From Thermosediminibacter litoriperuensis (GTDB lineage: Bacteria > Bacillota > Thermosediminibacteria > Thermosediminibacterales > Thermosediminibacteraceae), in contig NZ_VNHO01000002.1 of assembly GCF_008124715.1 (NCBI RefSeq), forward strand, positions 1 through 64,000: a stretch of DNA of 64,000 bases, written 5' to 3'. The notes beneath the pieces were generated by a model. It ran no database searches, was not told the DNA's origin, and was given only the letters and a program-made list of their open reading frames with translations. The translations under genes were made by a program, and so were the position numbers. Of this stretch, positions 1 through 64,000 are shown piece by piece (the stretch's first letter is position 1; each line of letters opens with the position of its first letter).

Positions 1-1203
<1,203 letters not shown>

Positions 1204-1213
1204 ATAAAGGGAG

Positions 1214-1249
1214 AAATTAAGGGGAATCGGGAGATTCCCCTTAATTTTT
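1214..1249 (+). terminator. Rho-independent terminator after tuf
   Basis: A 14-bp A+T/G-rich inverted repeat (arms 1214-1227 and 1234-1247) leads into a T-run just after the tuf stop codon. Confidence 0.85.
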
Positions 1250-1258
1250 GGCTTTTTA

Positions 1259-1287
1259 TTGACAATAAAAACGAATTATGATAAATT
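1259..1287 (+). promoter_or_regulatory. Candidate sigma-A promoter for rpmG-secE-nusG
   Basis: A perfect TTGACA lies at 1259-1264. A 17-nt spacer leads to TAAATT (1282-1287), a weak -10 hexamer; a better TATGAT at 1277 is spaced only 12 nt away. The position between the tuf terminator and rpmG fits a new transcript, but the -10 assignment is uncertain. Confidence 0.4.
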
Positions 1288-1350
1288 GATTTAAGTGACT
1301 GACTGTATACTCGGAATGCACTGAGCTTAAAGGGGTAGGAGGTGTTCCGG

Positions 1351-1500
1351 ATGAGGGTAAACATAGTGCTGGAGTGCACTGAATGCAAGCACAGGAATTA
1401 CCATACAGAAAAGAACAAGAAAAACGACCCGGATCGACTGGAACTCAAAAAGTACTGCAAGTTCTGCGGGCGTCACACCCTGCACAAAGAGACAAAATAA
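1351..1500 (+). CDS. rpmG: 50S ribosomal protein L33
   Basis: A 49-residue large-subunit protein. It has two zinc-ribbon knuckles, CTECK at residues 9-13 and CKFCGRH near residue 36, so this is the zinc-binding (C+) form of L33. The ATG follows GGTAGGAGG. It sits before secE in the conserved rpmG-secE-nusG order. Full length for the family. Confidence 0.93.
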
Positions 1501-1530
1501 AATGATTCCTTTTGAGGGGGATAATGCTTA

Positions 1531-1737
1531 ATGGCAGCCGGCGGCGAAGGTTTCTTAAAAAGAAGCAGCAGATTTATTAAAGAAGTCAGGTCGGAACTGA
1601 AAAAGGTAACCTGGCCTACCAGGGATGAACTGGTATCGTACACGATCGTTGTACTTGTATCCGTAGCCCTGGTCAGCGGATTTATATGGATAGTTGACAG
1701 CATTCTGGTCAATATACTGAAGATGATTCTCCGGTAA
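1531..1737 (+). CDS. secE: Preprotein translocase subunit SecE
   Basis: Small subunit of the SecYEG channel, 68 residues with the single-helix form usual in Firmicutes. The amphipathic segment with EVRSELKKVTWPTRDE is followed by one membrane helix (about residues 38-60). The location between rpmG and nusG supports the call. The ATG at 1531 is preceded by GAGGGGG. Confidence 0.95.
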   Translation: MAAGGEGFLKRSSRFIKEVRSELKKVTWPTRDELVSYTIVVLVSVALVSGFIWIVDSILVNILKMILR

Positions 1738-1768
1738 GGGAGGGCGGGGTCTCACCCCTTGTAAGGAT

Positions 1769-2293
1769 ATGTCTAAAAACTGGTACGTAATCCATACTTA
1801 TTCAGGCTACGAAAACAAGGTAAAAGCAAACCTGGAAAAGCGCGTGGAGTCCATGGGAATGCAGGACAAGATCTTCCGGGTGCTGGTTCCCGTGGAGGAG
1901 GAAGTCGAGATAAAAAACGGCAAAAAGAAGGTAACCCAGCGCAAGATATTTCCGGGATACGTTCTTGTAGAGATGATCGTTACCGACGATTCCTGGCACG
2001 TGGTTAGGAACACTCCCGGAGTCACGGGATTTGTGGGCACCGGGAATAAGCCCATCCCGCTGCAGGAATCGGAAGTAAAGGCGATTTTGAAGCAGATGGG
2101 TATAGAGGAGCCCAAACCCAGGATTGACGTGGATGTCAACCAGAATGTGAAGGTCGTTTCAGGACCCTTCGAGAACTTTGTGGGCAAGGTGCTCGAGATA
2201 AACCAGGAAAAACAGAAAGTAAAGGTCCTTATATCCATGTTTGGGCGGGAAACACCCATCGAACTTGACTTTAATCAGGTGGAAAAAATATAA
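1769..2293 (+). CDS. nusG: Transcription termination/antitermination factor NusG
   Basis: RNA polymerase elongation factor of 174 residues. The N-terminal NGN domain opens with WYVIHTYSGYE and contains FPGYVLVEM. The C-terminal KOW domain has VVSGPFENFVGKV. The normal length and the position between secE and rplK leave little doubt. Confidence 0.97.
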   Translation: MSKNWYVIHTYSGYENKVKANLEKRVESMGMQDKIFRVLVPVEEEVEIKNGKKKVTQRKIFPGYVLVEMIVTDDSWHVVRNTPGVTGFVGTGNKPIPLQESEVKAILKQMGIEEPKPRIDVDVNQNVKVVSGPFENFVGKVLEINQEKQKVKVLISMFGRETPIELDFNQVEKI

Positions 2294-2314
2294 TATTTGC
2301 GAGGAGGTGCAAGT

Positions 2315-2740
2315 ATGGCCAAAAAGGTAATAGCAGTAGTAAAGCTCCAGATCCCCGCTGGAAAAGCTACACCTGCTCCTCCGGTAGGTCCTGCCCTGGG
2401 TCCGACGGGTATAAACATAATGAACTTCTGCAAGGAGTTCAACGAGAAAACCGCAGCTCAGGCCGGTCTCATAATTCCGGTGGAGTTGACCGTATACCAG
2501 GATAGATCTTTCAGCTTTATCCTAAAGACACCGCCGGCATCGGTGCTGCTCATGAAAGCCGCCGGCGTTGAAAAGGGTTCCGGAGAACCCAACAAGAACA
2601 AGGTGGGTAAGGTTACCAAGAAAGACATAAGGGAAATTGCCGAGCTGAAGATGAAGGATCTGAATGCCGCCAGCATCGAAGCGGCCATGAAGATGATAGA
2701 GGGTACAGCCCGCAGCATGGGCATTACCGTGGTCGAGTAA
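2315..2740 (+). CDS. rplK: 50S ribosomal protein L11
   Basis: L11 binds the GTPase-associated centre of 23S rRNA. The protein has 141 residues, the standard length. The N-terminal domain shows [17 protein letters not shown], and the C-terminal RNA-binding domain shows the GTARSMGI end. The frame is open from a TTG at 2297, but GAGGAGGTG (2301-2309) points to the ATG at 2315, which gives the canonical MAKKV start. Confidence 0.97.
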
Positions 2741-2791
2741 GGACCATGTGGGAGGAATTTTATTTCCGGCAATACCACAGGAGGGAGAAAA

Positions 2792-3493
2792 ATGGCAAAG
2801 AGAAGTAAGAGCTATCTTGAAGCATTGAAGTTAGTGGATAAGACCAGGCTATATGAGCCCAGGGAAGCCGTAGAACTGGCCATCCAGACCGCCAATAAAA
2901 AATTCGACGAGACTATTGAAGTAGCCGTGAGGCTCGGCGTCGACCCGCGCCATGCCGACCAGCAGGTAAGGAGCACGGTGGTGCTTCCCCACGGTACAGG
3001 CAAAACCGCCAGAGTGCTGGTGTTTGCAAAGGGTGAGAAGGCCACGGAAGCCGAACAGGCGGGCGCTGACTACGTAGGTGCCGAAGACCTGATCGCCAAA
3101 ATTGAGGGTGGATTTCTGGACTTTGATGTGGCAGTGGCCACACCGGACATGATGGGCGCTGTGGGTAAGCTGGGCCGCATACTGGGCCCGAAGGGCCTGA
3201 TGCCCAACCCCAAAGCCGGGACCGTCACCTTCGACGTGGGCAAGGCCGTAAAGGAGATAAAAGCAGGCAAGATCGAATACCGCGTCGACAAAACCGGTAT
3301 AGTACACGCTCCCATAGGCAAGAAATCTTTCGGCCCCGATAAATTGCTGGATAACTTCACGGCTCTGATGGAGTCCATAATAAAGGCGAAACCCGCCGCT
3401 GCCAAAGGAACGTATATAAAGAGCGTGGTAATCTCCAGTACCATGGGTCCGGGGATTAAAATAAATCCGATGAAAGTAGTGGAAAAAAAGTAG
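2792..3493 (+). CDS. rplA: 50S ribosomal protein L1
   Basis: L1 stalk protein of 233 residues. Recognisable stretches include [20 protein letters not shown] near residues 123-142 and [17 protein letters not shown] after GGAGGGAG. It follows rplK with a 51-nt gap in the usual rplK-rplA pair. An inverted repeat just after the stop (about 3528-3561) lacks a T-run. Confidence 0.97.
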
Positions 3494-3555
3494 TGGGGAA
3501 AATAATTCTATAATTGAATATAGATCTATTTCGCCGCCCATGATGTAGTTTGCGG

Positions 3556-3680
3556 TGAAATAAAGAGCACATTCGCTGCAGACAGTAGGTGCCGGAAGGC
3601 TTAATATCCTACCGAGGCGAAGGCAATGTATGAAGTCGAATACAGGGCCTTTCTGTACCTCTGCAGAAAGGCCTTTTAAG
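3556..3680 (+). promoter_or_regulatory. L10 leader RNA (autoregulation of rplJ-rplL)
   Basis: The segment holds the conserved core of the Firmicute L10 leader: GCAGACAGTAGGTGCC followed by AAGGCTTAATATCCTACCGAGGC. It ends in a strong G+C hairpin with arms around GGGCCTTTCTG and CAGAAAGGCCTTTT (3647-3676). In this RNA family the L10(L12)4 complex binds the leader and represses its own operon. Here the terminal hairpin sits just before the rplJ ribosome-binding site, which fits attenuation. Confidence 0.88.
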
Positions 3681-3701
3681 TTTGCTTAAGGAGGTGAGAA
3701 G

Positions 3702-4220
3702 GTGGGAACCAGAGAGGAAAAACAGCAGCTGGTCGCCGAGCTGAAGGATAAGTTCAGCAGGGCCAGGGCAGCCATATTGACCGACTACAAAGGCCTCAAT
3801 GTGGGGGAAATAACCGAACTCCGCAGAAAATTAAGGGAGCAGGGTGTCGAATACAAGGTAGTAAAGAATACCCTCACTAAACTGGCGATTAAGGATTTCG
3901 ATTACAACCTGGATGAGTACTTAGAGGGTCCTACGGCGGTGGCTTTCGGGTTCAGCGACCCGGTTGCTCCGGCCAAGGTGCTGGTGGACTTCGCTAAAGA
4001 CCATAAGCAGCTTGAGATAAAAGCCGGCGTCGTGGAAGGCCGTGTGGCCGACAAGGCCATGGTTGAGCAGCTGGCAAAGCTTCCCCCGAAGGAAGAGCTC
4101 ATTGCCAAGACCGTGGGAGCTATCCAGTCGCCTCTCTTCGGTATCGTATGGGTCCTGCAGGGGCCCATTCGCGATCTGGTGTACACCCTGCAGGCCATTC
4201 AGGACAAAAAGGCTTCTTAA
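3702..4220 (+). CDS. rplJ: 50S ribosomal protein L10
   Basis: Stalk-base protein that anchors L7/L12, 172 residues. Characteristic segments are ILTDYKGLNVGEITELR and YKVVKNTLTKLA. It starts with GTG at 3702 behind AAGGAGGTGAG. The upstream L10 leader and downstream rplL confirm identity and indicate autogenous control. Confidence 0.96.
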   Translation: MGTREEKQQLVAELKDKFSRARAAILTDYKGLNVGEITELRRKLREQGVEYKVVKNTLTKLAIKDFDYNLDEYLEGPTAVAFGFSDPVAPAKVLVDFAKDHKQLEIKAGVVEGRVADKAMVEQLAKLPPKEELIAKTVGAIQSPLFGIVWVLQGPIRDLVYTLQAIQDKKAS

Positions 4221-4360
4221 TTATTTGGAAAAAGGTTCACTGCAAGATCATTATGGCAGTGTAACAGCCGGGTGCCGGATTGTTGTCTGCCAATAAGCGA
4301 AGGGATTTTGCAGTGAATCAAAGAAATTACAAATAAAAAATTCGAGGAGGATGTAAAAAA

Positions 4361-4738
4361 ATGACAAAAGATGAAATCATTGCTGCTATAGAGAATATGA
4401 CCGTTCTCGAGCTTTCCGAACTGGTGAAAGCGCTTCAGGAAAAATTCGGCGTAACCGCCGCCGCTCCGGTGGCCGTGGCTGCCGGTCCGGCTGCTCCCGG
4501 TGCCGCCGAGGCTGCAGCTCCCGAACAGACCGAATTTGACGTAATCCTGGCCAACCCCGGCGCCGAAAAGATCAAGGTAATCAAGGTTGTGAGAGAGATT
4601 ACAGGCCTCGGGCTGAAGGAAGCCAAAGACCTGGTAGACGGAGCCCCGAAACCCGTAAAGGAAAAGGTCAGCAAGGAAGAAGCCGAGCAGATCAAGGCGA
4701 AACTTGCCGAAGTCGGTGCTACTGTCGAGATAAAGTAA
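4361..4738 (+). CDS. rplL: 50S ribosomal protein L7/L12
   Basis: Acidic stalk protein of 125 residues: N-terminal dimerisation domain, an Ala/Pro-rich hinge (about residues 38-54) and a C-terminal factor-binding domain with [23 protein letters not shown] after GAGGAGG. A strong terminator follows at once, so transcription does not run on into an RNA polymerase gene as it does in most bacteria. Confidence 0.97.
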
Positions 4739-4752
4739 AAGGCCTAAAATTT

Positions 4753-4788
4753 GCGGGCGCGCCCCAGGGCGTGCCCGCGGCACTTTTT
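4753..4788 (+). terminator. Terminator of the rplJ-rplL unit
   Basis: Very G+C-rich hairpin (arms 4753-4764 and 4767-4778, one G-T mismatch) followed shortly by five T residues. Confidence 0.85.
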
Positions 4789-4853
4789 AATGGGAAACCC
4801 TTGACGAAAGAAGCTTTTTATTATAAAATATAAAATGCATTGCGAAATTACGA

Positions 4854-4930
<77 letters not shown>

Positions 4931-4945
4931 AAAAAGCGAAAATAT

Positions 4946-5022
4946 GGCGGCGTAGCTCAGGTGGCTAGAGCATGCGGTTCATACCCGCAGTGTCCGGGGT
5001 TCAAATCCCTGCGCCGCTACCA
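4946..5022 (+). tRNA. tRNA-Met (CAT), elongator
   Basis: A 77-nt cloverleaf with encoded CCA. The acceptor stem GGCGGCG pairs with CGCCGCT. The anticodon loop is TTCATAC. The body resembles Firmicute elongator tRNA-Met more than the lysidine-modified tRNA-Ile with the same CAT anticodon, although sequence alone cannot fully exclude the latter. Confidence 0.9.
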
Positions 5023-5032
5023 TACTTTTAGT

Positions 5033-5107
5033 GGCCCTGTGGTCAAGTGGTTAAGACACCGCTCTTTCAAGGCGGTAACAGGGGTTCGACTCCCCTCAGG
5101 GTCACCA
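5033..5107 (+). tRNA. tRNA-Glu (TTC)
   Basis: A 75-nt cloverleaf with encoded CCA. The acceptor GGCCCTG pairs with CAGGGTC. The anticodon loop is CTTTCAA (TTC). It is the third tRNA of the cluster, about 10 nt after tRNA-Met. Confidence 0.95.
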
Positions 5108-5123
5108 TTTTATTTTAAGGATA

Positions 5124-5157
5124 AAAAAGTCGCGGGCCGCGACTTTTATTTTTTTTT
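5124..5157 (+). terminator. Terminator of the tRNA cluster
   Basis: The hairpin AAAGTCGCGG/CCGCGACTTT is followed by a long T-rich run. The T-run overlaps a candidate Spo0A box of the next promoter. Confidence 0.88.
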
Positions 5158-5222
5158 GTCTAACGATTTTTTTACTCGACACCGTCGTATTGACAATTTT
5201 TATTATACTCAGGTTGTATAAT
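5157..5222 (+). promoter_or_regulatory. Candidate Spo0A-activated sigma-A promoter of spoIIE
   Basis: A perfect TTGACA (5190-5195) and a perfect TATAAT (5217-5222) are separated by 21 nt, too far apart for an ordinary sigma-A promoter. Two 6-of-7 matches to the 0A box (TGTCGAA or its complement) lie upstream: TGTCTAA at 5157-5163 and CTCGACA at 5175-5181. The Bacillus subtilis spoIIE and spoIIG promoters are known for long spacers and Spo0A~P activation. The design therefore fits, but binding is inferred. Confidence 0.72.
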
Positions 5223-5249
5223 AAAGCCTACCAAAATGTGCGGTAGGTG

Positions 5250-7571
5250 ATGGAAGTGATAAATAAAACCCGGTTGAATAGACCCGGACTCGCCGTCCCG
5301 CCGGTGTCTTTGACTCCCGACAGCTTCCTGATTCACATCATAGCCTTTATCTTCGGGAGGGCGCCGGTCATGGGTATTTATCCCCTAGGGATTTCCATAA
5401 CGGCTGCGGCCGCACTGTACCGCGGCAGGTTTTTTTCGATAGGGCTGGCGGCTCTTTTCGGAACCCTAACCGCTACCCGTGACTTCACAGCGATAAGGTA
5501 TGCGGCGTCGATAATCCTTTTTACTGCGATTTACTATATGCTGGAAAATAGGGTCGCCAATAAAGACCTATTAATCGGCGGCAGTATTCTGGCATCTCTG
5601 ACCGCGCCGGGGCTTTTAATTTTTTCTATAAAAGGGACTAGCTTATACGATTATATTCTGGTTTTCCTCGAAGCTGCGCTGGCCCTGGTTATGACTTACA
5701 TTATACCCTTCGGCCTTCCCGGCGTATTCAGAACCCGGACTACGAGGATCGAAAAGAGCCTGTGCCTCATACTTATAACGGGTGCGATCCTCAGGTTCGC
5801 CGGGCTGTGGGAACCGTATGGCCTCAGCATAAAAGAAGCCCTGAGCGTTCTTGTTATCCTGGTCGCGGCCTTTGCGACAGGTTCCGGAGCCGGGGCCGTG
5901 GCGGGTGCCGTAATGGGCATGATGGGATCTCCTGCTGCGGTAGCACCCTGGTCGGCGGGAATCATGGCGTTTGCGGGGCTTGTAGCAGGAGCTTTTCACC
6001 GGCTGGGCAAGTACGGCACGATAGCAGGATTTATACTGGGATACATGATTTTTAACCTTTATGCGGGCTCCATTGGAAAAGTAGCAATTCAAGTTTCCTC
6101 GCTGGCCATGGCTCTCGTGGCTTTTGCGCTGCTGCCGTCCGGTGTCTTGCGAAAGGCGGCCGAGTACTTTTCGAGCGATAGCAGCGAGGAGGATCTGATT
6201 AACAGGCGCGAAATATTCCGGGACAAGCTTTACGAGCTCGCCAGACTCTTTGAAAATCTGGCGGGAGCTTTAACCCTCCCGCTGAAGGAGGAAAACCACC
6301 CGGGCTATTTTACAAGGGTTTACCAGAAGGCCAGAAGCGAGATATGCTGCGAATGCGGACTTCAGAAGACCTGCTGGGAAAGGGAGTTCAAGGCCACGGT
6401 CCGGGCCTTCTACGAATTGATGAAGTGCGAGAGAGATACCTCGCGCGATGGTATGCCAAGGCTTTTCAAAGGCCGCTGCGGGAGAACCGAGGAAATAAGG
6501 AAACTGATAAGAGACATGAACTATGTCAGGAGCCTGGAACTCCAGATGGATTCTATAGTAAGGAGCCACCAGGAGATGGTTCTTAAAAAATACAAAGAAA
6601 CGGCCGGCATTATAAGAGCCCTGGCCGATGGAGCATTCCCCGAGAGCGCCGGCTCCGGCATCGAAGAAAAGATAAAAAACAGGCTTTCGGAAATGGGTAT
6701 AAGAGTTGAACACGTCTACAGCGTGAAACAGGCGGACAGGCTGCAGGTCAATATAGTGAAGGGACCCTGCATAGGCGGCCGCCAGTGCGAGAGCAGTATA
6801 CCCTCCTGCGTGGCAGAGGCCCTGGGCGCCGGTGCGGCGATCAAGATCGTGGAATGCCCGCTTAAAAGCGGGAGCACCAGGTGCAGGCTTAAAGTGGTAC
6901 CCGCGGGCATCTACAGGGTGACCGTAGGCGTAGTCAGCGTTCCCAAAGAAGGTGCCGAAGTCTCCGGCGACTGTTTCTCGTTTATGGAACTTGAAAACGG
7001 TAAATTTATGCTCGCTATCAGCGATGGTATGGGAGTCGGGGAAAAGGCCAGGCAGGAGAGCGAGCGAACCCTTTCCATCCTGGAAGAGCTCCTGGAAGCC
7101 GGTTACGACCATAAGACGGCTCTGGACATTCTGAATTCCGCCATGCAGGTTGCAAGGAACGACGATAGTTTTTCCACCCTGGACCTGGCTCTGATAGATA
7201 CCTATTCGGGCCAGGTGGAGTTCATAAAGGCCGGGGCGGTGACCGGGTTCATCAAGCGGGGTAAGCTGGTGGATACTGTAAAAGGAGGTTCACTGCCCGT
7301 CGGGATTGTCGACAGCATAACGGCGAGCAGCGTGAAAAAGCGCCTTAAACCGGGTGACATGATTGTGCTGTTGAGCGACGGCGCGCTGGATTCCTTCTCG
7401 GACGGAGAGGATAAGGAAGCCGAGATGATAGAATTCCTGGCGGCGACCAACACCACCAACCCCCAGGAACTCGCCAACATGATACTGGAAAAGGTGAGGG
7501 AAAAGAAAAAAACCGTAAGAGACGACATGACGGTGCTGGTGGGCAGGATATGGCACCAGCAGTATCGATAG
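5250..7571 (+). CDS. spoIIE: Stage II sporulation protein E (PP2C-type phosphatase)
   Basis: SpoIIE dephosphorylates the anti-anti-sigma factor SpoIIAA to switch on sigma-F in the forespore, and also acts at the polar septum. About 773 residues: an N-terminal region with roughly ten hydrophobic segments (about 25-300), a central regulatory region with Cys pairs near residue 370, and a C-terminal PP2C domain with the metal-ligand motifs AISDGMGVGEKA, LLSDGALDSF and RDDMTVLV. The frame also allows GTG at 5247 or GTG at 5259; no site has an ideal Shine-Dalgarno. The spoIIE-tilS-hpt-ftsH order matches Bacillus. Confidence 0.95.
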   Translation: MEVINKTRLNRPGLAVPPVSLTPDSFLIHIIAFIFGRAPVMGIYPLGISITAAAALYRGRFFSIGLAALFGTLTATRDFTAIRYAASIILFTAIYYMLENRVANKDLLIGGSILASLTAPGLLIFSIKGTSLYDYILVFLEAALALVMTYIIPFGLPGVFRTRTTRIEKSLCLILITGAILRFAGLWEPYGLSIKEALSVLVILVAAFATGSGAGAVAGAVMGMMGSPAAVAPWSAGIMAFAGLVAGAFHRLGKYGTIAGFILGYMIFNLYAGSIGKVAIQVSSLAMALVAFALLPSGVLRKAAEYFSSDSSEEDLINRREIFRDKLYELARLFENLAGALTLPLKEENHPGYFTRVYQKARSEICCECGLQKTCWEREFKATVRAFYELMKCERDTSRDGMPRLFKGRCGRTEEIRKLIRDMNYVRSLELQMDSIVRSHQEMVLKKYKETAGIIRALADGAFPESAGSGIEEKIKNRLSEMGIRVEHVYSVKQADRLQVNIVKGPCIGGRQCESSIPSCVAEALGAGAAIKIVECPLKSGSTRCRLKVVPAGIYRVTVGVVSVPKEGAEVSGDCFSFMELENGKFMLAISDGMGVGEKARQESERTLSILEELLEAGYDHKTALDILNSAMQVARNDDSFSTLDLALIDTYSGQVEFIKAGAVTGFIKRGKLVDTVKGGSLPVGIVDSITASSVKKRLKPGDMIVLLSDGALDSFSDGEDKEAEMIEFLAATNTTNPQELANMILEKVREKKKTVRDDMTVLVGRIWHQQYR

Positions 7572-7594
7572 GGCCGCAAGGCCCTTTTAATTTT
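7571..7594 (+). terminator. Short terminator after spoIIE
   Basis: GGGCC-GCAA-GGCCC stem-loop followed by TTTTAATTTT, overlapping the spoIIE stop codon. Confidence 0.7.
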
Positions 7595-7711
7595 AGCGCC
7601 GGCGGCTTGTGTTTGAAGGGCGGTTCTGATATCATTTAAAATAATGGATTCACTAGATCAAACGGCAGGTACCGGTCTTTCACCTGCTGTTAGATTTCAC
7701 GGTGGGTGGGT

Positions 7712-9127
7712 ATGGACATTATCAGCGTATTCAAAGATACGGTAAACAAATACCGAATGCTGCAAAGGGGCGACAGGGTGCTGGTCGGCGTCTCGGGAGG
7801 GCCGGATTCGGTATGCCTCCTGCACCTGCTGCTCCGTCACCGGGAAGAGTTCGACATCAGCCTGGCGGTGGCGCATCTCAACCACTGCTTTCGCGGTGCA
7901 GAGTCGGATGAAGATGAAGCCTTTGTAAGGGACCTGGCCGGGAAATGGGGGTTGCCGTATTACGGTGAAAAGGTGGACGTGCCCGACTATATAAAAAAGA
8001 CCGGACTGTCGCCTGAAGATGCAGCGCGCCGGGTAAGGTACGCCTTTTTCGAGAGGGTCAGGAGGGAAATCGGAGCCGGAAAGGTGGCGCTGGCCCACAA
8101 CAGCAACGACCGCGAGGAAACCATACTTATGAACATATTCAGGGGCACAGGTCTGGAGGGGCTGACGGGCATAGAGGCCGTAAGAGACCACTACATCCGC
8201 CCGCTTATTGAAGTGGAGAGGGCCGCCATAGAGGAGTACCTGAAGCGGGAGGGTGTTCCCTACCGGATAGACAGCACTAACCTTCAAACTTATTACTACA
8301 GGAATAAGCTGAGGCTGGAGTTGATCCCGCTCATAAAAAGGGAGTACTGCCCCCACCTTTCGGCTTCGCTGAAAAGACTTTCCGAAATTGCATCCGCGGA
8401 CATTTCCCTCCTGGGGAAACTGACGGACGAGGCCTTTGCCCGGGTCGTCAGAGCAATGCCGGGCGGGGTGATGATAGATTTAAAGAAATTCAATGAGCTT
8501 CACGAGGCCCTCAGGTACAGGGTAGTGAGAAAGGCCGTGGAGGAAATTTTGGGGGACCTGAAGGACTTCGAGTACCGGCACGCCAGAATGGCCGTGGAAT
8601 TTATTGCGGAAAAACCAACCGGCAGCAGGCTCAATCTGCCCCGCGGCCTTACCGGAGAAAAAAGCTACGAATACTTTTACATTTACAGGGGCGATCCCCC
8701 GGCAGCGGCCGATTTTTATTACGAACTTCCGGTGCCGGGGAAAATACAGGTTCCTGAAGCGGGTGCGGCCGTTACCGCCCGGATTATTGAAAACAAGGGA
8801 GGGATTGCCTTTAAAGCCAATCCCTTGATGGCATATTTGGATTATGGTAAAATAAAAGGAAATTTAGCTGTAAGGAACCGGCGGCCGGGAGACCGGTTCA
8901 TTCCCTTCGGGAGCCGGTTTTCGAAGAAACTCCAGGACTTTTTTGTGGATAACAAAATACCCGCCGGGGAGAGGGACCGGGTGCCTCTTGTCGTGGCAGG
9001 AGACCGGATACTCTGGGTCGGCGGCATGAGGATCGACGACAGGTTCAAGGTCACCGGGGATACGAAAAAAATCCTGGTGCTGGAAATACAAAGACAAAAT
9101 GGGATTCAGGAGGAGTCGACGTGTTAG
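7712..9127 (+). CDS. tilS: tRNA(Ile)-lysidine synthase
   Basis: Converts C34 of tRNA-Ile(CAU) to lysidine, using ATP and lysine. About 471 residues. The N-terminal PP-loop ATPase has the [13 protein letters not shown] signature (residues 28-40). A middle TilS domain and a C-terminal domain ([12 protein letters not shown]) complete the long form of the enzyme. A GTG at 7706 is an alternative start; GGTGG at 7701-7705 favours the ATG. The 3' end overlaps hpt by 7 nt, so the two are probably co-translated. Confidence 0.94.
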
Positions 9128-9672
9128 AAGACATAAAGGAAGTATTGATAACGGAGGAAGAAATAAAAAATAAACTCAGGGAGCTCGGGGGAAAAATAAC
9201 CCGGGATTACAAAGACAAGGACGATGTGCTTGTGGTGGGAGTTTTAAAGGGAGCAGTGCTTTTCATTGCGGACCTCATAAGGCACATACAGCTCCCGGTT
9301 CAGGTGGATTTCATGGCGGTATCCAGTTACGGCGCATCAACCAAGTCTTCGGGAGTTGTTAGAATATTAAAGGATCTGGATGAGGATATCGAGGGTAAAA
9401 ACATTCTCATAGTAGAGGACATCATCGATTCGGGTCTTACACTAAGCTACCTTTACAGCATGCTTAAGTCCAGGAAGCCCGCCAGCATAAAGATCTGCAC
9501 GCTGCTCGACAAGCCCAGCAGGCGCAAGGTGGACATAAAGGTGGACTACCTGGGCTTTGAGATACCCGACTTTTTCGTCGTGGGGTACGGCCTGGATTAC
9601 AACGAAAAATACAGGAACCTCCCCTTTATAGGCATTTTAAAGCCGGAAGCCGTAAAACCTGCAGGGGAATAG
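9121..9672 (+). CDS. hpt: Hypoxanthine phosphoribosyltransferase
   Basis: Purine salvage enzyme that makes IMP/GMP from the base and PRPP. 183 residues. The PRPP-binding motif [14 protein letters not shown] lies near residues 95-108, and [16 protein letters not shown] is the upstream loop. It starts with GTG at 9121 behind CAGGAGGAG and overlaps tilS. The tilS-hpt-ftsH order is conserved in Firmicutes. Confidence 0.95.
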
Positions 9673-9757
9673 TGAAGGTTTGGGGGTTTTGCAAATATTA
9701 TAATATTATGATAGAATATCAGGGGAATTATTCATGCTCTTGAAGGGAGGAGCAGTT

Positions 9758-11557
9758 TTGAACAATTTTTTTCGCAACGCCAGTTTCTACCTGCTGATAT
9801 TCATTCTGATTTTATCCCTAGTCCAGTGGTACTCTACTAAGAACGAAATCCAGGCCAGGGTGGGCTATACAGAGCTTATCCAGATGATCGATAAAGGCCA
9901 GGTCAGAGAAATCAAAATGATGGACAGCAATATAGAGGGCACTTTGAAAGACGGGCGTAAATTCTCGAGCTATGTCCCCGATAAAACGGTATTTATCGAG
10001 AGGATTCAGCCCAGGATAGACAGGGGAGAACTTATCCTCATCGCGCAACCGGTGCCGGCAGTGCCCTGGTGGTCCCAGATACTGCCCTCGGTTTTGATGG
10101 CATTGCTCTTCGTCGGCGCCTGGTTCTTCATAATGCAGCAGAGCCAGGGCGGAGGAAGCAGGGTGATGAGCTTCGGCAGGAGCAGGGCCAGGCTCCTCAC
10201 CGATGACAAGAGGAGGGTGACCTTTAAGGACGTAGCGGGTGTGGATGAGGCCAAGGAAGAACTTCAGGAAGTCGTGGAGTTTTTGAAACACCCCAAGAAA
10301 TTTATAGAGATGGGGGCGAGAATACCCAAGGGAGTGCTTCTGGTCGGTCCCCCCGGTACCGGCAAAACCCTGCTGGCCCGAGCCGTGGCCGGAGAAGCAG
10401 GCGTCCCCTTCTTCAGCATAAGCGGCTCGGATTTTGTGGAGATGTTCGTCGGCGTTGGCGCTGCCAGGGTTAGGGATCTATTCGAGCAGGCCAAGAAAAA
10501 CGCTCCGTGCATCGTTTTCATCGATGAGATCGACGCTGTCGGCAGGCAGAGGGGAGCGGGCCTGGGCGGCGGTCACGACGAAAGGGAACAGACGTTAAAC
10601 CAGCTCCTCGTCGAAATGGACGGTTTTACTGTAAATGAGGGCATCATAATAATTGCTGCCACCAACAGGCCGGATATCCTGGATCCGGCGCTTTTGAGGC
10701 CCGGCAGGTTCGACCGCCAGGTGGTGGTGGACCGCCCGGACGTCAAGGGCAGGGAAGAGATCCTGAAGGTCCACGCCAGGAGCAAACCCCTTGCCGATGA
10801 TGTTGATTTGGCGGTGCTGGCCCGGAGAACCCCGGGATTTACGGGAGCCGACCTGGAAAACCTGGTGAATGAGGCGGCGCTTCTGGCTGCCCGCAGGAAC
10901 AAGAAAAAAATCAACATGGAAGAGCTGGAAGAGGCCATTACAAAGGTGATAGCTGGACCGGAGAAAAAGAGCCGCATCATGACCGAGCGGGAAAGGCGCC
11001 TGGTGGCCTACCACGAGGCGGGCCACGCAGTGGTGGCGCAGCTCCTGCCCAACGTGGACCCGGTTCACGAAGTATCCATCATCCCCAGGGGAAGGGCGGG
11101 AGGTTATACACTGATACTCCCGAAAGAAGACCGTTTCTTCATGGGTAAAAGCGAACTGCTGGACCATGTGACCCATCTCCTGGGCGGCAGAGCATCCGAA
11201 GAATTGGTGCTGCAGGAAGTGAGCACCGGCGCCCAGAACGACCTGGAACGGGCTACGGACATAGCCCGCAGGATGGTTATGGAATACGGCATGAGCGAAA
11301 CTCTGGGTCCCATGACCCTGGGCCATAAACAGGAAGAGGTATTCCTGGGCAGGGACCTGGCCAGGGGCAGAAACTACAGCGAAGAGGTGGCTGCAGCGAT
11401 AGACAAGGAAGTGCGCAGCATCATAGACAAATGCTACAGCAAAGCGAAAACTCTGCTCAGCGAAAATATAAATAAGCTCCACAAGGTGGCGGAAGCCCTG
11501 CTGGAACGCGAGAAGCTCACGGAAGAGGAATTTCTCGAAGTTTTCGCCAGCGCCTGA
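9758..11557 (+). CDS. ftsH: ATP-dependent zinc metalloprotease FtsH
   Basis: Membrane-anchored AAA+ protease for quality control of membrane proteins. About 599 residues. Two N-terminal membrane helices flank a small extracytoplasmic domain. The AAA module has Walker A GPPGTGKT, Walker [10 protein letters not shown] and the SRH region; the protease domain has the zinc site HEAGH. An in-frame ATG at 9734 exists, but GGGAGGAG (9745-9752) points to the TTG at 9758, giving the typical MNNFFRN start. Confidence 0.96.
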
Positions 11558-11567
11558 AAAGACATCG

Positions 11568-11600
11568 AATAGACTCACCCATCGTGGTGGGTCTATTTAT
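11568..11600 (+). terminator. Terminator after ftsH
   Basis: 12-bp inverted repeat AATAGACTCACC/GGTGGGTCTATT (one T-G pair) followed by a modest T-rich stretch, 11 nt after the stop codon. Confidence 0.75.
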
Positions 11601-11717
11601 TTTGGAATACAAATCGGAATGGGTGAAATTATAAAATATATATGGCAGATGCCCTCATAAGTTACACTGCCAAAATATACCGTAACAGTATTTTATCTGA
11701 GCGGGAAGGTGGTCCGG

Positions 11718-12164
11718 TTGAACATTTCTGGAGATCTGTTTTTTCTTATCGTTGCAATTATGGCAGGGGTTTTCATGGCCGTCCAGGGTTCCATGAACTC
11801 AGTGGTGAGCAGGGCCATAGGACTTTCGGGAGCTACTTTTATCGTCCATCTTACGGCGACCCTGATAATGACGGCGGTTATCCTTTCAGGTGCCGGCAAG
11901 AGTACCTGGGTCAATTACACCCGAGTGCCATGGTACGATTACCTGGGCGGTGCTATAGGTGTTCTGATCACGTACGCCGTGGTGATGAGCATACCCAGGC
12001 TGGGGGCAGCCGTGGCCACTACCGCTATCATCGTAGGCCAGGTACTGACTGCCTGCCTCCTGGACCATTTCGGTTTTTTCGGTCTTGAAAAAATGCCCTT
12101 CACGTGGATGCGGTTTCTGGGCTTAGTCCTGTTGTCAATAGGGGCTAAGCTGTTACTTAATTGA
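11718..12164 (+). CDS. Small DMT-type membrane protein (YdcZ/DUF606 family)
   Basis: About 148 residues with five hydrophobic helices. The opening AGVFMAVQGSMNSVVSRAIG resembles the DUF606/YdcZ branch of the drug/metabolite transporter superfamily, which work as short, often paired, subunits. No partner gene lies next to it, so it may act as a homodimer. The substrate is unknown. The TTG at 11718 fits the Shine-Dalgarno GGGAAGGTGG; a GTG at 11709 is also in frame. Confidence 0.75.
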   Translation: MNISGDLFFLIVAIMAGVFMAVQGSMNSVVSRAIGLSGATFIVHLTATLIMTAVILSGAGKSTWVNYTRVPWYDYLGGAIGVLITYAVVMSIPRLGAAVATTAIIVGQVLTACLLDHFGFFGLEKMPFTWMRFLGLVLLSIGAKLLLN

Positions 12165-12175
12165 TGGGAGAAAAC

Positions 12176-12204
12176 TTGACAATATTTTCCGGAAAACATA
12201 TAAT
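12176..12204 (+). promoter_or_regulatory. Consensus sigma-A promoter of the radical SAM-arsR unit
   Basis: Perfect TTGACA (12176-12181), 17-nt spacer and perfect TATAAT (12199-12204). This is one of the strongest promoters in the window by sequence. Confidence 0.85.
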
Positions 12205-12212
12205 AAAATCAA

Positions 12213-12228
12213 ACATATCATTATATGT
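12213..12228 (+). promoter_or_regulatory. Candidate ArsR-family operator
   Basis: Inverted repeat ACATAT-CATT-ATATGT lies just downstream of the -10 box, around the expected transcript start. A+T-rich palindromes of this kind are typical ArsR/SmtB operators. The ArsR-type gene is the second gene of the transcript, which suggests autoregulation. Binding is inferred. Confidence 0.5.
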
Positions 12229-12261
12229 AGATATAATTAATTTCCGGAGGGGGGTCTCAAT

Positions 12262-13641
12262 ATGGATCTTGCCAGGACTTACCTGGGAGAAAAGGTACTG
12301 GAGCAGGGCATCAAATTTCTGTTGAATGAACCGATAAATAATTTGGAAAAGATGATTGAATGGGTGGAAAAAATTCCCATGCCCGAACATCACAGGAAAA
12401 ATGTAGCTTCGGCAAAAAGATTCCTGCAAAACAAGGAAACCAACTGGTACAGACTGGCGGAAAGGCTACTCACCGGGACGCATCCCAACGTCAAGCAGAA
12501 ATTGGCCGTGAACTTTTTCGTGAATGCAAGCTTCCTCGGGGTGCCCAAGCAGATGGAAATGGCGAAAAAACTGGGCTGCTCGGTTCCGTGGGCGCTGCTG
12601 GTGGACCCGACGGAAAGATGTAACCTTAACTGTACCGGGTGCTGGGCCGGGGACTACCAGAAAAGAGAAGAGCTCAGTTACGAACAGCTTGACAGGATAT
12701 GCACGGAAGCTCAGGAACTTGGCATATTCTTTATAACGATGTCCGGCGGCGAACCCCTGCTGAGGAAGGACGATATATTAAAACTTGCCGAGAAACACAG
12801 TTCCATGGTATTCCACCTCTTCACCAACGGCACCCTGGTGAATGATGAACTGATCGAAGACATGCAGCGGGTGGGGAACTTAATTCTTGCCTTCAGCATA
12901 GAAGGGTTCGAGGAAACCACGGACCGGCGGCGGGGTAAGGGCGTTTTCAGGAAGGTAATGGAAGCCATGGATAAAATGAGAGAAGCCGGCCTTGTATACG
13001 GGGTATCCGTCACTTATACGAGACATAATACCGAAGAGCTGGCCAGCCCAGAATTCGTAGATATGCTGGTGGATAAAGGCGTGACCTTCGCCTGGTACTT
13101 TACGTACATCCCCATCGGCAAGGACGTGGACCTGGACATGATGGCAACGCCGGAACAGAGGGCCTACATTTACGACAGGATTCTGGAGTACAGGAAGACC
13201 AAACCCATATTGATAGTAGATTTCTGGAACGATGGCGAGGTTTCTAACGGCTGCATAGCCGGGGGCCGCAGATACCTTCACATAAACGCCCAGGGAGAAG
13301 TGGAGCCCTGCGCTTTTGTGCATTATTCTACGTGTAACATCAAGAACGTGAGCCTTAAGGAGGCTCTATGTTCACCTCTGATGAAGGCGTATCAGAAGCG
13401 GCAGCCCTTCAACATGAACATGAGGAGGCCGTGCCCCCTGATAGACAATCCCCAGATGCTGAAGGAAATAGTGGAGGAAAGCGGGGCCTACAGCACCCAG
13501 CTTACGGCCAACGAAACGGCTGCGGAATTTGCTGAAAAATTGAAGCCCTACGCCGAAAAATGGGGTGAAATTGCGGACAAAATCTGGTATGATAATAATA
13601 AACGGGTAGACGAAGCCGCTTGTAGGGAGGGAACTGATTGA
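12262..13641 (+). CDS. Radical SAM/SPASM-type protein of unknown substrate
   Basis: 459 residues. The radical SAM cluster motif CNLNCTGC (Cx3Cx2C) lies near residues 122-129, followed by the SGGEPLL glycine-rich motif. A C-terminal region with further Cys residues (around 332, 352, 360 and 392) suggests one or more auxiliary iron-sulfur clusters, as in SPASM proteins. An N-terminal helical extension of about 110 residues precedes the barrel. It is co-transcribed with an ArsR-type regulator whose start overlaps its stop codon. Family members of similar layout act on lipids or peptides, but no substrate can be assigned from sequence. Confidence 0.85.
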   Translation: MDLARTYLGEKVLEQGIKFLLNEPINNLEKMIEWVEKIPMPEHHRKNVASAKRFLQNKETNWYRLAERLLTGTHPNVKQKLAVNFFVNASFLGVPKQMEMAKKLGCSVPWALLVDPTERCNLNCTGCWAGDYQKREELSYEQLDRICTEAQELGIFFITMSGGEPLLRKDDILKLAEKHSSMVFHLFTNGTLVNDELIEDMQRVGNLILAFSIEGFEETTDRRRGKGVFRKVMEAMDKMREAGLVYGVSVTYTRHNTEELASPEFVDMLVDKGVTFAWYFTYIPIGKDVDLDMMATPEQRAYIYDRILEYRKTKPILIVDFWNDGEVSNGCIAGGRRYLHINAQGEVEPCAFVHYSTCNIKNVSLKEALCSPLMKAYQKRQPFNMNMRRPCPLIDNPQMLKEIVEESGAYSTQLTANETAAEFAEKLKPYAEKWGEIADKIWYDNNKRVDEAACREGTD

Positions 13642-13946
13642 CATTGAATCTGACGGAATCCAAAGTGCAGTTTTTAGAAAGCCTCGCCGACAGGACCAGA
13701 TTGAGAATTGTGGAAGCTTTAAGAGAAAGAGAAAAGACCGTAAGCCAGCTGGTCCAGGAATTGGGAGCCACCCAGTCCAATATTTCCGGGCACCTGAGGT
13801 TGCTGAAAATAAGCGGCATAATAAAAAGCCGCCAGGAGGGGAAATACGTTTATTACAGCTTGAGCAGCAGTGCTATTGCCGATTTTCTTACAAAACTTGA
13901 GGACATGCTCGCGGTGATGAGAAGGGAAGCCCTGGAAGGCGCGTGA
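13638..13946 (+). CDS. ArsR/SmtB-family transcriptional regulator
   Basis: 102 residues forming a single winged-helix domain: LADRTRLRIVEALRE, then the recognition helix region ELGATQSNISGHLRLLK, then the wing around SRQEGKYVYYSL. No clear Cys metal-binding motif (such as CxC in helix 3) is visible, so it may sense something other than metal. The start is a TTG overlapping the radical SAM stop by 4 nt, after GGGAGG. Probable repressor of its own operon. Confidence 0.88.
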   Translation: MTLNLTESKVQFLESLADRTRLRIVEALREREKTVSQLVQELGATQSNISGHLRLLKISGIIKSRQEGKYVYYSLSSSAIADFLTKLEDMLAVMRREALEGA

Positions 13947-13963
13947 GCCGGGCTTCCCTTTTT
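13924..13963 (+). terminator. Terminator overlapping the arsR 3' end
   Basis: GGGAAGCCC (13924-13932) and GGGCTTCCC (13950-13958) form a 9-bp stem followed by TTTTT. The left arm is inside the coding sequence. Confidence 0.85.
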
Positions 13964-14002
13964 ATGTATCGATATACGCCGGAGATCGCGCCAAATACCA
14001 CC

Positions 14003-15100
14003 TTACGAGCCGTATTTTTCCGCCCCTGGCTTCATTGAGCGCCGGGCTCCCATTGCAAAATGACAAACGTTCCGGCTTTTTTCATAGTTACGGCAGGCCC
14101 CGCCGATATACGCCGCGAGTTCCAGGACTCTCATAGTGTAGCCGTACTCATTATCGTACCATGCCAGGACTTTTACAACCCTGTTGTCTATAACCATAGT
14201 GGAAAGGCCGTCGACTACGGCAGAGTGAGGATTTTTCAAAAAGTCGGTGGAAACCAGAGGCTCCTCAGTATAATCCAATATACCCTTTAACTCTCCTTGA
14301 GATGCGTCCTTGAATAAACTGTTTACCTCTTCTTTCGTGGTAGGTTTCTCCACATTAGCCACAAAATCTATTATTGACACCGACGGAGTAGGAACTCTGA
14401 AGGCACAGCCGTTCAATTTCCCCGAAAGATGGGGAATAACAAGGCCTATGGCTTTAGCAGCCCCGGTGGTAGTAGGAATTATAGACATGGCCGCTGCTCT
14501 CGCCCGCCTGAGGTCTTTATGAGTCTTGTCCACCAGATGCTGGTCGGCGGTATAAGCGTGTACAGTCGACATCGATCCGTTGATTATCTTTAGGTTTTCA
14601 TCCAGTACTTTGACCACCGGTGCAAGGCAATTGGTGGTGCAGGATGCCGAAGACAGGATAAAATCTCTTTCAGGGTAGAAATCTCCTTCATTGACGCCCA
14701 TGACAATGGTTCTGTCCACGTCCTCGGCTGGAGCCGTGATTATGACTCTTTTAGCTCCGGCTTTTAAATGTTTTTCCGCATCCTGGCGTTTTCTTAATTT
14801 GCCCGTGGATTCGATAACTATCTCTATCCCCAGTTCATCCCAGGGCAAGTTCTCTGGATCTTTTTCGGCAAAAAAAGGAATCGGTTTTCCGTTTATTATC
14901 AGAGCATCATCGGATGCCTCTATGCTGCCGGGGAAAACGCCGTAAACGGAGTCATATTTGAAGAGGTGAGCATGGGGCCTTGGGCCGCTAGTGCTGTTGA
15001 TAGCCGCTACCTCTAGCTCGGGCTTGTTGCCTTCCACCCAGATTCGCAAGGCGTTTTTTCCTATCCTCCCAAAACCGTTTATTGCAACCCTCACCTTCAT
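14003..15100 (-). CDS. gap: Glyceraldehyde-3-phosphate dehydrogenase with C-terminal extension
   Basis: Interconverts glyceraldehyde-3-phosphate and 1,3-bisphosphoglycerate. The NAD(P) fold starts with VAINGFGRIG; the active site SASCTTNC and the WYDNEYGY segment are intact. The start at 15100 follows AAGGGAGG. Two oddities: the residue after the second beta strand is not the NAD-selecting Asp (INSTSG instead of IND), which resembles Gap2/NADP-using types; and 33 residues follow the normal end at LAAYI, giving 365 instead of about 335. It is leftward and away from pgk/tpi. Confidence 0.92.
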   Translation of the reverse strand: MKVRVAINGFGRIGKNALRIWVEGNKPELEVAAINSTSGPRPHAHLFKYDSVYGVFPGSIEASDDALIINGKPIPFFAEKDPENLPWDELGIEIVIESTGKLRKRQDAEKHLKAGAKRVIITAPAEDVDRTIVMGVNEGDFYPERDFILSSASCTTNCLAPVVKVLDENLKIINGSMSTVHAYTADQHLVDKTHKDLRRARAAAMSIIPTTTGAAKAIGLVIPHLSGKLNGCAFRVPTPSVSIIDFVANVEKPTTKEEVNSLFKDASQGELKGILDYTEEPLVSTDFLKNPHSAVVDGLSTMVIDNRVVKVLAWYDNEYGYTMRVLELAAYIGGACRNYEKSRNVCHFAMGARRSMKPGAEKYGS

Positions 15101-15268
15101 GAATAAAGCCTCCCTTAAATTTTTTAATGACTGCAAATAATTATATCACAATAAGTCTTATTATGCTATATTATATTAAATTTATCAGTTAAATAATACA
15201 ACACAATACTTTAATAAACCCAAATTGGTATGTATAAATGATGTATCTCTTTCTACAAAACTTGAGGC

Positions 15269-15814
15269 GTGCTCGCAGCCATCATTAATGCCCGGCTATC
15301 GTTGAAAGGGCCGGCTTGTCATTATAAAAGCCGGGTGAATCTGAATACACTTCTTTTACCTTACGTATACAATTATCTAAAATTAGATTCCAGAGGATAT
15401 GGAATTATATTGTCTTTTAAGGGATCATCAATGCTTATTTCATCATTATTTATGCCAGTTCTAATAAATAAATTCAGTGAAATCACGGTTTTTAAATTAG
15501 GAGTAACAGGCCTCGGGTTAGTCCTTCTGTTGTTCCCCCTAAATGAGATATTTGCACTTGCGGCAATTCTACAGTCCCTGAACGGAATATTTAATTTAAT
15601 GTATTCAGTCACAAGAACAACGATAATTCAAAAGCATGGAGAAAATCAGTATCTAGGCAGAGTTTTCAGTACAAATTCGATGTTCATTAACATCGCTTCA
15701 GTCATAAGTTTAAGCACCTCTGGTTTTTTGGCCGAGATCACAAGCGTAAGATTTGTGTTAATTGTCGCAGGCTTAATAGTATTACTGGCGGGACCCTATC
15801 TATATTTAATATAA
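15269..15814 (+). pseudogene. MFS transporter remnant (C-terminal half)
   Basis: The 181-codon frame encodes about six membrane helices that look like the second half of a major facilitator. Convincing similarity starts at about codon 23 (VNLNTLLLPYV). No N-terminal half with the first six helices lies upstream, so this is probably a decayed gene. It is A+T-richer than its neighbours. A 13-nt identity with the 3' end of the arsR gene (13890-13902) lies just in front (15255-15267), suggesting that a second regulator-transporter pair was lost here. Confidence 0.65.
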
Positions 15815-16015
15815 AAGAGCCGGATACCGTTTTGACCCAATAAATGTTTGATTTTCTTTTGGCCTATTTATGGTTATGCCTGACGGCAATTGCTTTAAAA
15901 ACTAACGCCGTGTCGAGACTTGCAAGCTCACTTTGCGAAAATGTTCTATCTCATTTCCTCGAATATTTAATAGTTATATAATATGGGGATATTACGGGGA
16001 AGGAGGGGTTGATCC
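15815..16015. other. A+T-rich spacer
   Basis: No coding potential or known RNA recognised. A TATAAT at 15977-15982 could be the -10 box of the small gene that follows; no good -35 is spaced from it. Confidence 0.4.
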
Positions 16016-16309
16016 GTGAAGCCGGTGAAGACGGGAATGGAAACGGAGGATTTGCTTGTATTACTGAGATTGATGAATTTTGGTATGGGGATTTTAACTG
16101 TATTATTTTCTTTCAGGCTTTTTTTTAAAAACAAAAGCCTGTTTCCACTCTTTATAGCAGCAGCCATCATAACCGCGGGTCCTGTGGAAGACTTGATCAT
16201 GAGCCGGGTGAGTCCGGAACAGCGACCGGTGATAGACCAGCTCACGAGCCTGGGCTTTCTGGTGTTTCTGTTTCTGGCTTTATTGAGCTCCCACTTAAAA
16301 GCCGGGTGA
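16016..16309 (+). CDS. Small membrane protein of unknown function
   Basis: 97 residues with three hydrophobic helices (about residues 22-38, 43-60 and 76-93). GTG start at 16016 after GGAAGGAGGGG. I do not recognise the family. It has no close neighbours on its strand. The 3' end overlaps a 13-bp inverted repeat that probably terminates a transcript coming from the opposite side. Confidence 0.6.
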   Translation: MKPVKTGMETEDLLVLLRLMNFGMGILTVLFSFRLFFKNKSLFPLFIAAAIITAGPVEDLIMSRVSPEQRPVIDQLTSLGFLVFLFLALLSSHLKAG

Positions 16310-16327
16310 ACTTAAAGTTCACCCGGC
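16296..16327 (-). terminator. Hairpin terminator of a leftward transcript
   Basis: Perfect 13-bp inverted repeat GCCGGGTGAACTT/AAGTTCACCCGGC (16301-16313, 16315-16327). Only the minus strand continues into a T-run (TTTTAAG); the plus strand continues into CGAAAGG. It therefore suits a transcript moving leftward. Confidence 0.6.
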
Positions 16328-16416
16328 CGAAAGGTATTGAAGTTAAAACCTACGTAAAGACTCTTTCCAGGTATGATCATACCCACTTCCGCCTTTAAAA
16401 CACGAATACGAAACAA
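16312..16416 (-). CDS. Candidate small ORF behind an ECF-type promoter
   Basis: A 34-codon frame starting with TTG at 16416 behind TAGGGGTG, or 22 codons from the ATG at 16380. It ends at 16312 inside the terminator hairpin. It begins about 50 nt after the predicted start of a transcript from the ECF-type promoter at 16466-16494. The product is basic then Gly/Phe/Asn-rich and not recognised. The transcript could equally be a non-coding RNA of about 160 nt. Confidence 0.3.
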   Translation of the reverse strand: MFRIRVLKAEVGMIIPGKSLYVGFNFNTFRPGEL

Positions 16417-16465
16417 GACACCCCTAAACGTAGAAGAATTCTTGTTGTATTTTTCCCCTCATAAT

Positions 16466-16494
16466 ATAGTCGTTTTATCACCCCAAAAAGTTCC
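16466..16494 (-). promoter_or_regulatory. ECF sigma-type promoter, leftward copy
   Basis: On the minus strand: GGAAC, 17 nt, CGACTAT. The hexamers and 13 of 17 spacer bases are identical to the copies at 38310 and 40923. It points left toward a short region ending in a hairpin at 16301-16327. Confidence 0.65.
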
Positions 16495-16567
16495 CTGAAA
16501 AAATAAAAATTTTTTTGAACGCGCATTACAGGTATACCGGCAGATGCAGTTCATTTTAGGATCACAC

Positions 16568-16596
16568 ATCAACGCTGCTCCTCAGCGTTGATTTTT
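16568..16596 (+). terminator. Hairpin terminator upstream of the pantothenate transporter gene
   Basis: ATCAACGCTG-CTCCT-CAGCGTTGAT followed by TTTTTCT. No gene ends just upstream on this strand, so it may be an attenuator in the leader of the downstream genes or end an unknown small RNA. Confidence 0.75.
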
Positions 16597-16666
16597 CTCA
16601 TATTTATGATAAAATAATGCTGTAATTTGTCCGGCATCCGGGAGGAGCCGGAACGGAGGTGAAAAA

Positions 16667-17188
16667 ATGAATAGGAGCAGGACGAAGGGAGCGGTACGGC
16701 GGGCCAGGTCCCTGGCGATAGCGGGGGTTTTGGGCGCCGTCTCCATAGTGCTGGGGATGACTCCCCTGGGGTTTATACCCGTTCCCACGGCCGCGGGACA
16801 TGCCACTATAATGCATATCCCGGCCGTACTGGCAGGAGTGCTGGAAGGACCGGTTACAGGCGGCCTTGTGGGCCTGATCTTCGGCCTTCACAGCTTCATC
16901 AGGATGGGTTCCCCGCTGTTTGCCGATCCCGTAATTGCCGTTTTGCCCAGGATCATAATCGGGGTGGTGGCGCACCTTGCATACCGGCTGACCGGCAGTG
17001 TGGCCCTGGCGGCGGCTCTCGGCACCGTGACCAATACGGCCGGTGTTCTGGGCCTGGCGGTTGTTAGGGGATATATCGCCGCACCGGTGGCCTGGGGCAT
17101 AGCTGTGACCCACGGCATCCCCGAGGTGGTGGTTGCCGTCTTATTAACCACCCTGGTCTACAAGAGCCTGAAAATAACGAGAAGGTGA
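16667..17188 (+). CDS. panT: ECF transporter S component, probable pantothenate specificity
   Basis: 173 residues, six hydrophobic segments, and the AAGHATIMHIPAVLAGVLEG and GLVGLIFGLHSF stretches typical of the PanT-like S components of group II energy-coupling-factor transporters. These share an EcfA/A'/T energising module encoded elsewhere. The gene lies 4 nt before coaX, the first enzyme of CoA synthesis from pantothenate, which supports the substrate. ATG after GGAACGGAGGTG. Confidence 0.85.
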   Translation: MNRSRTKGAVRRARSLAIAGVLGAVSIVLGMTPLGFIPVPTAAGHATIMHIPAVLAGVLEGPVTGGLVGLIFGLHSFIRMGSPLFADPVIAVLPRIIIGVVAHLAYRLTGSVALAAALGTVTNTAGVLGLAVVRGYIAAPVAWGIAVTHGIPEVVVAVLLTTLVYKSLKITRR

Positions 17189-17192
17189 AAAC

Positions 17193-17981
17193 GTGCTTCT
17201 TACCATCGATGTTGGCAATACCAATATAGTATTCGGGATATACAGGGGCAAGGACCTTCTCACCCACTGGAGAGTGTCCACCCATAAGGAGCAGACGGAA
17301 GATGAGTACGGCATACTTCTGAAAAACCTCCTGGCGGATACCGGAATAGACTTCCGGCAAATAAAGGGGGTCGTAATATCGTCGGTGGTCCCGACCATTA
17401 CGCCCTATCTGGAGAAAATGTGCGGTAAATACCTGGGAATTAAGCCCCTGGTGGTGGGGCCGGGTATAAAAACGGGTATAAATATAAAAGTGGAAAATCC
17501 CCGGGAGGTCGGGGCCGACAGAATAGTCAATATGGTGGGGGCGTATCACAAGTATAAAGCCCCCCTTATTGTGGTGGATTTCGGGACCGCCACCACTTTT
17601 GATGCGGTCAGTGCCGATCTGGAGTTCCTGGGTGGTGCCATAGCTCCCGGCCTTACAATTTCCGCGGAAGCCCTTTTCAGGAGTGCTTCAAGGCTGTACC
17701 GTGTGGAGATAATCAAGCCGGAGAGGGTTATAGGTAAAAATACCGTTACAAATATTCAATCGGGGCTGTTTTTCGGATACGCGGGACTGGTGGATAATAT
17801 CGTTGAGCGGATGAAAGAGGAAATGAGAGAAGAAATTGGAGAAGATAATATATTCGTGGTGGCTACAGGTGGGCTTGCCCAACTTATTTCCGGAGGCACC
17901 AGGACCGTAGATAAGGTGGACCCCATGCTCACTTTAGAGGGGCTGAGGATAATCTATGAAAAGAACTCTGAACCGTTATAG
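17193..17981 (+). CDS. coaX: Type III pantothenate kinase
   Basis: Phosphorylates pantothenate, the first step of CoA synthesis. 262 residues of the ASKHA fold: phosphate-1 motif [11 protein letters not shown], then [12 protein letters not shown] and [14 protein letters not shown] start at 17193 after AGAAGGTGA. The last 26 nt overlap dus, where a GGGAAAACC/GGTTTTCCC inverted repeat also lies (about 17981-18002). Confidence 0.94.
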
Positions 17982-18978
17982 GGAAAACCCGGGGGTTTTC
18001 CCTTTCCTTGATTTTTGCCCGGTTTTCCTGGCGCCGATGGCGGGCATCACGGATCTTCCCTTCAGGACCATATGCAGGGAGTTCGGCGCCGATGTGGTGA
18101 TAACCGAAATGGTCAGTACCCGCGGCATATATTACAACGACCCCAAGACCGCGGCGCTCCTGACCGTAGATCCCTGCGAACATCCGGTAGGCGTCCAGCT
18201 CTTCGGCAACGACCCGGAGTTTTTCGTACATGCAGTTAAAAAGATCGAGGACAAACCCTTCGATTTTATAAACATGAATATGGGATGTCCCACTCCCAAG
18301 ATCGTCAAAAACGGCGACGGGTGCGCTCTGATGAAGGAGCCGGAGCTGGCCCAGAGAATAATAGAAGCTACCGCCAAAGCCTCGGACAGGCCGGTGACGG
18401 TGAAGATACGCAAGGGCTGGGACGAGGACCACGTCAACGCCGTGGATTTCTCCAGGATGGCCCAAGAGAGCGGTGCCGCCATGATTATAATCCACGGCAG
18501 GACCAGAGAGCAGTTTTACAGCGGCAGGGCCGATTGGGATATAATAAGAAGGGTGAAAGAGGCGGTGAGCATCCCGGTTATAGGCAACGGCGACGTTTTT
18601 TCGGCCCGCGACGCGGCGGCGATGCTGGAACATACCGGATGCGACGGCGTCATGGTTGGCCGGGGGGCCCTTGGTAACCCCTTTATCTTCCGCGAAATAA
18701 GACACTTTTTAAAGACCGGGGAAAAGCTCCCACCGCCGGCGCTGGAAGAAAAGAAAGAAGTGATTTTCAAACACCTGGATAGGGCACTGGAGTTTCACGG
18801 AGAGCGCATAGGCATCCTTGAAATGAGGAAGCACATAGCCTGGTATCTAAAGGGCCTTCCCCATTCTTCAGTTGTAAAACAGAAAATCCAGCAAAGCAAA
18901 CATGCTGATGAAATAAAATATTTACTGGATGAATATTTTCGAAAGCTTGATCTTGCCGCCGGGCAGGAGGTGATTTAG
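17956..18978 (+). CDS. dusB: tRNA-dihydrouridine synthase (DusB-like)
   Basis: FMN enzyme reducing uridines in the tRNA D-loop. 340 residues with the TIM-barrel start [14 protein letters not shown], the catalytic [15 protein letters not shown] region (Cys near residue 113), [11 protein letters not shown] and the phosphate-binding GNGDVFS and [13 protein letters not shown] loops. It overlaps coaX by 26 nt. GAGGGGCTGAGG lies upstream of the ATG at 17956. The start adds about 20 residues to the usual N-terminus. Confidence 0.93.
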
Positions 18979-19941
18979 TTGGAAACGTTTGCGCTTCCCA
19001 TCACCAACGGAGTTTTGCCCCGGGCCGATGGCGGGGTAATGCAGGGCCTTTTTCTGGACCCTTACTTTTCAAAGATGCTGGTCCGGGCGGGAGTTGGAAG
19101 CGAAATTTTCCTGTTTCCCATATCCGTTGAAGACAGGGATTTTTACCCGGTAGGCGTGCTGGCCAGAATAGAGGACCTCTGGACCCAGCAGGTCATACCG
19201 GAAAAAAACATCGTCGGGCTTTTTGCCAGGGTATCGGGCAGGGAAAGGTGCAGGGCCGGAGGATTCGAATTCCAGGACGAGGGCCTGGTGGCTTGCGGCG
19301 TAGAGAGGGTCGACTTTAGGGAACTGAGGGTCCTGGGATATCCGGTGATCTGCGGAGCAGGCTGGCGCCCGACCGGTGGCTACACTACCTTCGGCTCCGA
19401 CAAAAAGAGCATAGAGATAACCATTTACGGCTGGGAATACGAGACCGGCAGGGATGTGGCCATAGTGGGCCGCCTGAGCGGGCAGGTGGAACCGGAGCAG
19501 GCCCACACCATAGAGCACGCCATAATCCGGTCTTTAAAAAACTACGCTATTTGCACACCGAAAACCCTGCGGGAGTGTATGAAGAGGGAAACCGAGGAAC
19601 TGAAGTGGTCGGTGGAGGTCGGCATTGCCCACAAGCTGCCGGAGGTTTTCGGTGTGACCAGGAGCGGCGTTTGCGGCAACCCCATGACCCAGATGGCCTC
19701 GATGTATTTGACTGAAGAACTTAAAAAACAGCTCAAAAAAGGCCTCGACATTTTCGAATCGCTGAGTGAGGCCAGGAGGAAGACGGTGTCCCGGCTTACC
19801 CAGGATATGGACATATCCACCGAAAGAGGATTAAGAGCTCTCCAGGGGCTCAAGAAAGGCATGTTTCACGATGATTCCCCCGGAGAGATGAAAAAATTAA
19901 AAGACATACTGAAGAGATTTCCGCAGGACCCATGGCATTAA
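18979..19941 (+). CDS. Conserved protein of unknown function
   Basis: 320 residues, soluble, not recognised. The N-terminal part (residues 1-130) is beta-rich and dense in charged and Val/Gly residues. The middle has a Gly/Thr stretch, WRPTGGYTTFGSD. The C-terminal half is helical with HTIEHAIIRSLKNYAICTPKTL (about 175-196) and a Lys-rich end. TTG start at 18979, directly after the dus stop codon and behind AGGAGGTGA. It leads a group of four genes that share the strand and spacing, so its role may be tied to the acyl-ACP-reductase-like gene three positions on. Confidence 0.75.
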   Translation: METFALPITNGVLPRADGGVMQGLFLDPYFSKMLVRAGVGSEIFLFPISVEDRDFYPVGVLARIEDLWTQQVIPEKNIVGLFARVSGRERCRAGGFEFQDEGLVACGVERVDFRELRVLGYPVICGAGWRPTGGYTTFGSDKKSIEITIYGWEYETGRDVAIVGRLSGQVEPEQAHTIEHAIIRSLKNYAICTPKTLRECMKRETEELKWSVEVGIAHKLPEVFGVTRSGVCGNPMTQMASMYLTEELKKQLKKGLDIFESLSEARRKTVSRLTQDMDISTERGLRALQGLKKGMFHDDSPGEMKKLKDILKRFPQDPWH

Positions 19942-19957
19942 ATATGGGTTCTTTTTT
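19928..19957 (+). terminator. Terminator after the unknown protein gene
   Basis: ACCCAT/ATGGGT stem with a 10-nt loop followed by TCTTTTTT. The left arm is inside the coding end. A TATAAAATATAAT region just after (19980-19992) probably contains a -10 box for the next gene. Confidence 0.65.
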
Positions 19958-20027
19958 ATTGATTTCTTATGCGGGATGTTATAAAATATAATCGATGAGC
20001 ACAAAATTGTGCACAGAAGGTGAAGCC

Positions 20028-20555
20028 ATGGATCTCATTCGTATAGGCGACAAACTCATCAGCCTCACAAAGATAACGGGTACGCTGGAAGAAATGCTGG
20101 CGCTCCGGCAGAAGGGCATGTCCCAGGCCGAGGTGGCCAGAAAATTCGGCATTGACAGGTCGTTCCTTTCAAGGGTTGAAAGCCTGGGAGAGGTCAGGAA
20201 GGGAAGGACCATAGCCCTGGTAGGGTTTCCCCTGAAGAATACCGCCGAAATTGAACGGGTCGCCCGGGAGGAAGGGGTCGATTTCATCCTCCTTATGACC
20301 GACCGGGAGCGGTGGGATTTCGTCTACAAGAAATCGGGTATAGAGCTCATCAATGAAATAATGAACTGGATTTACAGGGTCAGGCAGCACGATGTGGTGA
20401 TAATACTGGGTTCCGACCAGAGGATAAGGCTTTTCAGGGCTCTGCTGGACAACGAGGTTGTGGCTGTTGAGATAGGCAAGTCTCCCATGAAGGACGACGC
20501 TTACGTGGAACCGGAATACCTGAGGGAAATCATAAGAAAGGTAAGGGAGGATTAA
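20028..20555 (+). CDS. HTH-domain protein, probable regulator
   Basis: About 175 residues. An N-terminal helix-turn-helix (GMSQAEVARKFGIDRSFLSR, about residues 28-47) is joined to a C-terminal alpha/beta domain with alternating hydrophobic strands (TIALVGFPL, FILLMTD, VVIILGSD), reminiscent of a Rossmann-like ligand domain. AGAAGGTG indicates the ATG at 20028; an upstream ATG at 19995 is less likely. It sits 3 nt before the next gene, so it is probably co-transcribed and controls or senses the output of this module. Confidence 0.78.
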   Translation: MDLIRIGDKLISLTKITGTLEEMLALRQKGMSQAEVARKFGIDRSFLSRVESLGEVRKGRTIALVGFPLKNTAEIERVAREEGVDFILLMTDRERWDFVYKKSGIELINEIMNWIYRVRQHDVVIILGSDQRIRLFRALLDNEVVAVEIGKSPMKDDAYVEPEYLREIIRKVRED

Positions 20556-20558
20556 ACT

Positions 20559-21461
20559 TTGAAACACGTAATGAGTGTCAGCCTGGGTTCATCTAAAAGA
20601 AACCATAAGGTGAAGATGAATATCCTGGGAGAGGATTTTATAATAGAGCGTGTCGGTACCGACGGAGACAAGAAGAAGGCCATAGAGCTGATCAGGGAAT
20701 ATGACGGTAAGGTTAGCGCTTTCGGCCTCGGCGGCATAGACCTCTACATCTGCGCAGGTAACCGGAGGTACATAATCAAGGACGCCGCCCATCTCGCCAA
20801 TGCCGCTAAAATCTCTCCCGTCGTCGACGGTTCGGGGCTTAAAAACACCCTGGAAAGAAGAGTGATAGAATACCTGCAGAGGGAAAACGTGGTGGAATTC
20901 AAAGGCAAAAAGGTACTGCTGGTTTCAGCCGCTGACCGCTTCGGCATGGCGGAGGCCCTGGAAAAAACCGGCGCCGCAATGACGTACGGCGACCTGATAT
21001 TCGCCCTCAAAATACCCATTCCCCTTCATTCCCTGAAAACCATAGACATCCTGGCGAGGATTGTCGCACCTGTAGTCGCGCGCCTGCCCTTCGAGATGCT
21101 ATATCCTACCGGCGAAAAGCAGGAGAACAGTAAATCCATGTATGGCAGGTTTTTTGAAGAGGCGGACGTAATAGCCGGGGATTTTCATTACATAAAAAGG
21201 TATATGCCCCCGAAAATACCCGGAAAGGTGATAATCACGAATACGGTCACTTCCGAGGACGTTAAAATGCTGGCCGAGAGGGGCGCCTCCATGCTCGTAA
21301 CGACCACTCCGGAACTGGAGGGCAGGTCCTTCGGCACCAACGTGATGGAGGCGGTGCTCGTATCCCTTTCCCAAAAGCCGTATAAAGAATTGACTCCGCG
21401 GGATTACGAAGAGCTTCTGGATAAACTAGCATTTCTTCCCCGGATAGAAAAATTAAACTGA
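20559..21461 (+). CDS. Uncharacterised protein of the acyl-reductase-like module
   Basis: 300 residues, soluble. Homologues are sometimes labelled quinate 5-dehydrogenase, but I see no evidence for that activity. Central alpha/beta part with KKVLLVSAADRFGMAEAL (about 109-126) and a second part with KVIITNTVTSEDVKMLAERG. TTG start at 20559 after AAGGGAGG. It is wedged between the HTH gene and the reductase-like gene, 18 nt from the latter, so a shared pathway is likely. Confidence 0.7.
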   Translation: MKHVMSVSLGSSKRNHKVKMNILGEDFIIERVGTDGDKKKAIELIREYDGKVSAFGLGGIDLYICAGNRRYIIKDAAHLANAAKISPVVDGSGLKNTLERRVIEYLQRENVVEFKGKKVLLVSAADRFGMAEALEKTGAAMTYGDLIFALKIPIPLHSLKTIDILARIVAPVVARLPFEMLYPTGEKQENSKSMYGRFFEEADVIAGDFHYIKRYMPPKIPGKVIITNTVTSEDVKMLAERGASMLVTTTPELEGRSFGTNVMEAVLVSLSQKPYKELTPRDYEELLDKLAFLPRIEKLN

Positions 21462-21479
21462 ACTATGAGGTGTTGAAAA

Positions 21480-22574
21480 ATGGACAGTTTCGCGTTTATA
21501 ATCCACCCTATAGATACCTACGATGTGGCCAGAAAATTCAAATTCATGAAGACATGGCCCGAAAAAGTTATAGAGGGAGTGATGAAGTACCTCCCTCCGG
21601 TAAAAGTATCCCACATAACGGGGGTCAGGTCTCCCCACAACGAGGTGGAGGGCTGGTTTGTGGCATGTCCCCTCACAACCAGGCAGATGATGACCCTGCC
21701 TGAAGAATTCGTAATCAAAAAGATAATTAAAGCCGGTAAGCTGGCGGAAAAACTGGGGGCGAAAATAGTGGGACTGGGCGCCTTTACGTCGGTGGTGGGC
21801 GACGCCGGCATAACCATATCGAGGAACTTAAACATTCCGGTTACTACGGGCAACAGCTATACGGTTGCCACCGCCGTCGAGGGTGCAGTGAAAGCCGCTG
21901 CTATAATGGGCAAGGACATAAAAGACGCCGAGGTGGTGGTGATCGGCGCCACGGGTTCCATAGGCAAGGTATGCGCCGAGATCCTGGCGAGGGATGCCAG
22001 ATATCTCACACTGGTCGCCAGGAATACCCAGAAGCTCGAGAGCATAGCCGAAAAGATACTGCGCGAAACAGGACTTTCGGTGAGGATCACCTCAAACGTG
22101 AAGAACGCCCTGAAGAGGGCCGACGTGATAATCACGGTCACGAGTAGTGTGGATACGGTGATAGACGCCGAAGACCTGAAACCCGGAGCGGTGGTCTGCG
22201 ATGTGGCCAGGCCCAGAGACGTTTCCAAGGAAGTGGCGGAAAAGCGCGACGACGTGCTCATAATCGAAGGCGGGGTTGTGGAAGTACCCGGAGACGTGAA
22301 CTTTAACTTTAATTTCGGATTCGAGCCGAAGACCAGCTACGCCTGCATGGCCGAGACCATGATATTGGCGCTGGAGCGGCGGTACGAGTGCTTTACCCTG
22401 GGCCGGGACCTGACGGTGGAGCAGGTGGAAGAGATTACAAGACTTGCAAAAAAGCACGGATTCAAGCTGGCCGGATTCAGGAGCTTCGAGCGGCCGGTGA
22501 CACAGGAACAAATAGAGAGGATAAAGGAAAACGCCAGAAAGAATCTTGCAAAGTGGGACAGCAAGGTCATATAA
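21480..22574 (+). CDS. Long-chain acyl-ACP reductase-like oxidoreductase
   Basis: 364 residues. The order of motifs follows cyanobacterial acyl-ACP reductase (AAR): LGAFTSVVGDAG, then PVTTGNSYTVATAVEGA, the NADPH-binding VVVIGATGSIGKVCAEIL (about 151-168), EGGVVEVPGDVNF, and SYACMAETMIL, in which Cys289 lines up with the AAR catalytic Cys (C294 in Synechococcus elongatus). AAR makes fatty aldehyde from acyl-ACP. Databases often call such proteins shikimate/quinate dehydrogenases. The physiological product in a non-photosynthetic Firmicute is unknown. ATG after GAGGTG. Confidence 0.75.
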   Translation: MDSFAFIIHPIDTYDVARKFKFMKTWPEKVIEGVMKYLPPVKVSHITGVRSPHNEVEGWFVACPLTTRQMMTLPEEFVIKKIIKAGKLAEKLGAKIVGLGAFTSVVGDAGITISRNLNIPVTTGNSYTVATAVEGAVKAAAIMGKDIKDAEVVVIGATGSIGKVCAEILARDARYLTLVARNTQKLESIAEKILRETGLSVRITSNVKNALKRADVIITVTSSVDTVIDAEDLKPGAVVCDVARPRDVSKEVAEKRDDVLIIEGGVVEVPGDVNFNFNFGFEPKTSYACMAETMILALERRYECFTLGRDLTVEQVEEITRLAKKHGFKLAGFRSFERPVTQEQIERIKENARKNLAKWDSKVI

Positions 22575-22608
22575 AAAAGGGCGCTATTACGGAGCCCTTT
22601 TTTTTTTA
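22575..22608 (+). terminator. Terminator after the acyl-reductase-like gene
   Basis: AAAAGGGC/GCCCTTTT stem followed by a run of T, directly after the stop codon. Confidence 0.88.
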
Positions 22609-22641
22609 ACTAAAAAAATTACACCGGGCAGAATAAAATGG

Positions 22642-22821
22642 TATAATATGGTTAAAACATTTTTGTCATTGATGAGTCTATTATGGAAATACTTGATTAT
22701 GAAGCCTTAAGGGTGTTCTTCCAGGAACGGGGGAAAATCCGCCTGCTGGGGATCCCCCAACCGCAAGGGCGGAATAAAAATACCCCAGCCCCGGGCTGAG
22801 CCCGGGCAAAGAAGGCCTGTC
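22642..22821 (+). promoter_or_regulatory. Leader region of the AmmeMemoRadiSam genes
   Basis: A TATAAT at 22642-22647 (poor -35) would give a leader of about 165 nt. It contains several compact palindromes: GGGGATCCCCC (22748-22758) and CCCGGGCT/AGCCCGGG (22790-22806), just before a weak AAGAAGG ribosome-binding site. I recognise no riboswitch class. A 38-codon frame at 22683-22799 has no Shine-Dalgarno. Confidence 0.35.
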
Positions 22822-24219
22822 ATGGGTATAGTTGGTTGTTACCTGATGCCCCACCCCCCGATAATGATCCCCGAAGTGGGTAAGGATGAAGCGCGGAAAG
22901 TCAACACGTCCATTGAGGCGGCCCATGAAGTGGGAAGGGAAATCCGGGACTTAAAGCCGGATACCCTGGTGCTGATTTCACCCCACGGCCCGATTTTTCA
23001 GGATGCCGTTTGCATCTATGACTTTCCCTTAAAGGGAAGTTTCGCCTCCTTCGGAGCTCCGGAGGTAAGGCTCGAATTTGAATCCGACGAGGAGCTCAAG
23101 AAGGAGATTCTCGAAAGGGCCGGCAGGACCGGAGTTCCGGCGGTAAAGTCCAGCAGCGTGCGCCTTTCACGTTACGGGGTGAAGGAAGAACTGGACCATG
23201 GCGTGCTTGTCCCGCTTTACTTCATAACTCAGTATGCGAAGGGTTTTAAACTGCTTCCCCTGGCCTTCGGGATGCTGCCCTACGAGGACCTTTACGCCTT
23301 CGGCCGTGTGATTCGCGAATCCGCCGGCGCTCTGGGGAAGAGGGTGGTGGTAGTGGCCAGCGGCGACCTCTCCCACAGGCTAACTCCCGGCGCTCCGGCA
23401 GGTTACAGCCCTCAGGGCAGAGTGTTCGACGAAAAGCTGGTTTCTATCCTGGAAAGTTTCGACATCGGAGCTTTATACGGTCTAGACCCGGTGCTGGCCA
23501 AAAAGGCGGGGGAGTGCGGCTTGAGGTCCATATGGATAATGCTGGGCGCGCTGGACGGTTTCAGCGTGGATTCCAGGGTCCTGTCCTACGAAGGCCCCTT
23601 CGGAGTAGGATACTGCGTTGCCCGGTTCCGGCCTGAGGGTGAAGGCAAAAGCTGGCTGGAAAGACTGTATAACAGGAGGGCGGAAAAGATTAAAATGCGC
23701 CGGGAAAAGGAGGATTCCTACGTAAAGCTGGCCCGCCGGAGCCTGGAGACTTACGTCAAGACCGGCAGGGTAATGGATGTCCCCGGGAACCTGCCCCGGG
23801 AGATGCTCGAGCAAAGAGCCGGAGTTTTCGTTTCAATAAAAAAACACGGTCAGCTCCGGGGGTGTATCGGAACCATCATGCCAACCAGGAGGAATATAGC
23901 CGAGGAGATCATAAAAAACGCCATCAGCGCCGGATGCGAGGACCCCAGGTTCTTCCCGGTGGAGCCGGAGGAACTACCGGAGCTCACGTACTCGGTAGAC
24001 GTGCTTACTCCTCCGGAGCCTATCGATTCGCCGGATAAGCTGGACCCCAAAAAATACGGCGTTATCGTGAAAAGGGGAAACAGAACCGGGCTTTTGCTGC
24101 CCGACCTGGAGGGCATCGATACCGTTGAAGAACAGATAAACATAGCCCTGAGGAAGGCGGGCATAAGGCCCGGCGAGGGGTACGAACTTTTCAGGTTTGA
24201 GGTCATACGGCACCATTAA
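22822..24219 (+). CDS. AmmeMemoRadiSam system protein, Memo-AMMECR1 fusion
   Basis: 465 residues joining two conserved domains. Residues 1-265 are a Memo domain, of the class III extradiol dioxygenase fold, with [13 protein letters not shown] and the SPHGP and SGDLSH motifs that place potential metal-ligand His residues. Residues 290-465 are an AMMECR1 domain with the hallmark LRGCIGT near residue 345. In other genomes these are two genes next to a radical SAM gene; here they are fused and the radical SAM gene follows after 21 nt. The reaction is unknown. ATG at 22822. Confidence 0.92.
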
Positions 24220-24240
24220 AAGATCAAGGGGTGTTGAGCC

Positions 24241-25254
24241 GTGACTCATCCGGTTGATTCGGGAACAAAAAAAGAAGCCATGTATCACGAGAAAATGGGT
24301 GACGGACACGTTCAATGCTTTCTCTGCCCCCACCACTGCAGGATTTCACAGGGAAGGTCGGGCATATGCAGGGTGAGGAAAAACATCGAAGGCAGGCTTT
24401 ATTCGATGAACTACGGCAGGATATCCTCCTGGGGCATGGACCCGATAGAGAAAAAGCCCCTCTATCACTTTTACCCGGGGAGCTGGATTTTTTCGGTAGG
24501 TAGCTTCGGTTGCAACTTCCGGTGCAAGTTCTGCCAGAACTGGCAGATTGCACAGGTGGAAGAGGTTCCTACCGAAGAGGTTTCGGCCGAACACCTCGTG
24601 GAAGTAGCGAAGAAAGAGGCCGGGAATATCGGTATAGCCTATACCTACAACGAGCCGTCCATATGGTACGAGTACGTGTACGAGTGCGCAATGCTCGCAA
24701 AAAGAGAAGGGCTGAAAAACGTGCTGGTCACCAACGGATTTATAGAGAAAGAGCCGCTGGAGCAACTGCTTCCCTATGTGGACGCCATGAACATCGACGT
24801 CAAGGCTTACACCGAAGATTTCTACAGGGACCTGGCCGCGGGGAGCCTTTCGGCGGTCAAGCGGACTGTTGAGCGGGCACAGGAGGTCTGCCACGTGGAG
24901 ATAACCACCCTGCTCATCCCCGGGCTCAACGACCGCGATGAAGAAATAGAAGCCCTGGCCCGCTGGCTTTCTTCAATCCGGCGGGATATCCCGCTGCACC
25001 TTACGCGGTATTTCCCCAATTACAGGATGGACCTGCCTCCAACCCCCGTGAGCACCCTGAAAAGGGCCAGGGAGACAGCCTCGAAGTACCTGGACTACGT
25101 TTATACCGGCAACGTGGCCGATGAGGAGGGCAGCAACACCTACTGTCCCCGGTGCGGGGAAGCCGTTATACGGCGGTATAACTACAGGGTGCAGGTTGAA
25201 ATGCGCGGCGGTAAATGCGGAAAGTGCGGCGGCGAAATTTCTGTGGTGAACTGA
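24241..25254 (+). CDS. amrS: AmmeMemoRadiSam system radical SAM enzyme
   Basis: 337 residues. The cluster motif is CNFRCKFC (Cx3Cx2C, near residue 91) in a pyruvate-formate-lyase-activase-like fold. An N-terminal Cys-rich stretch (CFLCPHHC) and a C-terminal CPRCG...CGKCGG zinc-ribbon-like motif (about 302-330) are typical of this family. GTG start at 24241 after AAGGGGTG. Direct association with the Memo-AMMECR1 fusion gives the full three-domain system. Confidence 0.92.
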   Translation: MTHPVDSGTKKEAMYHEKMGDGHVQCFLCPHHCRISQGRSGICRVRKNIEGRLYSMNYGRISSWGMDPIEKKPLYHFYPGSWIFSVGSFGCNFRCKFCQNWQIAQVEEVPTEEVSAEHLVEVAKKEAGNIGIAYTYNEPSIWYEYVYECAMLAKREGLKNVLVTNGFIEKEPLEQLLPYVDAMNIDVKAYTEDFYRDLAAGSLSAVKRTVERAQEVCHVEITTLLIPGLNDRDEEIEALARWLSSIRRDIPLHLTRYFPNYRMDLPPTPVSTLKRARETASKYLDYVYTGNVADEEGSNTYCPRCGEAVIRRYNYRVQVEMRGGKCGKCGGEISVVN

Positions 25255-25287
25255 ACTTCCCCTCCAGCCTTCAGAAGGAGATGGAAT

Positions 25288-26460
25288 ATGATTCTGGAAA
25301 GACTGGCCGAAAAATTATTTTCTGGCACGGGAAAAGACGAGGAAAAGGCTCGCAGGAACGCATACGCAATGTTGAGCGGCGTTGTCGGAATAGCCGTAAA
25401 TGCACTGCTTTTTGCGCTAAAGTTCACCGTGGGACGGATAACGAACAGCATAGCCGTCTCCGCCGATGCCTTCAACAACCTGGGCGATATAGGCTCTTCG
25501 GTAGTGACGATAATAGGATTTAAAGTCGCTGCCAGACCTCCCGATAGGGAACATCCCTTCGGTCACGGAAGAATCGAGTATATAACAAGCCTTATAATAT
25601 CTATTATCGTAATACTTATGGGTTTTGAACTGATGAGGGACTCCATCGGCAGGGTGCTGAATCCGGAAACCGTCGAGTTCAGTCCGGTATCCCTTATAAT
25701 TCTCCTTTTTACTGTTGCGGCTAAACTGTGGCTTGGCAAATTCACCGGCAGGCTGGCGGAAAAGATCGACTCCAGAGCCCTGGACGCCAGTTCCTTTGAC
25801 AGTTACGGGGACGTCATATCGACTTCCACGGCGACACTGGGTCTCTTGCTTTCGAGATTCACGACCCTTCCCCTGGACGGGTACCTGGGAATTCTGGTTT
25901 CCCTTTTCATAATGTATTCGGGCTACAACCTGGTTATGGAATCGGTGGACCTCTTGATAGGAGGACGGCCTGATCCGGAATTAGTGGAGGAAATAAAGCG
26001 GCGGATACTGTCGTATGAGGGGATAATAGGAGTTCACGATCTTATGGTGCACAACTACGGCCCGGGCAGGTGCGTAGTATCGCTGCACGCCGAAGTTCCC
26101 GAAAACATGTCGGCGATGAAGGCCCACGACATCATAGATACCGCCGAGAGGGAACTCTCGGAAGAACTGGGTGTGTTCCTCACGATTCACATGGACCCGG
26201 TCAGCGTAGACGACGAAGAGGTCGAAAGGACCAGAAGAGATATCGAAAAGGTGCTCCGGGAATTTCCTGAGGTACTCTCGATCCACGACCTGAGGGTGGT
26301 CGGTTCGGGCAGCAGGAAGAATGTGATCTTCGATGCGGTGGTATCCGGCGATGTGGGGGAGCAGGAGGAGAAAACCCTGAAACGGAGGCTTGCGAAAAGA
26401 ATAAAGGAAGCTTATCCGGGGTATAATCCTGTGATAATAATCGACAGGCAGTATGTGTAA
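25288..26460 (+). CDS. Cation diffusion facilitator family transporter
   Basis: Exports divalent metal from the cytoplasm in exchange for protons. 390 residues: six membrane helices, then an extended cytoplasmic region with two ferredoxin-like copies (about 205-290 and 300-385), longer than the usual 300 residues. Metal-site segments are FNNLGD in helix 2 and DSYGD in helix 5, that is N-D/D-D, closer to manganese-type CDFs than to the zinc H-D type (inference). ATG after AGAAGGAG. It is 33 nt behind amrS and may share its transcript. Confidence 0.9.
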   Translation: MILERLAEKLFSGTGKDEEKARRNAYAMLSGVVGIAVNALLFALKFTVGRITNSIAVSADAFNNLGDIGSSVVTIIGFKVAARPPDREHPFGHGRIEYITSLIISIIVILMGFELMRDSIGRVLNPETVEFSPVSLIILLFTVAAKLWLGKFTGRLAEKIDSRALDASSFDSYGDVISTSTATLGLLLSRFTTLPLDGYLGILVSLFIMYSGYNLVMESVDLLIGGRPDPELVEEIKRRILSYEGIIGVHDLMVHNYGPGRCVVSLHAEVPENMSAMKAHDIIDTAERELSEELGVFLTIHMDPVSVDDEEVERTRRDIEKVLREFPEVLSIHDLRVVGSGSRKNVIFDAVVSGDVGEQEEKTLKRRLAKRIKEAYPGYNPVIIIDRQYV

Positions 26461-26468
26461 CTACGCGA

Positions 26469-26535
26469 TTTCTCTTTTACTTTTTAGCCGGATTCCTCTT
26501 CGCTGCACACTTTGCTTAAAAAGTATAGAGAGAAA
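26469..26535 (+). repeat. Imperfect inverted repeat between CDF and DUF2225 genes
   Basis: TTTCTCTTTTACTTTTTA (26469-26486) pairs imperfectly with TAAAAAGTATAGAGAGAAA (26517-26535), leaving a 30-nt loop. The right arm touches the next ribosome-binding site, so it could modulate translation; there is no T-run. Confidence 0.4.
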
Positions 26536-26547
26536 AAGGTGAGATAA

Positions 26548-27240
26548 ATGCAGGTGGAAAGGCTCTTATACCAAAAAGAAGAAGAATGTCCCATTTGCGG
26601 TACAAAATTTATGTCAGCAAGGGTTAGACATTCTAAATTGCACAAAAAGTGCAATGACACCGATTTTTTAATGCACTACGAAGAAAATTTCTATCCTTTT
26701 TTTTACGATGTAACGATATGCTCCGAATGCGGGTATGCGGCTTTTGAGAGTATTTTCCGCCAAATAGGTCACAAAGAGAAGGAGAAAGTAAAGGAAGAAC
26801 TGAAGAAGGTAAGGTGGGGGGGCCGCATACCTTTAGAGCGTTCCCTCTCGACTGCCGAACTGGTATATAAAATGGGGATATACACTGCACAGGCGAAGAA
26901 TGAGAAGGCGAGCGTAATGGCGCAGCTATGCCACAGGCTGGCCTGGGTGTACAGGATAATGGGCAACATAGAGGAAGAAAATAAATTTCTCGAACACGCC
27001 GTTCGTTTTTACGAAATGGCGGCTGAAAGGGAAAGGATACAGAACGAAGCCAAGCAATTTTACCTCATCGGCGAGCTGAACAGAATGCTGGGTAAGGAAG
27101 AACGCGCGGTAAAATGGCTTCAGATAGTGATAATGGACAGGTCTTTACCGGAAAATAACGTAATAAAGGAGATGGCCAGGCAAAGCTGGGAGAAGGTGCG
27201 GGCGAAGGCGAAACAAAATAACCACACATTTTCACCGTAA
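26548..27240 (+). CDS. DUF2225 family protein
   Basis: 230 residues. The N-terminal zinc-ribbon-like part has CPICGTKF (residues 14-21) and a second CSECGYAA pair (about 58-65), as in DUF2225 proteins. The C-terminal two thirds are helical and look TPR-like (AEERERIQNEAKQFYLIGEL type repeats). Function unknown; a role in protein-protein interactions is plausible. ATG after AAAGGTGAG. Confidence 0.82.
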   Translation: MQVERLLYQKEEECPICGTKFMSARVRHSKLHKKCNDTDFLMHYEENFYPFFYDVTICSECGYAAFESIFRQIGHKEKEKVKEELKKVRWGGRIPLERSLSTAELVYKMGIYTAQAKNEKASVMAQLCHRLAWVYRIMGNIEEENKFLEHAVRFYEMAAERERIQNEAKQFYLIGELNRMLGKEERAVKWLQIVIMDRSLPENNVIKEMARQSWEKVRAKAKQNNHTFSP

Positions 27241-27243
27241 CCC

Positions 27244-27272
27244 TTGTGTAAAAAAATCACGTATGCTATAAT
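27244..27272 (+). promoter_or_regulatory. Sigma-A promoter of rpmE
   Basis: TTGTGT (27244-27249), 17-nt spacer, TATAAT (27267-27272), 83 nt before the rpmE start. Confidence 0.7.
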
Positions 27273-27354
27273 AACAGAGGTATTCAGTACCATTATCTTT
27301 TATTTTCTCAAGAGTAAGATAGAGTAGGCAAATAAATTCGGAGAGGTGATATAA

Positions 27355-27564
27355 ATGAAGGAAGGCATCCACCCCAAGTACGGGAAAGCCATAGTAAGGT
27401 GCGCCTGCGGCGAGACCTTCGAGACCGGTTCGACAAAACCCGAGATTCACGTGGAAATTTGCTCCAAGTGCCATCCTTTCTTCACCGGCAAGCAGAAGCT
27501 CGTTGACACCGGCGGCCGTGTGGAGCGTTTCAAGAAAAAGTTCGGCATAAAGGATGAGGAATAA
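27355..27564 (+). CDS. rpmE: 50S ribosomal protein L31
   Basis: 69 residues, the zinc-binding (C+) form: CAC near residue 16 and CSKCHPF near residue 37. Typical segments are [11 protein letters not shown] and [23 protein letters not shown] after GGAGAGGTGAT. Followed by its own terminator, so it is probably monocistronic. Confidence 0.96.
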
Positions 27565-27569
27565 TTTTG

Positions 27570-27599
27570 AAGGTTAGAGTTTTTACTCTAGCCTTTATT
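27570..27599 (+). terminator. Terminator after rpmE
   Basis: AAGGTTAGAG/CTCTAGCCTT stem (one G-T pair) and a T-rich tail. It lies inside the longest open frame of the next gene, which shows that this gene must start later, at 27624. Confidence 0.8.
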
Positions 27600-27623
27600 C
27601 ATATTATAGAAAGGGAGAAAGAA

Positions 27624-28499
27624 ATGGGCCGAGCAAAGCCCGCCATCGGCGGCCAGGCGGTTATAGAAGGGGTCATGATGAGAAGCCCGGAATTCACCGC
27701 TGTTGCCGTCCGAAAAAACGACGAAATAATAGTAAAAAAAGAGAAAAACAGCTCGATCACCGATAAATACCCGGTTTTAAAGCTCCCGGTGCTGAGGGGG
27801 GCCGTGGCGCTTATCGAAATGCTGGTCATAGGCGTCAGGGCTCTGTCCTATTCGGCGGGGATAGCGGCCGGAGAGGAGGAAGAGCTTACCGGCAGGGACA
27901 TTTTCTATGCGGTGGCCCTGGCCATCGGATTTGCGGTGCTGCTCTTTATCGTTGTTCCCACGCTTCTGGTCAAATTAATCGCGGGAGGCGTAAAAAGTCA
28001 CCTTTTATTGAATCTCATAGAAGGGGTTATCCGCATAGCTGTTTTTTTATTGTATCTGATATTCATTTCTTCTATGAAGGACATCAGGAGGTTCTTCGAA
28101 TACCACGGGGCCGAACACAAGGCCGTACACTGTTACGAAAACGGTGAGGAGCTGACCATCGAAAACGCCAGAAAATACACCACCCTTCACCCCCGGTGCG
28201 GCACCAGCTTTCTGCTGGTGGTGATGATCGTCAGCATCCTGCTGTTTTCCCTGCTGGGATGGCCCGGAATACTCGCCCGCATAGCCTCCAGGGTGCTGCT
28301 TTTTCCGATGGTGGCCGGGATATCGTACGAATTTATCAGGCTGGCCGGAAGGAGCCGGTCGCCGCTTATTCAAGTGATCAGCGCGCCGGGGATGTGGCTC
28401 CAGTTGCTCACCACGCGGGAGCCCGACGATTCCCAGCTTGAAGTGGCCCTGGAGGCTTTGAAGAGCGTTTTATCAGGAGGTGGTACTGTTGCTGGATAA
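27624..28499 (+). CDS. DUF1385 membrane protein
   Basis: 291 residues. The family opening [17 protein letters not shown] is intact, and three to four membrane helices follow (about 90-115, 125-160 and 195-235) around the conserved [14 protein letters not shown] motif, whose His/Glu residues suggest metal binding. Function unknown. The rpmE-DUF1385-prfA-prmC order is common in Clostridia. The ATG at 27624 follows AAAGGGAG; the earlier in-frame TTG at 27567 lies before the rpmE terminator. Confidence 0.88.
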
Positions 28500-29583
28500 A
28501 CTCGATGCTATAGAGAGAAGATACGAGGAGCTCACCCGCGAAATAAGCGATCCCACCGTAATCGCCAGGCAGGAAGAGTGGCGAAAGCTGGCCAAGGAAC
28601 ACGCTTCCCTGGAAGAGATAGTATCGTGTTACAGGGAATACAAAAAAGTTGTAAGTGAGATAAAGGAAAGCAGGGAGCTTTTGAAGGAGACCTCCAACGA
28701 CAGGGAAATGGAGGAGTTCATAAAGGGGGAACTGGAACAGCTTCTGCAAAGAGAACAGGAGCTGGAGGAAAAGCTGAAAATACTGCTCCTGCCGAAGGAC
28801 CCCAACGATGAAAAGGACGTCATAATGGAGATAAGGGCCGGGGCCGGAGGGGAGGAAGCGGCCCTGTTTGCCGGGGATCTTTTCAGGATGTACACCCGCT
28901 ACGCCGAGCGTCAGGGCTGGAAGGTGGAGCTTATGAGCTCCAGCCCGACGGAACTGGGCGGCTTTAAAGAAGTAATTTTCGAAATAATGGGCAAGGGCGC
29001 TTACAGCCGCCTAAAGTACGAGTCCGGCGTCCACCGGGTGCAGAGGATACCGGTGACCGAGGCCGGAGGCCGTATCCATACCTCCACGGCCACCGTGGCG
29101 GTGCTGCCGGAGGCCGAAGAAGTCGACGTGGAAATAAACCCCAACGAACTCAGGATAGATGTATTCAGGTCGTCGGGCCACGGAGGGCAGTCGGTCAACA
29201 CCACCGACTCGGCGGTGAGGATAACCCACCTCCCCACCGGTATTGTAGTCACCTGCCAGGACGAGCGTTCGCAGCTAAAAAACCGTGACAAGGCCATGAA
29301 GATACTGAGGGCCAAGCTCCTGGAGATGAAGCAGCAGGAACAGAACGAAAAGATCGCCCAGAGCCGCAGGAGTCAGGTGGGCACCGGTGACAGGAGCGAA
29401 AGGATAAGGACCTACAATTTCCCGCAGGGAAGGGTTACCGACCACCGCATAGGCTTCACCACGCACCAGCTGGAGAACATACTGGACGGGGAACTGGACG
29501 AGCTGATAGAAAGGCTTATAGCGGAAGACCAGACAAGGAGACTCGCCGAGGCCGGCGATACCGAAATGAGGGCGGCTCAGTGA
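28489..29583 (+). CDS. prfA: Peptide chain release factor 1
   Basis: Recognises UAA and UAG and triggers peptide release. About 364 residues with the GGQ motif [10 protein letters not shown] (about 225-234) and a codon-recognition loop around [15 protein letters not shown]. The TTG at 28489 is spaced 8 nt from AGGAGG; a GTG at 28480 is also in frame. The last 4 nt overlap prmC, which encodes the methyltransferase that modifies its GGQ glutamine. Confidence 0.96.
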
Positions 29584-30452
29584 ACTTAACCGAAGCTCTT
29601 AGCTACGGCAGAAAAAGGCTTTCCGCGGTCGGGGTTGACAGCCCGTCCCTGGACGCCGAAGTCATCCTCGCCCACGTGCTCGGGGTTAGGCGGATAGACC
29701 TTTTTATTCACCCGGAAAGGCGGCTGAGCGCGGAAGAAATCCGAACTTACAGGGCACTCGTGGAAAAACGATGCTCCCGGGTGCCCGTGGCGTATATTAC
29801 CGGCCATAAGGAGTTTTTCACCCTGGATTTTCAGGTCAAGGAGGGTGTCTTAATCCCCAGGCCGGAGACCGAATTTCTGGTGGAAGAGGTGCTCCTCCGC
29901 ATATCGGGTGTTGCCGGACCGAAAGTCGCCGAGCTATGCTGCGGCAGTGGAGCCGTTGCGGTTTCGGTGGCATTTTTTAATAAGAGCGCCGTTGTTTACG
30001 CTTCCGATATATCAGAAACGGCCGGAGAGGTGACGCTCATGAACGCTGCCAAATACGGCGTCGAGGACCGGGTTCGCTTCCTGAAGGGTGACCTCTGGGA
30101 ACCTTTTGAAGCGGAAGGCCTGAGAGGCTTCGACGTGGTGGCGGCAAATCCACCGTATATCCCGTCGGGGGAAATAGAAAACCTGCCCAGGGATGTAAAA
30201 TACGAACCGGAGGTCGCCCTGGACGGCGGTCCCGACGGCCTGGAATTTTTCAGGAGAATTATCGCCGGCGTACCGCGGTTTTTAAAACCGGGCGGCAGTA
30301 TAGTGCTGGAGTTCGGAAAAGACCAGGCCGGCCAAATCGCCGATCTCCTGCGGCGGGAGGGGTTCGGCGGTATAAAGATATTGAAGGATTACGCCGGCTT
30401 CGAACGAGTTATAGCGGCATCCTTACACGTGGGAGATGGGAGCGTTGAGTGA
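29580..30452 (+). CDS. prmC: Release factor glutamine methyltransferase
   Basis: Methylates the GGQ glutamine of RF1/RF2. 290 residues: an N-terminal helical substrate-binding domain and a Rossmann methyltransferase domain with [16 protein letters not shown] and the NPPYIP catalytic motif (near residue 195). GTG start inside GTGA, overlapping the prfA stop codon, indicates translational coupling. Confidence 0.95.
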
Positions 30453-31023
30453 AAGAAGACTTTCTCCCCGGCAGCTTCTATCCATGTTCTGTGTCTTTTT
30501 CAGAATCGGGGCCTTCACCCTGGGGGGCGGCTTTGCCATGATTCCCCTGATGAAGGTGGAAATCGTGGACAGGCAAGGCTGGCTCAAGGAAGAAGAATTC
30601 CTGGACATAATAGCAGTTACCCAGTGCTCGCCGGGAGCTGTGGCGATAAATTCTTCCGTTTACATAGGATACAGGCTGTTCGGGCTTACGGGTGCGGTCG
30701 TCGCGGCTCTCGGGACGGTTTTGCCTTCTTTTTTAATCATTCTGGCCGTTGCCTTTGTTTACGCCGATATCAGGTCGAACCCCGCCGTTCAGAAGGCATT
30801 CAGGGGAATATACCCCGCCCTGGTCGTGCTGGTATTGGCCGCTGCTTTCAACCTGCAAAAGGCTGCCTTTAAAAACAGAATCGACGTAGCGGTCGCGATT
30901 ACCGGCCTGATAGCTCTGGTGGTTTTCAACGTGCACCCCATCCTGGTGATCCTGGTGTCGGGGATTACGGGAGTCATATCCTATATGGCCGGAGGCCGGG
31001 GGGAAAGGAGTGCCGGTGAGTGA
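30436..31023 (+). CDS. chrA1: Chromate transporter, short subunit 1
   Basis: 195 residues with five or six hydrophobic helices and the CHR-family opening FRIGAFTLGGGFAMIPLM and QCSPGAVAINSS. It is half the length of the fused ChrA; such short proteins occur as tandem pairs with opposite topology, and the second half follows with a 4-nt overlap. Whether chromate or another oxyanion is the real substrate is not known. A TTG at 30445 is an alternative start. Confidence 0.85.
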   Translation: MGALSERRLSPRQLLSMFCVFFRIGAFTLGGGFAMIPLMKVEIVDRQGWLKEEEFLDIIAVTQCSPGAVAINSSVYIGYRLFGLTGAVVAALGTVLPSFLIILAVAFVYADIRSNPAVQKAFRGIYPALVVLVLAAAFNLQKAAFKNRIDVAVAITGLIALVVFNVHPILVILVSGITGVISYMAGGRGERSAGE

Positions 31024-31538
31024 TATACATTCTCCTTTTCTGGTCCTTTTTTAAAATAGGCCTTTTCAGTTTCGGCGGCGGCTACGCCATGATACCCCTC
31101 ATTCAGAAGGAAATAATAGATATAAACGGGTGGCTCACCCTGGAACAGTTCATGGACGTCATAGCCATCTCCCAGATGACCCCCGGGCCCATTGCGGTAA
31201 ACGCGGCCACTTTCGTGGGCTACCGGATCGCGGGTTTCCGGGGAGCCGCGTTGGCCACGGCGGGCGTGACCGCACCGTCCTTTGTCATCATCCTGCTGCT
31301 GGCGTTTCTCGTAAGGAAGTATAGAGGTCTTACCTGGGTCGATGCCTTCTTCTTCGGAGTCAGGCCTGCTGTGATAGCCCTGATCGTGAAAGCGGCCTAT
31401 TCCCTCGGAAAGAGTTCGATTCTCGGAATAAAAGATATTATTTTAACTTTTGCGGTGCTGGCCGGACTTTATATTTTCAAGCTGAACCCCATCCTGATAA
31501 TAGCTCTGGCAGCGGCCGCCGGCATTCTGATCTATTAA
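31020..31538 (+). CDS. chrA2: Chromate transporter, short subunit 2
   Basis: 172 residues with the same signature as its neighbour (FKIGLFSFGGGYAMIPLI, QMTPGPIAVNAATFVG) and about five helices. GTG start at 31020 overlaps the stop of the first half, so the two are translated together and probably form a heterodimeric CHR transporter. Confidence 0.85.
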   Translation: MIYILLFWSFFKIGLFSFGGGYAMIPLIQKEIIDINGWLTLEQFMDVIAISQMTPGPIAVNAATFVGYRIAGFRGAALATAGVTAPSFVIILLLAFLVRKYRGLTWVDAFFFGVRPAVIALIVKAAYSLGKSSILGIKDIILTFAVLAGLYIFKLNPILIIALAAAAGILIY

Positions 31539-31556
31539 TTCGAGGAACGTGATAGC

Positions 31557-32600
31557 ATGGAGACGAAATTGATTAAAGTAAATCCGGAAAATCCGGAACC
31601 TGAAAGCGTAAACCTGGCGGCCCGGGTCATAAAAAACGGCGGCCTCGTGGCTTTCCCCACAGAAACCGTTTACGGCCTCGGGGCAAATGCCCTGGACGAA
31701 AAGGCGGCTTTCAAGATATACCAGGCCAAGCAAAGGCCCCAGGATAATCCTCTTATCGTCCACATACATTCTCCCGGTGAACTGGAGAAACTCGTCAGCG
31801 GTGTTCCCCGTTCCGCCCGGATTCTGATGGAAAAATTCTGGCCGGGCCCTCTTACCATGGTGCTTAACAAGTCAGGGGCGGTTCCTTACGGCACCACCGG
31901 TGGCCTGGACACCGTAGCCGTCAGGATGCCCAGGCACCCCGTGGCCCTGGCGCTCATAAGGGAATCGGGGGTTCCCATCGCCGCCCCCAGCGCCAATATA
32001 TCCGGAAGACCCAGCCCCACCGCCGCCGAGGACGTATACGAAGACCTGGCGGGCAGGGTGGATTTAATTCTGGATGGAGGGCCCTGCGAGGTCGGTGTGG
32101 AATCCACCGTGCTGGACCTGACCGGGGAATTACCCGTTATCTTGAGACCGGGGGGAGTGACCCGGGAGGAGCTGGAGGCGGTTCTCGGAAGGGTGGAACT
32201 GGATCCGGGCCTGGCCGAGGGGCAAAAACCCAGATCCCCCGGCCAGAAGTACAGGCACTATTCACCGAAGGCACGGGTGCTGGTCGTGGAAGGGCCCGTC
32301 GAAGCTCAGGTAAGGAAGATCACCGAACTCGCGGAGAAACTTACCGCCGAAGGGAAAAAGGTGGGGATAATGGCCACAGCCCAGACGCGCAGGTTTTATG
32401 GGACCGGATGCGTGCTTTCCGTCGGAGACAGGGAAGCACCTCTCACCATATCCTCCAACCTCTTTTCCGTCCTGCGGAAGTTCGACAGACTGGGGGTCGA
32501 GGAGGTACTGGCTGAAGGCATCCCGGAAACTGGCTTGGGCCTGGCGGTGATGAATAGGCTGAGAAAGGCCGCAGGGTATAATATAATTAAATTGGAATGA
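31557..32600 (+). CDS. sua5: L-threonylcarbamoyladenylate synthase (Sua5 type)
   Basis: Makes threonylcarbamoyl-AMP for the t6A37 tRNA modification. 347 residues: the N-terminal YrdC domain has GGLVAFPTETVYGLGANA and KxR motif KQRPQDNPLI, then APSANISGRPSPT; a linker with SPGQKYRHYSPKA leads to the C-terminal Sua5 domain. The position between prmC/chrA and ywlE follows the general Firmicute order. Confidence 0.94.
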   Translation: METKLIKVNPENPEPESVNLAARVIKNGGLVAFPTETVYGLGANALDEKAAFKIYQAKQRPQDNPLIVHIHSPGELEKLVSGVPRSARILMEKFWPGPLTMVLNKSGAVPYGTTGGLDTVAVRMPRHPVALALIRESGVPIAAPSANISGRPSPTAAEDVYEDLAGRVDLILDGGPCEVGVESTVLDLTGELPVILRPGGVTREELEAVLGRVELDPGLAEGQKPRSPGQKYRHYSPKARVLVVEGPVEAQVRKITELAEKLTAEGKKVGIMATAQTRRFYGTGCVLSVGDREAPLTISSNLFSVLRKFDRLGVEEVLAEGIPETGLGLAVMNRLRKAAGYNIIKLE

Positions 32601-32621
32601 AATTCTCGGGAGGTTTTCTCA

Positions 32622-33098
32622 ATGAAAAGGGTACTTTTCGTGTGTACAGGCAACACCTGCCGGAGCAGCATGGCCGAGGGCATTTTCAGGAAGATGCTGA
32701 AGGAGCGCGGCAAAGAAAAGGAGATCCAGGTGGACTCCTGCGGTATAGCCGCCGTGGAGGGAATGCCCGCATCCCCCCAGGCCCGAAAGGTGATGGAAGA
32801 GCAGGGCGTGGATCTTTCCTCCCACAGGGCGAAGATGCTCTCCCAGGACCTTTTAAACGCCGACCTCATACTCACCATGACCAAGAGCCACAGGGATTAT
32901 ATTATCAATAAATTCCCTCATACTAAAGGGAGGGTCTTCATCCTTTCGGAATTTGCTGAAGAGCGGGGCGACGAGGACGCCGATATAGCCGACCCTTACG
33001 GCAGCAACGAGGAAACGTATCGCCGGGTGGCGGGTATAATAAAGGAAAAGCTCGAAAAGGTCTTGAAAAAGCTGGAAAAAGAACTGGACAAGGCTTGA
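32622..33098 (+). CDS. ywlE: Low-molecular-weight phosphatase, probable protein-arginine phosphatase
   Basis: 158 residues of the LMW-PTP fold. The active-site loop is CTGNTCRSS (residues 8-16), and the general acid Asp lies in ADPYGSNEETY. In this family Thr in the fifth loop position (CxGNT) distinguishes arginine phosphatases such as YwlE from tyrosine phosphatases with Ile, so removal of phosphate from phospho-arginine proteins is likely. No McsB kinase gene is seen in the window. A Lys/Glu-rich helix extends the C-terminus. Confidence 0.88.
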   Translation: MKRVLFVCTGNTCRSSMAEGIFRKMLKERGKEKEIQVDSCGIAAVEGMPASPQARKVMEEQGVDLSSHRAKMLSQDLLNADLILTMTKSHRDYIINKFPHTKGRVFILSEFAEERGDEDADIADPYGSNEETYRRVAGIIKEKLEKVLKKLEKELDKA

Positions 33099-33146
33099 TA
33101 TTTTTAAATATAATTTAGTTGAACATATAAAACGGGAGGAAAAAAC

Positions 33147-33587
33147 ATGAAGATTGCGGTAGCCTGCGACCACGGCGGGCTGAGCCTGAAGGTCGAAATC
33201 ATAAAGCTGCTGGAACAGAAAGGCATCGAGTACAGGGATTTAGGTACTTTTTCCGACGATCCAGTGGATTACCCCGATATAGCCATCACGCTGGCCGAAG
33301 CGGTGGCCCGCGGGGAGCACGACAGGGGTATCGTCATTTGCGGCACGGGAATAGGCGTATCCATTGCGGCCAACAAGGTGAAAGGCATCCGCGCCGCATT
33401 GTGCCATGATGTCTATTCGGCCAGGATGTCGCGGCTTCACAACGACGCAAATGTGCTGGCGATGGGAGCTAGGGTAATAGGGCCGGGCCTAGCCCGGACG
33501 ATCGTCGAGGAATGGCTGGAAACCGGGTTTGAGGGAGGCCGCCACAAGAGGCGGATCGATAAAATAAGCTCCTATGAAAACCAATAA
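33147..33587 (+). CDS. rpiB: Ribose-5-phosphate isomerase B
   Basis: Interconverts ribose-5-phosphate and ribulose-5-phosphate. 146 residues with IAVACDHGGLSLK at the start and the catalytic Cys in GIVICGTGIGVSIAANK. ATG after GGGAGGA. It precedes glyA and upp in the common Firmicute order. Confidence 0.94.
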   Translation: MKIAVACDHGGLSLKVEIIKLLEQKGIEYRDLGTFSDDPVDYPDIAITLAEAVARGEHDRGIVICGTGIGVSIAANKVKGIRAALCHDVYSARMSRLHNDANVLAMGARVIGPGLARTIVEEWLETGFEGGRHKRRIDKISSYENQ

Positions 33588-33605
33588 GAAATGGGGTGTG
33601 ATTTT

Positions 33606-35949
<2,344 letters not shown>

Positions 35950-36012
35950 CAAGTCGGCTCCTGTGGAATAAAATTAAGAAAGGCAAAGTAAGGCAACAAA
36001 GGGGCGATAAAA

Positions 36013-37044
36013 GTGCCGTTATATATATACGCTTTTTTCATGGCGATGGCCGTTGCATACCTTGCCACGCCCAGTGTGATGAAACTCGCGTGGAAGGTGG
36101 GAGCCGTCGACGTCCCCAGGGACGCCCGCCGGATTCATAAAAAGCCCATGCCTCGGCTCGGGGGGCTGGCTATCTTTATAGCCTTCACGGCGGTAGGCCT
36201 GGTAACGCTACCCCTCCAGTACAGCTCCATGCGCGGTATGCTCCTGGGAGGAGCTTTTATAGCGGCGGTGGGCGTGCTGGATGATATTTACGGGCTCCCC
36301 GCGAAGGTAAAGCTTCTCTTTCAGACTGCTGCGGCCTTTATTCTGGTGCAGTTCGGCCTGAAGATAGTTTGGGTCACAAACCCTCTTGGGGGCATGTTTT
36401 TTCTGGGCAAGTGGAGCATACCCGTTACCCTTTTCTGGGTTGTGGGAATAACGAATACGCTGAACTTCATCGACGGTCTCGACGGGCTGGCGGCGGGTAT
36501 TGCAGCCATCGCGTCGGTGACCATGATGCTGGTGAACATAAGCCTCGGGCAGGTTAACGCAACCCTGGTGACGGCCCTGCTGGCTGGTGCTGCTCTCGGA
36601 TTCCTGCCCTATAATTTCAACCCGGCCAAGATTTTTATGGGTGATACCGGAGCAATGTTCCTGGGGTATATCCTGGCTGCCGTCGCTGTTGACGGGGCCG
36701 TAAAGAGCGCTACAGCCATCGCGTTAATAGTTCCCATTCTGGCTCTGGGGCTGCCCATCTTCGATACCGCCTTTGCAATAGTAAGGAGGTTTCTCAAAGG
36801 CAAGCCCATTATGCAGGCCGACAGGGGCCACATCCACCACAGGCTCCTGGATGTGGGGTTTTCCCAAAAGCAGGCGGTGGTTTACATGTACCTCCTGAGC
36901 CTTGCCCTAGGATTCTGTGCGTTAATGCTGATATGGGTCGGGGTAAAACAGGCATTCCTCGCTCTTGCCGCCTTACTTGCGGCCTTTATAGTGGCAGGCC
37001 GCCAGATGGCGGGTTCTCAGGACAAAAAATCCCAGGAACTTTAG
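36013..37044 (+). CDS. tagO: Undecaprenyl-phosphate GlcNAc-1-phosphate transferase
   Basis: Transfers GlcNAc-1-P to undecaprenyl phosphate to start teichoic-acid or other cell-wall polymers. 343 residues, about ten membrane helices, with DDIYGL, NTLNFIDGLDGLAAG, MGDTGAMFLG and the HIHHRLL loop, all characteristic of WecA/TagO. GTG start at 36013 after AAAGGGGCG. The next gene makes UDP-ManNAc for the same pathway. Confidence 0.94.
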   Translation: MPLYIYAFFMAMAVAYLATPSVMKLAWKVGAVDVPRDARRIHKKPMPRLGGLAIFIAFTAVGLVTLPLQYSSMRGMLLGGAFIAAVGVLDDIYGLPAKVKLLFQTAAAFILVQFGLKIVWVTNPLGGMFFLGKWSIPVTLFWVVGITNTLNFIDGLDGLAAGIAAIASVTMMLVNISLGQVNATLVTALLAGAALGFLPYNFNPAKIFMGDTGAMFLGYILAAVAVDGAVKSATAIALIVPILALGLPIFDTAFAIVRRFLKGKPIMQADRGHIHHRLLDVGFSQKQAVVYMYLLSLALGFCALMLIWVGVKQAFLALAALLAAFIVAGRQMAGSQDKKSQEL

Positions 37045-37067
37045 ATCGTTAAAAGGAGCATGGACCT

Positions 37068-38225
37068 TTGAAAAAAATAAAGGTATTAACCGTCTTCGGC
37101 ACCAGGCCCGAGGCCGTTAAAATGGCCCCCCTGGTGCAGGAGCTCAAGAAAACCAATTTAATAGACTGCGAAGTGGCAGTAACAGCTCAACACCGCCAGA
37201 TGCTCGACCAGGTGTTGAGCCTTTTTGATGTAGTACCCGATTACGACCTGGACATAATGGAAGAGAGGCAGACGCTGTTTGACGTCACCCAAAAGGCGCT
37301 CACCGGGTTAAAGGAAGTGCTGGAAAATTCGAAACCCGACCTGGTTCTGGTCCACGGGGATACCACCACCACCTTCGCCGGAGCCCTCGCCTCTTTTTAC
37401 ATGCACATAAAGGTAGGGCACGTGGAGGCCGGGCTGAGGACCCACAATAAGTGGCTGCCCTTCCCGGAGGAAATGAACCGCAAGCTCACCGGCGCTCTTT
37501 CCGACCTTCACTTTGCACCCACGATGACCGCCAGGGATAATCTGATAAGGGAAGGCGTCGATCCCAAATCCATATTCGTGACCGGGAATACGGTGATAGA
37601 CGCCCTCAAGACCACCGTGAAAAGGGACTACGTTTTCAGCCGGTCTGTTCTCAATACCCTGGATTTTAAGAAAAACCGGGTCATCCTCGTGACCGCCCAC
37701 AGGAGGGAGAATCTGGGGCAGCCCCTTAAAGATATATGCTACGGCCTTCTAGACGTGGTCAACCGGAATCCGGACGTGGTACTGGTATATCCGGTCCACC
37801 TGAACCCTGCGGTCTGGGATACGGCCCACGAGATCCTGGGAAATCACGAGCGCATAATGCTTCTGCCTCCCCTGGACACCGACGAGCTGCACAACCTGAT
37901 GGCCCGGTGCTACATGGTCATGACCGACTCCGGCGGCCTGCAGGAAGAGGCGCCTTCACTGGGCAAGCCGGTTCTGGTGTTGAGGAACGAGACCGAGCGG
38001 CCCGAAGCGGTGAAGGCGGGCACCGTGAAAGTCATAGGCACGGCGCGGGAGAGCGTGGTGAAAGAAGCAGAGATACTATTAAGCGATGAAGCCGAATACG
38101 CCCGCATGGCCAATGCGGTGAACCCCTACGGAGACGGATTCGCCTCCAGGCGGATAGTGGAGAGCATTCTGTACTATTTCGGGCTTTCGGATAAAAAGCC
38201 GGAGGAATTTAAACCGGAGATTTGA
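37068..38225 (+). CDS. wecB: UDP-N-acetylglucosamine 2-epimerase (non-hydrolysing)
   Basis: Interconverts UDP-GlcNAc and UDP-ManNAc for cell-wall polymer synthesis. 385 residues with FGTRPEAVKMAP, HGDTTTTFAGALA, VGHVEAGLRT, PFPEEMNR and DSGGLQEEAP. TTG start at 37068 behind AAAAGGAG. In many Firmicutes atpI follows directly; here about 22 kb of other genes intervene. Confidence 0.95.
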   Translation: MKKIKVLTVFGTRPEAVKMAPLVQELKKTNLIDCEVAVTAQHRQMLDQVLSLFDVVPDYDLDIMEERQTLFDVTQKALTGLKEVLENSKPDLVLVHGDTTTTFAGALASFYMHIKVGHVEAGLRTHNKWLPFPEEMNRKLTGALSDLHFAPTMTARDNLIREGVDPKSIFVTGNTVIDALKTTVKRDYVFSRSVLNTLDFKKNRVILVTAHRRENLGQPLKDICYGLLDVVNRNPDVVLVYPVHLNPAVWDTAHEILGNHERIMLLPPLDTDELHNLMARCYMVMTDSGGLQEEAPSLGKPVLVLRNETERPEAVKAGTVKVIGTARESVVKEAEILLSDEAEYARMANAVNPYGDGFASRRIVESILYYFGLSDKKPEEFKPEI

Positions 38226-38256
38226 TATTGAGCTAACATGCTGAAGAATACCCCAT

Positions 38257-38287
38257 AGACCATTCTTTTTGATGGTCTTTTTTTTTT
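38257..38287 (+). terminator. Terminator after wecB
   Basis: AGACCAT/ATGGTCT stem and an uninterrupted run of about ten T. Confidence 0.88.
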
Positions 38288-38309
38288 ACACGCTATAATT
38301 TTACTATTG

Positions 38310-38338
38310 GGAACTTTTTGGCAGCATAAAACGACTAT
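38310..38338 (+). promoter_or_regulatory. ECF sigma-type promoter
   Basis: GGAAC (38310-38314), 17-nt spacer starting with TTTTTGG, CGACTAT (38332-38338). The 29-nt element is identical to the one at 40923-40951. It lies 77 nt before an unknown membrane-anchored protein gene. GGAAC-N17-CGA is the usual layout for ECF sigma factors. Confidence 0.68.
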
Positions 38339-38415
38339 TTCAACGACCGCGACCACGGATGAGTTTTACGTACTTAGCTTAAGGATGGGAAAACTTTTTC
38401 CATCCTTAAGGTAAT

Positions 38416-39444
38416 ATGAAGGGGTTGATTGAAATTTTTAAATTTAAAGGGCCTATATTTAAAGCAATAATTTTATTAGTATTATTAACTCTAGCAGTTG
38501 GGTCTGTTCTAATTCTCAAAGACGCAACTCCTCAAAAATTGATATTATTTTTGCGCGACAAGACAGTCGAAATTGAAGATAGCGTCGATCTTGCGAATAT
38601 TATGAAAATCATTTCGACCATGGAAAAAAAGCCATCGGCAGAATTTCATGAATACGCAGACAAAGGAATTTTTATTTATAATAAGATTAAAAAGCAAAGA
38701 TTTATGTTAGAAGATGGATTCGTGCACTTGGGAGGAGAAACGTATTACGGTATTTATGAAGCCTCCTGCATAAGGGACATTTTGAATAAGTATATCTACG
38801 ATAAAAAATTCGTAGTAGAAAAAATCCAGAATTCATCCCGCATTTTATTAAAGGCTGAAGATTTGAAGCAGTATGTTGAACTTAGTGATTCACAGAGAAG
38901 TGAACTGGTTAAATGTCTTGAATCAGCTTTTATTGAGTATGAAGAAATAGTTGGGCCTAAATGGGGCGATTATCCGGATTATGTTATTGAAGCTTATACA
39001 CAAAACCCTGACAATAAAAAAATAGTGTTGTGTATTTTAAATCCGGAAATGATGCTTGAAACTAATGGTGGGTTTAATGTATATGTTACCGATAGCCACA
39101 TCTGGGATTTTGTGAGCTCTATTATTCCTGCGACCGAGTCCGAAGAAAATGATGTTAGATATCTTTTTAAAGCCGACAAAGTGTTTGTAATAGAATCTGA
39201 AAAGTATACTAAAGATTACAGTTATGCGAAAACAATTTTTATAAGGTCTTTGTACGATGCGGAACCATCTAAAAAAGAAGAGATTATTAATAATAACGAG
39301 AACGAGAAGCTGATTTTGAAATTTACAATAAATGGTGATTCCAAGATTGTGGAAGTCTATGAAAACGGCTACATTTACAACGGTATTTGTTATAAAAAAA
39401 CCGGAATTCTCGAGCAAATGAAAAGAATAATGAGCGTTCCTTAA
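38416..39444 (+). CDS. Membrane-anchored protein of unknown function
   Basis: 342 residues. One N-terminal membrane helix (about 15-35) is followed by an extracytoplasmic part rich in Lys, Glu, Ile and Asn. No family recognised. The gene is strikingly A+T-rich compared with wecB, which suggests acquisition by transfer. It is the apparent target of the ECF-type promoter at 38310, hence possibly part of an envelope stress response. The ATG at 38416 has an AAGGTAATATGAAGGGG context; a TTG soon after is an alternative start. Confidence 0.7.
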   Translation: MKGLIEIFKFKGPIFKAIILLVLLTLAVGSVLILKDATPQKLILFLRDKTVEIEDSVDLANIMKIISTMEKKPSAEFHEYADKGIFIYNKIKKQRFMLEDGFVHLGGETYYGIYEASCIRDILNKYIYDKKFVVEKIQNSSRILLKAEDLKQYVELSDSQRSELVKCLESAFIEYEEIVGPKWGDYPDYVIEAYTQNPDNKKIVLCILNPEMMLETNGGFNVYVTDSHIWDFVSSIIPATESEENDVRYLFKADKVFVIESEKYTKDYSYAKTIFIRSLYDAEPSKKEEIINNNENEKLILKFTINGDSKIVEVYENGYIYNGICYKKTGILEQMKRIMSVP

Positions 39445-39511
39445 TAACATAGTATTACAAAAATACATTCTCAAATGGTGTTTTTAGAGCGGCTCATGAA
39501 GGTGAGAGCGT

Positions 39512-39546
39512 ACCAATATGAGCACCCCGATGGTGCTCATATTGGT
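39512..39546. repeat. 15-bp perfect inverted repeat between convergent genes
   Basis: ACCAATATGAGCACC (39512-39526) and GGTGCTCATATTGGT (39532-39546) with a 5-nt loop. It lies between the ends of the rightward unknown gene and the leftward anti-sigma gene. No T-run on either side, so a bidirectional, T-poor terminator or a mobile-element relic are both possible. Confidence 0.6.
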
Positions 39547-39596
39547 GTTAAAAACTCCGTCAAAGATAAAAAGGTAACTATGGTTTGATATTACCC

Positions 39597-40328
39597 TTAG
39601 GTTCTCATGCTTTCGGCTACCCGAATTATATCCTCTTCGCTCAATTTTCCCGTAATTATAAAATAAGTCGAGCCGTTTCCATATAAAAGATGCCTTAATC
39701 CGCTTTTCTTGAAATGGATGAGCGTTGCTTCGGATGATCCATTTATGCTGAGGGGTTTAACTTCTGCATCGTTTGTCCGGAAATTGTGAGAAAAGGCTGT
39801 TTCCCGCGCTATAGAAAATTGTTCTATTCTAAGTTCCTCGCCTTCTGTTCCTTTTCTATAAATCAACGTAACAGAATCCTTTCCCCCGCCGGAAATCTTC
39901 GCACCGTGGAAACTATATCCTTCGGGCAGATATTCAGGGACCGAGATTTGAAAGTGCACATTTTTCTGCGCTTCATAAATGGGAATAAAAACATCTTTTA
40001 GCGTCCCGTAATTTTCCCCGCCGGTTCTTCCCGAAATAGTCATTACATTATTCCAGTATTTCCTGACAACGTTGAAAAACTTCGAATCGGCCGTGACCTC
40101 TTTGCCGGCGATTCCTGCATACACCCCCATAAAAAATACCACCAGGACAAAAGCCGCATTGACCATTCTTTTCGCGATATTCGTTTGTTTATGCTTTTTG
40201 GCCTCTAGTTCTTTTTTTATACTGACCCAGGTTTCATCTTCGATATGTTTCGGAACGGGGATGTCTTCAGCGCATCCCTTTACTTTTTTGGACAGGTAAA
40301 GGTCGAAAGCATCCTTATCTTTTTTCAT
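39597..40328 (-). CDS. Probable membrane anti-sigma factor with DUF4367-like C-terminus
   Basis: 243 residues. The cytoplasmic N-terminal 50 residues are charged; one membrane helix follows (about 55-73). The extracytoplasmic part has VPEYLPEGYSFHGAKISGG, the YLPEGY-type hallmark of DUF4367 domains, and an end (YGNGSTYFIITGKLSEEDIIRVAESM) typical of that domain. Its start overlaps the sigma gene by 14 nt, the standard layout of an ECF sigma/anti-sigma pair. Confidence 0.8.
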   Translation of the reverse strand: MKKDKDAFDLYLSKKVKGCAEDIPVPKHIEDETWVSIKKELEAKKHKQTNIAKRMVNAAFVLVVFFMGVYAGIAGKEVTADSKFFNVVRKYWNNVMTISGRTGGENYGTLKDVFIPIYEAQKNVHFQISVPEYLPEGYSFHGAKISGGGKDSVTLIYRKGTEGEELRIEQFSIARETAFSHNFRTNDAEVKPLSINGSSEATLIHFKKSGLRHLLYGNGSTYFIITGKLSEEDIIRVAESMRT

Positions 40329-40857
40329 CGTATCCTACCCCTTCCTTCTGCTCCGCCAGGATATTCCTTAAAAACAGCCTGGCGCGGAAAAGCCTGCTTT
40401 TGACAGTTCCCACGGGCACTCCGAGATACTTCGATATTTCACCTTCGGAAAGGTTGTTGTAGTACTTCAATACTACGATCTGCCTGTGAATCGGGTTCAG
40501 CTACTTTTAAGCTTTATCCATATCTATTCTATTTTCAGCATCCGTAATCGAATCGAACGAAACTTCCAGGGCGGTATTCATGGAGACTATCTTATCCATA
40601 AAGACCTCATCCATGAGTACATACTTTGCTTTCTTCCGGATAAGGTCTACGGCTTTTTTGGTAGCGATAGCGCTAACCAGCGCCGGGAACCGAGGAAGGT
40701 CCACAGGGCCTTTTTTCAATATTTCGTAGGCAATTAAAAAAGCCTCCTGAATGGAATCCTGGGCAATGTTCTCGTCTTGGGCGACCAGGTACGCCGTCCT
40801 GTAAACTTTTGAAAAATACATACGGTAGAGACTCTCGAAAAGATCAAAATCTTCCAT
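40315..40857 (-). pseudogene. ECF sigma factor gene interrupted by two in-frame stops
   Basis: Read through, the frame encodes a normal-length ECF sigma factor (about 180 codons). Region 2 is FESLYRMYFSKVYRTAYLVAQ followed by DSIQEAFLIAY. Region 4 is LNPIHRQIVVLKYYNNLSE followed by EISKYLGVPVGTVKSR. Between the two regions the codons GCT-TAA-AAG-TAG-CTG place two stops (40501-40509) without any shift of frame. The ATG at 40857 follows AAAGGCGG. Either the sigma factor is inactive, or the halves act separately as in SigO-RsoA; the region 4 part has no ribosome-binding site, which argues for inactivation. Confidence 0.78.
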
Positions 40858-40922
40858 TGTTAAGATACCGCCTTTATTGCAAAACTTTTTCATATCTATT
40901 ATTAAAAAATTTTTAACTTCAA

Positions 40923-40951
40923 GGAACTTTTTGGCAGCATAAAACGACTAT
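40923..40951 (+). promoter_or_regulatory. ECF sigma-type promoter, divergent from the sigma gene
   Basis: GGAAC-N17-CGACTAT, identical over 29 nt to 38310-38338. It starts 66 nt upstream of the sigma gene start but points away from it, toward the interrupted gene at 41081. Confidence 0.68.
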
Positions 40952-41080
40952 ATTATAGGGAAGAAATTTCGGTTCAATTTCATCGCGGAAGGTATCTTTA
41001 ATATCTCCGGTTGAGAGCCCGCACAGATATGAAAGAGACTTACAAATTTGATCACAATTAAAATAGGAGTGAAGGATAAA

Positions 41081-41530
41081 ATGAGAGTCAACACAAATTA
41101 TTATCAAACAAAGCCATATATCAGTACAAATATGAAATCTAATGTACGTGATAATACGAGACCATATATCTTGATGCAGGAAAATTCAAAGATGGAGCAC
41201 AAAACGGAGTATTCTTCAAATATTTGGGAATAACTTGCTAAAGTATATAACATTAGAAATGCTTCTTTCGATGAGCTTTGTGATATATCCTTAAAACTGT
41301 ATGAGGCAGGAGAGATATCTCCAGCAGATCATGCGATCCTAACTTTTGATCCAAGTAAATCCCCGCAAAAAATAAGGCCCAATATATTCTTAACAAAAGC
41401 TGACCCAGACGGCAAGAGGGATTGGATAGCAGAATACGAAGCAAGGGCGAACATGGATTTGAAGATTGGAAATATGCTCGGTTATAAAAATAATTGCCGA
41501 ATACTTGATATTTTGAGACGCCTTCGGTAA
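41081..41530 (+). pseudogene. Unknown gene with one in-frame stop
   Basis: An ATG at 41081 behind AGGAGTGAAGG opens a frame that meets TAA at 41231-41233 and then continues open, same frame, to 41530, for about 149 codons in total. The second part (FDELCDISLKLYEAGEISPADHAIL, then SPQKIRPN and DWIAEYEARA) resembles small uncharacterised proteins found in several Firmicutes, so the two parts were one gene. It lies behind the ECF-type promoter at 40923. Confidence 0.6.
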
Positions 41531-41648
41531 GAAGCAAAAATCCTTTAATAAAATGACCATTAGGCAAGATACAATGACGCTTACGTTGTAGCCTTTTTAC
41601 AGCCTCCACCCGCCCGGTTATACAAAGGCAAATGAAGGAGAGACCGAA

Positions 41649-42197
41649 ATGAAAAAATATACTTTAACGTTGATATCAATGTTATTGGTAGTAAGCATAT
41701 TTTTAAATTTTGTATTTGTGGCTCAATTGCTGGATATTAAAAAAAAGGAAGAGGAAAGACTATTATCCAACGTATTTACCTGCGGAGAGTATTTTGGTAT
41801 TTTCGGCGACAATTTACAAAAATACATTAAAAATCGGGATGAAAAGTATAGAATGGAGATGATATGGATTTACCTGGTATTAAAGGCTTTCAGATATAAT
41901 TTAGCATCTACAAATACAGTTTTTCTCAAGGATTTGGACGAATCCATAACTCCAATAAGAAAACTTATTAGAATTATAGAAGATATATCATTAAAACTTA
42001 ATAGAGATTCAATTAATACCGAAGACGGCAAGTCGAGAGACTTTTGGGAATCCTTTGCCAGAGATGTTCTAAAAGTGGCTGAATTGTTGACTGAAAGGAG
42101 AGAGAAGGAAGACCGGGTTAAAGCAAACCTGCCAGAAGCAGGACGGGTTATCGAAAATTTGTCTGAAAAATACGATTCCTACTTAAAAGGTAAATAG
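41649..42197 (+). CDS. Small membrane-anchored protein of unknown function
   Basis: 182 residues: one N-terminal hydrophobic helix (about 5-27) followed by a highly charged, mostly helical domain (Lys/Glu/Arg-rich). No family recognised. ATG after AATGAAGGAGAG. A+T-rich, like the genes before it, and perhaps part of the same ECF-controlled group. Confidence 0.68.
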   Translation: MKKYTLTLISMLLVVSIFLNFVFVAQLLDIKKKEEERLLSNVFTCGEYFGIFGDNLQKYIKNRDEKYRMEMIWIYLVLKAFRYNLASTNTVFLKDLDESITPIRKLIRIIEDISLKLNRDSINTEDGKSRDFWESFARDVLKVAELLTERREKEDRVKANLPEAGRVIENLSEKYDSYLKGK

Positions 42198-42225
42198 ATA
42201 ATTACAGGTTTAATGTAATGTATTT

Positions 42226-42483
42226 TTACGGAATGTAATGTGCCATAGTTTCGTTCCAATAGCTTTTTATTTCTGAGTAGGTTATCCCAAGGCAAAGAAG
42301 AGATGTCAAAAAGCAAAGAAGCGTAATTATAAGCTGATCCAAAACAACTACAGGCATAGAGCCAATCGCAGAATGATAAAAGCATCGATAAAACTTTAAC
42401 GCCTCAACAGGAGTCATTCCATTCATGTTTTTACCAAAATGCGGCCGCCTATAATTTAAATAGAGCATCCAGTTTTGTGCCAT
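42226..42483 (-). pseudogene. Transposase (DDE integrase) C-terminal remnant
   Basis: The start of this 85-codon frame reads LYLNYRRPHFGKNMNGMTPVEAL, matching the end of the catalytic domain of IS481/IS3-type DDE transposases (YNxxRPH...GxTPxE). The preceding catalytic part is absent, and the rest of the frame is hydrophobic and unrelated, so only a scrap of an insertion sequence remains. No terminal inverted repeats found. Confidence 0.65.
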
Positions 42484-42697
42484 ATTTGGTATAATGTCAT
42501 TGGGTGGGATCCATCCTTAATGGGTTTTTGGTTTGCCATATCCATAATACCCCAGGGATACCCACCCTTTGCAATGTCTTTTTTACTTTAAAAAAGTAGT
42601 GTGAACGAAACTCTGGCTCATCTACAGACGGGAATTATTTTCCCCTTGACAACCTTCTCCGCGCATGGTAATATACAAAGAAAGCGAAATTGAATAA
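42484..42697. other. Non-coding spacer between the IS remnant and the PyrR leader
   Basis: No gene recognised. It probably contains the promoter of the uracil permease leader: CCTTGACAACC gives TTGACA at 42646-42651, and TAATAT occurs downstream at 42668-42673 (16-nt spacer). Confidence 0.4.
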
Positions 42698-42798
42698 AGC
42701 CAGCCTTTAAACTGGTCCTGTGAGGCTAGTAAGGCGAAGGGGTTTAACATAAAGATGAAGGAAAGCCTTTCTCCGCCTGACGGGGAAGGGCTTTTTTG
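42698..42798 (+). promoter_or_regulatory. PyrR-binding attenuator leader
   Basis: The stem-loop AGCCAGCCTTTAAACTGG-TCCTGTGAGGCTAG contains the PyrR recognition core TCCNGTGAGGCT. It is followed by a 13-bp terminator hairpin (42763-42775/42781-42793) and six T. PyrR with UMP is known to stabilise the anti-antiterminator and favour termination. Here the leader controls a uracil permease. Confidence 0.88.
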
Positions 42799-42808
42799 AT
42801 AGAGAAAA

Positions 42809-42850
42809 AAGCCTCTGCTGTCTATGTCTCACAGCAGGGGCTTAATTTTT
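42809..42850 (+). terminator. Second tandem hairpin before the permease gene
   Basis: AAGCCTCTGCTG (42809-42820) pairs with CAGCAGGGGCTT (42832-42843), one T-G mismatch, followed by AATTTTT and then directly by the GGAAGGAGG ribosome-binding site. It is independent of the PyrR terminator 11 nt upstream. Confidence 0.65.
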
Positions 42851-42865
42851 GGAAGGAGGAAAATT

Positions 42866-44095
42866 ATGAGAGAACTTACTGCAAGCCCAAGAGAACTGTC
42901 AGGTCCGATAAGGGAGGGGGATAGGATTTCACTCCTTCAGCTTCTCATCCTGGGACTCCAGCATACTTTTACGATGTTCGGGGCCACGGTGCTGGTACCG
43001 CTGCTTACCGGGCTCGACGTGGGAGTGGCCCTTTTCACGGCGGGGGTGGGCACCCTGTGGTTCCACCTGGTCACGAAAAGGAAGGTTCCGGTTTTCCTGG
43101 GTTCTTCCTTCGCGTTCATTGCGCCGGTAGCACTGGTGGTAAAACAGTGGGGGGTTCCGGCGGCCCAGGGCGGCATCATTGTGGCCGGTTTGCTTTACGT
43201 GTTGATGGCGGCGCTGGTTTACTTTCTGGGGCGCGAATTTATGGAAAACCTTCTCCCGCCGGTGGTGACCGGCCCGATAATAATGGTTATAGGTCTCAAC
43301 CTGGCGCCGGTGGCAATTAAAAGCGCCTCTCAGAACTGGACGGTCGCCTTGATAGTGCTTAGTGCGGTAACACTGGTCAGCATGTACGGCAGGGGATTTT
43401 TCAAACTGGTACCGGTGCTCGTGGGATTAATTGCAGGTTATGCGGTGAGTTTGATTTTCGGAATCGTGGATCTGAAACCCGTGCAGGAGGCGGCGCTGTT
43501 TGCCGTGCCGGCCTTTACAAAACCTGAATTCAACCTGGCGGCAATCGGTCTTATTGCGCCGGTGGCGGTGGCCACTATGGTGGAACACGTGGGCGACGTG
43601 CTCGCCGTGGGAGCTACGGTGGAGAGGGACTTCGTAAAAGACCCCGGCCTTCACAGGACTCTGATAGGTGACGGTGTAGCCACATCTTTGGCGGGATTAT
43701 TCGGCGGGCCGGCCAACACCACCTATTCCGAAAACACAGGCGTTCTGGCGCTGACCGGGGTCTGGAAACCGGAAGTGATGAGGGTTGCGGCGGTAATAGC
43801 CATACTTCTTTCCGGCTTCCAGAAGCTCACCGCTCTCATAGGGACTGTGCCGGAGCCGGTGATAGGCGGCATCTCCATAATCCTGTTCGGCATGATAGCC
43901 AGTATCGGTGTCAGAACCGTTGTCGAGAATGCCGTGGACTTTAAAAAGTCAAGGAACCTTATAATATCCAGCGTAATTCTGGTTGTCGGTATAGGCGGCG
44001 CCGTAGTAAACCTCTGGGGCGGTATCCAGATAGGGGGCATGGGCCTGGCCGCCATACTCGGTGTAATATTGAACCAGGTGTTGCCGGAGGAGTAA
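42866..44095 (+). CDS. uraA: Uracil permease (NCS2 family)
   Basis: Proton- or sodium-linked nucleobase uptake. About 409 residues with 12-14 membrane helices. The NCS2 signature region is present (GLFGGPANTTYSENTGVLALTG, with the preceding VEHVGDVLAVG containing the substrate-binding Glu-His). The PyrR leader and the upp gene in this window make uracil the likely substrate. The ATG at 42866 follows GGAAGGAGG; the frame is open from 42824, but that start lies inside the second hairpin. Confidence 0.93.
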   Translation: MRELTASPRELSGPIREGDRISLLQLLILGLQHTFTMFGATVLVPLLTGLDVGVALFTAGVGTLWFHLVTKRKVPVFLGSSFAFIAPVALVVKQWGVPAAQGGIIVAGLLYVLMAALVYFLGREFMENLLPPVVTGPIIMVIGLNLAPVAIKSASQNWTVALIVLSAVTLVSMYGRGFFKLVPVLVGLIAGYAVSLIFGIVDLKPVQEAALFAVPAFTKPEFNLAAIGLIAPVAVATMVEHVGDVLAVGATVERDFVKDPGLHRTLIGDGVATSLAGLFGGPANTTYSENTGVLALTGVWKPEVMRVAAVIAILLSGFQKLTALIGTVPEPVIGGISIILFGMIASIGVRTVVENAVDFKKSRNLIISSVILVVGIGGAVVNLWGGIQIGGMGLAAILGVILNQVLPEE

Positions 44096-44108
44096 AGATT
44101 TTATAGAG

Positions 44109-44132
44109 GCGGGGATCCCTCCCCGCTTTTTT
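44109..44132 (+). terminator. Terminator after uraA
   Basis: GCGGGG-ATCCCT-CCCCGC and six T. Confidence 0.88.
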
Positions 44133-44199
44133 AATTTTCCAATACCTTGCAACTCTGTGCTATAATAGAATTGGTTCAGTATGGTAGCTGGAGGTCGCC

Positions 44200-44907
44200 A
44201 TGTCGCATCCTTCTATAAACGAAAGGGTCATGATGATAAAAAGCAACAAGGATGAGATAAGCCATTTAATTGAGGAATACAGGCCTTTCATTGCTTCGGT
44301 TGTGGAAAAGTACCTGGGCCGCCGGGTCGAATACGGTATCGACGACGAGCTGAGCATAGCCATGATCGCCTTTAACGAAGCCGTTCAGAGATACGATATA
44401 GAAAAAGGTAATTTTCTCACCTTTGCCAAAAACGTGATAAGAAGCCGGCTGGTCGATTACTACCGGCGGGAACGGAAAAACAGGGAAACGGTAGTGTACA
44501 TCGCGCAGAATCAGGAGTATGACGAGGAATACGAGCTGGACATCAGTATCGACGAATCCATAAAAAAACACAGGGAAGAAGAGATAAGCGAACAAAGAAG
44601 GCTGGAAATCCTCGAGATAAAGAAGGAACTGGAAAAATGGGGACTGACCTTTTCCGATGTGGCCAGGAGTTCTCCCAGACAGGAAGGCACCCGCCGGATT
44701 TATCTTCAGGTAATCGACTTCATAATGGCGTCACCGGAAATACTAGATACGATAAAGCGGAAAAAATACTTGCCGATAGATAAAATTGAAAAGGCGACAA
44801 AAATACCCCGAAAGAAGATCGAGCGAGGACGAAATTATATAATAGCAGCGGTGATTATTTTATCGGGGGATTACAGGTACATAAAAGAGTACATTAAGTG
44901 GAGGTAA
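44200..44907 (+). CDS. sigI: RNA polymerase sigma factor SigI
   Basis: 235 residues. A sigma-70 region 2 (YRPFIASVVEKYLGR, DELSIAMIAFNEAVQRYDIEKGNFLTFA) is joined to the SigI-specific C-terminal domain (GLTFSDVARSSPRQEGTR, IDKIEKATKIPRKKIERGRNYIIA) instead of a standard region 4. In Bacillus and Clostridium SigI responds to heat or polysaccharides and is held by RsgI. The rsgI gene follows after 4 nt. Confidence 0.94.
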   Translation: MSHPSINERVMMIKSNKDEISHLIEEYRPFIASVVEKYLGRRVEYGIDDELSIAMIAFNEAVQRYDIEKGNFLTFAKNVIRSRLVDYYRRERKNRETVVYIAQNQEYDEEYELDISIDESIKKHREEEISEQRRLEILEIKKELEKWGLTFSDVARSSPRQEGTRRIYLQVIDFIMASPEILDTIKRKKYLPIDKIEKATKIPRKKIERGRNYIIAAVIILSGDYRYIKEYIKWR

Positions 44908-44911
44908 AAAG

Positions 44912-46087
44912 GTGAAGGCCGTAATTGTCGACGTCGAGGGAGAATACATCATAGTCGTCAACCAAAGGGGCGATTTTAAAAAAATATACAATATGTATAA
45001 AGGCCGGCAGATCGGTGATGAAATAGATATTCCCGAGATCACCACCAATTACACCGTATTCCGGAGAATAGCGTCTCTAGCCGCGGTATTTATGATAACT
45101 GTTGTTATGGCGGGATACGGAATCGCTTCGTTTTTCCGCCCGGTGACCTACGTGACAATGGATGTGAATCCCAGTGTGGAGATGTCACTGAACCGGTTCA
45201 ACCGCGTGATAGATGTTGAAGGTCTTAATGACGACGGCGCCCGCCTTGTGGGAGACCGGACTTCATTCAGAACCCTGCCTCCGGAGAGGGTCGTCAGGAT
45301 GCTGCTTTTCCGGGCTAGAGAGCAGAACCTCCTCGGGCCGGATTCGGTTGTGATGTTTACCATATCTAACGTGCACGACAAAAAAATGCCGGAACTCGAA
45401 AAAAAGTTAGAGGAGACCGCACGGCAGGAACTGAAGGGTGACGGCGGTATTTCCATACAGCGCAATGGTGCGGATGAAGTAAAAGTACTGGTTCAGGAAG
45501 CCCCCATAAAAAAGCACCAGGAAGCCAGAAGGATGGGGATATCCCAGGGCAAGCTGCTGCTTTATGAAAAGCTGAAGAAAGAAAGTCCCGCTTTAGACGT
45601 GGAACGCGTGAAAAAGATGCGCGTCAGAGAAATGCTTGAAGAACTTAAAGCTAAAACCGGGAAGGATAGAATAGACGGCGACAGGAGGCCGGGTCCGAAA
45701 ACCCCCAGTATACCACCGAAAGAAAAGGCCGAAAAAGAAAAGCCGGCGAAAGACGGATCACCCGGGGAAATCAAAGATGTACCGGCAAATGAAAAGGAAC
45801 GGGATAAAGAAGACCGCAGAGAGCACCGGGGCAATCCGTCCGGTTTAAAAGGCGGGGACGACAGGGACGCAAAGCACTTCGACAGCACGAGGGGCGTGAG
45901 TTCACCGGCCAGAGGAGATAAAAAAGGAGAAAAACCCTTCAGGAACCCGCGGTACAGGACTTCGGATTCATCGGTAAAGGACGGGGGAAAGGATGTCCCC
46001 GCCAGTACCCCGAAGAACGTTGATTATGGGAAGAAGGATCCGCCAGCCGGCAAAAACACGAAACCGCCTGCCACACGAGGGAATTAA
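44912..46087 (+). CDS. rsgI: Anti-sigma-I factor RsgI
   Basis: 391 residues. The N-terminal RsgI cytoplasmic domain (KAVIVDVEGEYIIVVNQRGDF) binds SigI. One membrane helix lies at about 50-72. The extracytoplasmic part begins with VTMDVNPSVEMSLNRFNRVIDVEGLN, the conserved RsgI segment where self-cleavage is known in homologues. The C-terminal 150 residues are low-complexity, rich in Lys, Pro, Asp and Gly. There is no carbohydrate-binding module as in Clostridium thermocellum. GTG start at 44912. Confidence 0.92.
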   Translation: MKAVIVDVEGEYIIVVNQRGDFKKIYNMYKGRQIGDEIDIPEITTNYTVFRRIASLAAVFMITVVMAGYGIASFFRPVTYVTMDVNPSVEMSLNRFNRVIDVEGLNDDGARLVGDRTSFRTLPPERVVRMLLFRAREQNLLGPDSVVMFTISNVHDKKMPELEKKLEETARQELKGDGGISIQRNGADEVKVLVQEAPIKKHQEARRMGISQGKLLLYEKLKKESPALDVERVKKMRVREMLEELKAKTGKDRIDGDRRPGPKTPSIPPKEKAEKEKPAKDGSPGEIKDVPANEKERDKEDRREHRGNPSGLKGGDDRDAKHFDSTRGVSSPARGDKKGEKPFRNPRYRTSDSSVKDGGKDVPASTPKNVDYGKKDPPAGKNTKPPATRGN

Positions 46088-46092
46088 ATCCA

Positions 46093-46124
46093 TACCTGCC
46101 TAACAGGCGGGTACTTTTGTTTTA
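46093..46124 (+). terminator. Terminator after sigI-rsgI
   Basis: TACCTGCCT/AGGCGGGTA stem (9 bp, one T-G) with a TTTTGTTTT tail. Confidence 0.8.
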
Positions 46125-46206
46125 TCCCAATTACAATATGCTGGAATTAAGCCAAATGGGTGAGAATATACTGTATGTGAGTTATCATCGAGATGGTATG
46201 ATTTTA

Positions 46207-46224
46207 TTGTGAGATATTTCACAA
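46207..46224 (+). promoter_or_regulatory. Candidate Rex- or CRP/FNR-type operator
   Basis: TTGTGAGATATTTCACAA is an 18-bp palindrome. It matches the Rex pattern TTGTGAA-N4-TTCACAA at 13 of 14 positions and also TGTGA-N6-TCACA of CRP/FNR regulators. It lies 65 bp upstream of the -35 box of the V-ATPase promoter, and just after a possible -10 (TATGAT, 46197-46202). Confidence 0.5.
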
Positions 46225-46289
46225 TAGACATAACCGAAGATAAATGGAGGAAATGCGAGGAATTAAACAATAAACTCTAAAATTTTGGT

Positions 46290-46318
46290 TTGAATTTTTT
46301 GTATTAATATTGTATAAT
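46290..46318 (+). promoter_or_regulatory. Sigma-A promoter of the V-type ATPase operon
   Basis: TTGAAT (46290-46295), 17-nt spacer, TATAAT (46313-46318). The first gene starts 8 nt after the -10 box, so either the transcript is nearly leaderless at that gene or the gene starts at an inner ATG (46344). Confidence 0.75.
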
Positions 46319-46325
46319 AACCCAT

Positions 46326-46544
46326 ATGAAAGACATCAAAATAATGCAACATATTGCACTTTTAACGCAAATAGGGTTAAATATAGCGCTGCCCATAGTG
46401 GGCGGTGTATATGCTGGAGCCTATCTGGACAGGAGGTTTTCCACTGGTAGCGCTTTTTTGATTTTGGGGGTAATACTAGGATTTTTTTCTGGTGTAGCAG
46501 GTGTGTACCGACTGGTATCCGCTGAATTCAAAAAAAAGAAATAA
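46326..46544 (+). CDS. AtpZ/AtpI-like small membrane protein at the head of the V-ATPase operon
   Basis: 72 residues with two membrane helices (about 12-34 and 42-62) and the GGVYAGAYLDRRF segment typical of AtpZ-like proteins. AtpZ/AtpI normally precede F-type ATPase genes and are linked to Mg2+ transport or rotor-ring assembly. Here one heads a V-type operon. There is no clear Shine-Dalgarno before the ATG at 46326; the ATG at 46344 is an alternative. Confidence 0.75.
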   Translation: MKDIKIMQHIALLTQIGLNIALPIVGGVYAGAYLDRRFSTGSAFLILGVILGFFSGVAGVYRLVSAEFKKKK

Positions 46545-46571
46545 TTTTTTCTTCGGGGAGGTGGAGGACGG

Positions 46572-46895
46572 TTGAAGGAAATCCTGGATGATATCAAAAA
46601 CGCGGAGAACAAGGCCAGGGCAATGGTGGAAGAAGCCGAGCGGGAAGCGAGGTTCATACTGGCTGAAGCCAACCGCGAAGCCGAAGAACTGATTTCACAG
46701 GCCCGCAGGAGGGGCGAAGAGGCTTCTAAAAATATTATAGAAGATGCGAAAAAAGAAGCGCAAAAAGAAGCTCTGGCTTTGAGGGAACAGTATGAAGACA
46801 AAATCAGAAAACTTCGGGAAAAGGCGGAAGGCCGCATTCAAAAAGCTGTAGACTTAATTGTGGAGAGGATAGTGACTTTCCATGGCAATTGTTAA
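46572..46895 (+). CDS. ntpF: V-type ATPase subunit G/H (peripheral stalk)
   Basis: 107 residues, almost entirely a Glu/Lys/Arg/Ala coiled coil, as expected for the stalk subunit that pairs with subunit E. TTG start at 46572 after GGGGAGGTGGAGG. The end overlaps the subunit I gene by 14 nt. In Enterococcus hirae the matching gene opens the ntp operon. Confidence 0.85.
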   Translation: MKEILDDIKNAENKARAMVEEAEREARFILAEANREAEELISQARRRGEEASKNIIEDAKKEAQKEALALREQYEDKIRKLREKAEGRIQKAVDLIVERIVTFHGNC

Positions 46896-48813
46896 GATGA
46901 AAAAAATGTACGTCTTTGGCCTGCATAAAGAGCGGGACCGGATACTCAGCGCCCTGCAGAAACTGGGAGCGGTCGAAATTGCAGACCTGAAAGAGGAAAA
47001 TATCGATGTTGGCATCAACAACGAAAAGCTCCCGGAACAGGTGGGTCACGAGCTATCGGAGCTTGAACTGAAGCTCGGCAGGCTGAAATTCGCCATCGAT
47101 TTCCTGAAGCCTTACGGCAGGGAGTTAAACCCCTTGATCCACGGCAGGCCCAGGGTCAGCATGAGAAAGCTGCAGGATCTCCTTAACCGGGAGGGCGAGA
47201 TTTTTGAGCTCGTAGATTCGCTTTCCGGCGTTGACCAGAAGCTTTCCAGGCTCAAGACGGAAGAATCCAGAATAAAAAATCAGATTGAATTAATAAAACC
47301 CTGGGAGCGGCTAGACGTCCCTGTAGAGGAATTGGGTTCCACCGGCAAGGTGGAAGTAAGGGCTGTGGCGGTCCCCAAAAAGAACTTCAAACCCTTCATG
47401 GATAAAGCGGTTGAAAAAGATCTTCCCGTGGAAATAATGCCGGTGGGAGAAGGCCGGGAAGACAGCCTTTTATTAATGATCTATCACAATTCGGCGAAAT
47501 CCGACATTCAGGAGTTGTTTAAGGAATTTTCGGTCAATACAGAAGAATTTTCGGGATTTTCGGGGACTCCGGCACAGATAATCGATCAGTTTCAGGAAAG
47601 GCTAAAAGTCATCGAAGCTGAAAGGCAAGAAGTAAAGGCAGAAATTTCCGGGCTGGCGGACCGGCTCCTGGACCTGGAAGCCCTCTACGATTACTGGTTC
47701 CTGGAAAAACAGAAGAAAGAGAACTTCCTGAAGATGGTGGGAACCGACAAAGTCTTCCTTATGAAAGCCTGGGTTCCCGAGCCTTCGGTAGGAGCCGTAA
47801 AAGAGGCGGTCACCTCCACCACCGGTGCAGTCCACGTGGTTTTCGCCGAACCGTCGGAAGAGGACGACATACCGGTGGCCCTGTCAAACCCGAGGTTAGT
47901 ACAGCCCTTTGAGATAATAACCGAACTTTACAGCCTTCCCGATCCCAGGGGGATAGACCCCAATGTATTTATGGCACCCTTCTACTTCGTATTTTTCGGT
48001 ATGATGGTCAGCGATGCGGGTTACGGTCTTGTGCTGTCCCTGCTGACGGGCCTTGCCCTCTGGAAGCTCAAGCTTAAGGGAATGGGCAAAAAATTGGCCG
48101 AGCTGCTGTTCCTGGGCGGAATATCGACTTTTGTTTGGGGGATGATTTTCGGTAGCTGGTTTGGTGACCTTATAAAGGTCAAGCCTCTCTGGCTGAACCC
48201 CCTGGACAACCCCTTGGCCGTTTTGTTTTTGAGTTTTGCCTTCGGCCTGATACAGATATACACCGGTATAATTCTGAACGGTTATAGAAATATAAGAAAC
48301 GGAAAGATAGCCGACGCCCTCATGGACCAGGGACTGTGGCTGGTGCTGCTGACGGGGCTCGTGATGATGGCTTTTCCCAATTTTGCGGGAATAGCAAAAT
48401 CCGTGGCCCTCGCCGGCGCCGTGGGTCTCGTGCTGACGCAGGGCAGGTCTCAGAAGGGTATAATAAAGAAGTTCACGTCGGGGCTTTTAAGCCTCTACAA
48501 CGTGACCGGTTACCTCAGCGACGTACTCTCTTACTCCCGTCTGCTGGCGCTGGGCCTTGCGACAGGCGTTATAGCGATGGTCATAAATACTATGGCTAGA
48601 ATGCTGGGAGTAAATATATTAGGGTATATCGCGATGCTGCTGGTGATGATAGGAGGGCACTTCTTCAATATAGCGGTAAACGCCCTGGGTGCTTACGTCC
48701 ACAGCAGCCGCTTGCAGTATATCGAATTCTTCGGCAAGTTCTACGACGGCGGGGGCAGATCCTTCGACCCCCTGAGGATTAGGACGAAGTACGTGGACCT
48801 GGAAGACGCTTAA
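46882..48813 (+). CDS. ntpI: V-type ATPase subunit I (a subunit)
   Basis: Stator subunit carrying the ion half-channels. 643 residues. The N-terminal half (1-330) is soluble with long helical hairpins; the C-terminal half has seven or eight membrane helices. The conserved region SYSRLLALGLATGVIAMVIN contains the Arg needed for ion transfer, and GGHFFNIAVNALGAYVHSSRLQYIEFFGKFY ends the channel part. ATG overlaps the preceding gene. Confidence 0.95.
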   Translation: MAIVKMKKMYVFGLHKERDRILSALQKLGAVEIADLKEENIDVGINNEKLPEQVGHELSELELKLGRLKFAIDFLKPYGRELNPLIHGRPRVSMRKLQDLLNREGEIFELVDSLSGVDQKLSRLKTEESRIKNQIELIKPWERLDVPVEELGSTGKVEVRAVAVPKKNFKPFMDKAVEKDLPVEIMPVGEGREDSLLLMIYHNSAKSDIQELFKEFSVNTEEFSGFSGTPAQIIDQFQERLKVIEAERQEVKAEISGLADRLLDLEALYDYWFLEKQKKENFLKMVGTDKVFLMKAWVPEPSVGAVKEAVTSTTGAVHVVFAEPSEEDDIPVALSNPRLVQPFEIITELYSLPDPRGIDPNVFMAPFYFVFFGMMVSDAGYGLVLSLLTGLALWKLKLKGMGKKLAELLFLGGISTFVWGMIFGSWFGDLIKVKPLWLNPLDNPLAVLFLSFAFGLIQIYTGIILNGYRNIRNGKIADALMDQGLWLVLLTGLVMMAFPNFAGIAKSVALAGAVGLVLTQGRSQKGIIKKFTSGLLSLYNVTGYLSDVLSYSRLLALGLATGVIAMVINTMARMLGVNILGYIAMLLVMIGGHFFNIAVNALGAYVHSSRLQYIEFFGKFYDGGGRSFDPLRIRTKYVDLEDA

Positions 48814-48884
48814 TAGAATAAATTGAATATATTTAATTAAAATTAAAATTATTAAAAAAACAAACTTTTGGAGGAGGAATTTAA

Positions 48885-49367
<483 letters not shown>

Positions 49368-49379
49368 GGAGTGCTTATA

Positions 49380-49982
49380 ATGCAGGGCATTGCAAAGATA
49401 AAGGAAAAGATCCTGGAGGAAGCTGCAGAGGAAAAAAACCGGATAATAGAAAATGCGAAAAAGGAAGCGGCTGAAATCCTGGAAAAGGCCAGAAAAAAAG
49501 CCGCAGAACTCGAAGCCAATGCCGGTGAGAGAGCCAGGAAGGCGGCCGGGGAGGAAAAGAGGAAGATCCTGTCCATGGCCGAACTGGAAGAGAGAAAGCG
49601 GTATCTGGAGGCCAAGCAGGCCCTAATAGACGAGGCCTTCGCCGGTGCAGAAAATAAGCTTTTTAATCTGGATGCCGAAAGGTACAGGGACCTGGCCTAC
49701 CACATGATCCTGGCCGCCGCCGTTGACGGCAATGAGGAAATCATAGTTTCCGAGGCTGACAAGGGGAAGATAACTCCGGAACTGCTTGTGAGGGTTAACG
49801 AAGCCCTGAAAATGCAAGGCAAAGCAGGCAACATCAGGTTTTCGGGAGAGAAAAGACCCATAAAAAGCGGATTCATATTAAAATCGGCGACGGTGGAGAT
49901 CAATTGCACTTTCGATTACCTGCTCAAGGCCCAGAGGGAAGAACTGGAGACCGAAGTGGCCCGAATACTTTTTGAGGAGTGA
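49380..49982 (+). CDS. ntpE: V-type ATPase subunit E
   Basis: About 200 residues. The N-terminal half is a long coiled coil (Glu/Lys/Ala), and the C-terminal globular domain begins near residue 100. Together with subunit G/H it forms the peripheral stalk. AAGGAG indicates the ATG at 49380; an in-frame GTG at 49371 overlaps that site. The stop overlaps alternative starts of subunit C. Confidence 0.9.
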
Positions 49983-49987
49983 TGGCG

Positions 49988-50992
49988 ATGGCCCGGGAAC
50001 AGGAATTCCTATACGCATCGGGCAGGATAAGGGCCCTGGAGAACAGGCTCTTGAGCAGGAACATCATCGAGAGGATCCTAGAGGCGCAGGACCTGGATGC
50101 AGTCCTCAGGGTCCTCGGCGAGACCGATTATGCCCCGGATTTTGAAGAACTGGAAAGTGTATACGATTTCGAAAAGGCCCTGGAAAACAGCATGAAAAGG
50201 ACTTTGGGCGTGATAAAAGAATCGCTGAAAGACCATAGAGTCGTCAGGTTTTTCACCCTAAAGTACGACTACCATAATCTAAAAGTAGTTTTAAAAAGCA
50301 GGATACTCGGCGTTGAGGTGCCGGAGAACCTCTCCACCCTGGGCGAAGTCTCCGCCGAAGAACTTTTCAAGCTGAGCAAGGGTGAAAGCGATGCAGCCGT
50401 CCCGGAGCGCATGCGGGCTGCTTTTGAGAGGGCCGCTGAAGTCTACGAAGAAACCCGGGACCCGCAGCAGGTGAACCTCATACTGGACAGGGCCTTATAC
50501 GAAGAGCTCAATCTGCTCGTCCGGGAGATCGGCCACGATTTTCTCAAAAATTACCTGGCCGCATTAATGGACCTCACCAATATAAAGACGGTGGTCAGGT
50601 TGAAGTATATGCAATCCGATTTCAGGACCCTGGAGAAATCCCTCCTGCCGGGCGGTACCATCGATACCGGGTTTTTCGAGAAGATGATCCAGGAACCGGT
50701 GCCGGCCCTGATCGAAGCCCTGGCGTCTTCCAGGTACTCCATGGTTATTAAAGAAGGCCTGGAGAGCTGGGTTTCCACGGGCAGCCCGGCGGTTTACGAG
50801 AGATTGGCCGACGATTTCCTGCTCGGTATGCTGAGGAAGGGGCTTTATAAGCCCTTCGGGCTGGAAACCGTCGCGGGATATCTTGGGGCCCGGGAGAATG
50901 AGCTCAAAATCCTGAGGGTTCTGATGGTGGGGAAGATCAACGGCATTTCCGAAGATATGATAAGGGAAAGGCTGAGGGATGTGTATGTATAA
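49988..50992 (+). CDS. ntpC: V-type ATPase subunit C
   Basis: Central-stalk cap that joins the rotor ring to the D/F axle. About 334 residues, all helical, with FLYASGRIRALENRLLS at the start and the paired KYDYHNLKVVLKSR and LTNIKTVVRLKY motifs. AGGAG at 49975-49979 best fits the ATG at 49988, although ATG 49982 and GTG 49979 are in frame. Confidence 0.92.
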   Translation: MAREQEFLYASGRIRALENRLLSRNIIERILEAQDLDAVLRVLGETDYAPDFEELESVYDFEKALENSMKRTLGVIKESLKDHRVVRFFTLKYDYHNLKVVLKSRILGVEVPENLSTLGEVSAEELFKLSKGESDAAVPERMRAAFERAAEVYEETRDPQQVNLILDRALYEELNLLVREIGHDFLKNYLAALMDLTNIKTVVRLKYMQSDFRTLEKSLLPGGTIDTGFFEKMIQEPVPALIEALASSRYSMVIKEGLESWVSTGSPAVYERLADDFLLGMLRKGLYKPFGLETVAGYLGARENELKILRVLMVGKINGISEDMIRERLRDVYV

Positions 50993-51314
50993 AATTGGAG
51001 TAATCGCAGACCGCGATACAGTGCTTTCATTTAAGTCAACGGGTATTGACACCTTCCCCGCCGTCGACGAGACAGAAGCCGCGGACAGACTCATGAAACT
51101 TGTTCGTGAGAATTACGCTGTTATCTTCATAACCGAACAGCTGGCTGAAAAGATAAGGGAGAGAATAGACCTTTTCAGGGATAAAATGTTGCCTATCATT
51201 ACGTTGATTCCCAGCAACCGGGGTACTCTGGGAATCGGTATAAGTGACGTGAAGAAATCTGTTGAAAAAGCCATTGGAGTGGATATCATTTTTGAAAGAG
51301 AGGGAAGGGAATGA
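50985..51314 (+). CDS. ntpG: V-type ATPase subunit F
   Basis: About 109 residues with a Rossmann-like fold, starting [21 protein letters not shown]. It binds subunit D in the central axle. GAGGG at 50974-50978 favours the ATG at 50985 over the ATG at 50979. Overlaps subunit C at the front and subunit A at the end (4 nt). Confidence 0.9.
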
Positions 51315-53083
51315 GCCAAGGTGTAATAGCCAAGGTTTCCGGTCCCCTCGTGGTGGCTACGGGCCTCCCCGGAGCCAAGATGTTCGACGTGGTAAAGGTG
51401 GGTACTCAGGGCCTTATAGGTGAAGTCATAGAAATACGCGGAGAGAGAATATCGATTCAGGTATACGAAGAGACTTCCGGACTGGGTCCCGGGGACCCGG
51501 TGGTGTCCACAGGAGAACCCCTCAGCGTCGAACTGGGACCGGGAATGCTGGAAGGCATTTTCGACGGAATCCAGAGACCTCTTGACGTTATAGAAAAAAA
51601 AGTCGGCAGCTTTATAACAAGAGGTATAGATGTGCCTGCCCTGAACCGTGAGAAAAAATGGGGATTTACGCCCAGAGTCAGGCCCGGGGACAGGGTTAGC
51701 GGCGGCGATATTATCGGCACGGTACAGGAGACCGTTATAGTCGAACACCGCATAATGGTACCCCCTGGAGTTTCGGGCGTCGTCGAGGACATCAGGGAAG
51801 GCGAATTTACCGTAACCGAACCCGTTGCCAGGATAAAGACCGATTCCGGGCAGGTAGTGGAAGTTACGATGATGCAGAAGTGGCCGGTACGAAAGACCAG
51901 GCCCTACAAGGAGAAGCTGCCGCCCGAAATTCCGATGGCCACGGGGCAGAGGGTCATCGATACCCTTTTCCCGGTTACCAAGGGCGGGACCGCATGTATA
52001 CCCGGACCTTTCGGCAGCGGCAAAACTGTAGTCCAGCACCAGCTGGCCAAGTGGGCCGACGCCGAGATAGTCGTTTATATAGGCTGCGGCGAGCGCGGCA
52101 ACGAGATGACCGACGTACTCCTTGAATTTCCGGAACTCAAGGACCCGAAGACCGGGGAACCGCTCATGAAGCGCACGGTGCTGATCGCCAATACATCCAA
52201 CATGCCGGTGGCGGCCCGTGAAGCTTCGATATACACCGGTATAACAATAGCCGAGTACTTCAGGGATATGGGTTACAGCGTGGCGCTGATGGCTGACTCC
52301 ACATCCCGGTGGGCCGAGGCTCTGCGTGAGATGTCCGGAAGGCTCGAAGAAATGCCGGGCGAGGAAGGTTATCCGGCCTACCTCTCGAGGAGGCTTGCGG
52401 AGTTCTACGAGAGAGCCGGCAGGGTCATATGTCTGGGCAGCGACAACCGCGAGGGTGCCCTAACGGTGGTAGGCGCCGTATCCCCGCCGGGCGGCGACCT
52501 GTCGGAGCCGGTTACCCAGGCGACTCTTCGCGTGGTGAAGGTGTTCTGGGCTCTGGACTCTCAGTTGGCCTATGCGCGCCACTTCCCGGCCATTAACTGG
52601 CTGACGAGCTATTCGCTGTACTCCGACGTCGTTGAGGACTACATGAACAAAAACGTGAGCAGCGACTGGGGAGAGCTGCGAAGCGAGGCCATGAGGCTGT
52701 TGCAGGAAGAGGCCAGCCTTCAGGAAATAGTAAGGTTAGTGGGTATCGACGCTCTTTCCACCAGGGACCGCCTCGTGCTGGAAGTTGCAAGATCCATCAG
52801 GGAAGACTTCCTGCACCAAAACGCTTTCCACGAGGTGGACACCTACTCTTCGATGAAAAAGCAGTACAGGATGCTGAAGCTGATACTGATGTTCTACGAA
52901 GAAGCGCAGAAAGCCCTTGAAAAAGGCGCCCTGTTCTCGGAAATAGAGAAGCACCCGGTGCGCGAGAGAATCGCCCGTGCCAAATATATCGAGGAATCGA
53001 ACCTGTCCGTATTCGATGAAATAGAGAAGGAGATAAAGAAGGCTATGCAGGACCTCACCGAAGGAGGTGGAGCCGATGCTTAG
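51311..53083 (+). CDS. ntpA: V-type ATPase catalytic subunit A
   Basis: 590 residues. The Walker A loop is [13 protein letters not shown] (about 234-246), the catalytic Glu lies in [14 protein letters not shown], and the arginine/serine region is [18 protein letters not shown]. The A-type-specific non-homologous insertion (about 110-190) is present. Full length, so the catalytic head is functional by sequence. ATG overlaps the subunit F stop. Confidence 0.97.
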
Positions 53084-54458
53084 GGAGTATAAAACCGCCC
53101 GGGAAATAGTCGGACCGTTGATGTTGGTAGAAAACGTGGAAGGCGTCAAGTACAACGAGCTTGTGGAAATCGAGACCGGGGCTGGAGAAATCCGCCGGGG
53201 ACAGGTGCTGGAGGTCAGCGGCGATAAAGCGCTGGTTCAGTTGTTTGAAGGCTCTACGGGGCTTAATATAAACGACTGCAAGGTAAGGTTTGTCGGAAGG
53301 AGCATCGAGCTCGGGGTTTCTACCGACATGCTGGGCAGGGTTTTCGATGGCTTCGGCCGTCCAAGGGACAAAGGCCCAATGATCATACCGGAAAAACGGC
53401 TAGATATAAACGGCAGCCCCATCAACCCGACGGCTCGCGACTATCCTTCCGAGTTCATCCAGACGGGAATATCCGCCATCGACGGGCTGAACACCCTGGT
53501 AAGGGGGCAGAAGCTCCCGATCTTCTCGGGTTCCGGTCTGCCCCACTCCCAGCTGGCGGCACAGATAGCCAGGCAGGCCAAAGTTCTTGGTACCGAGAGC
53601 AAGTTCGCCGTAGTGTTTGCTGCAATGGGTATAACCTTCGAGGAAGCCGACTACTTCATCTCGGATTTCAGGCGTACTGGTGCCATCGACCGAACGGTGC
53701 TGTTCATTAACCTGGCCAACGACCCGGCAATCGAGCGTATAGCCACCCCGCGCATGGCCTTGACCTGCGCGGAATTCCTGGCATACGAGAAAGACATGCA
53801 CGTGCTCGTCATCCTGACGGATATGACCAACTACTGCGAGGCTCTGCGCGAAGTATCGGCCGCCAGGAAGGAGGTTCCCGGCCGTAGGGGCTATCCCGGC
53901 TACCTCTACACCGACCTTTCGACCATATACGAGAGGGCGGGTCGAATAAGGGGCAGGAATGGGTCCATCACCCAGATACCCATTCTGACCATGCCCGAAG
54001 ACGACAAGACCCACCCGATACCCGACCTCACCGGGTATATTACAGAAGGCCAGATAATCTTAAGCCGCGAACTTCACAGGAAGGGCATCTATCCGCCTAT
54101 AGACGTGCTTCCGTCACTGTCCCGGCTTAAGGATAAGGGTATCGGCCGCGGCAAGACCCGGGAAGACCATGCGGACACCATGAACCAGCTGTTTGCATCG
54201 TACGCCCGCGGTAAGCAGGCGAAGGAGCTGGCGGTTATCCTGGGTGAGGCCGCTCTTTCCGATACGGATAAGCTTTATGCAAAATTCGCCGATGAGTTCG
54301 AGGCCAGGTACGTGGCCCAGAGGGAAGACGAGGACAGGAGCATTGAGGAGACCCTGACTATAGGGTGGGAGCTCCTGACGATCTTGCCGAGGGCCGAGCT
54401 CAAGAGGGTGAGGGACGAATATATCGAAAAATACCTTCCTGAAAAAGGAGAAGAATAG
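53076..54458 (+). CDS. ntpB: V-type ATPase subunit B
   Basis: Non-catalytic head subunit, about 460 residues. The degenerate nucleotide loop region reads [20 protein letters not shown] rather than a P-loop; [34 protein letters not shown] is the classic B-subunit stretch. AAGGAGG at 53061-53067 supports the ATG at 53076; a GTG at 53067 overlaps it. The start overlaps the subunit A end. Confidence 0.96.
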
Positions 54459-54460
54459 AC

Positions 54461-55087
54461 ATGGAAATACGGGTAAATCCTACCCGGATGGAACTAACCA
54501 GGTTGAAAAAGAGGCTTGTGACCGCAAAACGTGGCCACAAGCTCCTGAAAGACAAGCAGGATGAGCTTATAAAGAAGTTTTTAGACATGGTCAAGCAGAA
54601 TAAACTCCTGCGCGAGGAGGTCGAGTGCGAGCTCGTCGGTGCTTTCAAAAGTTTCACCATGGCAAGAAGCCAGATGCCCGCCAACGTGGTGGAAGAAAGT
54701 CTCATGATCCCCTCGGCCAGGGTCAGCATAAACATCAGAAAGGAAAACATCATGAGCGTCAACGTGCCCAGGCTGGAGATATCCCGGGAAGAGGGGAAAA
54801 ATCTTTTTCCCTACGGCTTGGCGAACACGTCGGCGGAAATGGACTCGGCCATCCGCACTTTGTCGGCCATGCTTCCTAAGATGTTGAAGCTGGCGGAAAT
54901 TGAGAAGGCCTGCCAGCTCATGGCCGATGAGATAGAAAAGACCCGCCGCAGGGTAAACGCTCTGGAGTATGTTTTGATACCGCAGCTCGAAAATACCATA
55001 AAATACATCACCATGAAGCTGGACGAAAACGAGCGTTCAAGCCGTACAAGGCTTATGAAGATAAAGGAAATGGTGATGCAGGGATAA
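54461..55087 (+). CDS. ntpD: V-type ATPase subunit D
   Basis: Axle of the rotary motor, 208 residues forming a long two-helix coiled coil: it opens with VNPTRMELTRLKKRLVTAKRG and ends with RRVNALEYVLIPQLENTIKYI, both conserved. Last gene of the operon, 2 nt after subunit B, followed by a terminator. Confidence 0.94.
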   Translation: MEIRVNPTRMELTRLKKRLVTAKRGHKLLKDKQDELIKKFLDMVKQNKLLREEVECELVGAFKSFTMARSQMPANVVEESLMIPSARVSINIRKENIMSVNVPRLEISREEGKNLFPYGLANTSAEMDSAIRTLSAMLPKMLKLAEIEKACQLMADEIEKTRRRVNALEYVLIPQLENTIKYITMKLDENERSSRTRLMKIKEMVMQG

Positions 55088-55096
55088 GTGGATAAA

Positions 55097-55137
55097 GCAG
55101 GTTAGACGGCAGATATGCAGTCTAGCCTGCTTTTTTT
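55097..55137 (+). terminator. Terminator of the V-ATPase operon
   Basis: 11-bp stem GCAGGTTAGAC/GTCTAGCCTGC (one T-G) and seven T, 9 nt after the last stop codon. Confidence 0.9.
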
Positions 55138-55453
55138 ATGAAGGAATCACGCAATCGCCAACCAGCTCAGAATCAATATCAGAATTTAATATATCATCAA
55201 TTAAAAGTGATTTATTCAAAAATTTTGCACCGATTTTTTTGCACTGCAAAATGTACTTGCGCTATAGCTCCAATCCATATAGACTTTTTGGGATTGGTAT
55301 GTATTTTGCTTGGTAAAATTTATTAAGACAGCTATATGAGCATTATGTTAACTTCAAAACGGCTCTAATAAGATTAAGTTAAAAGGGGTGGTAAAAGTTA
55401 TTGACCTGACTTAAATTTATTGAAAATTCAATTAAAAATGCGGGGTGAAAAAG
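55138..55453. other. A+T-rich intergenic region before livK
   Basis: A 62-codon frame (55138-55326) overlaps the preceding T-run, lacks a ribosome-binding site and has no recognisable product, so it is not called. No known RNA element seen. The livK promoter must lie here; TTGACC at 55402 has no matching -10. Confidence 0.4.
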
Positions 55454-56653
55454 GTGAATAAGAAAAAATTCCGCGCCTTCTTTGTTATTTTGTTGGTTGC
55501 CGTTTTAACCCTGACCGCGTGTAGCGAACCTTTACAACAATCCGATAATGGAAATGGATCGGAGAAAAACGGTGTCGAACCCATAAAAATCGGGAATACT
55601 GTGGCCCTAACCGGGGATGTATCTATTTGGGGCCAATCCTGTGAAAAAGCCCTGCGGCTGGAGGTCGACAAAATAAATGCTGCAGGAGGAATCAACGGAA
55701 GGCCGATCAAACTGATAAGTTACGATAACCGTGGGGATTCTATCGAAGCCGTCAATGTCGCTAAGAGATTGATAGAACAGGATAAAGTTGTGGCTATAAT
55801 TGGGCCGGCAATGAGCGGGCTGGCAATCGCCATGTCTTCAGTTGCTGAAGAAAATAAAATCCCGTTTATCGCAACACAAGCGACAAACCCACAGGTAACC
55901 GTTCCTCAGGAAGGTAAAGTGAGAAAATACGCATTCAGGACATGCTTTATAGATCCGTTCCAGGGAAAGGTTCTGGCACAATTTGCTTACCACAGGTTGA
56001 ATGCAAGGAAGGCCGCTATTTTATACAATGTGGGTGATGACTATTCAGCCTGGCTTGCAAAGTATTTTGAAGATGAGTTCAAAAAGCTGGGCGGTAATAT
56101 CACTAACAAGGAGGCCTTCAGATCAGGGGAACTTGATTACAGGGCAATGCTGGGAAAGATAAAACAGAATAATCCTGATGTCATATTCCTTCCGAATACG
56201 CAAAAAGAAGCTGCTTTAGCGGCAAAACAAGCAAGAGACCTGGGTATAAAATCTATTCTCATGGGCGGTGATGCCTGCGGAACCCCGGATATTGTTACAC
56301 TGGGAGGATCAGCGGTGGAAGGTTTTTACCTGGTAAACCACGCCTCTATGGATGATCCTGATATACAGGACTTTGTAAAAGAATATAAGCAAAAATACGG
56401 AGAAGAACCTGTATTGCCGGAACCGGTCCTGGCTGTTGATGCATTGTATCTGCTGGTGGATGCTATAAAAAGAGCAGGTACGACCGAAGGTTCGGCTTTA
56501 GCCGAAGCCCTAGAGAATACAGCCAACCTTAAAGTTCTAACAGGAACTCTTACAATAGATCCCAAGACTCATGATCCTTTAAATAAACCAGCTATTATCC
56601 AACAGATAAAAAACGGCGAGTTCGTTTTTGTTGAAAAATTTGTGACAAACTAG
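55454..56653 (+). CDS. livK: Branched-chain amino acid ABC transporter, substrate-binding lipoprotein
   Basis: About 399 residues. The signal peptide ends in the lipobox LTAC, so the mature protein is lipid-anchored outside the membrane. The periplasmic-binding fold starts with IKIGNTVALTGDVSIWGQS and contains GGINGRPIKLISYDNRGDS, as in LivJ/LivK. The specificity (Leu/Ile/Val or another amino acid) is inferred from the family. GTG at 55454 fits GGGGTG; an earlier GTG at 55445 is possible. Confidence 0.9.
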   Translation: MNKKKFRAFFVILLVAVLTLTACSEPLQQSDNGNGSEKNGVEPIKIGNTVALTGDVSIWGQSCEKALRLEVDKINAAGGINGRPIKLISYDNRGDSIEAVNVAKRLIEQDKVVAIIGPAMSGLAIAMSSVAEENKIPFIATQATNPQVTVPQEGKVRKYAFRTCFIDPFQGKVLAQFAYHRLNARKAAILYNVGDDYSAWLAKYFEDEFKKLGGNITNKEAFRSGELDYRAMLGKIKQNNPDVIFLPNTQKEAALAAKQARDLGIKSILMGGDACGTPDIVTLGGSAVEGFYLVNHASMDDPDIQDFVKEYKQKYGEEPVLPEPVLAVDALYLLVDAIKRAGTTEGSALAEALENTANLKVLTGTLTIDPKTHDPLNKPAIIQQIKNGEFVFVEKFVTN

Positions 56654-56664
56654 AGCATTGAGTG

Positions 56665-56690
56665 GAGAGGGGATTTTAAAATCCCCTCTC
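56665..56690 (+). repeat. 26-bp perfect palindrome between livK and livH
   Basis: GAGAGGGGATTTT/AAAATCCCCTCTC, without a T-run. Such hairpins after binding-protein genes usually protect the upstream mRNA or cause partial termination, giving more binding protein than permease. Confidence 0.75.
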
Positions 56691-56730
56691 TGTAGATATA
56701 TTCATTGGACAAAAATGAGGAGTGAATTAA

Positions 56731-57603
56731 ATGTTTCTGCAGACCCTGATAACAGGACTTTCTATAGGCGGTATATATGCCCTCATGGCGGTAGGCTATT
56801 CTCTTGTTTTTTCTATACTTAATTTCAGCAATTTTGCCCACGGCACCATCATAATGCTTGGGGCTTATATAGGTTATTTTTTAATATCCTGGTTTTATTC
56901 AAGTCTTGCGATTTCATTACTCGGGGCAATCGTGGGCGCAGCAATTTTCGCACTGTTAAACGTAAGTCTTGCATATATTCCCCTTATCAATAGAAAAGCA
57001 CCTCCGCTCTATTTAATGATTACATCAATGGGTGTTTCCATTTTCTTGGAGAATATGGTCTACGTAACTGTTGGGTCCCATTTCTATTCTTTCCCTGAAA
57101 TATTTAAGAAGTCCAGTGTTTCCTTTTTCGGCAGTGAAATAAGCACCCTTGACCTGTTTGCCCTGATCTTTTCTTTTATAGCCATAAGTGGTCTTCATCT
57201 TTTTCTCACAAGGACTAAGATGGGCACCGCCATCAGGGCAGCTTCCTACGACATGACCGTGGCGTCTCTAAACGGCGTCAATATGAATAGACTCATAGGA
57301 GTAGTATTTATTCTGGCGGGAGCCTTTGCAGGCATTGCCGGGGTGTTCCTTGGAATAAAATACATGGTATACCCCACCATGGGCTGGATAACAAGCAAGG
57401 CTTATATCGCCGCGGTAATAGGCGGACTGGGAAGCCTCCCCGGAGCTGTAATAGGCGGGGTTATCCTGGGAATACTTGAGACGTTCGTTTCTGTTTATAT
57501 CTCCTCGGTAATAAGGGACGTATTCAGTTTTTCCCTGGTCATAATATTCCTGGTAATACTACCTGCGGGCTTGCTTGGCAAGTATCTTGAAGAAAAGGTT
57601 TAG
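56731..57603 (+). CDS. livH: Branched-chain amino acid ABC transporter permease LivH
   Basis: 290 residues with eight or so membrane helices. Typical opening GLSIGGIYALMAVGYSLVFSILNFSNFAHG and the EAA-like loop (TRMGTAIRAAS type, here LTRTKMGTAIRAASYDM). ATG after ATGAGGAG. Next gene is the partner permease. Confidence 0.93.
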   Translation: MFLQTLITGLSIGGIYALMAVGYSLVFSILNFSNFAHGTIIMLGAYIGYFLISWFYSSLAISLLGAIVGAAIFALLNVSLAYIPLINRKAPPLYLMITSMGVSIFLENMVYVTVGSHFYSFPEIFKKSSVSFFGSEISTLDLFALIFSFIAISGLHLFLTRTKMGTAIRAASYDMTVASLNGVNMNRLIGVVFILAGAFAGIAGVFLGIKYMVYPTMGWITSKAYIAAVIGGLGSLPGAVIGGVILGILETFVSVYISSVIRDVFSFSLVIIFLVILPAGLLGKYLEEKV

Positions 57604-57615
57604 GGGGGAGAATAT

Positions 57616-58497
57616 ATGCAATACATTCTCGGAGTATTGTCCGTAATAGGAATAGAAATTATTGCCACGGTGGGCCTTTCGGTTTTTACAGGATTTACGG
57701 GGCTTTTTTCACTGGGGCATGCCGCATTTATGGCCATAGGTGCTTATACGGCGGCAATCCTTACATATTTTTATAACGTCCCGTTTTTATTTGCCCTTCT
57801 TGCCGGGATGTTGATGTCGGCGGCGGTCAGTATGATTATAGGCTTTCCGACTCTCCGGGCGAAACTCAGGGGAGACTATTTCGCCATCGCGACATTGGGA
57901 TTTGGCGAGGCGGTGCGGGTTATACTGGAAAACCTCTCCATAACCCAGGGGGCCAGGGGACTTCCGGGCATCTCCCATTACACGACACTTCCCGTGGTGA
58001 TGGTATTTTCGCTGCTTGTTGTCTGGATGACCAGAAATTTCATATGGTCCAAATACGGGAGGAATGCCATCGCTGTAAGAGAAGACGCTGTAGCCTCCGA
58101 GATGGCCGGGATAGATCTTTTTAAGGTGAGAATGATTTCCCTCATATACAGCGCAGCGTGCGGCGGTCTTGCAGGAGGGCTTTTTGCGCATTATTTAAAT
58201 TACATACAACCTGCCATGTTCACATCCGTCCTTTCAACGCAGCTCACGGCTGCCGTTGTGGCGGGCGGGATGGGCAGCCTCACTGGACCCATTATAGCCA
58301 TATCATTATTTATAGCCGTTCCCGAAGTGCTCAGGGTAGCCAACATGTGGCGCCTGGTGGTCTACGGCCTGATCCTGGTGCTCATCATGATATACAGACC
58401 GTCGGGAATTATGGGATACCACGAGTTTTCCTTTGAAATTCTTAAAAAAATAATTCCTGGAAGAGCCGCAGGCTATGCAGGCAAAAGGGGGATATAA
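57616..58497 (+). CDS. livM: Branched-chain amino acid ABC transporter permease LivM
   Basis: 293 residues with about eight membrane helices; [26 protein letters not shown] is the LivM hallmark, and [22 protein letters not shown] is the cytoplasmic coupling loop. ATG after TAGGGGGGAG, 12 nt behind livH. Confidence 0.93.
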
Positions 58498-58502
58498 ACG
58501 AA

Positions 58503-59282
58503 ATGGCTCTGCTTGAATTGAAAGGCGTAACAAAACGCTTCGGTGGCATAGTGGCGGTAAAAGACATATCCTTTGCCCTGGAGCAAAACGAAATAGTCGG
58601 ATTAATAGGCCCCAACGGAGCGGGCAAAACAACCATATTCAATCTTATAACCGGAGTCTATAAAGTTACCGGAGGAAAAATTTTTTTCGACGGTAAAGAC
58701 ATAACAGATCTTGATCCTGTTTCCATAGTGAAATGCGGTATAGCCAGGACTTTTCAAAATATACGGCTGTTCAATAAGCTGAGCGTCATCGAAAACATCA
58801 GGACAGTCCTCTTCAGAGAGGCGGACTACAACATGGTTGAAGCACTTTTCAGAAGCCCAAAAGTGACAAAAATTGAAAAACAACTTGTAGAAAAAGCTAT
58901 GGAATATTTAAAAGTGGTAGAACTGGAGGAATACGCGAACTACCGCGCCGACAGCCTGCCATACGGTCTCCAGAGAAAACTTGAAATAGCGAGAGCCCTG
59001 GCGCTGAAGCCCCGGCTCCTTTTACTCGACGAGCCCGCCGCCGGGATGAACCCCGAAGAATCACTGATGCTGGTAGACCTCATAAGGAAAGTAAAGGAAC
59101 GCTACAACCTCACCATCATTCTCATCGAACACCACATGGATGTGGTAATGGAACTCTGCCCCAGGATTATCGTCATAAATTTTGGGGAAATGCTCATAGA
59201 CGGTACAAAAGAAGAAGTGCAGAGCGATCCCAGGGTATTGAAGGCTTACTTGGGGGAGGAATACACCTATGTTAAAGGTTGA
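58503..59282 (+). CDS. livG: Branched-chain amino acid ABC transporter ATPase LivG
   Basis: 259 residues. Walker [10 protein letters not shown] (about 37-45), the family-specific long loop after [15 protein letters not shown], a signature region [16 protein letters not shown] (with YG in place of the usual SG), and Walker [14 protein letters not shown]. Overlaps livF by 14 nt. Confidence 0.94.
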
Positions 59283-59985
59283 AAACTTAAACGTATACTA
59301 CGGGAGAATCCACGCTTTAAAAAATGTAAGCATCGAAGTGCCAAAAGGACAAATCGTGACAGTAGTGGGGGCCAACGGGGCGGGGAAATCGACCCTGATG
59401 TGGACACTGGCCGGCGTACTGAAAGCGAAAAGTGGGACCATTACTTATAACGGCAAATCATTGCCGGCCTCGGCCCATGATGTCGCTGCCGCCGGCGTTA
59501 TACTGGTGCCCGAGAGAAGGAGGCTGTACGCTAATCTTACCGTAAGGGAAAACATAATAATGGGGGCGTTCTTAAGGAAAGACCCAGAGGGGATAAAAAA
59601 GGACCTGGAATTCATATACTCGCTTTTTCCTATATTAAAGGAGAGGTCCAATCAATACGCCGGGACGTTAAGCGGCGGCGAGCAGCAGATGGCTGCCATA
59701 GCCCGCGGCCTAATGTCGCGGCCCAAGATCCTGCTTTTGGACGAACCTTCCCTCGGCCTTTCGCCATTGTACACTTCTGAGGTTTTCAAAACCATATTGC
59801 AGATAAAAGCCCAGGGGGCCACCATCTTCCTCGCCGAGCAGAACGCCCACAAGGCACTGGAAATAGCGGACCGGGCTTATGTATTGGAAACCGGTCGCGT
59901 GGTCCTTTCCGGATCTGGCAAAGAGCTTCTGGCAAACCCGAAAGTACAGGAAGCTTATCTTGGCGTAAGACACAAAGCAATATAG
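59269..59985 (+). CDS. livF: Branched-chain amino acid ABC transporter ATPase LivF
   Basis: 238 residues. Walker A GANGAGKST, LVPERRRLYANLTVRENI, signature LSGGEQQMAAIARGLM, Walker B LLLDEPSLGLSP. ATG at 59269 lies inside the end of livG, indicating coupling. Last gene of the liv operon. Confidence 0.94.
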   Translation: MLKVENLNVYYGRIHALKNVSIEVPKGQIVTVVGANGAGKSTLMWTLAGVLKAKSGTITYNGKSLPASAHDVAAAGVILVPERRRLYANLTVRENIIMGAFLRKDPEGIKKDLEFIYSLFPILKERSNQYAGTLSGGEQQMAAIARGLMSRPKILLLDEPSLGLSPLYTSEVFKTILQIKAQGATIFLAEQNAHKALEIADRAYVLETGRVVLSGSGKELLANPKVQEAYLGVRHKAI

Positions 59986-60015
59986 TATAGTATAAATAAA
60001 ATAATAAATGCAAAG

Positions 60016-60047
60016 AAAAGGCAGCAGCAAGCTGCCTTTTCTATTTC
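60016..60047 (+). terminator. Terminator of the liv operon
   Basis: AAAAGGCAGC-AGCAA-GCTGCCTTTT followed by CTATTTCT. Perfect 10-bp stem. Confidence 0.88.
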
Positions 60048-60154
60048 TAGGCATTTCCGACCCGTATTAAAAAAACTGGCTTTTTTGTTATAAGAAATGA
60101 TCCTTGGAGCAAGATAAAAATATAAGCCATAATACATACGACCGGGGTGAAAAA

Positions 60155-60522
60155 TTGGACGAACTCAGGAACACTTTCGCAGGGGTTGTAAAAAGAAGCA
60201 TCGTACTTGCCGCTGTTACCGCCATACTGGCTCTGGTTTTCGACAGGACCGGAAGGTGGGCGGGAGGGCTGATTCTGGGATCTTTCATGTCAATTTTTAA
60301 CTTTTATCTGCTCTATATATTCCTCACAGGGCTCGCCGGTAAAAGCCGGGAGATGGCGACTCTTATCGGCATGGGCGGCTTTTTCCTGAGGTTTCTATTG
60401 ACCCTGACCGGATTGATTTTTGCCATATCCGCAAACATGGAGTTTTTTATTGCAACAATCCTGGGCCTAATGGTGATAAAAATTGCCGTATTGTCAAATA
60501 CTATCCTGGGAGGTCTCAAAAA

Positions 60523-60544
<22 letters not shown>
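60155..60544 (+). CDS. atpI: ATP synthase subunit I
   Basis: About 129 residues with four membrane helices, in the first position of the F-type operon where AtpI is expected. AtpI helps assemble the c-ring in some bacteria. GGGGTGA (60144-60150) points to the TTG at 60155; the frame is open from a TTG at 60104 without a ribosome-binding site. The end overlaps atpB by 22 nt. Confidence 0.82.
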
Positions 60545-61471
<927 letters not shown>

Positions 61472-61494
61472 ACCACTCCAGGGGGGATCATTCC

Positions 61495-61989
61495 GTGCTC
61501 CTCAACCTTTATACGGTTATACTTCAGCTCATAAACGTGGCCGTGCTGTTTTACTTCATGAAAAGACTTTTTTTCAAGCCCGTCCGCGAATTTCTGGAAA
61601 AGAGGGATGAATCCATCAGGAGAAAATTCGTCGAGGCCGATAAACGCCTGGAAGAAGCCCGGCAGCTCTACGAGGATTACAGGGAAAAACTGGACAGGGC
61701 AGGGGAGGAAGTCCGGGCGATGATCGAGACGGCCCGGGAGCAGGCGAAAGCCATTAAGGAGGAGGCCGAACGGGAGGCGAAAGAAAAGGCCGATATATTT
61801 CTTGCCAGAGCCCGGGAGGAAATAGACCGGGAAAAGGCGAGGGCCCTTTCCGAAGTGAAGTCGAGAGCGGCCGAACTTTCGGTGATGCTTGCTGCAAAGA
61901 TTATAGAGGAGCGGCTGAATCCCCGGGAACACCACTATCTCATCCGGCGGGCCATTGAGAAAATAGGTGAGGGAAAATGGGTGCGGTAG
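61495..61989 (+). CDS. atpF: F-type ATP synthase subunit b
   Basis: About 164 residues: a single N-terminal membrane helix (about 5-25) and a long charged coiled coil that forms the peripheral stalk. GTG start at 61495 after GGGGGGAT; the frame extends back to 61414 inside atpE without a proper site. The end overlaps atpH by 13 nt. Confidence 0.92.
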   Translation: MLLNLYTVILQLINVAVLFYFMKRLFFKPVREFLEKRDESIRRKFVEADKRLEEARQLYEDYREKLDRAGEEVRAMIETAREQAKAIKEEAEREAKEKADIFLARAREEIDREKARALSEVKSRAAELSVMLAAKIIEERLNPREHHYLIRRAIEKIGEGKWVR

Positions 61990-62507
61990 GCAGGGTTTAC
62001 GCCGGTGCCCTTTTTTCGGTGGCAGAGGAAGCCGGAAAGGTGGGAGAAATCAAAGAACAGCTTTCCCTGGTGAGAGACGCTGTCAAAAAATCTGCCGCCT
62101 TCAGAGATTTTCTGTACCACCCCGGGATCAAAAGACAGGATAAGAAAAGGATAATCTCTGATGTCTTTTCGGGAATTCTGGACCCGGAGATGATGAACTT
62201 TTTTAACCTGGTGATAGACGAGGGCCGGCAGTACTTCCTGGATGACATCTACCGGGAGTACATGGAATATTACCGGCGGTACAGGGCTTACCGCATAGCC
62301 AGGGTTACCACTGCAGTGGAGCTTACCTCTGACGAAGAAGAGGATCTCAAGACAAGACTCGAGAAGATATTCGGCAGGAAAGTAGTGGTGGAAAAAGAAG
62401 TGGACCCGGCGATAATAGGCGGTATGGTCGTGAGGATAGGTTTTCAGGTAATCGACGGCAGCATCAGGTCGAGGCTTGAGGAATTAAGGGCAATGATGGA
62501 AGGGTAA
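61977..62507 (+). CDS. atpH: F-type ATP synthase subunit delta
   Basis: 176 residues. N-terminal helical domain ([19 protein letters not shown]) and a C-terminal domain ending in [28 protein letters not shown], both conserved. It links the b dimer to the alpha subunits. ATG inside the atpF end. Confidence 0.93.
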
Positions 62508-62511
62508 AAAA

Positions 62512-64000
62512 ATGGGGCTGGAACTTTCGGCTGACGAAATAATATCCGTCATAGAGGAAAGGATTCGCGGTTACCGGGAAAAATTGAATATAGAGGAAAC
62601 GGGCTACGTGGTCAGCGTCGGCGATGGAATAGCCAGGATATACGGGTTAAAAAGGGCCATGGCTGGCGAGTTGCTGAAGTTTCCCAGCGGTGTCCACGGC
62701 ATAGCGATGAACCTGGAAGAAGATTCGGTGGGGTGCGTGCTGCTAGGGCCCGACTCGATGATCAAGGAAGGTGACGAGGTCCGCCTCACTGGAAGGGTAG
62801 TAGAAGTGCCCGTGGGCGAGGAAATGCTGGGGCGGGTGGTAAACGCCCTGGGAGATCCCATAGACGGCAAGGGACCGATAAATTCAGGAAAGAAAAGGCC
62901 CATAGAATATCCGGCGCCGGGGGTTACCGAACGCAGACCTGTAAACACTCCGCTTATGACAGGGATCAAGGCTATCGATGCCATGATTCCGATAGGCCGC
63001 GGCCAGCGGGAGCTGATAATAGGCGACAGGCAGACCGGTAAGACCGCCATAGCCGTGGATACCATATTAAACCAGAAGGGAAAAGGTGTCTTGTGCGTGT
63101 ATGTGGCCATCGGCCAGAAGAGTTCCACGGTGGCCCGGATCGTTGAGACTATGAGGGAGCATGGGGCTATGGACTACACCGTAGTTGTGGCGGCCACCGC
63201 CAGCGAAACCGCCCCTATACAGTATATAGCTCCCTTCGCCGGCTGCGCCATGGCCGAGGAGTTTATGTACAGCGGCAGAGACGCTCTCATAGTGTACGAC
63301 GATCTTTCAAAGCACGCTATCGCCTACAGGGCCATGTCGCTGCTTTTAAGGAGGCCGCCGGGGCGGGAAGCCTTCCCGGGCGACGTATTTTACCTCCACT
63401 CCCGGCTGCTAGAAAGGTCCGCCTGCCTGAGTAAAAAAATGGGCGGCGGGTCCATGACGGCTTTACCCATAGTGGAGACTCTGGGCGGGGATGTTTCGGC
63501 ATACATTCCGACAAACATAATCTCGATTACCGACGGGCAGATATATCTGGAGCCCGAACTTTTCCACGCCGGTGTAAGACCGGCCGTTAACGCCGGGCTT
63601 TCCGTATCGAGGGTGGGGGGTGCGGCCCAGTTCAAGATAATGAAACAGGTGGCCGGCAGGGTGAGGCTGGACCTGGCCCAGTACAGGGAACTGGCTGCGT
63701 TCGCCCAGTTCGGCATGGAACTGGACAGCGAGACCCGGGCAAGGCTTGCCCGTGGAGAGCGCATCGTCGAGATTTTAAAGCAGAACCAGTACGAGCCTCA
63801 GGAGCTGGAAAGCCAGATACTTTCCCTGTACTCGGTGACCCACGGGTTCCTCGACGATGTGCCCGTGGCTGATGTGAAGCGTTGGGAGAAGGAAATGCTG
63901 GAATACGCAAGATCGGCCCATCCCGAAGTCCTGCAGGAGATAAGGGAAAAAAAGGCTATGGACGACGGGCTGGAAGAAAGGATCCGGGTGCTTCTTGAGG
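62512..64000 (+). CDS. atpA: F-type ATP synthase subunit alpha (partial, cut by window end)
   Basis: Non-catalytic head subunit. ATG at 62512, 5 nt after atpH. 496 codons are open up to the last base, so only the last few residues are missing. Motifs: [13 protein letters not shown], Walker [14 protein letters not shown] (about 170-182), the [14 protein letters not shown] and [20 protein letters not shown] stretches. The remaining atp genes (G, D, C) are expected beyond the window. Confidence 0.95.

Follow-up and report, generated by a model that had tools for sequence, protein, structure and literature searches.

Organization of the locus

The first 64,000 nucleotides of contig NZ_VNHO01000002.1 of Thermosediminibacter litoriperuensis (RefSeq assembly GCF_008124715.1), a stretch that is here termed the window, encode an ECF sigma factor and a DUF4367 anti-sigma factor side by side and contain three copies (A, B and C) of a short element that resembles an ECF promoter. 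The features considered here are as follows.

16298-16332, minus strand: likely terminator, ~150 nt beyond element C: a GC-rich hairpin with T residues behind it, conserved between T. litoriperuensis and T. oceani
16466-16494, minus strand: element C, candidate ECF promoter core; T. oceani has an orthologous copy, and no conserved ORF follows
38310-38338, plus strand: element A, candidate ECF promoter core GGAAC-TTTTTGGCAGCATAAAA-CGACTAT (profile E 1.5e-13)
38378-38411, plus strand: strong hairpin in the predicted 5' leader behind element A (z = -4.6)
38416-39444, plus strand: intact gene for a 342-aa protein with an N-terminal membrane anchor, behind element A
39597-40328, minus strand: intact ORF (243 aa) for the DUF4367 anti-sigma factor, which has a hydrophobic segment
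40330-40857, minus strand: gene of the ECF sigma factor; TAA and TAG in the reading frame (DKA*K*LNP) interrupt it between regions 2 and 4
40899-40917, plus strand: A/T tract upstream of element B, putative UP element, conserved in the family (alignment)
40923-40951, plus strand: element B, candidate ECF promoter core that diverges from the sigma gene (E 1e-18, the best profile score in this genome)
41081-41533, plus strand: gene with one in-frame TAA at codon 51, behind element B
41649-42197, plus strand: ORF for a 182-aa membrane-anchored protein of no known family, possible second gene behind element B

The hairpin behind element A, a near-perfect stem of 15 bp, occupies the leader between the predicted transcription start and the 342-aa coding sequence; it ends a few nucleotides before the start codon and covers AAGG, the likely ribosome-binding site. 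An Rfam search of the leaders, which included this hairpin, recovered no RNA element. Over their C-terminal parts, the 342-aa protein and an M56/BlaR1-type protein of a related genome (G002) share 26% identity. The gene for the 342-aa protein is the sole intact candidate target behind the three cores in T. litoriperuensis. The ~150-nt region from element C to the terminator-like hairpin shared with T. oceani is not conserved between the two genomes and has no shared coding content; the hairpin also serves the convergent gene 16016-16309.

An initial annotation of this DNA had placed a membrane-anchored protein gene, an interrupted gene next to the sigma locus and a short leftward region behind the three copies. 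The first agrees with the intact frame that follows element A. The second does carry an in-frame stop, but was rejected as a conserved target because its ortholog in T. oceani, which is intact, is located elsewhere and has no element before it. As for the third, element C does lie on the minus strand, but no conserved product follows it.

Two further observations concern other parts of the window. A PyrR-binding-site RNA at 42700-42800, before a uracil permease gene, reaches 52.6 of the Rfam gathering score of 54 and is ordinary. The C-terminal half of an MFS transporter at 15269-15814 lacks the N-terminal part and is a gene remnant by appearance.

Conservation of the element

Exact matches to GGAAC-N17-CGACTAT number three across the 2,343,706 bases of the T. 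litoriperuensis genome, against about 0.3 expected by chance from base composition. All three are intergenic and inside the window; the reversed control pattern has none genome-wide. Elements A and B are identical at 29/29 nucleotides, and C departs from them at four spacer positions alone (CAGC to GGTG). The positions and strands of the copies, and the spacer ends that they share (TTTTTGG at the front, ATAAAA at the end), are as first annotated. With part of the spacer fixed and up to three mismatches allowed, additional matches were no commoner than in the control, which leaves three copies as the full set for T. litoriperuensis.

A profile built from the sequences of 20 copies was searched over 22 genomes of the order and returned 25 elements at E <= 4.5e-10, in 7/9 genomes of the Thermosediminibacteraceae, the next matches following only at 1e-3. 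In 24 aligned copies, GGGAAC, the TTTTG directly behind it, TAAAA and CGA(C)TAT are fixed or nearly so; within the spacer this applies to positions +6 to +10 and +17 to +21, while +11 to +16 vary. GGAAC-N17-CGA is present in 23 of these copies, and the remaining one has GGAAA. Conservation extends to an A6T4 tract ~10-20 nt upstream and to ATTATAGAGGG downstream, giving a conserved stretch of ~60 bp; element A has neither the usual A6T4 tract nor the ATTATAGAGG downstream block. ECF target promoters combine AAC in the -35 box with CGT/CGA in the -10 box at a spacing of 16-17, and the element agrees with this; as far as sequence can tell, its layout is ECF promoter anatomy with an UP-like tract.

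A second, conserved sub-type of the element, GGAACCTTTTGGCAATCTAAAACGAATAT, occurs at L068:3080, L069:2791 and L070:1895. The gene next after it encodes an intact 244-aa LytTR-type response regulator in G005 and G006, and a different protein in T. oceani (G001).

The sigma/anti-sigma pair

Region 2 and region 4 are the only promoter-binding domains of the sigma factor, as is typical of ECF proteins, although the ORF is interrupted in T. litoriperuensis. An intact homolog scores 77 bits against TIGR02937 (sigma70-ECF; cut-off 42.9), and the NCBIfam equivalog cut-offs for SigW (87 of 209 bits), SigV (71 of 190) and SigM (65 of 199) are all missed. The DUF4367 protein, the putative partner, overlaps or abuts the sigma gene in T. 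litoriperuensis, G002, G003 and G006. The pair had been annotated as damaged, which is true of the sigma gene but not of the anti-sigma gene.

The stops in the sigma gene of T. litoriperuensis (TAA AAG TAG) replace Leu and Gln codons of the relatives. Separate losses of the sigma factor are seen in T. oceani and in a related MAG. The T. oceani gene has suffered frameshifts, in-frame stops and a deletion of 10 nt, and in that of G003 a GAA codon has become TAA and a different stretch of 10 nt is deleted. G002 and G006 retain one continuous ORF. Since T. litoriperuensis shares none of the lesions of T. oceani and G003, the sigma factor was apparently lost at least three times. The broken gene has a dN/dS of 0.20-0.27 versus intact relatives, and the anti-sigma gene one of 0.15-0.19 versus G002 and G006; these ratios and the intact anti-sigma ORF indicate that the loss is recent, and they speak against taking silence of the promoters as certain.

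Thermovorax contains several near-identical sigma-promoter-target cassettes (L059, L062), and at L059:13098-13583 sigma region 2 continues in frame into the C-terminal domain of the anti-sigma factor.

Link between the element and the sigma group

In T. litoriperuensis, T. oceani, G002 and the sigma copies of G006, an element is found just upstream of the sigma gene, on the other strand and directed away from it; every intact sigma copy has such a divergent element. Autoregulation toward the sigma gene was considered and rejected for this sigma clade, in which every copy of the element points away from its sigma gene; the earlier statement that the sigma strand has no such promoter thus fits the direction of element B. 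The nearest sigma homologs from the sister family (G012, G013; 36-39% identity) carry a divergent promoter of the form TGAAAC-N17-CGAC at the equivalent position, and more distant homologs have ordinary autoregulatory GGAAC/TGAAAC-N-CGTC promoters. A tree of the sigma homologs does not firmly join the two clades with divergent promoters. In G004 and G005, elements are present and no sigma factor of this group was detected, the element-bearing contigs ending near the elements.

On the sigma strand, a TATAAT-like hexamer is conserved in the relatives, and a housekeeping-type promoter is therefore proposed for the sigma and anti-sigma genes; a sigma-70 scan found the window no richer in such promoters than shuffled sequences.

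Genes behind the element in relatives

The genes that follow the element in related genomes encode mostly proteins with signal peptides or lipoprotein signals. Among them are a 162-aa secreted protein (G002, G005, G006) and a C39-type peptidase; the same clusters encode a SurA-N protein, a PQQ propeller protein, a copper-amine-oxidase-N protein and several proteins of no known family. In four genomes of the sister family, TGAAAC-N17-CGACTATAT together with an A/T tract immediately precedes the start of the ortholog of the 162-aa protein, and in G009 and G022 homologs adjoin an intact ECF sigma gene and a gene for a DUF4367-like anti-sigma factor. The fold of the 162-aa protein is predicted with good confidence to be a beta-sandwich behind an N-terminal helix, with only weak matches in the PDB (about E 0.001). 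Behind the element in T. oceani, a target with an intact counterpart in G005 is cut down to the last ~40 codons.

The assignment of the element as an ECF-type promoter, already made in the initial annotation, and as one belonging to the adjacent sigma group finds strong support in its conservation in the family, in the divergent layout in the sister family and in its position before orthologous targets. The link between promoter type and sigma group is conserved across families at the sequence level, and the sigma factor would be expected to bind the element.

A second sigma-70-like protein (region 4; SigB/F/G-like) is encoded behind the element in G005 (L065:4597-4884), and another behind an element variant in G012 (L029), hinting at a sigma cascade.

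Interpretation

Elements A, B and C are quite probably promoters of the ECF sigma factor encoded at 40330-40857 and, that factor being broken, most likely orphans of a decaying regulon. In relatives with an intact system, the sigma and DUF4367 anti-sigma genes would be transcribed from a separate, housekeeping-type promoter; release of the sigma factor by the membrane anti-sigma factor, as we infer it, would allow RNA polymerase to start at the GGAAC-N17-CGACTAT promoters, of which one always diverges from the sigma gene and others lie close to it; secreted or membrane proteins would be made. In T. litoriperuensis, two nonsense codons would have inactivated the sigma factor, leaving the three promoters probably orphaned and presumably silent today. 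A working regulon in this genome is at odds with the broken sigma gene beside an intact anti-sigma gene, with the gene after B being no conserved target, and with the lack of a conserved product after C.

Alternatively, A, B and C could still be active and recognised by the one other ECF sigma factor kept in this genome, a SigX-like protein encoded on contig 8. That gene is intact, the best matches of its product are the PRK09639 SigX models, and the three elements keep perfect -35 and -10 boxes. SigX of Bacillus subtilis uses a promoter of the AAC-N17-CGAC type, which counts in favour of such rewiring. Yet the contig-8 gene has no such element upstream, the tree makes its product only distant kin of the adjacent sigma factor, and perfect cores could equally reflect recent sigma loss; we regard recognition by this factor as unlikely. 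It is about as unlikely that, after the death of their own sigma factor, the orphan promoters came under the control of another ECF factor in this genome, the regulon thus outliving its sigma factor. If true, repeated sigma loss with retention of the promoters would amount to regulatory rewiring and not to decay.

It is very unlikely that the 29-nt segment was copied by recent duplication or as a small mobile repeat and has no promoter function, as the initial annotation had allowed. The identity of A and B includes the spacer, and copied promoter-sigma cassettes do exist in related genomes (Thermovorax contigs 24 and 25), but that duplication leaves A, B and C unexplained. The 100-position flanks of A and B are identical at 28 and 32 positions, which is background level; the conserved spacer blocks hold family-wide; and copy C agrees with its T. 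oceani ortholog at 41/48 positions, the flanks at about 40%. The conserved stretch ends where the end of a promoter would be expected. No terminal inverted repeats were found at the element, and collections of viral, phage and plasmid sequences contain no copies. Duplication and mobility were rejected on flank identity, on the footprint of copy C and on this absence from the mobile collections.

Even less credible is a sigma factor that is still alive, either in the form of separate region 2 and region 4 polypeptides, in the manner of SigO-RsoA, or by read-through. The stops do sit in the linker between the two regions, but there are two of them within three codons, and region 4 is preceded by no evident ribosome-binding site and no ATG, GTG or TTG, the first codon after the stops being CTG. 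The gene is moreover continuous in G002 and G006 and broken by unrelated lesions in T. oceani and G003, and a functional split was rejected on the missing start and ribosome-binding site and on the breaks elsewhere in other genomes. The faintest chance of all is left to the element being an operator of another DNA-binding regulator with a fortuitous likeness to ECF promoters: conservation does reach beyond a minimal promoter, but the order and spacing of UP tract, -35, N17, -10 and start region fit an ECF promoter, the elements are mostly upstream of genes and directed toward them, and they are linked to an ECF sigma/anti-sigma pair in several families.

In the preferred reading, an undescribed ECF group of thermophilic Clostridia gains a highly specific promoter, which is conserved over ~60 bp and stands clear of the background in 22 genomes, and a list of likely targets, most of them secreted or envelope proteins. 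The genomes line up as a natural series, with working systems in Thermovorax and G002 and broken ones in T. litoriperuensis, T. oceani and G003, in which the decay or rewiring of a regulon can be watched, and the conserved spacer and divergent layout provide a clean test of the role of the spacer in ECF specificity.

Comparison with known systems

The system is an ordinary ECF regulon, most likely in decay, that is not described in the literature searched, which yielded no papers on DUF4367 in connection with sigma factors and none on ECF regulons after sigma loss. It is unusual in its conserved spacer, its divergent, non-autoregulatory layout and the repeated loss of its sigma factor. Positive autoregulation of the sigma gene is common but not obligatory, being found in about 55% of ECFs with predicted regulons (PMC8103513).

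The window itself holds another alternative sigma factor with a membrane anti-sigma partner, an intact pair of the SigI-RsgI type (44200-46087) close to the broken ECF pair. Its anti-sigma protein differs in belonging to the RsgI_N, RsgI_M family, and no evidence links it to the element.

Tt-RpoE1 and Tt-TolB of Thermoanaerobacter tengcongensis likewise represent an ECF sigma factor with an adjacent cognate anti-sigma gene in a thermophilic relative among the Clostridia (PMC3397946). The -35 box described for Tt-RpoE1, tGTTAC (PMC3397946), sets it apart from the present element with its GGAAC. The autoregulated ECF loci of Tepidanaerobacteraceae (G010, G011, G019, G020) have homologous sigma factors (34-37%) and a GGAAC/TGAAAC -35 box, but their promoters read into the sigma gene and have a CGTC -10 box.

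The closest general likeness is to the SigW/SigX/SigM/SigV-type ECF factors (group 4) of Bacillota, which also combine a sigma factor of regions 2 and 4 with an adjacent anti-sigma factor that has a hydrophobic segment, a -35 box with AAC, a -10 box CGAC, a T-tract between the boxes and envelope or secreted targets. The T-tract is credited with helping to set selectivity among SigM, SigW, SigX and SigV (Gaballa et al. 2018, as cited in PMC6767563). The present system departs from this type in that its promoter is divergent from the sigma gene and not autoregulatory, its anti-sigma factor has a DUF4367 output domain, and the spacer and flanks of its promoter are unusually conserved.
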